Shown piece after piece: positions 1 to 38,792 of a DNA stretch of 38,792 nucleotides. The translations under genes were made by a program, and so were the position numbers. The stretch comes from Alphaproteobacteria bacterium (GTDB taxonomy: Bacteria > Pseudomonadota > Alphaproteobacteria > ATCC43930 > CGMCC-115725). The notes below the pieces were generated by a model. The model made no database searches. It worked only from the letters and a program-made list of their open reading frames with translations, and was not told the origin of the DNA. The stretch covers positions 1 through 38,792 of the forward strand of contig JASIAN010000290.1 of NCBI GenBank assembly GCA_030042035.1, given 5' to 3'. Positions within the stretch are counted from its first letter, which is position 1. Every line of letters begins with the position of its first letter.

Positions 1-690
1 GTCGAGCCGGTAGTCGTTGTGCAGCAAGGCGGCGCCGCGCGAGGCGGGCAGCTCCGCCGCGAGCCGGTCGAGCAGCGGCGCCCACAGCGCGGCCGAGCGC
101 TCGGCCGCGGCGCCGCCTTGCGCCGCCTGCCAGCGCCGCGTCCAGCCGGCGAGCTGGCGCTCGAGATAGCCTTCCGCGCGGCCGAGATCGCCAAGCCCGA
201 CCTCCTCCGGCCGCACAAGATGCAGATCGGCCAGCGCATCGACCAGCGCCTCGCCGATGCGGCGGTTGAGCGCCGGCCGGCCGGCGAATTCCGCCGGAAT
301 GTTGTCGCGGATCACAAAGCCGCGCCGCCGCTCTTCGACGAGGAAGATGGCGCCGATGACGCTCTCGTCTTCACACAGGAGCAGGCTTCTCGGCGCCGGC
401 CGGTAGCGCCGGTGGAGCGCCGACAGCACGCGGTGCTCGCGGCGCATGTCGTGCGCGCCGGGCGGGATCGGCCCCAAGGGCGGCCGCCGCAGCACGAATT
501 CGTTGACGCCTTCCTCGGCGTCGAAGCGCAGCAGGTAGGTCAGATTGGCCTTGCCGCCGCCGAACTGGCGCACCGACAGCCGGCCCGCGGCGCCGGGCAG
601 ATGGGCCTTGAGGTAGGGTTCGAGCCGGGCCGCATCGAGGCGCTCGTCCGGCCGCTCGTCGATCAGTTCGGCGGCTTCGAGGGATTGCAT
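1..690 (-). CDS. Phosphotransferase family protein (APH/ACAD10-like kinase fold), partial
   Basis: The first 230 residues of a gene that runs off the left edge. I translated it by hand from the ATG at 690-688; the frame stays open to base 1. The N-lobe has the glycine-rich stretch GGGKANLTYLLR and the family hallmark VLRRPP, followed by MRREHRVL. The last visible residues, HNDYRLD, are the Brenner-type catalytic loop of the aminoglycoside-phosphotransferase fold. In alphaproteobacteria such proteins often sit beside acyl-CoA dehydrogenases and are related to the N-terminal half of ACAD10/11; the substrate cannot be told here. It is last in a minus-strand run after the lipoprotein at 716-913, with a gap of 25 bases. 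The metal-binding DxD downstream of the catalytic loop lies outside the window. Family assignment is firm, specific function unknown. Confidence 0.85.
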   Translation of the reverse strand, partial: MQSLEAAELIDERPDERLDAARLEPYLKAHLPGAAGRLSVRQFGGGKANLTYLLRFDAEEGVNEFVLRRPPLGPIPPGAHDMRREHRVLSALHRRYRPAPRSLLLCEDESVIGAIFLVEERRRGFVIRDNIPAEFAGRPALNRRIGEALVDALADLHLVRPEEVGLGDLGRAEGYLERQLAGWTRRWQAAQGGAAAERSAALWAPLLDRLAAELPASRGAALLHNDYRLD

Positions 691-715
691 CGGGGATGCG
701 CCGAGACGCGCCGGG

Positions 716-913
716 CTAGAGGGCCAACGGCTTGCGGCACAGCGAATACCACAAGCCGAGGTTCTGCTGTTTCCACATCGGGTTGGCACAGTCTTGCTGG
801 AGGTGCTGCCGGCCGTTCGTGTCGCCCGGAACCGGCACGAACTTGCCGCCGGAACAGCCGGCCAGCGCCAGCGCCGCTACCGCCGCCAGCACCAGCAACC
901 CCGCTCTGCGCAC
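716..913 (-). CDS. Small predicted lipoprotein, 65 aa
   Basis: A 65-residue protein starting MRRAGLLVLAAV and carrying a lipobox LAGC, with the lipidated Cys at residue 20, so the mature part is only about 46 residues. It should be exported and lipid-anchored. I chose the GTG at 913-911 because GGGAGG lies seven bases upstream, an ideal ribosome site. An ATG at 928-926, or an ATG further upstream at 982 that would overlap the DUF3108 gene, would give less natural signal peptides. The mature part has two further Cys residues (QDCANPMW and SLCRKP) that could form a disulfide. I do not recognise a named family. It lies between the DUF3108 gene and the phosphotransferase gene on the same strand, probably one transcript. 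Confidence 0.7.
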   Translation of the reverse strand: MRRAGLLVLAAVAALALAGCSGGKFVPVPGDTNGRQHLQQDCANPMWKQQNLGLWYSLCRKPLAL

Positions 914-948
914 GCCGCATCCTCCCATCGCCGCAACCCATTGCCCGT

Positions 949-1722
949 TCACCAGCCGCACTCTGCCGCACTCGTGCACCATCGTCGCAGCGTGATGACA
1001 AGCGGCAGATAATCGAGTGAGACACTGAACGACAAGGGCATCAGCCGCGGCTCCTCCGACATCGTCAACCGCGCCGGGCGCGGCGCGGCATCGGGATTGC
1101 CATCATCGCTCGATTCGCCCTTGAAGCCGGCGATCGGCGACAGCAGCAGGGCGAGATGCAGACGCTTGTCGCCGGCCGCTTTAGGCAGGACGCGGACGGT
1201 CAGGTCGAAGCGCCGCGCTCCGTCATAGACCGGCACGGCAAACGGCCCGCGATTGCCATGGCGCAGCTCGTCCCGGATCGCCGTCAGCGCGCTCAGCGGA
1301 TCGACGACGCCGGTGCGAAACCGCTCGGCCAGCGGCGGTTTGTCGCTGGTATCGCCGGGACCGCGATCGGCGATGACGGCGCCGTCATGCGCCGCGAACT
1401 GCATGACCAGCCGCTTGTGGCGTTTTTTGCGCAGCGCATACCGCGCGTCATACCGCTGCGGCGCCGGCAGCGGCGCGCCCGCGCGGCCGTCGCTGACTGC
1501 GACGGCGCTGAACCGCGTGAACAGCCACGGCAGACCCTCGGTGCGAATCGCGATCTCGTCCTCGTAGGTGCCGCGGCCGTCGCGCAGCTGAAGGCGGAGC
1601 TCGCCCGCCGGCAAGCCGGCCCAATAGGCCTGATAGAGCGCCGCGACATCGACCGCGCCCGCCGGCCGCGGCAACCACAGCGCCGCCGCGCCGACGAGCG
1701 CCATCCAACGCGCGTATCGCAT
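949..1722 (-). CDS. DUF3108 domain-containing exported protein
   Basis: A 257-residue protein with a cleavable signal peptide (hydrophobic core ALVGAAALWL, likely cut after PAGA around residue 23). The mature part follows the DUF3108 pattern: an early YxAYWAGLPAGEL strand, a TEGLPWLFTRF segment, a DPLSALTAIRDEL helix, a VYDGARRFDL strand and a C-terminal DYLPLVITL strand. Members are predicted periplasmic beta-rich proteins of unknown role, often near cell-envelope genes. The gene starts six bases after the stop of the upstream nucleotide-sugar dehydratase gene, so the two are probably cotranscribed, which loosely fits an envelope role. The C-terminus overlaps a possible longer version of the downstream lipoprotein gene. 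Confidence 0.75.
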   Translation of the reverse strand: MRYARWMALVGAAALWLPRPAGAVDVAALYQAYWAGLPAGELRLQLRDGRGTYEDEIAIRTEGLPWLFTRFSAVAVSDGRAGAPLPAPQRYDARYALRKKRHKRLVMQFAAHDGAVIADRGPGDTSDKPPLAERFRTGVVDPLSALTAIRDELRHGNRGPFAVPVYDGARRFDLTVRVLPKAAGDKRLHLALLLSPIAGFKGESSDDGNPDAAPRPARLTMSEEPRLMPLSFSVSLDYLPLVITLRRWCTSAAECGW

Positions 1723-1728
1723 CGGGCC

Positions 1729-3672
1729 TCAATCCGACCCCGCCGCGGCAGCCTGCGGGACCGCCGCCTCGGCGCGGTATTCCGGCACCAGCCGGTGCAA
1801 CAGGTCGAGGACGCGCGCCGCGTTGCCGGAATGCGCCTGCTCCTCGAGTTCGTCGAGCGAGCGAGCCAGCACGGCATAATCCGCGGTGCGCGGCGCCGCC
1901 AGCCGCAGCGCCGGGTTGCGCGTCGGGATCGGCGCCTCGTCGGTGTGGAACAGCGCTTCGTGCAGTTTTTCGCCGGGCCGCAGCCCGATATAGCTGATCG
2001 CGACGTCGCGCTCCGGCCTGAGGCCGGCCAGCCGGATCATCTGCCGCGCCAGCTCGACGATCTTGACGGGCTCCCCCATGTCGAGCACGAAAATCCTGCC
2101 GCGCTCGGCCTCGCGACCGCCTTCCGCCTGGGTCGCCGCCGAGGCCTCCAGCACCAGCTCCACCGCCTCGCGCACGGTCATGAAAAACCGGCTGACCTCG
2201 GGGTGGGTCACGGTCAACGGACCGCCAGCGGCGAGCTGGCGCTGGAACAGCGGCACGACCGAGCCGGTCGAACCGAGCACGTTGCCAAATCGCACCGTCG
2301 CAAACCGCGTGCCGGCGGTGCCGCGGCGCGCCTCGTCAAGGTCGAGCGCCTGGCAGAACGCCTCGGCGAGGCGCTTGGTCGCGCCCATCACGCTCGCCGG
2401 ATCGACCGCCTTGTCGCTCGACACGAGAACGACGAGCCCGGCGCCAACGCTGCGCGCCGCCTCGGCGACATTGCGGCTGCCGATCGTATTGGTCAGCACT
2501 CCCTCGATCGGGTTGTTCTCGACCATCGGCACATGCTTCAGCGCCGCCGCGTGAAACACGATCTGCGGCTGCTCGCGCGCCATCAGCGCCTCGATGCGGC
2601 GGCGGTCGCGCACATCGGCCAGCACCGGCTCGACAACGAGAGGCGGGTGGCGCTCACGCAGTTCGCTGTCGATCGAATAGAGCAGAAACTCGCTGCTGTC
2701 GACGAGCACCAGCCGGGTCGGCGTCAAGGCGGCGATCTGGCGCACGAGTTCAGAGCCGATCGTACCGCCGGCCCCGGTCACCAGCACGCGCCGGCCGCGG
2801 ATCAGCCGGCCCATCGCCTCGCGGTCGAGCACCGCCTGCGGCCGCCCCAACAGGTCCTCGATCGCGATCGGTTCGACGGCGCGCGGCATATCGGCGCGGG
2901 TCTGGCGCAGTTCGGTCAGCCGCGGCAGGCGCGCCAGCGGTATCGCCAGCGCATCGGCGCGGTCGAGCAGCCGCCGCACCTCGGCGCCGGCGAGGCCCTG
3001 CGGCGTGATGACCAGCTTTTGCGGCCGCCGGCCGCGCCGATCGAGGGCGGCGACGACGCGCTCCAACGCATCGATCGTACCGAGCACCGGGACGCCATAA
3101 ATCTCGCGCCCGACCCGCGACGGGGTATCCGACAGCATGCCGATGACGCGGTAGAGCGCATTGCGGTCGCGCACGGTTTCCCGGATGAACGTGTCGGCGC
3201 CGTCTTTCGTGCTGATCAGCAGCACCGGAATCCGGCCGCCGCGGGTGCGTTCCAGCACGTGATCGAGACCGCGGTCCTTGAACAGCCGATAGCCGAGCCG
3301 CGGTCCGCCCAACAGCGCCACGAGCACCAGCCAGTCGATCAAGAGAAACGAGCGCGGCAGCGTGTTGAGACGGGTGAACAGGAACATGACCGGCAGGAAA
3401 ACGAGTTCGGTCAACGTCGCCGCGCGCGCGATGTTGAACAGGTCGGGCAGCGAGGCGTAGCGCCAGATGCCGCGGTAGAGGCCGGTGACGAGGAACACGA
3501 CCGCGGCGATCAGCGTGAAGGCGGCGCCGTAGAACAGCGTGAATTTCGGATGGAACGACAGCGCTCCTTCGCCCAGGCGCAGAAACAGCGCCAGCACGAA
3601 CGACAACGCGGCCATCGCGACATCGTGCAGAAAGGCGAAGGCGGCGCGGTGCGATTTCGGCACAAGCGGCAA
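1729..3672 (-). CDS. Nucleoside-diphosphate-sugar dehydratase/epimerase (WbpM/CapD/PglF type)
   Basis: A 647-residue membrane-anchored enzyme of the large polysaccharide-biosynthesis SDR class, probably acting on a UDP-GlcNAc-type substrate as 4,6-dehydratase. The first 130 residues hold about four transmembrane helices. A CoA-binding-like Rossmann region follows, then an SDR domain with the nucleotide motif TGAGGTIG near residue 300 and AALKHVPM in the middle. At the catalytic site SSDKAVDPASVMGATKR (about residues 413-430) Met replaces the usual Tyr (SM-K instead of SY-K), as in WbpM. The C-terminal GLRPGEKLHEALF is also diagnostic. No ATG is available: an in-frame TAG at about 3711-3709 bounds the frame, leaving TTG at 3672 or GTG at 3663 as starts, with no clear ribosome site for either. 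It heads a minus-strand run with DUF3108 and lipoprotein genes. Expected role: modified sugars for O-antigen, capsule or glycans. Confidence 0.9.
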   Translation of the reverse strand: MPLVPKSHRAAFAFLHDVAMAALSFVLALFLRLGEGALSFHPKFTLFYGAAFTLIAAVVFLVTGLYRGIWRYASLPDLFNIARAATLTELVFLPVMFLFTRLNTLPRSFLLIDWLVLVALLGGPRLGYRLFKDRGLDHVLERTRGGRIPVLLISTKDGADTFIRETVRDRNALYRVIGMLSDTPSRVGREIYGVPVLGTIDALERVVAALDRRGRRPQKLVITPQGLAGAEVRRLLDRADALAIPLARLPRLTELRQTRADMPRAVEPIAIEDLLGRPQAVLDREAMGRLIRGRRVLVTGAGGTIGSELVRQIAALTPTRLVLVDSSEFLLYSIDSELRERHPPLVVEPVLADVRDRRRIEALMAREQPQIVFHAAALKHVPMVENNPIEGVLTNTIGSRNVAEAARSVGAGLVVLVSSDKAVDPASVMGATKRLAEAFCQALDLDEARRGTAGTRFATVRFGNVLGSTGSVVPLFQRQLAAGGPLTVTHPEVSRFFMTVREAVELVLEASAATQAEGGREAERGRIFVLDMGEPVKIVELARQMIRLAGLRPERDVAISYIGLRPGEKLHEALFHTDEAPIPTRNPALRLAAPRTADYAVLARSLDELEEQAHSGNAARVLDLLHRLVPEYRAEAAVPQAAAAGSD

Positions 3673-3783
3673 GCGCGGCAGCCCGGCGGTTGGCGTGGCA
3701 AAGCGCCTCTATAGCAAAAATCGCCGCGGGCAGGAAATCACCGGGGTATTCCGGCATTAGGCATTGCCGCGTAAACTGCGGCG

Positions 3784-4968
3784 ATGGATCGCCGCCGCCT
3801 CTACCTTATTTTGCGGCCGGAAAGCACCGGCACTGCTGCGCGAATCTTCCGCGTCCTGCATCACGTCATGGCGGCGCTCGGCATCGCGCTCATGCTGATC
3901 GTGACGGTAGAGCCGCTCGAGCAGGCCTATGGCGCGGGGTTGGCCGGCGGGTTCTACGTCGTCGCGGCGTTTTTCCTGCTTGAATATGTCCTGCGTCTGA
4001 TCGCCGCGCCCGAGGCGCCGGGGGGCCAGCATCGCGGCGAGCACCAGACGCGCCTCGCGTGGATGTTCTCGCTCGGCGGCCTGTTCGACCTGGCGGCCGT
4101 CATGCCCGGGGTCATCGCGCTCTACTACGGTCCCGACGGGACGCTCTTCGGCTTCATCTGGGCCTTCAAATACGTGCGCTATTCGCCGGGCCTGGCGAGC
4201 CTCGGCCGCGTTATCAGCCACGCCCGCCACGCGCTTCTGTCGGTGCTGCTCGGCTTCTGCATCGTGCTGTTGTCGGCCGCCAGCCTCGCTTACCTGCTGG
4301 AGCGCCACGCCGTCCATCCCGGCGATCCGGGAGCCTTCAAGTCGATCCCGGCGGCGCTGTGGTGGGGCATCGTGACAATGACGACGACAGGCTACGGCGA
4401 TGTCGTGCCGCAGACCTTTGCCGGCCGCGCGTTGTCGGGTTTCGTCATGGTCGGCGGCATCCTGATCTTCGCGCTGTGGACGGGCATTCTCGTCAACGGC
4501 TATGCCGAGGAGCTGCGTCGGCGCGATTTTCTGCGCACCTGGGAACTCGTCGCCAAGGTGCCGTTCTTCCACAACATCGGCGCGGCGCTGATCGCCGAAG
4601 TGGCGCGCCTGTTGCGTCCGCGCGACTATCCCGAGGGCACCATCATCATGCGGCGCGGCGAGGCTGGCGATTGCATGTATTTTATTGCCGACGGCGAAGT
4701 CGAGGTGCGGCTGCAGTCGGGTTCGATCTATCTCGGCTCGGGCCAGTTTTTCGGCGAGCGGGCGCTCGTCACCGGCGAACCGCGCAACGCGACGGTCGTC
4801 GCCGCTCACACCTGCACGCTCCTCGTGCTCGATATCGTCGATTTCCACGAGCTCTTGGCGCGCCAGCCCGAGCTTGCCCGCATCATCCGCGAGGAGGCAC
4901 ATAGACGGCTCGGCGACGATGTGCCGCGCCCGGTGCCGGCGCTGGAAGCGGACGCGCCGATCTCGTAG
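3784..4968 (+). CDS. Cyclic nucleotide-gated potassium channel (MloK1-like)
   Basis: A 394-residue ion channel. The first 240 residues hold six predicted helices with a re-entrant pore loop whose filter TMTTTGYGD (residues 198-206) is the K+-channel signature. The S4-like helix (about residues 122-150) is poor in regularly spaced arginines, so strong voltage gating is unlikely. A cytoplasmic cyclic-nucleotide-binding domain follows; the phosphate-binding cassette FFGERALVTGEPRNATV (residues 322-338) keeps the Glu and the Arg that contact cAMP/cGMP in this family. Length is slightly above the 355 residues of Mesorhizobium MloK1. The gene is divergent from the sugar dehydratase across 111 bases and stands alone on its strand. 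The ATG has no obvious ribosome site. The next plus-strand phosphoesterase at 11670 is CpdA-like, but a link through cAMP is only a guess. Confidence 0.93.
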   Translation: MDRRRLYLILRPESTGTAARIFRVLHHVMAALGIALMLIVTVEPLEQAYGAGLAGGFYVVAAFFLLEYVLRLIAAPEAPGGQHRGEHQTRLAWMFSLGGLFDLAAVMPGVIALYYGPDGTLFGFIWAFKYVRYSPGLASLGRVISHARHALLSVLLGFCIVLLSAASLAYLLERHAVHPGDPGAFKSIPAALWWGIVTMTTTGYGDVVPQTFAGRALSGFVMVGGILIFALWTGILVNGYAEELRRRDFLRTWELVAKVPFFHNIGAALIAEVARLLRPRDYPEGTIIMRRGEAGDCMYFIADGEVEVRLQSGSIYLGSGQFFGERALVTGEPRNATVVAAHTCTLLVLDIVDFHELLARQPELARIIREEAHRRLGDDVPRPVPALEADAPIS

Positions 4969-4987
4969 CGCGCCGCGCGGGATCGCG

Positions 4988-5275
4988 TCAGCCGCCTTCG
5001 ATGATGAACGCGCGGGCTTGCGAATTGGCCTGGCGGATCGGCAGCGCCCGCTGATATTCCGGCGAATTGTACCAGCGGCGCGCCGCCGCGGCGTCGGCGA
5101 ACTCGATGATGACGATGCGCTTCGGCTCGGGGCCGCCCTCGATCAGATCAGCCTTGCCGCCGCGCACCAGAAACCTGCCGCCATATTGCGCGATGCTCGC
5201 CGCGGCCAGCGGCCGATACGGCTCGTAGCCCGCCGGGTTCGTGACATCGACCTCGGCAACAAAATAAGCCGGCAT
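4988..5275 (-). CDS. DUF1330 domain-containing protein
   Basis: A 95-residue cytoplasmic protein of the DUF1330 family, a dimeric ferredoxin-like alpha/beta barrel fold. Visible family features are the N-terminal strand AYFVAEVDV, the YEPYRPLA segment, GGRFLVRGG, the IIEFADAAAARRWYNSPEYQ stretch, and the terminal AFIIEG strand. No enzyme activity is firmly established for the family. The start is well supported: AAGGAGGAG lies directly upstream of the ATG at 5275-5273. It follows glutaryl-CoA dehydrogenase on the same strand, separated by a palindromic repeat of about 76 bases, so co-transcription is uncertain. It converges with the channel gene, with 19 bases between the stops. Confidence 0.9.
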   Translation of the reverse strand: MPAYFVAEVDVTNPAGYEPYRPLAAASIAQYGGRFLVRGGKADLIEGGPEPKRIVIIEFADAAAARRWYNSPEYQRALPIRQANSQARAFIIEGG

Positions 5276-5296
5276 TTCCGCTCCTCCTTACTCCGC

Positions 5297-5372
5297 AGTC
5301 CCGGCACAGGCCGGGATCCACCGTTCAGCATGGGGAATGTTTCGAGCCTGGGTCCTGGCTTTCGTTGGGACA
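5297..5372. repeat. Two-armed palindromic intergenic repeat (REP-like)
   Basis: Two hairpins lie side by side: one at 5299-5316 with arms CCCGGC and GCCGGG, and a weaker, G-T-rich one at 5352-5371 starting GTCCTGGC and ending GGGAC. This matches the style of short palindromic repeats scattered between genes in alphaproteobacteria. It fills most of the space between the glutaryl-CoA dehydrogenase stop and the DUF1330 ribosome site. It may stabilise or attenuate the transcript; there is no T-run to make it a standard terminator. Confidence 0.55.
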
Positions 5373-5388
5373 GGAGCGAGCCCGCCCG

Positions 5389-6585
5389 CTATGCGGAAAA
5401 AGCCGGGATGCCGGTCTGGGCGCGCCCGAGGATCAGCGCATGGATGTCGTGCGTGCCCTCGTAGGTGTTGACGGTTTCGAGATTGACGAGGTGGCGGATC
5501 ACGTGGAACTCGTCATGGATGCCGTTGCCGCCGTGCATGTCGCGGGCGAGCCGCGCGACATCGAGCGCCTTGCCGCAATTGTTGCGTTTCAATAGCGAGA
5601 TCGCTTCGGGCGGGCAGCGCCCCCGGTCTTTGAGGCGGCCGAGCCTGAGGCAGGCATGCAGCCCCAGCGTGATCTCGGTCTGCATGTCGACGAGCTTTTT
5701 CTGAATGAGCTGGTTGGCCGCGAGTGGCCGGCCGAACTGTTTGCGGTCGAGCGTGTATTGCCGCGCCTGATGCCAGCAGAACTCGGCGGCGCCGAGCGCG
5801 CCCCAGGCAATGCCGTAGCGGGCGTTGTTGAGGCAGGAAAACGGCCCGCGCAATCCCGACACGCCGGGCAGCAGGTTCTCCTCGGGCACGAACACGTCGT
5901 CCATGACGATCTCGCCGGTGGCCGACGCGCGAAGGCTCATCTTGCCCTCGATCTTCGGCGCCGTGAGACCCGGCATGCCGCGTTCTAGGATGAAACCGCG
6001 GATCCTGCCGTCCTCGGTCTTGGCCCAGACGACCATGACATCGGCGATCGGCGCGTTGGTGATCCACATCTTGTTGCCGCGCAGCACATAGCCGCCCGCG
6101 GCCTTGCGGGCGCGCGTCTCCATGCTGCTGGGGTCGGAGCCGTGGTTTGGCTCGGTTAACCCGAAACAGCCGACCCATTCGCCGCTCGCCAGCTTCGGCA
6201 GATATTTCAGCCGCTGTTCCTCGCTGCCGAAGTCGTAAATCGGGTACATGACGAGGCTCGACTGCACGCTCATCGCCGAGCGGTAGCCGCTGTCGACACG
6301 CTCGACTTCGCGGCATACGAGGCCGTACGACACGTAACTTGCGCCGGCGCAGCCGTAGCCCTCGATCGTCGAGCCAAGAAAGCCCAACGCGCCCATCTCG
6401 GTCATGATCTCGCGGTCGAAGCGCTCCTCGCGGTTGGCGCTAAGCACGCGCGGGAACAGCTTTTCCTGGCAATAGGCGCGGGCGCTGTCGCGGACGAGAC
6501 GCTCGTCTTCGCCGAGTTCGTCCTCGAACAGCAGCGGGTCGGACCAGTCGAACGCGGCAGGATTAGGGTCGGCGGAACGGCTCAT
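5389..6585 (-). CDS. gcdH: Glutaryl-CoA dehydrogenase
   Basis: A 398-residue FAD-dependent acyl-CoA dehydrogenase that oxidises and decarboxylates glutaryl-CoA to crotonyl-CoA in lysine, tryptophan and benzoate-type degradation. The glutaryl-specific region [17 protein letters not shown] near residues 92-108 supplies the Glu/Arg that bind the free carboxylate. [15 protein letters not shown] and KMWITNAP are flavin/substrate motifs, and the catalytic base is Glu376 in [16 protein letters not shown]. The length matches the family. The ATG at 6585-6583 gives an N-terminus like known GcdH proteins. It is flanked by palindromic repeats on both sides and looks like a single-gene unit, or at most cotranscribed with the downstream DUF1330 gene. 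The assignment is secure because the C-terminal motif is nearly diagnostic against other acyl-CoA dehydrogenases. Confidence 0.95.
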
Positions 6586-6615
6586 CGCATCACGCCCGCA
6601 TATTGCATCGATGCC

Positions 6616-6660
6616 GTGCGTCCTTCGAGACGGCTGCTTCGCAGCCTCCTCAGGATGAGG
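6616..6660. repeat. Palindromic intergenic repeat, copy A
   Basis: A stem-loop centred on GGCTGC-TTC-GCAGCC, framed by CGTCCTTCGAGAC on the left and CTCCTCAGGATGAGG on the right. These flanks are typical of a dispersed repeat family in alphaproteobacterial intergenic DNA. It lies upstream of the gcdH start and downstream of the tyrC stop. No coding frame of interest crosses it. Confidence 0.6.
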
Positions 6661-6688
6661 AAATAACTGGATGCCATCAAAACCAACC

Positions 6689-6731
6689 CGTCATGCTGAA
6701 GAACGCCCGAAGGGCGCGTCTCGCAGCATGC
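6689..6731. repeat. Palindromic intergenic repeat, copy B
   Basis: A second element of the same general design about 30 bases from copy A: CGTCATGCTGAAGAA, a stem CGCCC-GAA-GGGCG, then CGTCTCGCAGCATG. Its outer arms (CATGCTG and CAGCATG) also pair. It lies 25 bases downstream of the tyrC stop and may act as a 3'-end stabilising structure for that operon's transcript. Confidence 0.55.
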
Positions 6732-6755
6732 GCACCGCGGCCGCACATCACCCGA

Positions 6756-7640
6756 TTACGCCTGCCTGGCTTCGATGATCGAGCGGCGGATCGCGCGGGT
6801 GCGCGTGAACCATTCGTGCAAGGCCTCGCCATCGCCGCGGCGGATCGTGCGCTGCAGCGCGGTCAGGTCCTCGTTGAAGCGCTGCAACAGCTCCAGCACC
6901 GCCTCGCGATTACTAAGAAAAATGTCGCGCCACATGACCGGGTCGGAAGCCGCGATGCGGGTGAAGTCGCGGAAGCCGCCGGCCGAATAGGCGACGACCT
7001 CGGATTGCAGATCCTGGCCCAATTCGGTTGCGGTGCCGACGATCGTATAGGCGATCAGGTGCGGCAGATGCGAGGTCACCGCCAGTACCTTGTCGTGATG
7101 GTCGGCCGCCATCGTCGCGACCCGCATGCCCGCCATCTCCCACAACGCCGCGATCCTTGCGACGGCTGCAGGGGCCGTTTCCGGCAGCGGCGTCAGGATG
7201 CACCAGCGGTCGCGGAACAGGTCGGCAAAGCCCGCTTCGGGACCGGAATGCTCGGTGCCGGCGACCGGATGGCCGGGGACGAAATGCACGCGCTTCGGCA
7301 AGGTCGGCTGAAGCGCCGCGATCGCCGCTCCCTTGACCGAGCCGACATCGGTAACGATCGCGCCGTCCTCGAGCGCCGGCGCGATGCGGCGGGCAACTTC
7401 GGCATAGGCCGACAGCGGGGTTGCGATGACGACGAGATCGGCGCCCGCAACCGCGGCCGCCGCATCGTCCGTCGTCGCGTCGGCGAGGGCGAGCCGCTTG
7501 ACCGTCGCGAGCGTCTCGGCCCGGCGGGCGCAGGCGACGATGCGGGTCTCGGGGCTGTCGCGCCGCAGCACGCGGGCGAGCGAGGAGCCGATCAGCCCGA
7601 ACCCGATGATCGCGACGCGTTGAAACAACACCCCGCGCAT
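6756..7640 (-). CDS. tyrC: Prephenate/arogenate (cyclohexadienyl) dehydrogenase
   Basis: A 294-residue NAD(P)-dependent TyrA-family enzyme of tyrosine synthesis, oxidising prephenate or arogenate. The N-terminal Rossmann motif is IIGFGLIGSSLAR. TDVGSVKG and the HPVAGTEHSGP segment carry the conserved His and substrate-contact residues, and TSHLPHLIAY, YSAGGFRDFTRIA and the PVMWRDIF motif of the helical domain follow. No ACT or chorismate mutase domain is attached. The ATG at 7640-7638 shares one base with the TGA of the upstream aminotransferase gene (TGATG), indicating translational coupling. The open frame extends further upstream, but that part is a shadow of the aminotransferase. It is the third gene of the chorismate mutase-aminotransferase-dehydrogenase operon. 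Whether prephenate or arogenate is preferred cannot be read from the sequence. Confidence 0.93.
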   Translation of the reverse strand: MRGVLFQRVAIIGFGLIGSSLARVLRRDSPETRIVACARRAETLATVKRLALADATTDDAAAAVAGADLVVIATPLSAYAEVARRIAPALEDGAIVTDVGSVKGAAIAALQPTLPKRVHFVPGHPVAGTEHSGPEAGFADLFRDRWCILTPLPETAPAAVARIAALWEMAGMRVATMAADHHDKVLAVTSHLPHLIAYTIVGTATELGQDLQSEVVAYSAGGFRDFTRIAASDPVMWRDIFLSNREAVLELLQRFNEDLTALQRTIRRGDGEALHEWFTRTRAIRRSIIEARQA

Positions 7641-8743
7641 CACCGCGCCATGAACTCGGCCACGGCGGCGGCGACGATCTCCATTTCCTCGCCGGTGCCG
7701 ATCGTCATGCGCAAATGCTGCGGCAGGCCGTAGGCGCCCATCTTGCGGGTCAGGATGCCGCGGGCATGCAGGAAGTCGTGCGCCGCCTCGGCATTGTGCC
7801 GGGCATCGTCGGGAAACCGCGGCAACACGAAATTGCCGACGCTCGGCGTCAATTCGAGACCGAGCGCCGCGAGCTTTTCGGATAGCCACGGCTGCCAGCG
7901 GTCGTTGTGGGCGCGGGCGCGCGCCACCGCCTCGGTATCTTCGACCGCGGCGACACCGGCGGCGAGCGCGGCAGACGACACGTTGAACGGGCCGCGGATG
8001 CGGTTCAGCACGTCGGCGATGGCCGGCGGGCAATAGGCCCAGCCGAGCCGCAAGCCGGCGAGCGCATAGATTTTCGAGAACGTGCGCAGCATGACGACAT
8101 TGTCGGCCTGGTTGACCAGCGCGATGCCCGCTTCGTAGTCGTTGCGGTTGACGAACTCGGCATAGGCGGCGTCGATCGCCAGCACGACATGGGACGGCAG
8201 CCCGGCATGCAGCCGCGCCATCTCGCCGGCCGAAATATACGTGCCTGTCGGGTTGTTCGGGTTGGCGACGAAGACGAGCCTTGTGTTGTCGGTGATCCGC
8301 GCGAGAAAGCCGTCGACATCGGTCGTCAATGCGCGCTCCGGCACCGCGATGGGCCGCGCGCCGACCGCCTGCGCGCCGATCGGGTACATCAAGAAGCCGT
8401 GCCGGCTGTACAGCACTTCGGCGCCCTCGCCATGGGCATAGCCGCGCAGCAGGAGCGAGATCAATTCATCAGAGCCGGCGCCGCAGACGATGCGCTCGGG
8501 ATCGAGGTTGTGACAGCGGCCGAGCACCTGGCGCAATTCGGCCGCGGTGCCGTCGGGGTAGCGATGGATGTCCTGCGCCAGCGCGCGATAGGCGGCGACG
8601 GCCTTGGGGCTCGGGCCGAGCGCGCTTTCGTTGGAGGCGAGGCGAATCGGCCGGGTTCCCGGCGGCGCCCGCGATTCGCCGCCGATATAGGGCGAAATGT
8701 CAAGGATACCCGGTCCGGGGGCCGGGGCGGGTCCGCTCGTCAT
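7640..8743 (-). CDS. hisC: Histidinol-phosphate/aromatic aminotransferase
   Basis: A 367-residue class-I/II PLP aminotransferase of the HisC type. Its place between chorismate mutase and prephenate dehydrogenase suggests its main task is transamination in phenylalanine/tyrosine synthesis, possibly also histidine synthesis. Visible motifs are IRLASNESALGPSP near the N-terminus, IVCGAGSDELI, VFVANPNNPTGTY, the Asp/Tyr pair in LAIDAAYAEF, and the PLP lysine Lys224 in TFSKIYALAGLRLGW, plus RGPFNVSS and the C-terminal LRMTIGT with the carboxylate-binding Arg. I chose the ATG at 8743-8741, four bases after the upstream stop; the frame continues upstream but only as a shadow. Many alphaproteobacteria carry a second, histidine-operon hisC elsewhere, so this copy could equally be named hisC2. 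Confidence 0.92.
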   Translation of the reverse strand: MTSGPAPAPGPGILDISPYIGGESRAPPGTRPIRLASNESALGPSPKAVAAYRALAQDIHRYPDGTAAELRQVLGRCHNLDPERIVCGAGSDELISLLLRGYAHGEGAEVLYSRHGFLMYPIGAQAVGARPIAVPERALTTDVDGFLARITDNTRLVFVANPNNPTGTYISAGEMARLHAGLPSHVVLAIDAAYAEFVNRNDYEAGIALVNQADNVVMLRTFSKIYALAGLRLGWAYCPPAIADVLNRIRGPFNVSSAALAAGVAAVEDTEAVARARAHNDRWQPWLSEKLAALGLELTPSVGNFVLPRFPDDARHNAEAAHDFLHARGILTRKMGAYGLPQHLRMTIGTGEEMEIVAAAVAEFMAR

Positions 8744-8747
8744 CGCA

Positions 8748-9665
8748 TCAGTCTCTTGCTGCCGTCGCGGCGGCCGGCGCCGCCGGGCCGGGGGCCTGCA
8801 GTGTTGCCAGGTCGGCCGGCGACAACGGCACCGCATAGCCGCCGAACCGCACCAGTCGCGTCAGCGCCGGGCCAAGCTGGGCGCGCAGCCGCTCGAGCCG
8901 CGGGTCGGAAGCGGCGACAAACCCGTCGATCTCGATCAGCGTGTTGGCGCCGTCGGCAAATTCGGAAGACGCCATGAAGGTGCACGCAAGGCCGAGACCC
9001 GCCAGCGTCGAGAAGATGCGGCCGCGGCTGATATCGAGGGTGTTCTCGGCGGCAAAGAAGCTGCGGTCGCGGCCGGTCGGGAGCTGCGCGCCATGCCCGA
9101 TCGCCAGCCCGTTGGCGCCGTCACCGCGCGCGTTGCCGCGGGCGCCAAACGGCAACCGTGCGACGACGCGCGGCGCATCCTCGTTGTCCCACAAGAGATG
9201 CCGCCACCAGGGGTCGCGCTCTTCCTCCTCGGGCATCGGCAGCACACCGACCGAAGCCTGGCCCTCTGTCACCGCCCGGATCACCTGCGCAGTGGAGCCG
9301 AACGCCAGCATCGGCGTCTGGCTGCCGTAATGGTCGCGCGCCAAATCCCAAAAGCCGTGCGCGTCCGGCGGCGCGTAGACCGCGATCGTGAAAGCGCCCT
9401 GCATCCGCGTCGCGGCAGCCAACAGTTCGCGCCACATGCGCACCAGCGTCGCCGCCGGCAGCGGCCCGCGATTGCGCCCGACCAGCCGGCGGATGATCTC
9501 GGCTTCGCGCGCCGGCTGGTGCGGCGCCAGCGCGCCGTTTGAGCGCTTGTGCGCGGCGATGCGCGATACGACATCCAGGCGTTCGATCAACAGGTCATGC
9601 AGCCGGTCGTCGATCTCGTCGATGCGGCGGCGCAACTGTTCGAGATCGTACGGGATATCTGCCAT
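8748..9665 (-). CDS. AroQ chorismate mutase with reduced prephenate dehydratase-like and ACT-like tail
   Basis: A 305-residue protein. Residues 1-85 are an AroQ chorismate mutase converting chorismate to prephenate; residues expected in the active site are visible as Arg12, Arg29, Lys40, Arg53 and Glu54. Residues about 95-160 resemble only one lobe of a prephenate dehydratase (AFGSTAQVIRAVTEGQASVGVLPM). The region from about 200 on looks ACT-like (GRIFSTLAGLGLACTF, then DPRLERLRAQLG, ending FGGYAVPL). The second dehydratase lobe and its catalytic Thr-Arg-Phe are not seen, so dehydratase activity is unlikely and the tail is more likely regulatory or structural. It is the first gene of the hisC-tyrC operon and is divergent from metX. 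Chorismate mutase is a firm call; the tail interpretation is inference from pattern matching. Confidence 0.85.
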   Translation of the reverse strand: MADIPYDLEQLRRRIDEIDDRLHDLLIERLDVVSRIAAHKRSNGALAPHQPAREAEIIRRLVGRNRGPLPAATLVRMWRELLAAATRMQGAFTIAVYAPPDAHGFWDLARDHYGSQTPMLAFGSTAQVIRAVTEGQASVGVLPMPEEEERDPWWRHLLWDNEDAPRVVARLPFGARGNARGDGANGLAIGHGAQLPTGRDRSFFAAENTLDISRGRIFSTLAGLGLACTFMASSEFADGANTLIEIDGFVAASDPRLERLRAQLGPALTRLVRFGGYAVPLSPADLATLQAPGPAAPAAATAARD

Positions 9666-9799
9666 GTTCGGGATCGCTGCCAGGGGCCGCTAGTAGTAAG
9701 GTTCTGCTTTGGCAAAATCAAAGAAAACGTTGACATGCCTCACCTGCGATCCCTAGCTAGGCCGCCCGGCGAACCGGCTGACCCAGCGCAGAGCGCCCC
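9666..9799. promoter_or_regulatory. Divergent control region between the chorismate mutase operon and metX
   Basis: This 134-base space must hold both promoters. On the minus strand a possible -35 TTGATT (9721-9716) is 17 bases from TACTAC (9698-9693). On the plus strand TTGACA (9730-9735) is a perfect -35, but the matching -10 (around 9753-9759, CTAGCTA) is poor. I looked for a SAM-II or SAM-V riboswitch, often found before metX in alphaproteobacteria, and found no matching core. These boxes are eyeballed only. Confidence 0.3.
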
Positions 9800-10972
9800 T
9801 TGTCGATCCTGACCGTTCCCCGTCTCCGGCGTTCCGGGCGCGACTGGCCCGGCCACCGGCTCGTCGTCGCGGACGAATTGCCGCTCGATTGCGGCGCCGC
9901 CCTCGGGCCGTTCACGATCGCCTACCAGACCTACGGGCGATTGAACCCGGAGCGCAGCAACGCGATCCTTGTCTGCCACGCGCTGACCGGCGATCAGTAC
10001 GTCGCCGATCCGCATCCGATCACCGGCCATCCCGGCTGGTGGACGACGCTGGCGGGACCCGGCGGCGTGCTCGACACCGAACGCTATTTCCTCATTTGCG
10101 CGAATGTGCTCGGCGGCTGCATGGGCACCACCGGCCCGCGCGAGATCAATGCCGCGACGGGCGAAGCCTGGGCGCTCGATTTCCCGGTCATCACGATCCA
10201 CGACATAGTGCGGGCGCAGAAGCTCCTGGTCGACCGGCTCGGCATTGAGGAGTTGTTCTGCGTCATCGGCGGCTCGATGGGCGGCATGCAGGTGCTGCAA
10301 TGGGCGTCGAGCTATCCCGACCGTGTCTTTGCCGCGGTGCCGATCGCCGCGGCGGCGCGCCATTCGGCGCAGAACATCGCGTTTCACGAGGTCGGCCGGC
10401 AGGCGATCATGGCCGATCCCGACTGGTGCGGCGGGCGCTATCTGAAGGAAGGGCGCAACCCGTCGCGCGGGCTGGCGGTCGCGCGCATGGCGGCGCATAT
10501 CACCTACCTGTCGGAAGCGGCGCTCCACCGCAAGTTCGGCCGCAATCTGCAGGACCGCAACCAGATCACCTATGGCTTCGACGCCGATTTCCAGGTGGAA
10601 AGCTATCTGCGCCACCAGGGCAGCACGTTTGTCGACCGGTTCGACGCCAATTCCTATCTCTACATCACGCGGGCGATGGATTATTTCGACCTTGCGGCCG
10701 AGCATGGCGGCTCGCTGCCCGCCGCGTTTGCACGCCGCCAGCCGCGCTTCTGCATCATCTCGTTCACCAGCGACTGGCTGTTCCCGACCTCGGAAAGCCG
10801 GGCGCTGGTGCATGCGCTGAACGCCGTGGCCGCCAATGTCAGCTTTGTCGAGATCGAGACCGACAAGGGGCACGACGCGTTCCTGCTGCACGAACCCGAG
10901 CTGTTTGCGACGCTGCGCGGTTTCCTGACCGGCTGCGCCGAGCAGCGCGGGCTGCCGCGTTTCTGGACATGA
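9800..10972 (+). CDS. metX: Homoserine O-acetyltransferase
   Basis: A 390-residue alpha/beta-hydrolase-fold enzyme that acylates the hydroxyl of homoserine (acetyl or succinyl donor) in methionine synthesis. The nucleophile is Ser159 in GGSMGGMQ, and the triad is completed by Asp325 (SDWLFP) and His358 (KGHDAF). [16 protein letters not shown] and the HPGWW loop before LDT are family signatures. The start is TTG at 9800, because an in-frame TGA lies at 9779-9781 and no ATG or GTG falls between. The stop overlaps the metW start (ATGA). Several alphaproteobacterial MetX enzymes use succinyl-CoA, so the donor is not settled by sequence reading alone. Confidence 0.95.
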
Positions 10973-11673
10973 GAACCGCCGCCGCGCTGCGTCTTGCGGC
11001 CGACGCGCCGCCCGAAGCGGCGCCCGCGCCCGGCGAATTGCGGAGCGACCTGCGGCTCATCGCCGACATGATTGATCCGAATTCGCGGGTCCTCGACATC
11101 GGCTGCGGCGACGGCGCGCTCTTGGCTTATCTGGCGCGCGACAAGGCGGTCGATGCGCGCGGCATCGAACTCTCGCAGTCCGGCGTCAACGCCTGCGTGC
11201 GGCATGGCCTGTCGGTCATCCAGGGCGACGCCGACCGCGATCTCGACGCCTTTCCCGACGGCGCCTTCGATGTCGTCGTGCTGAGCCAGACGCTGCAGGC
11301 GACGCGGCAGCCGCGGCATGTGCTGGAGGCGCTGCTGCGCATCGGCGAGCGGGCGATCGTCTCGTTCCCCAATTTCGGCTTTTGGCGCATCCGCCTGTCG
11401 CTCTTGTGTCGCGGCCGCATGCCGATGTCGCCGCTGCTCAATAACCCGTGGTACGACACGCCCAACATCCACCTCTGCACGATCCGCGATTTTGTCGCGC
11501 TATGCGACGAATTGGGCGCGCGCATCGAGCGCAGCCTGAGCCTTGACCGGCACGGCCGGACGATCGCGCTCGATCCCCGCGGCAGCCTCGCAAACCTCTT
11601 CGCCGAGCAGGGCATCTTCGTGCTGGCGGCGGGCGTCGCAGCCGCGTCGGGGAAGCGGAGAATGGCACGATGA
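10969..11673 (+). CDS. metW: MetW, methionine biosynthesis partner of MetX
   Basis: A 234-residue class I SAM-dependent methyltransferase-like protein. MetW accompanies MetX in many proteobacteria and is reported to support its activity. Visible features are the SAM-binding motif [13 protein letters not shown] (about residues 40-52), [31 protein letters not shown], and the MetW-typical [17 protein letters not shown] and [18 protein letters not shown]. The ATG at 10969 overlaps the metX stop by four bases (ATGA) and its own stop overlaps the next gene the same way, so the three genes are translationally coupled. The N-terminal 30 residues (alanine/proline-rich) are slightly longer than in many MetW proteins. 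Confidence 0.93.
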
Positions 11674-12503
11674 TCGTCGCCCAGATCTCGGACACGCACA
11701 TCCTGGCGCCCGCGGCGCGCTATCGCGCCGTCGTCGAGCGGTCGCCGGCGGGCGAACGGGTCTACGCCGAATTCGACACGGCAGGCTGCCTCGCGCGCGC
11801 CGTCGCTGAGATCAACCGGCTCGATCCGCTGCCCGATGTGACGGTCGTCACCGGCGATCTCGTCGATCACGGCGAACCGGCCGAATACGAGCACCTGCGC
11901 GCGCTGCTCCGGCCGCTGCGCATGCCCGTCTTTGTTATTCCCGGCAATCACGATGCGCGCGAACCGCTGCGGCGGGCGTTTCGCGACGCCGGCTATCTGC
12001 CGGCCGGAGACCATTTGCAATACGCCGTCGAGGATTACCCGCTGCGGCTCGTCGCGCTCGATACGCTCGTCCCCGGCGAGCATCGCGGCGCGCTGTGCGC
12101 CGAGCGCCTCCAATGGCTCGACCGCACCCTTGCGGCGCAGCCCGACCGCCCGACAGTCGTCCTGATGCACCATCCGCCGTTCCCGACCGCGATCACGTTC
12201 ATGGACCGCTACGGTCTCGAAAACGCCGCGGCGCTGGCCGAGATTCTGGCGCGCCACGGGCAGGTCGAGCGGGTATTGTGCGGCCATCTGCACCGCGCCA
12301 TCGACCGCCGCTTCGGCGGCACCGTCGCCGGCACCGCGCCGAGCACGGCGTACCAGATCCGCCTCAATATCGCGCCGGAGGCGCCGCTGTGCTTTGCCGC
12401 CGAGCCGCCCGGCTACCAGCTGCACCTCTGGCAGCACGACAGCGGGCTGGTCAGCCACACCGCGGTGTTTGGCGACTGGCCCGCTCCCGTTGTAGGCCGG
12501 TAG
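11670..12503 (+). CDS. CpdA-like calcineurin-family metallophosphoesterase
   Basis: A 277-residue class III cyclic-nucleotide-phosphodiesterase-like enzyme. All dinuclear metal motifs are present: Asp8 and His10 in QISDTH, Asp63 in TGDLVDHGE, Asn93/His94 in PGNHD, His167/His168 in MHHPP, and GHLHR with His206 and His208. The length agrees with the CpdA/Rv0805 group, which hydrolyse cAMP and other phosphodiesters; the physiological substrate here is unknown. Its ATG overlaps the metW stop (ATGA), placing it as third gene of a metX-metW operon. The stop is seven bases from the convergent transporter gene. There is no signal peptide, so it is cytoplasmic. Confidence 0.88.
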   Translation: MIVAQISDTHILAPAARYRAVVERSPAGERVYAEFDTAGCLARAVAEINRLDPLPDVTVVTGDLVDHGEPAEYEHLRALLRPLRMPVFVIPGNHDAREPLRRAFRDAGYLPAGDHLQYAVEDYPLRLVALDTLVPGEHRGALCAERLQWLDRTLAAQPDRPTVVLMHHPPFPTAITFMDRYGLENAAALAEILARHGQVERVLCGHLHRAIDRRFGGTVAGTAPSTAYQIRLNIAPEAPLCFAAEPPGYQLHLWQHDSGLVSHTAVFGDWPAPVVGR

Positions 12504-12510
12504 GCCCGGG

Positions 12511-13842
12511 TTACACGCCGGCGTATTCCTCTGAGATCGCCTTGCCGGTGTAATCGGTCAACAGCGCGGTCGAGACAATGCCGATAATCGCGCACAAGGC
12601 GATGTAAATCGAAATCGGCAAGCTCGAATGATACTTGGCAAACAGCCACGTCGCGATGAATGGCGACGGCCCGCCGGCAATGATCGACGCGAGCTGGTAG
12701 CCGAGCGAGGTGCCGCTGTAGCGGAGCCGCGGCGAGAAGCTTTCGGCGATCAGCGCCGCCTCCGGCCCATACTCCGTCATAACCGGCAGCAGCGACACCG
12801 CGATCGCAAAGAAGATCAGCCAGGGAATGCCGGTATTCAGCATCGGATAGTAGATAAATCCGAAGACGCCCATAAAAATTGCGCCGTAGATGAACATGTT
12901 CTTGCGGCCGACCTTGTCCGACAGCGCGCCGGCGCAGACGACCCAAAGGAAGCCAAGCACGGTCTGGCTGATCACCGCGATCAGAATGAAGTTGCGGTCT
13001 TGATGCAGTACCGTCGTCGCGTACGTAAAGATGAACGTGCCGACAATATAGCCCGGCGCCTGCTCCGGCAGGCGCAACAGGCAGGTCAGGAGCACCTGCT
13101 TCGGCTGCCGCTTCAGGACTTCCAGAACGGGAACGCGCTCGATCCGTTCCTCGGCGAGAACCTTCTGGAACACGGGCGTCTCGGCGATGCCGAGGCGAAT
13201 CCACAAGCCGACAACGACCATCACGAAGCTGAGCAGGAACGGAATCCGCCAGCCCCAGACGCTGAACTGGTCGCCCGACCAATAACTGAAGCCGAGCACC
13301 GCGCAGTTGGCGAGGAACAACCCGGCCGGCGCGCCAAATTGCGGCCACGCCGATAGGAGGCCGCGGTTTTTGGTCGTGCGCGCCCATTCCATCGCCAGCA
13401 GCACCGAGCCGCCCCATTCGCCGCCGACGCCGATGCCCTGCACGAGGCGGATGATGGTCAACAACACCGCACCCCAGATGCCGATGCTCGAATAGGTCGG
13501 CACCAATCCGACGGCGATCGTCGCGATGCCGGTGATCAGCAAGGTCGCGATCAGCGTCGCCTTGCGGCCGATGCGGTCGCCCCAATGGCCGAAAATCGCG
13601 GCGCCGATCGGGCGCCCGACAAAGCCAATGAAGAAAATCCCGAATGACGCCAGTACGCCCGCCAGCGGATCTTGTTTCGGGAAGAAAAGTGGCCCGAAGA
13701 CCAGCGCGCTGGCCGTACCATAGAGCAGAAAATCGTACCATTCGATCGTCGTGCCGACGGTGCTGGCGATCAGCGCTCGGCGCAACTGTGCGCGATGTTC
13801 TGCGTCGGATAGACCGGCCATCGCGACATTGGTGGAAGTCAT
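12511..13842 (-). CDS. MHS-family major facilitator transporter (metabolite:H+ symporter)
   Basis: A 443-residue 12-helix membrane transporter. The N-terminal TIEWYDFLLYGTASALVF is the hallmark of the metabolite:H+ symporter family (ProP, ShiA, KgtP relatives). GHWGDRIGRKATL is the loop 2-3 MFS motif, LVQGIGVGGEWGGSVLLAMEW the TM5-region motif, and GALSDKVGRKNMF its second-half counterpart. The start is the ATG at 13842-13840, preceded by GGGGAG eight bases upstream; a longer frame exists upstream but begins in non-coding-looking DNA. The substrate is probably a small carboxylate, quaternary amine or aromatic acid, which the sequence does not settle. It is convergent with the phosphoesterase gene. 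Confidence 0.9.
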   Translation of the reverse strand: MTSTNVAMAGLSDAEHRAQLRRALIASTVGTTIEWYDFLLYGTASALVFGPLFFPKQDPLAGVLASFGIFFIGFVGRPIGAAIFGHWGDRIGRKATLIATLLITGIATIAVGLVPTYSSIGIWGAVLLTIIRLVQGIGVGGEWGGSVLLAMEWARTTKNRGLLSAWPQFGAPAGLFLANCAVLGFSYWSGDQFSVWGWRIPFLLSFVMVVVGLWIRLGIAETPVFQKVLAEERIERVPVLEVLKRQPKQVLLTCLLRLPEQAPGYIVGTFIFTYATTVLHQDRNFILIAVISQTVLGFLWVVCAGALSDKVGRKNMFIYGAIFMGVFGFIYYPMLNTGIPWLIFFAIAVSLLPVMTEYGPEAALIAESFSPRLRYSGTSLGYQLASIIAGGPSPFIATWLFAKYHSSLPISIYIALCAIIGIVSTALLTDYTGKAISEEYAGV

Positions 13843-13995
13843 AGGTTTCTCTCCCCAGATTTCTCCTGCGCCCGGCATGTCGCGAGCGCAAGTTTCTACC
13901 GTTGCGATGGTATTTGGCCGCCGCCCAAAAATCCACCCGGCGAAATCGATAGACGCCAATGCGTCCGCAACAGGCGACGCCGCACTCGGCCGGTC

Positions 13996-14715
13996 TCAAA
14001 GCCCGTGCGGCGCCGGGGCGTAGACGAGATGGCGGCGCGGCGCCCGCAAGGCGGCCGGCTTTGCGTAAATCTGCTTTGTCGCCTCGACCAGCAGCACGCC
14101 GGCAAACCCGGGAAACCAGCGCTTGCCGACGCGTTCCCACGCCACCGCCGCGCGCAGCGTCATGCGGTGCTTGGCCGGCGGGATGAACAGCGCCGCGTCG
14201 GACGCGACCGGCGTGAACTGTTCATCGCGCAACAGTTGCGAGAGTTGCGACAGCGTATAGGGCCGGCCCGAACCGAACGGCGTGCGCTCGAACCGGGCCC
14301 AGATGCCGCGGCGGTTGGGCGCCACGATCAACAGCCGGCCGCCGCCCGCCAGCACCCGCCAGATTTCCTTCAGCATCGGGCGCACCTCTTCGCTGGTCTC
14401 CAGCGCGTGCACCAGGAGGACGCGGTCGATCGAATAATCGGCGAACGGCAGTTCCGCCTCGTCGGCCAGCGCGACGCGATTGGCCGCCTCGGGCGGCCAG
14501 CCCAGCACGCCGAGCGATGCCGGCATGACCGCGATGGTGCGCTCGGTCTCGTCCGAAAGCGCTGTGAGGAATGGCGTCGGATAGCCGAGCCCCAACAGCC
14601 GCATGCCGCGCAGATCAGGCCACACGCGGCGGATCGCAAGGCGGATCATGCGGCGCGCGACCTGGCCCAGCGCGTCGCGATAGAAATCGCGCAGATCGAC
14701 GACATCGGATGCCAT
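13996..14715 (-). CDS. Class I SAM-dependent methyltransferase
   Basis: A 239-residue protein of the Methyltransf_11 type. The core reads RLLGLGYPTPFL (a divergent SAM motif I without the usual D-x-G-x-G), then ADEAELPFADYSIDRVLLVHALE and MLKEIWRVLAGGGRLLIVAPNRRGIWAR. The fold is clear, but the altered motif I leaves catalysis open. Similar proteins lie beside gloB (hydroxyacylglutathione hydrolase) in many alphaproteobacteria; here the neighbour upstream is gshB, another glutathione gene. I chose the ATG at 14715-14713. A GTG five codons upstream is an alternative, and neither has a strong ribosome site. The substrate is unknown. Confidence 0.8.
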   Translation of the reverse strand: MASDVVDLRDFYRDALGQVARRMIRLAIRRVWPDLRGMRLLGLGYPTPFLTALSDETERTIAVMPASLGVLGWPPEAANRVALADEAELPFADYSIDRVLLVHALETSEEVRPMLKEIWRVLAGGGRLLIVAPNRRGIWARFERTPFGSGRPYTLSQLSQLLRDEQFTPVASDAALFIPPAKHRMTLRAAVAWERVGKRWFPGFAGVLLVEATKQIYAKPAALRAPRRHLVYAPAPHGL

Positions 14716-14777
14716 GCGCCAGTGTACCACGCGAAGCCCAGGCCGCGCCTGCCGACGGCGCGCAGCGGCGGCGCTGA

Positions 14778-15746
14778 TCAGGCCGGGCGGCGGGCGGCGC
14801 GCGCGGCGTAGCGCGCCTCGATCGCGTCCCAGATTTTCGGCGCGATATCGACGCCGCCGAGGCGATAAATCTCCTGGATGCCGGTCGGCGAGGTCACGTT
14901 GATCTCGGTCATCCAGTCGCCGATCACATCGATGCCGACAAAGACGAGACCCTGCGCCCGCAGCGCCGGCCCGATCGCGGCGCAGATGTCGCGCTCGCGC
15001 GCGGTCAGTTCCGTGCGCTGGGCGCGGCCGCCGACATGCAGGTTGGCGCGCGCCTCGCCCGCTGCCGGGACGCGGTTGACCGCGCCCACCGGCTCGCCCT
15101 CGACGAGGATGACGCGCTTGTCGCCCTGCCGCACTTCGGGCAGGTAGCGCTGCACCATGACCGGCTCGCGATAGACCGAGGCGTACATCTCAAGGAGCGA
15201 GTTGAGGTTGTCGTCGCCCGGCCGCAGGTGAAAGACGCCAGCGCCGCCGTTGCCAAACAAGGGCTTCAACACGATCTCGCCGTGCTCCTGCCAGAATGCG
15301 CGGATCTCGGCCGGATCGAGCGTCAGCAGGGTGGGCGGCATCAGGTCGCGGAAGCGCAGCACAAAGAGCTTTTCCGGCGCGTTGCGCACCGCCGCCGGAT
15401 CATTGACGACGAGCGGCCCGTCCTCCGGCAAGAGCTCCAACAGGTGCGTCGCGGTGATGTAGGCCATGTCGAACGGCGGGTCCTGCCGCATCAGCACGAT
15501 GTCGAAGCCGGCCAGGTCCAATTCCTCGAAGGCGCCGAAGCGATGATGGTTGCCGCGCTGGCGTCTGACCTCCAAGGCGCGACCGCGTGCGAAGAGGCGG
15601 CCGTCGCGCAGGGTCAGCGCCCGCGGCAGGTAATGGTAGAGCGCGTGGCCGCGCGCCTGCGCTTCCAATGCCAGCGCAAAGGTCGAATCGGCGTCGATGT
15701 TGATCGTATCGATCGGATCCATCTGGATCGCGACGGCGAGACCCAT
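14778..15746 (-). CDS. gshB: Glutathione synthetase
   Basis: A 322-residue ATP-grasp ligase joining gamma-glutamylcysteine and glycine, the last step of glutathione synthesis. It begins [18 protein letters not shown], the standard GshB N-terminus, then [36 protein letters not shown], the ATP-binding loop [12 protein letters not shown], and the metal/ADP site in [20 protein letters not shown]. The length is normal for prokaryotic GshB. The start is well supported: GAGGAGGG lies a few bases before the ATG at 15746-15744. It sits between two methyltransferase genes on the same strand with 48 and 62 base gaps. Confidence 0.96.
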
Positions 15747-15794
15747 ATTCCCTCCTCGCACCGCGGCAACTTTTATAGCAGAACCGCCGCGATT

Positions 15795-16556
15795 TTATTT
15801 GGGCGCAACGGCGCGGAAGCGCAGCCGGACATAATCGGCGATCCACGTGCCGGTCTCATCGACCAGCACCGGCCGCAGGAGATCGACGATCTCGGTCCGC
15901 GCCGCAGCGCGCTCGGCGGCGGCGAGCGGCGCGAAGAAATCCTCGGCGAAATTGTCGAGCCAGGCGTCGATGCCGCTGTCGAGCACGGTCGGCCGGCCGA
16001 ACAGGCTGATCTCAGTTACCGCGAAGCCAGCCGCCTCGAGCTTTGCGCGGTAGGCCAGGGCCGACGGGAAATACCAGGGGCTCAGCGCCGGCGCATTGAG
16101 GCCGCGGCGGCCGAGCACCGCGGCGACGGCGACCATGATCGCGGCGATGTTGTTGTGGCCGCCCATCTCGGCGACAAACCGGCCGCCCGGTTTCAGCGCG
16201 CGGCGGACGCCCTGCAGCACGGTCTCGGGCGGTCGCATCCAGTGCAGCGCCGCATTCGAGAACACCGCGTCGAATTCGCGCTCGAAGGCGAGGCTCTGGC
16301 CTGGCATCACGCGCGCGTCGAGGCCGCCGGCCCGCGCAGCGGCGACCATGTCGGGCGCCGCATCGACTGCGACGACGCTGGCGCCGGCGGCAGCGATCTC
16401 CTTGGTCAACGCGCCATCGCCGCAGCCGAGATCGAGGATGCGCTCACCCTGCTGCGGCGCCAGCAGCGCCAGCACCGCGGCGCCGCCGGCCGGCACAAAG
16501 GCGGCCGTTGCGGCATAGCGCCGAGCCTGCCATGTCTGTCGCGACAATTCTGCCAT
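15795..16556 (-). CDS. SAM-dependent methyltransferase (trans-aconitate methyltransferase-like)
   Basis: A 253-residue class I methyltransferase. SAM motif I is ILDLGCGDGALTKEIA around residues 40-55, followed by VVAVDAAPDMVAAAR, the post-motif FDAVFSNAALHWM and a GVRRALKPGGRFVAEMGG strand. The HNN after the glycine pair, the SPWYFPS segment and the C-terminal YVRLRFRAVAP strand match the Tam-like group, whose known member methylates trans-aconitate. Substrate inference is weak. It is the first gene of the minus-strand run toward gshB and is divergent from the efflux operon. Confidence 0.82.
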   Translation of the reverse strand: MAELSRQTWQARRYAATAAFVPAGGAAVLALLAPQQGERILDLGCGDGALTKEIAAAGASVVAVDAAPDMVAAARAGGLDARVMPGQSLAFEREFDAVFSNAALHWMRPPETVLQGVRRALKPGGRFVAEMGGHNNIAAIMVAVAAVLGRRGLNAPALSPWYFPSALAYRAKLEAAGFAVTEISLFGRPTVLDSGIDAWLDNFAEDFFAPLAAAERAAARTEIVDLLRPVLVDETGTWIADYVRLRFRAVAPK

Positions 16557-16849
16557 CGCCGATCATTTCAGCCGATGCGTCGGCCGCAGGGAAGGGCCTC
16601 ATCGCGGCAGCCGGCCTGCCCGCCACGGGAGTCGCCGGTTTGTCGTCGATCTGCTAGCCTCGCGCGATCCGAGGGCGCGGCCCATCGCGCCGACCAATCG
16701 GCCGCAGCAGCGCAACGGGGACGGCAGCGACGATCGCACCGTACAGTCCTGGGCGAGGCAGAAGCGATGTTCTCTGACAACAGCACGCGCACAGCGCCGC
16801 CGCCGGTCATGAGCCGGGCTGCGGCAGCACGATTTCTCGGGTAGCGGCG
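16557..16849. other. Divergent intergenic region, no distinct feature seen
   Basis: These 293 bases separate the methyltransferase gene from the efflux operon. Open frames on both strands cross it, but their translations look like arginine/alanine-rich shadow peptides. I see no convincing promoter, terminator or operator. A TetR- or MarR-type operator would be expected for an efflux operon, but no clear palindrome stands out by eye and no local regulator gene is present. Confidence 0.4.
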
Positions 16850-18214
16850 ATGGACGACGAGCCGCTCGCCCCGCTTGCGCCGACGCTGCCGGAGCGCGGC
16901 TACCCGGCAGCGGAGATGCGCCGCGTTGCGCCGCAGCCCGACGACGAGACGCCGGTGCTGCACGAGGGGGACGAGCCGCGCGGCGGCCGGCGCAGCGCAT
17001 TGTGGCTGCTGCTCGGTCTCTTTGTCATCGCCGGGCTGGCGACGTGGCTCATTGTGCGGCACGGTCACCAGGCCGTCCCGACCCGGCGCTTTACGCTCTC
17101 GGGTCCGATGCCGGTCGGCACCGCCAAGGTGAGCCTGGGCAACATGCCGGTCGAACTCTCCGCGCTCGGCACCGTGACGCCGCTCGCCACCGTGACGGTC
17201 AAGACGCAGATCAACGGGCAATTGACCGAGGTCGCGTTCAGCGAAGGCCAAATGGTCAAGAAGGGCGAATTTCTCGCCCAGATCGATCCGCGGCCCTATC
17301 AGGTCGCGCTGGAACAGGCCGAGGCGCAGCAGGCCAAGGACACCGCGACGTTGAATAATGACGTGGTGAACCTGAAGCGCTACCGGACGCTGGTGGCGCA
17401 GAACTCGATCGCCACACAGACCCTTGACACTCAGATCGCGACCGTCGCGCAGGACCAGGCGACGCTGAAGGCCGACCAGGCGCAGATCGACGCCCAGAAA
17501 CTCAACCTGACCTATGCCCACATCGTCGCGCCGGTCGCCGGGCGGGTCGGGCTGCGCCAGGTCGATCCGGGCAATTACGTGCAGACGAGCGATCCCAACG
17601 GCATTGTCGTCATTACCCAGCTGCAGCCGATCTCGGTCATCTTCACGCTGCCCGAAGACAACCTGCAGGAGGTGCTGCAGCGGCTGCACGCCGGCGCCAC
17701 GCTGTCGGTTGTCGCGTACAACCAAACCGGCACGACAAAGCTTGACAGCGGCATGCTGGAGACCGTTGACAACCAGATCGACCCGACGACCGGCACGGTC
17801 AAGCTGCGCGCGATTTTCAATAATCCCGACATGATTTTGTTCCCGAACCAGTTCGTCAACGTGCGGCTTCTGGTCAATACGCTGAACAACACCGATCTGG
17901 TGCCGACCGCGGCAATCCAGCGCGGCGCGCCGGGAACATTCGTCTATGTCGTCAAGCCCGACCACACGGTCACCGCGCAGCCGGTGACGCTGGGGCCGAG
18001 CGACAGTCTGCAAGTCGCCGTGACCAAGGGGTTGCAGCCGGGCGAGCTCGTCGTCACCGACGGCGCCGACCGGTTGAAGGACGGCGCCGAGGTCCGCCTC
18101 GCCGAGGCATCGACGCCCGGCGGCAGCGTCGCGCCGTTGCAGAAGGCGATGCCCGGCAACGGTCACGGCAATGGCGCGCACCGCCATCGCAGCAGCCAGC
18201 CGAGCGGCGGGTGA
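16850..18214 (+). CDS. mdtA: RND efflux periplasmic adaptor subunit (MdtA-like)
   Basis: A 454-residue membrane fusion protein linking the inner membrane RND pumps to the outer membrane channel. About 48 proline/acid-rich cytoplasmic residues precede one transmembrane helix (about residues 49-69, LWLLLGLFVIAGLATWLIV). A barrel-sandwich/lipoyl half follows (TVTVKTQINGQLTEVAFSEG), then an alpha-helical hairpin (about 140-205), the second lipoyl half (IVAPVAGRVGLRQVDPGNYV), a beta-barrel (ISVIFTLPEDNL) and the membrane-proximal domain ending near LKDGAEVRL. The TVDNQIDPTTGTVKLRA stretch is typical of MdtA. The C-terminus is His/Gly-rich. The anchor is an uncleaved helix rather than a lipid. It is followed by a repeat and two RND permease genes. 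Confidence 0.92.
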   Translation: MDDEPLAPLAPTLPERGYPAAEMRRVAPQPDDETPVLHEGDEPRGGRRSALWLLLGLFVIAGLATWLIVRHGHQAVPTRRFTLSGPMPVGTAKVSLGNMPVELSALGTVTPLATVTVKTQINGQLTEVAFSEGQMVKKGEFLAQIDPRPYQVALEQAEAQQAKDTATLNNDVVNLKRYRTLVAQNSIATQTLDTQIATVAQDQATLKADQAQIDAQKLNLTYAHIVAPVAGRVGLRQVDPGNYVQTSDPNGIVVITQLQPISVIFTLPEDNLQEVLQRLHAGATLSVVAYNQTGTTKLDSGMLETVDNQIDPTTGTVKLRAIFNNPDMILFPNQFVNVRLLVNTLNNTDLVPTAAIQRGAPGTFVYVVKPDHTVTAQPVTLGPSDSLQVAVTKGLQPGELVVTDGADRLKDGAEVRLAEASTPGGSVAPLQKAMPGNGHGNGAHRHRSSQPSGG

Positions 18215-18225
18215 GGGTGCAAATG

Positions 18226-18304
18226 GCGTCATTGCGAGCGCGGCAACGCAATCGCGGGCGGTTTGCCTGGCGACATCGGGATTGCTTTGCCGCTGCTTCT
18301 CGCC
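18226..18304. repeat. Inverted intergenic repeat between adaptor and first permease
   Basis: Left arm about 18226-18252 (core CGTCATTGCGAGC, ending ACGCAATC) and right arm about 18279-18304 (starting GATTGCTTTGCCG) are inverted relatives. They match the style of the widespread CATTGCGAGC...GCAATC family in alphaproteobacteria. It sits inside an operon, where a transcript hairpin could tune the ratio of adaptor to pump. Confidence 0.5.
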
Positions 18305-18354
18305 GCACCGCCGATTGGGTAGCGCCGACGGCCGGCGCGGCTTGAGCAATATAA

Positions 18355-21300
18355 ATGAGCCCGTCGCGGCCGTTCATTCTGCGCCCGGTAGCGACCTCGC
18401 TGTTGATGGCGGCGATCCTGCTGGTCGGGCTTGTCGCCTACCGTTTTCTGCCATTGTCGGCGCTGCCCGAAGTCGATTACCCGACGATCCAGGTCGTCAC
18501 GCTCTATCCCGGCGCCAGCCCCGATGTGATGACCTCGTCGGTCACTTCGCCCCTGGAAGTGCAACTCGGGCAGATGCCGGGCCTCAACCAGATGTCGTCG
18601 GTGAGCTCGGCGGGGTCTTCGGTTATCACGCTGCAGTTCGATTTGTCGCTGAGCCTCGACATCGCCGAGCAGGAGGTGCAGGAGGCGATCAACGCGGCCG
18701 GCAACCTGCTGCCGTCCGATCTGCCGGCGCCGCCGATCTACGCCAAGGTCAACCCGGCCGACGCGCCGATCCTGACGCTGACGCTGACCTCGAAGACGCT
18801 GCCGTTGACAGAGGTCGAGGATCTCGCCGACACGCGCCTCGCACAGAAGATCTCGCAGGTCAGCGGCGTCGGCCTCGTCACGCTGAGCGGCGGGCAGCGC
18901 CCGGCGGTGCGCATCCAGGCCAATCTGCGCCAGCTCGCCGCCTACGGCCTCAACATCGACGACCTCAGGACGACGATCGCCAACGCCAACGTCAACACGC
19001 CGAAGGGCAATTTCGACGGCCCGATGCGGCAATACACGATCAACGCCAACGACCAGCTGCACAGCGCGGTGCAATACGACAAGCTTGTCGTCGCTTATAA
19101 AAACGGCGCGCCGGTACACCTCTCGAATGTCGCGACCGCGACCGACGCGGCGGAGAATACGAAGCTCGCCGGCTGGATGGACACAACGCCGGCGATCATC
19201 ATGAACATCCAGCGCCAGCCCGGCGCCAACGTCATCGCCGTCGCCGACACGGTGAAGGCGCTGTTGCCGACGCTGCAGGCGGCGTTGCCGGCCTCTGTCA
19301 CCGTGACGATGCTGACCGACCGCACCAACACGATCCGCGCCTCGGTCGCCGATGTCGAATTCGAATTGGGCCTCGCGGTCGTGCTGGTTGTTCTCGTCAT
19401 CTTCCTGTTTCTGCGCAGCCCGTCGGCGACCGTGATCCCGAGCCTGTCGGTGCCGCTGTCGCTGGTCGGCACGCTGGCGGTCATGTACCTCGCCGGGTTC
19501 AGCCTCAACAATCTGTCGCTGATGGCGATGACGATCGCGACCGGGTTTGTTGTCGACGATGCGATCGTCATGATCGAGAACATCTCGCGCTACGTCGAGG
19601 CGGGCGATCCGCCGCTGCAGGCGGCGCTGCGCGGCTCCGAGCAGATCGGCTTCACGATCATCTCGCTGACCGTGTCGCTGATTGCGGTGCTGATCCCGCT
19701 CCTTTTCATGCCGGATGTCGTCGGCCGCCTGTTCCGCGAATTCGCGATCACGCTGTCGGTGACGATCGTCATCTCGGCCGTCGTGTCGCTGACGCTGGTG
19801 CCGATGATGTGCGCGAAGCTCCTGCGCCGGCGGCGGCCCGAGCAGATGTCGCGGGTGGCGCGGGTGAGCCAGACGTGGTTCGACCGGGTCATTGTCGGCT
19901 ATGGCCGCATGCTGCATTGGGTGCTCGAGCACCAGCCGTTCACGCTGACCGTCGCGGTCATGACTCTGGCGCTGACCGTCATCGCCTATGTCGCGATCCC
20001 GAAGGGCTTCTTCCCGGTGCAGGACACCGGCCTCATCCAGGGCATTTCGGAGGCGTCGACCGGCGTGTCGTTCGCGGCGATGGCGGAGCGCCAGGAGGCG
20101 CTCGCGCGCGCGATCCTGAAGGACCCCGACGTTGTGAGCCTGTCCTCCTTTATCGGCGTTGACGGCACCAACCCGACCCTCAACGAGGGCCGCATGCTGA
20201 TCAACCTGAAGCCGGTGGACGAACGCACGGCGAGCGCCAGCGCCATCATCCGCCGGCTGCAACGCGAGATCGCCAGCATTCCCGGCATCACGCTTTATAT
20301 GCAGCCGGTGCAGGATTTGACGATCGACGCGACGGTCAGCCGCGGTCAGTACCAGTTCGCGCTGGAGGACGCGAACCCCGACGAGTTCGCGACGTGGGTC
20401 CCGCGTCTGATGCAGAAACTGGAGCAGCTGCCGCAGCTTGCCGATGTCGCGACGAGCTACAGCCAGAACGCGCCGTCGGCCTATATCCGCATCGATCGCG
20501 CAACGGCGGCGCGCTTCGGCATCACGCCGGCGACGATCGACAACGCGCTTTACGATTCGTTCGGCCAGCGCATCATCTCGACGATCTTCACCCAGTCGAA
20601 CCAGTACCGCGTCATCCTCGAGGCCGCTCCAAAGGAGCAGCAATCCCTGGCGTCGCTTGACGCGATTTATCTGCCGTCCTCGACCGCGATCGGCGGCGAG
20701 GTGCCGCTGTCGGCGCTGGCTCAGGTCGTAGAGGAAACGGCGCCCATCGAGATCGAGCATATCGGCCAGTTTCCGGCCGCGACGATCTCATTCAACCTGA
20801 CGCCAGGCACCTCATTGGGGCAGGCGGTCGATGCGGTCCGCCAGGCGGAATCAGAGATCGGCATGCCGGCCAGCATGATCACCCGCTTCGAAGGCGCGGC
20901 CGCGGCATTCCAGGCGGCGCTCGGCAACGAACTTTTCCTGATCGCGGCGGCGATCGCGACGGTCTACATCGTCTTGGGTGTGCTCTACGAGAGCTACATC
21001 CACCCGATCACGATCATCTCGACGCTGCCGTCGGCCGGGCTCGGCGCGCTGTTGGCGCTGATGCTCGATGGCAGCGACCTCAGCGTCATCGCGATCATCG
21101 GCATCGTTCTGCTCATCGGTATCGTCAAGAAGAACGGCATCCTGATGGTCGATTTCGCGCTCGAAGCGCAGCGCGAGGAAGGAATGATGCCGCGCGAGGC
21201 GATCTATCGGGCGTCGCTGCTGCGGTTCCGGCCGATCATGATGACGACCGCCGCCGCGATCTTCGGCGCGCTGCCGCTGATGCTCGGCAGCGGCACCGGC

Positions 21301-21468
21301 TCGGAGCTGCGCCACCCGTTGGGCGTCACGATTGTCGGCGGTCTCGTGCTAAGCCAGGTGCTGACGCTGTTCACGACGCCGGTCATCTATCTCTTTTTCG
21401 ACCGGCTTGCCCGCGCTGCGCGGCTTCGCTTCGGCGGCCATTTCAATGCCGAGGAGCCTGCCGAGTGA
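18355..21468 (+). CDS. mdtB: RND multidrug efflux permease (MdtB-like)
   Basis: A 1037-residue inner membrane proton-driven pump with twelve helices in two repeats and large periplasmic loops. The N-terminus ([12 protein letters not shown], then [17 protein letters not shown]) is typical of the HAE1/MdtB group. The proton relay is intact: Asp401-Asp402 in [15 protein letters not shown] and Lys925 or Lys926 in [15 protein letters not shown]. The length agrees with E. coli MdtB (about 1040). The ATG at 18355 follows a weak ribosome site. The gene ends with a four-base overlap (GTGA) with the second permease. MdtB and MdtC are known to work as a heteromultimer, and the same is expected for this tandem pair. 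Confidence 0.94.
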
Positions 21469-24400
21469 GCCTGTCCACGCCGTTCATCAAGCGGCCGGTC
21501 GCGACGACGCTGCTGACGATCGGCGTCGCGCTCGCCGGCATTTTCGCGTTCTTTCATCTGCCGGTGTCGCCGCTGCCGAATATCGATCTGCCGACGATCT
21601 CGGTGAACGCCGTCATGCCCGGCGCCAGCCCCGAGACGATGGCGACGACGGTCGCAACCCCGCTCGAACGCCATCTCGGCGTCATCTCCGACGTGACCGA
21701 GATGACCTCGTCGAGCACGGTCGGCCAGACACGCATCATTTTGCAATTCGGTCTCGACCGCGACATCGACGGCGCGGCGCGCGACGTAGAGGCGGCGATC
21801 AACGCGGCGCGGGTCGATCTGCCGTCGAACCTCAGGTCGAACCCGACCTATCGCAAAGTCAACCCGGCCGCGTTTCCGATCCTGATCCTGTCTCTGACCT
21901 CCGACACATTGACCCGCGGCCAGATATACGATCTCGCCTCGACGATCCTGCAGCCGGCGCTGTCGCAGATCGATGGGGTCGGCGAAGTGGATATCGGCGG
22001 CAGCGCCGCCCCGGCGGTGCGGGTCGAACTCAACCCGCTGCCGCTGTTCAAATTCGGCATCGGCCTCGAAGACGTGCGGGCGGCGCTCGCCTCGGCCAAC
22101 GCGCACAGCCCGAAGGGCGCGATCGATGTCGGCGACAAGCGCTATCAGCTATACACCAACGACCAGGCGACGACGCCCGACGACTACAAGCCCTTGATCA
22201 TCGCCTACCGCAACGGCGCGCCGGTGCACCTCACGGATGTCGCGTCGGTCGAGGAAGGCCCGGAAAATCTCCGCAACGCCGGTCTTGCCAACGGCAAGCC
22301 GGCGGTCCTCATCATCGTCCGTGCCGAGCCGGGCGGCAACATCATCGATACGGTCGACCGCATCCGCGCCGAACTGCCGCAACTGCGCGCTGCGCTGCCG
22401 CGCGGCATCGACATGCGGATCGCGATGGACCGCAGCACGACGATCCGCGCCTCGGTGCACGATGTCGAGGCGACGCTTGTGATCGCGATCGGCCTCGTGA
22501 TCCTTGTCGTCTTCGCGTTTCTGCGAAATTTCCGCGCGACGCTCATTCCGAGCGTCGCGGTGCCGGTGTCGCTGATCGGCACGTTCGGCGTCATGTACCT
22601 GATGGGCTACAGCCTCGACAATCTGTCGCTGATGGCGCTGACCGTCTCGACCGGATTTGTCGTCGATGACGCGATCGTCGTGTTGGAGAACTTCACGCGC
22701 CACGTCGAGGCCGGCATGAAGCGGCGCGACGCGGCGCTGCTCGGCGCGAGCGAGGTCGGCTTTACCGTGCTGTCGATGAGTCTGTCGCTCGTCGCGGTGT
22801 TCCTGCCGATCCTGCTGATGGGCGGCATTGTCGGCCGGCTGTTCCGCGAGTTCGCGATGACGCTGTCGATCGCGATCCTCATTTCGCTGATCGTGTCGCT
22901 GACAACGACGCCGATGATGTGTGCCTATGTCGCGATGCCGCGGCGGGACGCGCAACCGGCGCGGTGGAAGCGCCCCGCCGAGCGGGTGTTCGACGCGATG
23001 CTCGGCTTCTACCGGCGGACGCTGGCCGAGGCGCTGCGCTGGCCGCGCATCGTGCTGCTGATTCTCGTCGCGACGATCGCGCTCAACGTCTACCTCTTTA
23101 TCCTTGTGCCGAAGGGGTTTTTCCCGCTGCAGGACACCGGGCGCATGATCGGCGGCATCCAAGCCGACCAGAGCATCTCGTTTCAACTGATGCAGAAAAA
23201 GCTGACGCAGTTCATCCGCATCATCGGCCACGACCCGGCGATCGACAGCGTCGTCGGCTTTACCGGTGGTGGGCAGACCAATTCCGGTTTTGTGTTCATC
23301 TCGCTGAAGCCGCTGTCCGAGCGCAAGGCGTCGGTCTTTCAGGTGATTGGCCGCCTGCGCCGCCGGCTCAACCAGGTCGCCGGCGCGCGTCTCTTTCTTG
23401 TGCCGGTGCAGGACATCTCGGTCGGCGGGCGGCAGAGCAACTCGCTCTACCAGTACACGCTGACCGGCGACGATCTGGAGCAGCTCTACAAATGGACGCC
23501 GCGGGTCATGGCTGCGATGGAGAAAGTGCCAGAGATCACCGACGTCAATTCCGACCAGCAGCAGAAAGGGCTGGAAACCGACATCGTCTATGACCGGGCG
23601 ACTGCGGCGCGGCTCGACCTGGCGATTTCACAGATCGACAACACGCTCTACGACGCATTCGGGCAGCGGCAGGTGTCGGTCATCTACACGCCGAAAAACC
23701 AGTACCATGTCGTCATGGAGGTGGCGCCGCAATACTGGCAGAGCCCGGACACGCTGAAAGAACTCTACATCAGCACGGCGGGCGGCCCGGTCGGTGGCAC
23801 GGAATCGACCAATGCGCTGGCCGGCACGATCACGCCACCGACCAGCACCAGCGACAGCGCCACCAGCGCCATCGCCAATCCCGCCGCCACTGCCGCGCAA
23901 CCCAGCAACGCGGCCACCGCCGTCACGAATAACGCGGCGACCGCGACCGCAAACAACGCCGCCAGTGTCAGCGCGAGCACCACCGCGACGACGACGGCAG
24001 CGCAGTTCGCCGCCGATACCGCGCGCAACCAGGCCAACAACGCGCTCGCCAATACCGGGCACAGCGCGACCTCGACCGGCGCGGCGGTCAGCACCGCGCA
24101 GGAGACAATGGTGCCGTTGGCGGCGGTTGCGCATTACGAGGCCGGCAACACGCCGCTCGCGGTCAATCACCAGGGCCTCTTTGTCGCCAGCACGATTTCG
24201 TTCAACCTGAAGCCAGGCGTCTCGCTCGGCGAGGCGGAGCAGGCGATCGAGCGGGCGGTTACCGAACTCGACATGCCGGCGACGATCCACGGCAACTTCG
24301 CCGGCGCCGCGCAAGTATTCCAGCAGTCGCTGGCCGACGAGCCGATCCTGATCGGCGCCGCGCTTATCGCCGTCTATATCGTGCTGGGTGTGCTGTACGA

Positions 24401-24890
24401 GAGCTACATCCACCCGATCACGATCTTATCGACGCTGCCGTCGGCCGGGGTCGGCGCGGTCATGGCGCTGATGCTGTGCAACACCAGTTTCAGCATCATC
24501 GCGCTCATCGGCGTGTTTCTGCTGATCGGCATCGTCAAGAAAAACGCGATCATGATGATCGATTTCGCGATTCTTACCGAGCGCCGCGAGGGGCTTTCGT
24601 CGCGCGAGGCGATCTACAGGGCGGCGGTGCTGCGCTTCCGGCCGATCATGATGACGACGATGGCGGCGATGTTGGGCGCGCTGCCGCTGGCGATCGGCTT
24701 TGGCGAGGGGGGCGAATTGCGCCGGCCGCTCGGCATCGCGATCGTCGGCGGTCTCATCCTCAGCCAGCTCTTGACGCTCTACACGACTCCCGTCGTCTAT
24801 CTCTATCTCGACCGGCTGGCGCTGTGGGCCACGCGCCATCGGCGACGTTCGGCACTGCCGCGCGGCAGCGCGCCGCAACCCGGCGAATGA
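21465..24890 (+). CDS. mdtC: RND multidrug efflux permease (MdtC-like) with large docking-domain insertion
   Basis: An 1141-residue RND permease, about 107 residues longer than its relatives. It starts GTG ([17 protein letters not shown]), overlapping the mdtB-like stop. Asp401-Asp402 (VVDDAIV) and the TM10 [13 protein letters not shown] lysine are intact, so a working pump is expected. The extra length is one block at about residues 773-880, rich in Ala, Thr, Ser and Asn, placed between [11 protein letters not shown] and [13 protein letters not shown]. In AcrB terms that is the tip of a hairpin in the DC docking subdomain facing the outer membrane channel. The frame is continuous through the block. 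It ends in an ATGA overlap with the outer membrane factor gene. Confidence 0.93.
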
Positions 24891-26413
24891 AAGGGCTCGC
24901 GGTCTGCGTCGGTGCGGCGGCGCTGGCGACGGCGCTCGCCGGCTGCGTCGTCGGGCCGGATTATCATCGCCCGCCGGCGCTGGTTCCCGCCGCTTATAAA
25001 GAGGCGAAAGGCTGGCAGCCGGCGCTGCCGGCCGATGCGATGAAGCGCGGCGCGTGGTGGGCGATCTACCGCGATCCGGTGCTCGATCGGCTGGAACGAC
25101 GCGTCGCGATCTCAAACCAGACTCTGAAGGCCGCCGCGGCGGCCTATCGCGAGGCGACGGCCATCGTCGCCGAGGCGCGCGCGCAATGGTTTCCGACCGT
25201 CACCGGCAACGGGTCGGCGACGCGCTCGCGCACGTCGGGCGTCGGCAGCACCTCCCTCGCGGAACTCGGCGGGACCTCCGGCTTCATCTCGAACAGCTTC
25301 TTGTTGGATGCGGCGGCGAGCTGGACACCCGATCTGTGGGGCCGGATCGATCGCCTCGTCGAGGCCAACATCGCCAGCGCCGAGGCCAGCGCCGGCGACC
25401 TCGCCAATGCGCTTCTGTCGGCGCAGGGCACGCTCGCCAGCGACTATATGCAGCTGCGCGTCGCTGACGAGATGGCGCGCCTGCTGACCGCTTCGGCCAA
25501 CGCCTATGCCGCCTCGCTGCAGATCACGCAAAACCAGTACCGCGCCGGCACCAGCGATCAATCGGCGGTGGCGCAGGCCGAGGCGCAGCTCGAAGCCACC
25601 CGGGCGCAGGCGATCGCCGTCGCCAATACGCGTGCGGCGCTCGAACACGCGATCGCGGTGCTGGCCGGCGAGCCGCCGGCCGACGTAACGATCGCGCCGA
25701 CGACCGCGGTCATCGCCGTGCCGCAGATCCCGGCCGGGCTGCCCAGCGCGCTTCTCGAACGCCGCCCCGACATCGCCGCCGCCGAGCGTAGCATGGCAGC
25801 CGCCAACGCCGAGATCGGCGTCGCCGAGGCGGCATTCTTTCCGGATGTCACATTGTCGGCGCAATCGGGCACCGCGGCGGCGATGCTGGCGAGCCTGTTC
25901 ACCGCGCCCGCGCGCACCTGGTCGCTCGGCGGCAATCTTGTCGAGACATTGTTCAACGGCGGCTTGAACCAGGCGACCGTCGAACAGCAGCGCGCCGCCT
26001 ATGATGCGGCAGTCGCCACCTATCGGCAGACGGCGTTGACCGCGCTCCAGCAGGTCGAGGACGAACTCGCCGCCCAGCGCATCCTGGCCGACGAGGCCAA
26101 GGCCGAGGCGGCGGCCGTCACCGCCGCGCGCCAGGCCGAGAGCATCATCAACAACCAGTACAAGGCAGGCACGGTGGCCTATACCAGCGTCATCGTCGCC
26201 GAACAGACGGCGCTGACCGATGCCGTGACCGCCGCCAATATCCGGCAGGCGCGGCTCGTCGCCAGCGTCGCGCTGATCCAGGCGCTGGGCGGCGGCTGGG
26301 AGGCGTCGCAGCTGCCGACGCCGGCCGCGGTCGAACGGCAGAACCCGCTCAATTTCAGTCCCATTCCGCCGTCCGATTCGTGGCCGCGATTCCTGCGCTT
26401 CTGGGAACTGTGA
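24887..26413 (+). CDS. NodT/TolC-family outer membrane efflux lipoprotein
   Basis: A 508-residue outer membrane factor, the exit duct of the tripartite pump. The signal peptide ends in the lipobox LAGC (Cys near residue 20), followed by the family start VVGPDYHRPP. Two OEP repeats are visible: first SFLLDAAASWTPDLWGRIDR with long helices (SLQITQNQYRAGTSDQSAVAQAE), then the second with LLERRPDIAAAER and SIINNQYKAGTVAYTSVIVAE. The helical repeats build the periplasmic tunnel. The start overlaps the permease stop (ATGA), so the protein is made together with the pump. A much longer open frame upstream in the same phase is a shadow of the permease. Confidence 0.94.
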   Translation: MKGLAVCVGAAALATALAGCVVGPDYHRPPALVPAAYKEAKGWQPALPADAMKRGAWWAIYRDPVLDRLERRVAISNQTLKAAAAAYREATAIVAEARAQWFPTVTGNGSATRSRTSGVGSTSLAELGGTSGFISNSFLLDAAASWTPDLWGRIDRLVEANIASAEASAGDLANALLSAQGTLASDYMQLRVADEMARLLTASANAYAASLQITQNQYRAGTSDQSAVAQAEAQLEATRAQAIAVANTRAALEHAIAVLAGEPPADVTIAPTTAVIAVPQIPAGLPSALLERRPDIAAAERSMAAANAEIGVAEAAFFPDVTLSAQSGTAAAMLASLFTAPARTWSLGGNLVETLFNGGLNQATVEQQRAAYDAAVATYRQTALTALQQVEDELAAQRILADEAKAEAAAVTAARQAESIINNQYKAGTVAYTSVIVAEQTALTDAVTAANIRQARLVASVALIQALGGGWEASQLPTPAAVERQNPLNFSPIPPSDSWPRFLRFWEL

Positions 26414-26414
26414 T

Positions 26415-27293
26415 TTGGCTGCCGCCACCGCCGGCGCCGCTATCCCCGCCGTCGTGACACGGTTTGCGCCGAGCCCGACCGGCTATCTGCATCTCGGCCA
26501 TGTCCGCTCGGCGCTCGCCGGCTGGCGCGCCGCGCGCCAGGCCGGCGGCCGCTTTCTGCTGCGTCTCGAAGACATCGACCATACCCGCTGCCGGCCCGAA
26601 TTCGCCGATGCGATCATCGTGGACCTCGCCTGGCTCGGCCTCGATTGGGACGGCCCGATCCGCCGTCAATCCGAGCACTTCGCCGATTACCGCGCGGCGC
26701 TGGCGCGGCTCGAGGCGGCGGGCCTGCTCTACCCATGCTTCTGCACGCGGCGCGACATCCAGGACGAGATCGCGCGGGCCGGCGGCGCGCCGCAGGGCGA
26801 ATTGGGCGTGCCCTATCCCGGCACCTGCCGTCACCTCGGCGCGGCCGAACGCAGGGCGCGGCGGGAGGCGGCACGGGACTATGCGTTGCGCCTTGATGTC
26901 GCCGCGGCGCTCGGCCGTACCGGGCCGCTCGTCTGGTGCGAGGACGGGCGCGCGATTGCGGCCGAGCCGGCCGCGCTCGGCGATGTCGTGCTGGCGCGCA
27001 AGGAATTTCCGACCAGCTACCACCTCGCCGTGACGGTCGACGATGCGTTGCAGGGCGTGACGTTGGTGACGCGCGGCGCCGACCTTTATGCCGCCACCCA
27101 CATTCACCGGCTATTGCAGGCGCTGCTCGGCCTGCCGACGCCCGACTATTGCCATCACCCGCTGGTGACCGACGCGGCCGGGCGCCGGCTCGCCAAGCGC
27201 GACGGCGCCGCGACGATCCGGGCGATGCGCGCCGCCGGTATGACGCCCGACGACGTCATCGCCGCGGCGCTCGCCGGCGCGGCTATGCCATGA
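26415..27293 (+). CDS. gluQ: Glutamyl-Q tRNA(Asp) synthetase
   Basis: A 292-residue truncated glutamyl-tRNA synthetase that attaches glutamate to the queuosine base of tRNA-Asp rather than to a tRNA end. The catalytic class I motifs are RFAPSPTGYLHLGH (HIGH-like) and RRLAKRDG (KMSKS-like). The zinc-type cysteines are CFC in LYPCFCTRRDI and the later YPGTC. The anticodon-binding domain of full GltX is absent, which is diagnostic. The TTG at 26415 lies one base after the outer membrane factor stop; a GTG at 26454, just before TRFAPSPTG, is a good alternative. It is probably in the transcript of the efflux operon by position only. Its last 11 bases overlap the convergent flavin oxidoreductase gene. 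Confidence 0.93.
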   Translation: MAAATAGAAIPAVVTRFAPSPTGYLHLGHVRSALAGWRAARQAGGRFLLRLEDIDHTRCRPEFADAIIVDLAWLGLDWDGPIRRQSEHFADYRAALARLEAAGLLYPCFCTRRDIQDEIARAGGAPQGELGVPYPGTCRHLGAAERRARREAARDYALRLDVAAALGRTGPLVWCEDGRAIAAEPAALGDVVLARKEFPTSYHLAVTVDDALQGVTLVTRGADLYAATHIHRLLQALLGLPTPDYCHHPLVTDAAGRRLAKRDGAATIRAMRAAGMTPDDVIAAALAGAAMP

Positions 27294-28491
27294 CCTCTTC
27301 GGCGGCCGGCACGGTCTTCACCTCATGCGCCTGGAGCCGCGGCAAGACCTCGCGCGCAAAGCGCTCGATCTGGTTCATGAACAGATCGTGCGGCAGACAG
27401 CCGCGGTTCATCGCCAATTGCACCTGATTGGCGCCGGCGCTCTCGCACGCGTCGATGATGCGCTGGGCCACCTCGTCCGCTGTGCCCATCGGCATCGTCT
27501 CGGCCTGCTCTTCGAGCTGCGCCATCGTCAGGTTGCGGAATTCCGAGCGCAGATTGGCCGCGGCGCGCAGATTTTCCGGCCGCACGTAATCGGTCGAAGA
27601 TTGCGTTGTGTAGCCCGATTCGCGCTGCTTCTCGGTCTCGATGAAATTGCCGTGGCTGAACAGGGTGCGGTTGAAATAGAGGATATGCGGCCCGTATTCC
27701 TTAAGCGCCTGCTTTTTCGAGTCGGCGACATAGGCGGTGATGCCGAGCGACAGGTGGCCCGGGGTGACGCGGTGGCCGGCCTGCGCCAAGCATTTTGCAT
27801 AATAGCGGATGATGTCGTCGCGCAAGCCGCGATGGCGCCCGAGACCGGGCGTGATCGGCAGGTTGTGCCGGGCGGCGAACTCGATCGATTCCTTGCTGCC
27901 GACGATCGGCATCCAGATCGGCGGATGCGGCTGCTGCACCGGGCGCGGCCACAGCGCAACGTCGTGAAACGACCAGAATTTGCCCTCGTAATTGAAGACT
28001 TCCTCGGTCCACGCGCGCGTCACGATGTCGTAGGCTTCCTCAAAGCGCGCCCGCGATTCCGAGAGCGGCACATTGTGCACCTGGTATTCCCTGAGGATGC
28101 CGCGGGCAAAACCGGAAATGAGCCGGCCTTTCGACAGGCAATCGATCATCGCCAGTTCTTCGGCCAGCCGCAGCGGATTGTGCAGCGGCAACAGGTTGCC
28201 GTAGATCAGGAGTTTCAGGTTCTTCGTGCGCTGCGCCGCCGAGGCCGCCATCAAATTGGGGCTGTTCATGAGGCCATAGGGCGAGCAGTGATGCTCGTTG
28301 AAGCCGACCCCGTCATAGCCGAATTTGTCGAGCGCCTCCCACGCGTCGAGGTGCTCCTCATAGGTGCGCATCGCAATGTCGCGATCGAAATAGCGCCTGG
28401 CGAGCGGGTAGGGCAGCTCCTGCGATCCCGCCGCCTTCAGATGATCGAGATTGGCGTCGTAGGCCAAGAGGTCGAAGACAAAAACCTTCAT
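27283..28491 (-). CDS. Luciferase-like (LLM) flavin-dependent monooxygenase 1
   Basis: A 402-residue LLM-class oxidoreductase, expected to use reduced FMN from a partner reductase. The TIM barrel is visible in WEALDKFGYDGVGFNEHHCSPY, NLKLLIYGNLLPLHNPLRLAEELAMIDCLSKGR and LISGFARGILREY, with EVFNYEGKFWSFHD and WPRPVQQPHPPIWMP later. The MFS gene upstream ends in an ATGA overlap with this start, so transporter and enzyme are translationally coupled and probably share a substrate. Candidate substrates are organosulfur or aromatic compounds; the sequence does not decide. The C-terminus overlaps gluQ on the other strand by 11 bases. A longer upstream open frame is a shadow of the transporter. Confidence 0.88.
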   Translation of the reverse strand: MKVFVFDLLAYDANLDHLKAAGSQELPYPLARRYFDRDIAMRTYEEHLDAWEALDKFGYDGVGFNEHHCSPYGLMNSPNLMAASAAQRTKNLKLLIYGNLLPLHNPLRLAEELAMIDCLSKGRLISGFARGILREYQVHNVPLSESRARFEEAYDIVTRAWTEEVFNYEGKFWSFHDVALWPRPVQQPHPPIWMPIVGSKESIEFAARHNLPITPGLGRHRGLRDDIIRYYAKCLAQAGHRVTPGHLSLGITAYVADSKKQALKEYGPHILYFNRTLFSHGNFIETEKQRESGYTTQSSTDYVRPENLRAAANLRSEFRNLTMAQLEEQAETMPMGTADEVAQRIIDACESAGANQVQLAMNRGCLPHDLFMNQIERFAREVLPRLQAHEVKTVPAAEEVMA

Positions 28492-29831
28492 GATGTCAGC
28501 TCCGTAATCGCCAGATGCGGGAGTTGCCCGGCGCGCACCTTCAAGAGCGCCGTCGCGATCGCGGCGATCATAGCGAACAGGCAGGCGCCGAGGAAAATAT
28601 GCAGCGGCGCGACGCCGCTCTTCAACAGCCAGCCGCCGAGCAGCGGCGCGACGATGCCGCCGAGCCGGCCGACGCCCAAGGCCCAGCCGATGCCGCTGGC
28701 GCGCATGCGCGCCGGGTAAAGCGCACCGCACGCCGCATTGGCGCCGGTCTGGCTGCCGATGATCGTCATGCCGGCGAGGAAGATCGTCGCCAGCAGGATC
28801 GCATAAGGCAGCGCCACCAGCGCGATCAGCGCGATGAATACGCCACCGGCGACGTAATGCGCCGCGAGCGCCCGCTGCGCCCCGAACCGGTCGATCGCAA
28901 AGCCGAGATAGAGCACCGCCGCGATGCCGCCGAAATCCCGGAGGCTCGACGCGAACACCGCACCGGCCGGCGTCATGCCGATCAGATGCAGCACCTCCGG
29001 CAGCCAGAAGCCGAACAGGTACAGGTTCAGCAGGCTGCAGAAAAAGATGATCCACAACAGGATCGTCGACACCGCGTAGCCCTCGCCGAACAGCATCACG
29101 ATCGGGTTGCCGCGGGCAACATCGACCGTATTGGGGTCGAGCGATCCCGGCGCGATGTCGAGCCGCGCGAGGAGCGCCTGGTGGCGCGGCGCAAGGTTGC
29201 TGCGCGCTGCCAGAAAACGCGGCGACTCTGGCAAAAACATCGCCATGATGACGAGCAGCGCGAGTGGAAAGAAGCCGCCGATGATGAAGATGATCGGCCA
29301 GCCGAAACCCTGATGCAGCAACAGCGCCACGATCTGGCCGCCGACAAAGCCGCCGGTCGGGGCGCCGGTGAAACAGATCATAATCATCGTCGCGCGCAGC
29401 CGTTGCGGCGTGTAGTCGCCGGTCAGCGCCACCGTTCCGGCAAACGTGCCGGCAATGCCGAAGCCGGTGAAAAACCGGCAGGCCGCCAGGTACGTTAGCG
29501 AGGCGGCAGCGGCGGTCGCGAGCGAGGCCAGCCCGAAGATCGCGATGCTGGCAAGCAGCAGCGGCTTGCGGCCAAAGCGGTCGGCCAGCGGGCTGGCGAC
29601 CAGCGCCCCCGCCATGATGCCGATATTCGAGAAGGCGAAGGCAAAGGTGAACGCCGGCCCGCTCATGTGCCAGGCCTGGGTCAGCGACGGCACCGCCCAG
29701 CCGATCGCGCCGATGTCATAGCCGTCGCACATCTGGATCAGAAAGCAGATCGCCACGACGGCGATCTGCAAACTGCCGACCCGCTGGTTTTCTAGCGCGT
29801 GCTCGGTCACGGACGAATGTGCTGTCTGCAC
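28488..29831 (-). CDS. AAHS-family MFS transporter 1 (aromatic acid:H+ symporter type)
   Basis: A 447-residue 12-helix transporter. The TM1 motif MCDGYDIGAIGWAVPSL is the aromatic acid:H+ symporter signature (DGYD, as in PcaK), and loop 2-3 reads SPLADRFGRKPLLL. TGDYTPQRLRATMI, LPESPRFLAAR and YPARMRASGIGWALGVGRLGG follow. I chose the GTG at 29831-29829: it lies just after GGGAG and makes the N-terminus exactly collinear with paralogue 2 (both have 16 residues up to EHALENQ). A TTG at 29846 is the alternative. It follows paralogue 2 with a 49-base gap and overlaps the LLM gene. Likely cargo: an aromatic or other organic acid. Confidence 0.9.
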   Translation of the reverse strand: MQTAHSSVTEHALENQRVGSLQIAVVAICFLIQMCDGYDIGAIGWAVPSLTQAWHMSGPAFTFAFAFSNIGIMAGALVASPLADRFGRKPLLLASIAIFGLASLATAAAASLTYLAACRFFTGFGIAGTFAGTVALTGDYTPQRLRATMIMICFTGAPTGGFVGGQIVALLLHQGFGWPIIFIIGGFFPLALLVIMAMFLPESPRFLAARSNLAPRHQALLARLDIAPGSLDPNTVDVARGNPIVMLFGEGYAVSTILLWIIFFCSLLNLYLFGFWLPEVLHLIGMTPAGAVFASSLRDFGGIAAVLYLGFAIDRFGAQRALAAHYVAGGVFIALIALVALPYAILLATIFLAGMTIIGSQTGANAACGALYPARMRASGIGWALGVGRLGGIVAPLLGGWLLKSGVAPLHIFLGACLFAMIAAIATALLKVRAGQLPHLAITELTS

Positions 29832-29880
29832 ACGGCTCTCCCGCAAATGTGTCCGCGTCGAGCGGCGCAGACCCGCAATT

Positions 29881-31221
29881 CTACGACGCCGCCTCCGTCG
29901 CCGCGAGCGGCGCGGTGCGTTTGGTGCCGATCCCCAACAGCGCGGTGCACGCCGCCGCGATCACCGCGAAGATGACGGCGCTGAGGAAGACGTGCCGCGG
30001 CGCCAGGCCGTGCGACAGCAGGAACCCGCCGAGCGGCGCCGCCGCGATGCCGCCAAGCCGCCCGACGCCCAGCGCCCAGCCGATGCCGCTGGTGCGCATG
30101 CGCGCCGGATAGATCGCGCCGCACGTCGCGTTCGAGCCGGTCTGGCTGCCAATGACCGTCGCCCCGGACAGGAAGACGATCAGCAGCAGCACAAGGTAGG
30201 GCATCGACGCCAAGGCCAACAGCGCGATGAACACGATGCCGAGCGCAAAATTGGCGGCCAACGCGCGCTGCGGACCAAAGCGGTCGATCAGGTAGCCGAG
30301 GTAGAACACGGCGGCGATCGCGCCGAGCGTCAGGAGGCTCGTCGCAAACACCGCCTCGGCCGGCGTCATGCCGGTCAGGTGCAGGATTTCCGGCAGCCAG
30401 AACACGAACAGAAACAGGTTCAAGAGGCTGCAGAAGAAGATGATCCACAACAGGATCGTGCGCAGCGCATACCCTTCGCCGAACAGCATCTTGATCGGGC
30501 TGCCGGCCGGCAGATCGACGGCATGCGCGACGCCGGTGTGCTCGATGTCGAGCCGCTGCAAGAGCGCCCGGTGGCGCGGCGCGAGGTCGCTCCGGGCGGC
30601 GAGGAAGCGCGGCGATTCCGGCAGCCAGATGGCCATGACCACGACCAGGACGAGCGGGAAGACGCCGCCGATGATGAAGATGATCGGCCAGCTGAAGCCG
30701 AGATGCAGCAGGTATGAGACGATGAGCCCACCGACAAAGCCGCCGAGCGGCGCGCCGGTAAACGTCACCATGATCAAAGTCGCGCGCAGCCGCGCCGGCG
30801 AATAGTCGCCGGTCAGCGCGGTCGTGCCGGTAAACCCGCCGGCGATGCCGGCGCCGGTAAAGAACCGCGTTACCGCAAGAAAGCCGATCGACGGCGAGAA
30901 GGCGCTCGCCAGCGAGGCGATGCCGAACAGCCCGATGCTGCCCATCAGCAAGGGCTTGCGGCCAAAGCGGTCGCCGAGCGGCCCGGAGATCAGGGCGCCG
31001 ACCAGAATGCCGACATTCGACCACAGGAACACCATGGCAAAGGCCGCCGGCTGCATGTGCCAGACATGGGTCAGCGACGGTACCGACCAGCCGATTGAGC
31101 CGACATCGTAGCCGTCACACATCTGCACCAGCGTACAGATCACGATAACCAGCAACTGCAGCGAACCGAGCCGCTGGTTCTCAAGTGCATGTTCGGCCGC
31201 CGATACCGAAGGCTCCACCAT
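29881..31221 (-). CDS. AAHS-family MFS transporter 2, tandem paralogue
   Basis: A 446-residue transporter closely related to the one at 28488-29831 over its full length, with shared stretches such as LLWIIFFCSLLNL, SGIGWALGVGRLGG and FGEGYA. It has MCDGYDVGSIGWSVPSL in TM1 and GPLGDRFGRKPLLM in the loop 2-3 motif. The start is the ATG at 31221-31219, with GGAGAGAGGAA upstream. The frame extends upstream to 31521 only as a shadow of the divergent aldolase-like gene. It heads the minus-strand transporter-transporter-LLM operon. Keeping two diverged copies suggests either different substrates or a heterologous pair, neither tested. Confidence 0.9.
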   Translation of the reverse strand: MVEPSVSAAEHALENQRLGSLQLLVIVICTLVQMCDGYDVGSIGWSVPSLTHVWHMQPAAFAMVFLWSNVGILVGALISGPLGDRFGRKPLLMGSIGLFGIASLASAFSPSIGFLAVTRFFTGAGIAGGFTGTTALTGDYSPARLRATLIMVTFTGAPLGGFVGGLIVSYLLHLGFSWPIIFIIGGVFPLVLVVVMAIWLPESPRFLAARSDLAPRHRALLQRLDIEHTGVAHAVDLPAGSPIKMLFGEGYALRTILLWIIFFCSLLNLFLFVFWLPEILHLTGMTPAEAVFATSLLTLGAIAAVFYLGYLIDRFGPQRALAANFALGIVFIALLALASMPYLVLLLIVFLSGATVIGSQTGSNATCGAIYPARMRTSGIGWALGVGRLGGIAAAPLGGFLLSHGLAPRHVFLSAVIFAVIAAACTALLGIGTKRTAPLAATEAAS

Positions 31222-31348
31222 TTCCTCTCTCCTGCCGACCAGGCGTCGTGCGCGCCCGCTTGGCGCCGATCTTGTTTTCCAATGTGTTGCATTTCGCCGT
31301 CGGGTGCGCAAGCCTGCGATCGGCCGCATCTGGCCCCGGAAGCCTGCG
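31222..31348. promoter_or_regulatory. Divergent control region of the transporter/LLM operon and the aldolase-like gene
   Basis: This 127-base space separates two catabolic-looking transcription units. Its one AT-richer patch (about 31272-31294) contains the inverted repeat AATG-TGTTG-CATT at 31281-31293, a plausible regulator site. I see no convincing -35/-10 pair, and no regulator gene lies adjacent. This is a low-confidence visual call. Confidence 0.25.
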
Positions 31349-32476
31349 ATGACCCAGCGCCCGCCCGCCGAAATCGGCATGCCATTGGACGAGGTCGACA
31401 CCCCCGCCCTCGTCATCGATCTCGACGCATTCGAGCGCAATCTCGAGCGCCTCGCCGACCGCGTGCGCGACACCGGCGTTCGCCTCAGGCCGCATGCCAA
31501 GACGCACAAATGCCCGGTCATCGCGCTGCTGCAGATCGCGCGGGGAGCGGTCGGGGTCTGCGTGCAGAAGGTCGGCGAGGCCGAGGCGATGGTCTACGGC
31601 GGCGTCAAGGATGTGCTGGTCACCAATGAAATCGTCGGCCGCCCGAAATTGCGCCGCCTGATGGCGCTGGCGCACGTCGCGCAGGTCAGCGTCTGCGTCG
31701 ACGATCCGTTGCAGATCGCCGATCTCGACACCGCCGCCGCGGAGGCCGGCGTCAAGCGCCTGCCGGTCCTTGTCGAGATCAACATGGGCGGCAACCGCTG
31801 CGGCGTCGAGCCGGGCGCGCCGGCGCTCGAACTCGCGCGCCGCATCGGCGACTCGCGATACCTCGCGTTTGGCGGCCTCCAGGCCTATCATGGCTCGGCC
31901 CAGCATCTGCGCGGCTGGAACGAGCGGCGCGCGGCGATCGCCGGCGCCGCGCAGAAGGCGGCCGAAACCCGCGACCTCCTCGCCGCCAACGGGATTGCCT
32001 GCGGCACGATCACGGGGGCCGGCACCGGCACGTTCGAATTCGAGGCGGGAAGCGGCGTCTATACCGAGTTGCAATGCGGCTCCTACATCTTCATGGACGC
32101 CGATTACGGCCGCAATCTCGATGCGGGCGGCCAGCCCACCCGCGCCTTCGAGCCGTCGCTCTTCGTGTGGGCGACCGTCATGAGCCGGCCGGCCGAGGAG
32201 CGCGCGATCGTCGATGCCGGCCTCAAGGCGTTGGCCTTCGATTCCGGCCCGCCCTTGGTGTGGGACGAGCCGGCGGCGAGTTACGAGCGCGCCTCCGACG
32301 AGCACGGGCGCCTCGGCATCACGGCGGCGACCAATCGGCTGAAGCTCGGCGACAAGGTAAAGCTCGTGCCCGGCCACTGCGACCCGACCGTCAACCTCTA
32401 CGACTGGTACGTCGCGGTGCGCGGCGAGCGCGTCGAAGCGATCTGGCCGATCGCCGCGCGGGGGGCGCTGTACTAG
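31349..32476 (+). CDS. DSD1-family PLP-dependent enzyme (D-threonine aldolase / 3-hydroxyaspartate aldolase-like)
   Basis: A 375-residue fold-type III PLP enzyme (alanine racemase-like barrel plus C-terminal beta domain). It probably cleaves a D-beta-hydroxy amino acid to glycine and an aldehyde, or dehydrates D-serine. The PLP lysine is Lys51 in RPHAKTHK. The metal site of this family lies in GHCDPT, with His343 and Asp345. DTPALVIDLDAFERNL at the N-terminus and GAGTGTFEFE in the barrel are typical. BhcC of the glyoxylate-assimilating beta-hydroxyaspartate cycle belongs here, but bhcA, bhcB and bhcD are not in the window. I chose the ATG at 31349 over one 15 codons upstream. Its last 57 bases recur at 33306-33362, beyond a two-gene insert. 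Confidence 0.88.
   Translation: MTQRPPAEIGMPLDEVDTPALVIDLDAFERNLERLADRVRDTGVRLRPHAKTHKCPVIALLQIARGAVGVCVQKVGEAEAMVYGGVKDVLVTNEIVGRPKLRRLMALAHVAQVSVCVDDPLQIADLDTAAAEAGVKRLPVLVEINMGGNRCGVEPGAPALELARRIGDSRYLAFGGLQAYHGSAQHLRGWNERRAAIAGAAQKAAETRDLLAANGIACGTITGAGTGTFEFEAGSGVYTELQCGSYIFMDADYGRNLDAGGQPTRAFEPSLFVWATVMSRPAEERAIVDAGLKALAFDSGPPLVWDEPAASYERASDEHGRLGITAATNRLKLGDKVKLVPGHCDPTVNLYDWYVAVRGERVEAIWPIAARGALY
32418..32474 (+). repeat. Direct repeat, left copy (3' end of the DSD1-family gene)
   Basis: 57 bases running from TGCGCGGCGAGCG to GCGCTGTACT, encoding the intact C-terminus of the DSD1-family enzyme. It matches 33306-33362 at 56 of 57 positions; the single difference is G here versus A in the right copy (GATCGCC against GATCACC). 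It is the left boundary of the two-gene insert. Confidence 0.95.
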
Positions 32477-32533
32477 CGGTGCGGCGGGGTGATTGTGACG
32501 GTGTGACTTCTGACGGTAAGGTCGCGGCGTACC

Positions 32534-32956
32534 ATGCTGGACAACTTTTTGCGGAGTCTTGCCTCGCTGCGCCTTACCGGCGGAATCTTTACAAAGACCA
32601 TATACCTGCTGATAGTGCTCGCATTTTCCGTCACTGTCATCGTTGCGGTCCTGCGTATCTGGTGGATAGCGCTGATCCTCATGATACTCTTGTTCGGGTT
32701 GGTGTTTTACGCAATGCGACGTTTATTCGATTTCACCGATAAATACCCCTTCGCCGCTGTAATGGAGGGTCCGGAGCTGCTGCGGCTGGAGGAGATACGA
32801 CAAGGTCAGAAGGGACAGGAAGATTTGCCACTATCGCCTCCAACAATCGAACATGAAGCGCCGCCAATTCCAGAAAACGAAATCACCACTCCTGACGCGC
32901 AACCGCAGCTGAGTATTGAGATCGATCAGGGTTCTCCCAAAGACCAGGAACTTTAG
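32534..32956 (+). CDS. Unknown small membrane protein of the insert (two helices, cytoplasmic tail)
   Basis: A 140-residue protein I do not recognise. Residues about 20-62 form two closely spaced hydrophobic helices (IYLLIVLAFSVTVIVAVL, then WWIALILMILLFGLVFYAM) followed by RRLF. The remaining 75 residues are polar, acidic and proline-rich (LPLSPP, PPIPENE). This suggests a membrane hairpin with a flexible, probably cytoplasmic tail. Codons such as TTA and ATA and the lower G+C set it apart from neighbours. The ATG at 32534 has only AAGG about a dozen bases upstream. The next gene starts one base after its stop, so the two are surely cotranscribed and may function together. It could be a small effector, toxin or signalling partner; nothing in the sequence decides. 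Confidence 0.65.
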   Translation: MLDNFLRSLASLRLTGGIFTKTIYLLIVLAFSVTVIVAVLRIWWIALILMILLFGLVFYAMRRLFDFTDKYPFAAVMEGPELLRLEEIRQGQKGQEDLPLSPPTIEHEAPPIPENEITTPDAQPQLSIEIDQGSPKDQEL

Positions 32957-32957
32957 A

Positions 32958-33260
32958 ATGTCCGCAGCCGAATTCTACACCATCTATATCGATCGGGATC
33001 CAGACGTGGCTTACGACGATGTGAAGAAAGTAATGGATCTCGCGCTCCATTGGTACAGAATAACATCGAGATATTGGATTGTTTATACCACAGGCGATTC
33101 GGAGAAGTGGTATGGACGACTGAAAAAATTTGTTACGAATTCCGGTAACCTCTTTATTTGTAGGCTCGACATAGCGGAGCGCCAAGGCTGGATGAGCGAA
33201 GACTTCTGGAATTGGCTCCGCGAGCGCGAGCGGTCACGGGAAGCCCGCCAGATCTCATAA
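32958..33260 (+). CDS. Unknown 100-aa protein of the insert, SinR/Cas2-like fold suspected
   Basis: A 100-residue soluble protein starting at the ATG at 32958, with AGGA nine bases upstream and one base after the preceding stop. The order is a strand with acidic residues (FYTIYIDRDPD), a helix (AYDDVKKVMDLALHW), a strand (SRYWIVYTTG), a helix (SEKWYGRLKKFV), a strand (GNLFICRLD) and a Trp-rich end (GWMSEDFWNWL). This beta-alpha-beta-beta-alpha-beta order, with a first strand ending in Asp, resembles small ferredoxin-like proteins annotated as SinR family or Cas2-like, where the pattern sxWLV, a helix, LFVVELD and WL recurs. This is pattern recognition only. Cas2-like and VapD-like proteins include nucleases and toxins, but no activity can be claimed. 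Composition is like the partner gene and unlike the host. Confidence 0.65.
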   Translation: MSAAEFYTIYIDRDPDVAYDDVKKVMDLALHWYRITSRYWIVYTTGDSEKWYGRLKKFVTNSGNLFICRLDIAERQGWMSEDFWNWLRERERSREARQIS

Positions 33261-33304
33261 TGAAGGGGAAAGAAAGAAAACAAGCGGTGTTGACTTCTTG
33301 CGGC

Positions 33305-33363
33305 ATGCGCGGCGAGCGCGTCGAAGCGATCTGGCCGATCACCGCGCGGGGGGCGCTGTACTG
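33305..33363 (+). pseudogene. Duplicated C-terminal stub of the DSD1-family gene
   Basis: Begins at an ATG created at the repeat edge and reads MRGERVEAIWPITARGALY then stop. It is identical to the last residues of the enzyme except for Thr in place of Ala and Met in place of Val. It is too short to be a product in its own right and is best read as the right copy of the duplicated end. It lies 21 bases before the dioxygenase ATG, so it could be translated as an upstream mini-frame. Confidence 0.7.
33306..33362 (+). repeat. Direct repeat, right copy
   Basis: 56 of 57 bases identical to 32418-32474, same orientation. It is followed directly by GATTTGCGAACGG, presumably the original sequence downstream of the host gene. 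It forms the right edge of the insert. Confidence 0.95.
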
Positions 33364-33384
33364 ATTTGCGAACGGACGACCACG

Positions 33385-34284
33385 ATGCTCGAGTTGCGAC
33401 AGCTGCATCCGACCTTGGCCCGCGAAGTCAGGGGCCTGCGCTTGTGGGAGCCGCTTGACGGCAGCACGCTCGCCGAGCTGCGCGCGCTTTATGCGCAGTA
33501 TGGCGTCGTCGTGTTTCGCCGCCAGGCGCTGAGCGAAGCGGAGCTTTCCGCGTTCTGCGCGCTGTTCGGGGCGCTGGAGCGCACGGTGCGCGGCGACTGG
33601 GCGTCGCCCGCGACGCCCGAGGTGACGGTGCTCTCCAATCTGAGAGACGGGCTCGGCCGGCCGATCGGCGGGCTCGGCGACGGCGAATTGCAATGGCATT
33701 CCGACCAGTCGTACATGCTGGAGCCGGCGACCGGCGCGGCGCTCTATGCGCTCGAACTGCCGCAAGCGGGCGGCGCGACATTCTGGGTCGATCTGCGCGC
33801 CGCCTATGGGGGCCTGCCGCGCCGGCTGCGGGCGGCGGTCGCCGGCAAGCGCGGCATCTTCGATTATACAAAGCGGCTCGGCGGTTACGGCCGCGACGCC
33901 GACCGGCAGATTTCCGAAGAGGCGCGGCGCCTGACGCCGCCCGTCACGCACGCGCTGGTGCGCGCCCATCCGGAGACCGGCGACCGCTCGCTCTATCTCG
34001 ATACGACGACGACAGTCGGCATCGACTACATGGATACGGCCTCGGGCCTCGCGCTGCTCGACGAGATTTACGGCTGCGCGACGAGCGACGAATTCGTCTA
34101 CGCCCACCAATGGCAGGTCGGCGATGTCGTGTTGTGGGACAATGGCTATACGATGCACCGCCGCACCGCCTTCGACCCCGCCGCGCGGCGCCTCATGAAA
34201 CGGATGACGATGCGGCTCGACCGCCGTCGCCACGTGATGCCCGACGGCCGGCTCGCCCAGTCGGAGATCGGCATGCCGATCTGA
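33385..34284 (+). CDS. TauD/TfdA-family Fe(II)/2-oxoglutarate dioxygenase
   Basis: A 299-residue non-haem iron oxygenase that would hydroxylate a substrate (often a sulfonate or aryloxyalkanoate) with loss of CO2 from 2-oxoglutarate. The iron triad is visible as His105 and Asp107 in WHSDQSY and His258 in YTMHRRTAF. The Arg-rich RRLMKRMTMRL holds the residue expected to bind the oxoglutarate carboxylate. AYGGLP and THALVRAHPETG are further family features. I chose the ATG at 33385; the frame extends upstream into the repeat copy but without homology. It was probably the gene directly downstream of the DSD1-family gene before the insertion and is followed by a second LLM gene 94 bases on. The substrate is unknown. 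Confidence 0.92.
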   Translation: MLELRQLHPTLAREVRGLRLWEPLDGSTLAELRALYAQYGVVVFRRQALSEAELSAFCALFGALERTVRGDWASPATPEVTVLSNLRDGLGRPIGGLGDGELQWHSDQSYMLEPATGAALYALELPQAGGATFWVDLRAAYGGLPRRLRAAVAGKRGIFDYTKRLGGYGRDADRQISEEARRLTPPVTHALVRAHPETGDRSLYLDTTTTVGIDYMDTASGLALLDEIYGCATSDEFVYAHQWQVGDVVLWDNGYTMHRRTAFDPAARRLMKRMTMRLDRRRHVMPDGRLAQSEIGMPI

Positions 34285-34378
34285 CCGGCCGGCGATGTTC
34301 GCCGCCGCGCGCCGGCGGCGGGTTGACGCCGCCGCGGCTTCGGCCGATCGTGGCGGCACATCCGGATGGAGGGCCGCC

Positions 34379-35530
34379 ATGAAGGTCGGGATCGCGCTCA
34401 ACATGCTGTGCCAGCCGGGCCGCTCGGACGCCTCGGTCGTCGGCGAGCATCTGGCATTGGGCGACCTCGCCGAGCCGCTCGGCTTCGATTCGCTGTTTGC
34501 GCTCGAACACCATTTCACCGGCTATGCGATGTCGCCCGCGCCGACAGAGCTCCTCGCCTATTTCGCCGGCCGCACCCGCCGCATCCATCTCGGCACCGCG
34601 GTCATCGTCTTGCCGTGGCACGATCCGGTGCGGGTTGCCGAACAGATCGCGCTGTTGGATGTATTGTGCGGCGGGCGGTGCCTCTTCGGCTTTGGCCGCG
34701 GCGCCGCCAGCGTCGAGTACGAGGGCTTCCGTATTCCGATGGGCGAGGCACGGCCGCGCTTTGTCGAGGTGGCAAAGATCATCGTTGCGGCCCTCGCGAG
34801 CGACAGCTTCGACTATGACGGCGAGTTCTTTCACATCCCGCGCACGGCGATCCGGCCGCGGCCGATCTCGCATCCCGAGCGACGCTTTTATGCCTCGGCG
34901 GTCAGCCCTGATTCGGCCGAGATCATGGCTCGGCTCGGCTTCGGCGTGTTGATGGTCATGCAGAACGAATGGCCGAAAGCGGCGGAAAGCATCATGGAAT
35001 ACCGCCGCATCGCGACCGCCGCCGGGCACCGGCCGCGGCCGCCCATTATCCTGACCAATGTGTGCTGCGCCGACAGCCGCAGCGAGGCGCACGACCGCGC
35101 CGTCCGCTATCTCGGCGAGAAATGGCAGTCGATCGACGACCACTACCATTTCTCCGACGGCCATCTCGCGACGGTCAAAGGCTACGAGAGCTACGGCAAG
35201 ATGGCCAAGACCTACGCCAAGATCAGCGACAGCGCCGAGCAGCGGCAGAAGGCGACCGATTTTTATGTGAAGATCCAAATCGTCGGGACGCCGCGTGATT
35301 GCCTCGAACAGATCGGCGAATTGCAGCGATTGACGGGCCTCGACCATCTCGTCACCGAATTCTCGTTTGGCGCGATGCCGCACAACGAGGCCGAAGTCAA
35401 CATGCGCCTGTTCGCCGACCGCGTACTGCCGATCCTGCAGCGCGACCCGGCCTTTGCCGGCGGCGGTGCGCCCGATCTCGCGCCGCGCCCGCCAGAGGCG
35501 GTGCGGGAGAATCTGTTCGCCCCGGCATAA
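34379..35530 (+). CDS. Luciferase-like (LLM) flavin-dependent monooxygenase 2
   Basis: A 383-residue LLM-class enzyme, only distantly related to the one at 27283. The barrel shows PLGFDSLFALEHHFTGY, IHLGTAVIVLPWHDPVRVAEQIALLDVL, RCLFGFGRGAASVEYEGF and SFDYDGEFFHIP, then a long C-terminal segment with IVGTPRDCLEQIGEL and VTEFSFGAMP. The start is the ATG at 34379 with GGAGGG six bases upstream. Together with the TauD-type dioxygenase upstream it makes a two-oxygenase unit, consistent with breakdown of a carbon-sulfur or C-N containing compound. A flavin reductase is not in the window and must be supplied elsewhere. Confidence 0.88.
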   Translation: MKVGIALNMLCQPGRSDASVVGEHLALGDLAEPLGFDSLFALEHHFTGYAMSPAPTELLAYFAGRTRRIHLGTAVIVLPWHDPVRVAEQIALLDVLCGGRCLFGFGRGAASVEYEGFRIPMGEARPRFVEVAKIIVAALASDSFDYDGEFFHIPRTAIRPRPISHPERRFYASAVSPDSAEIMARLGFGVLMVMQNEWPKAAESIMEYRRIATAAGHRPRPPIILTNVCCADSRSEAHDRAVRYLGEKWQSIDDHYHFSDGHLATVKGYESYGKMAKTYAKISDSAEQRQKATDFYVKIQIVGTPRDCLEQIGELQRLTGLDHLVTEFSFGAMPHNEAEVNMRLFADRVLPILQRDPAFAGGGAPDLAPRPPEAVRENLFAPA

Positions 35531-35549
35531 AGGATGCTGGCGGCCGGCG

Positions 35550-35690
35550 CCCCCTCACGCTGTCCCTCTCCCCGTTTACGGGGAGAGGGAACCGTGTTGG
35601 AAGCACACGAAAACCGGTTGATCGCGTTGCTGTGGCGGCGCCGCAATTCTCCCTCGCCCCGCGCAGCGGGGAGAGGGCCGGGGTGAGGGG
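35550..35690. repeat. Pair of inverted palindromic repeats
   Basis: Two copies of the CCCTCTCCCC-type repeat face each other. The first (35550-35590) has a long perfect stem at 35564-35589, with arms CCCTCTCCCCGT and ACGGGGAGAGGG. The second (35649-35690) contains GCCCCGC-GCA-GCGGGGA and ends GGCCGGGGTGAGGGG. They lie between the LLM gene and the hydrolase. There is no T-run, so they are not classic terminators, though such structures can stabilise 3' ends. The second copy supplies the apparent GTG start of the next gene. Confidence 0.7.
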
Positions 35691-36474
35691 CAATGGCGCC
35701 GGCGAGGCGTTTCTCGCCGATACGCCGGTGTTGCGCGGCCACGCCGGCACGCAGCCGGATTTGTACCTCGCTTGGAACGCAGCGGCGCGCGCCGCTGCCG
35801 TCATCGATGTCGTTGTGCATCTGCACGGGTTTTCGCAGCAAGGCGGTGCGATGCCGCTCGCCGAAAAGGTCGGGAAGAGCGGCCTCACCCTCGCCGGTCG
35901 CGCGCGCCCGACGCTGGCGCTGATGCCGCGCGGCAACTGGATCCGTCATACCTGGTACGATTTTCCGGCACTCTTCGACGGCGGCCTCGACCGTCTCGTC
36001 GAGTACGCCGTCGCGCATTTCGGCGACGGCCGCGGCCTCGCGGTCGATCGGCTGATCGTGACGGCACATTCCGGCGGCGGCATGGCGGCGATCGACGCCG
36101 TTGCCGGCGCCGGCCGGCCGCCCGATGAGGTGCACATCTTCGATGGGCTTTACGGCCGCGACCCGGCGCAGGGCGACCCGCTCGGCGGCATCGACATCAT
36201 GGATCGCTGGCTCGCGGCGCGCCTTACTGCCGAGCCGGCGCGCCCCGGCGCGCTGCGCGTCGTCTATATCGAGCGGCAGACCGGTGAGTTCTCTCGCGCG
36301 GTCGAGTGCCGCATCGCGGCGCGCCTCGCGGCGCTCGAACCCGGCCTCGCGGCTGCCATTGCGCCGCGCTACCGGGTCGAGCGGTCGGGCGTGCCGCATG
36401 CCTATGTCGCGGCGGTGTGCGGTCCGGTGCTGCTCGCCGATCCCTCCGCCGATATCGACTGGTCGCAGGTGTGA
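35683..36474 (+). CDS. Predicted alpha/beta hydrolase
   Basis: A 263-residue protein with alpha/beta-hydrolase features: an early [13 protein letters not shown] (oxyanion-type HG), the nucleophile elbow [11 protein letters not shown] with Ser130 (Ala instead of the usual first Gly), an acidic FDGLYGRD segment and a late His in GVPHAYVA. No signal peptide is seen, and the substrate is unknown. There is no in-frame ATG near the domain start. The best choice is the GTG at 35683 with GGGAGAG upstream, and both lie inside a palindromic repeat. The frame continues far upstream, but that part reads through repeats and the previous gene. The stop overlaps the rsmA start (GTGA). Confidence 0.7.
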
Positions 36475-37316
36475 GCACCGCGGCGCCAGAGCTGCCGCCG
36501 CTGCGCGAGGTCATCGCCCGGTACGGCATCGCGGCGAAGAAGAGCCTCGGGCAGAATTTCATCCTCGATCAGAACCTCGTGCGGCGCATCGCGCGCGCCG
36601 CCGCGCCGCTCGCCGGCCATGACGCGATCGAGATCGGCGCCGGCCCCGGCGGGTTGACGCGGGCGCTGCTCGGCGAAGGGGCGCGGCGGGTCGTCGCGAT
36701 CGAGCGCGACCCGCGCGCTCTCGCCGCGCTTGCCGAACTGGCGGCGCACTATCCCGGCCGGCTCACTGTCGTCGCTGGCGATGCGCTGGCGCTCGACCCG
36801 GCCGAGCTGACCGCGCCGCCGCGCGTCATCGTCGCCAATTTGCCCTACAACATCGCGACCGCACTCCTGTTGCGCTGGCTCGACCGCATCACGGCGTATG
36901 AGCGGCTGGTGCTGATGTTCCAGCGCGAGGTCGCGCTGCGGCTCATCGCGGCGCCGCGCGAGGCTGCCTACGGCCGGCTGTCGGTGCTCGTGCAGTGGCT
37001 GTGCGAGGTCAGGATCCTATTCGATGTGGCGCCGTCCGCCTTTGTGCCGCGGCCGAAGGTGACGTCCAGCATCGTGCTGCTGCAGCCGCGCGCCGAGCCG
37101 CTGGCGCCGGCGTCGAAGGCGATGCTGGAGCGGGTGACCGCGGCGGCCTTCGGGCAGCGCCGCAAGATGCTGCGCACGAGCCTAAAGACGCTGGGCCTCG
37201 CCGTCGCGCCGCTGCTCGCCGCCGCCGGCATCGCGCCGACCGCGCGCGCCGAGGAACTGCCGGTCGCCGCCTTCTGCGCGCTGGCCCGCGCCGCCGCGGC
37301 CATCGAGCGCGGGTAA
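36471..37316 (+). CDS. rsmA: 16S rRNA adenine dimethyltransferase
   Basis: A 281-residue KsgA enzyme that dimethylates two adjacent adenines near the 3' end of 16S rRNA during small-subunit maturation. [11 protein letters not shown] at the N-terminus, the SAM motif [12 protein letters not shown], the catalytic [11 protein letters not shown] and the C-terminal [11 protein letters not shown] with [13 protein letters not shown] are all diagnostic. The start is a GTG at 36471 that overlaps the hydrolase stop (GTGA), so the two genes are translationally coupled. In many alphaproteobacteria this gene follows pdxA instead, so the neighbourhood is different here. The stop is 14 bases from the convergent lipoprotein gene. 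Confidence 0.96.
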
Positions 37317-37330
37317 TCCCCGTGGCTTCC

Positions 37331-38038
37331 TCAGTTGAGGTTGTGCGTGACGAGCAGGTCAGTGGCGTCGAAATAACCGGTCCACGGGTAGCCCATCCAC
37401 ACCGTGACGCCGTCGAACTGCTGCGCCAGCGGCTGAAACGGCGAGAGGATCGTGTAGTCGGTCGAGCCCGACGCACCGCTCCCGATTAGCGCGATGTGCG
37501 CCGTCGCCGGCGAGGCCGCGGTGTTCAATGTCACAATCACGTCGAATGGTTGATTGCGCGGAAACGTGCCGAATTTGGTGGCATCGTTATCGTCGAGGCG
37601 GATCATGTTGTCGGTGGTGAAGTCGAGATGCAGGAAATTCGTCAGATCGCCCGGCTGCAGCCCGACCGGATCGAACGAGATCGTCGCGAGACCGCTGCCG
37701 GAGGGCATGAACATCGCGCACAGAAACGTGTATTGGCCGGGACCGCGAAATGCCGACAAAGTTCCCAGCATGCCGGCGATCTGCACCTTATTGTTCGCGC
37801 GGCCGATCTGCACCCATCTGGTGGTGGTTGGGTCGACTCCGGCGGCGACGACAACGCTGCCGGGCGGGCCGAACACCCCGGCGGTCCCGACCGGCTGGGC
37901 GGGAGCCGGCGGCTGCCCCGGCGGCGTCGCGTTGAAGTTCGTTTCAAATAGCGTTTCCGCGTTGCAGCCGGCCAGCAACGTCAGGCTGATAGCCAGCAGC
38001 GAGCGGCGGATCGTCTGTGCTAGGCGGGCGGTCGGCAT
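37331..38038 (-). CDS. Predicted lipoprotein of unknown function
   Basis: A 235-residue exported protein with signal peptide and lipobox LLAGC (Cys at residue 25), followed by a proline/alanine-rich linker (PPGQPPAPAQPVG). The rest is beta-rich, with segments such as GQYTFLCAMFMPSG, NFLHLDFTTDNMIRLDD, PFDVIVTLN and FDGVTVWMGYPWTGYFDATDLLV. This resembles a jelly-roll/concanavalin-like sheet, but I do not recognise a named family. The start is the ATG at 38038-38036 with GAGGGAG about six bases upstream; the longer frame upstream is arginine-rich and unlikely. It is convergent with rsmA and divergent from the MmgE/PrpD gene across 137 bases. Confidence 0.8.
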   Translation of the reverse strand: MPTARLAQTIRRSLLAISLTLLAGCNAETLFETNFNATPPGQPPAPAQPVGTAGVFGPPGSVVVAAGVDPTTTRWVQIGRANNKVQIAGMLGTLSAFRGPGQYTFLCAMFMPSGSGLATISFDPVGLQPGDLTNFLHLDFTTDNMIRLDDNDATKFGTFPRNQPFDVIVTLNTAASPATAHIALIGSGASGSTDYTILSPFQPLAQQFDGVTVWMGYPWTGYFDATDLLVTHNLN

Positions 38039-38175
38039 GATCGATCTCCCTCTTCGCGATTTTGGTATTGAACTTCTTTTACCACGGGGTGCTTCCACCC
38101 GTACCGGCGATCGTGTTGAATGCCGGCAAGCTCGCAGCGCCGGAGCCGCTGCGTGTCGGCACAATGGAGGGCGCA

Positions 38176-38792
38176 ATGCCGCTGACCCAGGACCTCGGCC
38201 GGTTTGTCGCCGGCCTCAGCTTTGAGAATGTGCCGCCGGAGGCGGTCGCGGTTGCCCGCACCGGCTTTATCGACACGATCGCGACGATGATCGCCGGCGC
38301 CCATGACCCGGCCCCGCAACTCTTGCGCCGCGGCCTCGCGCCCGCCCAAGGCCCCGCGAGCCTCTATTTCTCCGGCGACAGCGCGCCGGCACCGGAGGCG
38401 GCGTGGATCAACGGCACCGCCGGCCACGCGCTCGATTACGACGATGTCGGCTGCCGCGGCCACGTCTCGACCGTGCTGGTGCCGGCGATCATTGCCGAGG
38501 CGGAGACGCTCGGGCTCGGCGGCCGCGGCATGCTGGCGGCCTATGTCGCCGGCTATGAGACGTGGGCCGAGCTCTCCGAGCGCGACCCCGGCCATCATCA
38601 CGTCAAGGGCTGGCACCCAACCGGCATTTTCGGCGCGATCGGCGCTGCCGCGGCGTGCGCCAAGCTGCGCCGGCTCGGCGCCCAAGAGGCGACAATGGCG
38701 CTGGCGCTGGCGGCCTCGCAGGCCGGCGGCATCATGGCCAATTTCGGCACGATGACAAAGCCGTTCCATGCCGGCCGCGCGGCCCATGCCGG
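38176..38792 (+). CDS. MmgE/PrpD family protein, partial
   Basis: The first 205 residues of a gene that runs off the right edge. The all-helical MmgE/PrpD N-terminal domain is clear: TGFIDTIATMIAG, then AAWINGTAGHALDYDDV, GHVSTVLVPAIIAEAE and YVAGYETWAELSE, followed by GWHPTGIFGAIGAAAA and FGTMTKPFHAGRAAHAG. Family members are 2-methylcitrate dehydratases, cis-aconitate decarboxylases and uncharacterised dehydratases of about 450 residues. The ATG at 38176 has GGAGG five bases upstream; an ATG 12 bases earlier is the less likely alternative. It fits the catabolic flavour of the region, but the substrate is unknown. Confidence 0.9.
   Translation, partial: MPLTQDLGRFVAGLSFENVPPEAVAVARTGFIDTIATMIAGAHDPAPQLLRRGLAPAQGPASLYFSGDSAPAPEAAWINGTAGHALDYDDVGCRGHVSTVLVPAIIAEAETLGLGGRGMLAAYVAGYETWAELSERDPGHHHVKGWHPTGIFGAIGAAAACAKLRRLGAQEATMALALAASQAGGIMANFGTMTKPFHAGRAAHA

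Follow-up and report, generated by a model that had tools for sequence, protein, structure and literature searches.

The locus studied lies in a window of 38,792 nucleotides (the whole stretch of alphaproteobacterial DNA that was analysed) and comprises a three-gene run on the minus strand, the first product of which divides into several recognisable segments:

8748..9665, minus strand: whole gene, AroQ chorismate mutase (CM) with a truncated prephenate dehydratase (PDT)-ACT tail, 305 aa (from the ORF and its relatives)
9399..9644, minus strand: CM domain, residues 8-89, with R12, R29, K40, R53, E54, and Q89 present
9093..9389, minus strand: equivalent of PDT lobe I, residues 93-191 (from profile alignment and model)
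9111..9149, minus strand: short loop in place of PDT lobe II, residues 173-185
8820..9071, minus strand: ACT-like domain, residues 199-282, lacking the Phe-binding motifs GALV and ESRP
7640..8743, minus strand: hisC-type aminotransferase, starting 4 bases past the CM stop codon
6756..7640, minus strand: prephenate/arogenate dehydrogenase, tyrA type, its start overlapping the hisC stop codon

The first gene reads from 9665 to 8748 with an ATG start and no internal stops. Residues 11-89 matched Pfam CM_2 (PF01817) with 65.3 bits against a curated cut-off of 27 (E 5.7e-18), and all six core catalytic positions are filled, their E. coli CM counterparts being R11, R28, K39, R51, E52, and Q88. These residues are nearly constant across 70 relatives, position 89 being either Q or E. 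The closest NCBI model was CM_P2 (65.8 bits; cut-off, 69.55). Pfam matches to TilS (E 0.0023) and FliT overlapped the CM helices below cut-off and were taken as chance. The N-terminal AroQ domain is thus intact, as stated in a preliminary description of the gene, and is predicted from its sequence to convert chorismate to prephenate.

The gene order is widely shared. Among 74 assessable named loci, hisC directly follows the family gene in 72 (70 by script plus two by reading rows); it also does so at 44 of another 49 loci. At two loci (L075 and L098) tyrA follows the family gene, with no hisC detected between or after them. metX is divergent from the family operon in 58 of the 74 named loci; in the window, metX and metW lie within positions 9666-11673, divergent from the operon, an arrangement conserved in most named loci. 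An Rfam search near the operon returned two subthreshold matches, judged to be chance, and no match to an attenuator or SAM riboswitch model; the gap of ~134 bases toward metX thus carries no SAM riboswitch match.

Searched as a single sequence, the tail gave no significant PDT or ACT match in Pfam and PDB; PF00800 reached only 11.4 bits against a cut-off of 25.2 (E 0.28) and covered residues 109-144 alone. Because this left the tail unsettled, relatives were collected and aligned as a profile (70 members). Compared with 54 PDT-ACT proteins by hhalign, the tail profile gave a match (P 2.5e-6, score 49) that ran colinearly over nearly the whole length, starting in lobe I and reaching the ACT terminus, whereas reversed-profile controls scored 14.5 and 16.1. 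With close relatives only, the profile-profile match was short and weak (Prob 38), and it became colinear when diverse members were added. When the family HMM was run on full CM-PDT-ACT proteins of other classes, the alignment ran gap-free from CM into PDT as far as ENS and picked up again at the strand after TRF, continuing through ACT; the stretch skipped was lobe II. The lobe I equivalent follows the order strand-helix-strand-helix-strand, short helix, strand, and then the strand that in PDT comes after TRF, and includes W106/A109-R110-D111, W153-W154, and R170-L171-P172-F173.

The catalytic motifs were not found in these alignments. At the ENS site the protein reads P-E-E, and in place of TRF it has A184-N185-G186, with the equivalent columns of the family varied (mostly L/R/A, then D/E, then A). 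The preliminary description, which had proposed a lobe-like PDT stretch and an ACT-like end lacking the TRF catalytic region, was accurate on each of these points. Since lobe II, ENS, and TRF are all gone, the tail as read from its alignment cannot be a PDT of known kind, and lobe I plus ACT would be unable to dehydrate prephenate.

The AlphaFold model of the protein, built from the 70-sequence alignment (pLDDT 93, pTM 0.88), shows three CM helices followed by the PDT lobe I elements and a full ACT fold. In the model of the PDT encoded by this genome, lobe II spans residues 92-168 and comprises nine elements; none has a counterpart in the window protein, where the short loop stands instead. 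In a Foldseek search against the PDB, the 15 best matches were all prephenate dehydratases, the first being 7ALZ (E 2.1e-9). This entry is GqqA, a Komagataeibacter PDT from which proteolysis removed residues 86-170 in the crystal; its authors report an otherwise preserved fold (0.76 A) with L-Phe still bound (PMC8192741). When the model of the intact host PDT was searched in the same way, 7ALZ came only 11th, beneath intact PDTs. Because a PDT deprived of lobe II by proteolysis is the top structural match, we take evolution to have cut the protein at that very subdomain border, the cut product being a known stable fold.

The modelled ACT domain has the beta-alpha-beta-beta-alpha-beta order (strands 200-209, 228-236, 239-247, and 268-278; helices 214-223 and 255-267), and none of the 70 family members has a Pfam ACT match. 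In PheA, the Phe-binding motifs of the ACT domain are named GALV and ESRP. Across the 70 members, the GALV-equivalent columns are mostly S-R-x-R-L and the ESRP-equivalent columns are unconserved, and no folded segment of the family varies more than ACT. In eight divergent members (L225, L231, L234, L235, L236, L237, L242, and L244) ACT helix 1 and the next strand are absent or shortened; the divergent members with a shrunken ACT mostly keep the WW and LP positions. These features bear on the earlier proposal that Phe might regulate a monofunctional CM, with the kept ACT still binding Phe and thereby inhibiting CM. Such feedback would fit the ACT fold kept in the model and the Phe still bound in the crystal by a PDT stripped of lobe II (PMC8192741), but most of the 70 members have other residues at the positions equivalent to GALV and ESRP, helix 1 is missing or reduced in several divergent ones, and ACT is the least conserved of the folded parts. 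We therefore consider Phe feedback unlikely.

The separate pheA raised in the preliminary description was found on another contig. It is the single PF00800 match in the genome and encodes a 298-residue PheA with NTTRF and ACT, scoring 464.9 bits against PRK11899 (cut-off, 359). PF01817 also matched once, at the window gene, and PF07736 (CM_1) gave no match in the genome; because the assembly is a draft, 94% complete and in 351 contigs, the window gene is to be read as the only CM detected.

Across 61 related genomes, 48 match the window protein and 51 have a PDT; judged by the contig positions of the CM and PDT matches, no CM-PDT fusion was found in any of the 61. Contig searches of the genomes with the single protein as the query gave no match, and the relatives were found with the alignment as the query. 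Of 387 genomes sampled across the class, 288 match, ~230 of them with E < 1e-20 (counted from the listed rows), the weaker matches probably being single-domain CMs. The same architecture occurs in many genera and named isolates, e.g., Azospirillum, Skermanella, and Nitrospirillum. A strain-specific deletion, a frameshift, or an assembly error affecting a normal P-protein might be suspected in a draft as fragmented as this one, but that recurrence already refutes it, and a normal PheA is present besides, leaving such an artefact virtually no probability. The architecture is that of an old, class-wide alphaproteobacterial family, not a strain defect. This also qualifies the earlier suggestion of a bifunctional PheA that lost its second activity: the loss is supported, whereas a recent event confined to this organism is not.

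The tail does not look like obvious junk. Seventeen columns are invariant in the 70 divergent members, seven of which are in the tail (P145, W153, W154, L171, P172, D200, and G275). Between close relatives, pN/pS for lobe I and ACT, as a simple count and not a tested model, is ~0.3 to 0.7, near the value for the CM domain, and silent changes exceed replacements in the tail as they do in CM. Were the tail an idle relic, tolerated and drifting, its variable and in places shortened ACT would be expected; its invariant positions, its CM-like pN/pS, and its retention across the class all speak against this, and we regard it as quite improbable.

In one member, L228 (G044:C13:35310-36095), the CM-site equivalents of R12, K40, R53, and E54 are lost while lobe I, WW, ACT, and the place before hisC-tyrA are kept; this genome has a second CM (one case).

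The CM domain also carries a signal of descent. In the CM tree, the family forms one clade (87/97) adjoining a P-protein CM of a different class (88/80), and the family together with 13 P-protein CM domains (97/91) lies apart from the single-domain alphaproteobacterial CMs. The tree spans just 90 columns and is weak at its deep forks; it was weighed alongside synteny and the uninterrupted CM/PDT junction. Across the wider phylum, complete CM-PDT-ACT genes immediately precede hisC (eight loci) or tyrA (four loci). One locus outside the class, L202 (G470:C26), has a full CM-PDT-ACT gene beside tyrA, with a CM closer to the alphaproteobacterial family than any other found. The tree grouping and the neighbourhood together point to descent of the CM domain from P-proteins, with moderate tree support. 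Because the gene sits in the hisC-tyrA slot of full CM-PDT-ACT genes and its CM groups with theirs, we identify the protein, with high confidence, as a P-protein relic.

The literature holds that alphaproteobacteria lost the CM-PDT-ACT fusion; the present data indicate that the fusion gene was hollowed out, not lost, and still stands at its ancestral place. A library search of non-subscription literature turned up no description of this architecture as a P-protein deleted for lobe II. An origin can thereby be proposed for a family filed as "hypothetical protein," and the CM of many alphaproteobacteria would be identified.

The architecture, the missing active site, the family breadth, the operon, the separate PheA, and the CM kinship with P-proteins were all read from sequence or model, and on them we build the following proposal. 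Within the fusion gene, an alphaproteobacterial ancestor would have lost PDT lobe II and TRF but retained lobe I and ACT. The AroQ domain would supply prephenate to the HisC/TyrA pair encoded downstream and to the separate PheA encoded elsewhere. Lobe I and ACT may now pair two subunits through ACT, and the tail may adjust or stabilise the CM domain, possibly in response to some regulatory ligand. Because it was kept across much of the alphaproteobacteria, the remnant probably has a noncatalytic job, e.g., regulation or assembly, and a remodelled P-protein whose remnant serves as a noncatalytic module pairing subunits and adjusting or stabilising CM is the account we think likely.

What kind of job this would be is less clear, and we see the chances of a regulatory rather than a purely structural role as evenly balanced. 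The absence of the Phe motifs and the erosion of ACT in several lineages count in favour of a structural role rather than allostery. On a purely structural or assembly reading, the tail would hold the CM dimer or dock HisC, TyrA, or another pathway enzyme, with no small ligand involved. The conserved operon with hisC and tyrA is consistent with this, as is the fact that the most constant tail positions are the seven listed above and not the ACT ligand motifs, some members keeping the WW/LP core while ACT shrinks. Yet most members, the window protein included, have a complete ACT fold, more than a clamp needs, and we hold this reading to be possible but somewhat doubtful. The more specific version of the remodelled P-protein, in which the class kept a P-protein with its dehydratase half cleanly deleted and the rest became a new control or docking module for CM, with a non-Phe ligand or a partner, is put forward tentatively, at a little under even chances. 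This version takes in at least one genome, G044, that has lost the CM site while the tail persists beside a second CM. Control of a branch-point enzyme from which the Phe-regulated catalytic half has gone becomes directly testable.

Among known systems, the nearest in organisation is the P-protein (AroQ-PheA) of beta- and gammaproteobacteria, which shares with the window protein the domain order, the gap-free CM/lobe I junction, the ACT end, the CM_P2-type CM domain, and the place before hisC or tyrA. Unlike the P-protein, the window protein is without PDT lobe II, ENS, TRF, and the Phe-binding ACT motifs, and, as the preliminary description had remarked, it is short, with 305 aa compared to the ~358- to 427-aa open frames of full CM-PDT-ACT fusions. 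The genome's own monofunctional PDT-ACT (C119:3017-3544, L001) shares lobe I and the ACT fold with it but has lobe II, ENS, and NTTRF and no CM domain. Proteolysed GqqA (7ALZ), like the window protein, consists of lobe I and ACT without lobe II; in contrast, it is a fragment produced in the laboratory from a monofunctional PDT, lacks a CM domain, and has Phe bound.

NCBIfam PRK06034 (NF004695-NF004698) carries the name "hypothetical protein," and all 70 family members match all four of its models, the similarity between PRK06034 and the window protein extending past the CM domain. The scores of the window protein are below the respective cut-offs (115.2 versus 349, 105.4 versus 355, 102.1 versus 311, and 94.6 versus 413 bits for the four models). 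Caulobacter vibrioides matches NF004695, and one control genome, most likely this one, was above the cut-off. From these scores, the window protein is a homologous but divergent branch, outside the curated PRK06034 equivalogs.
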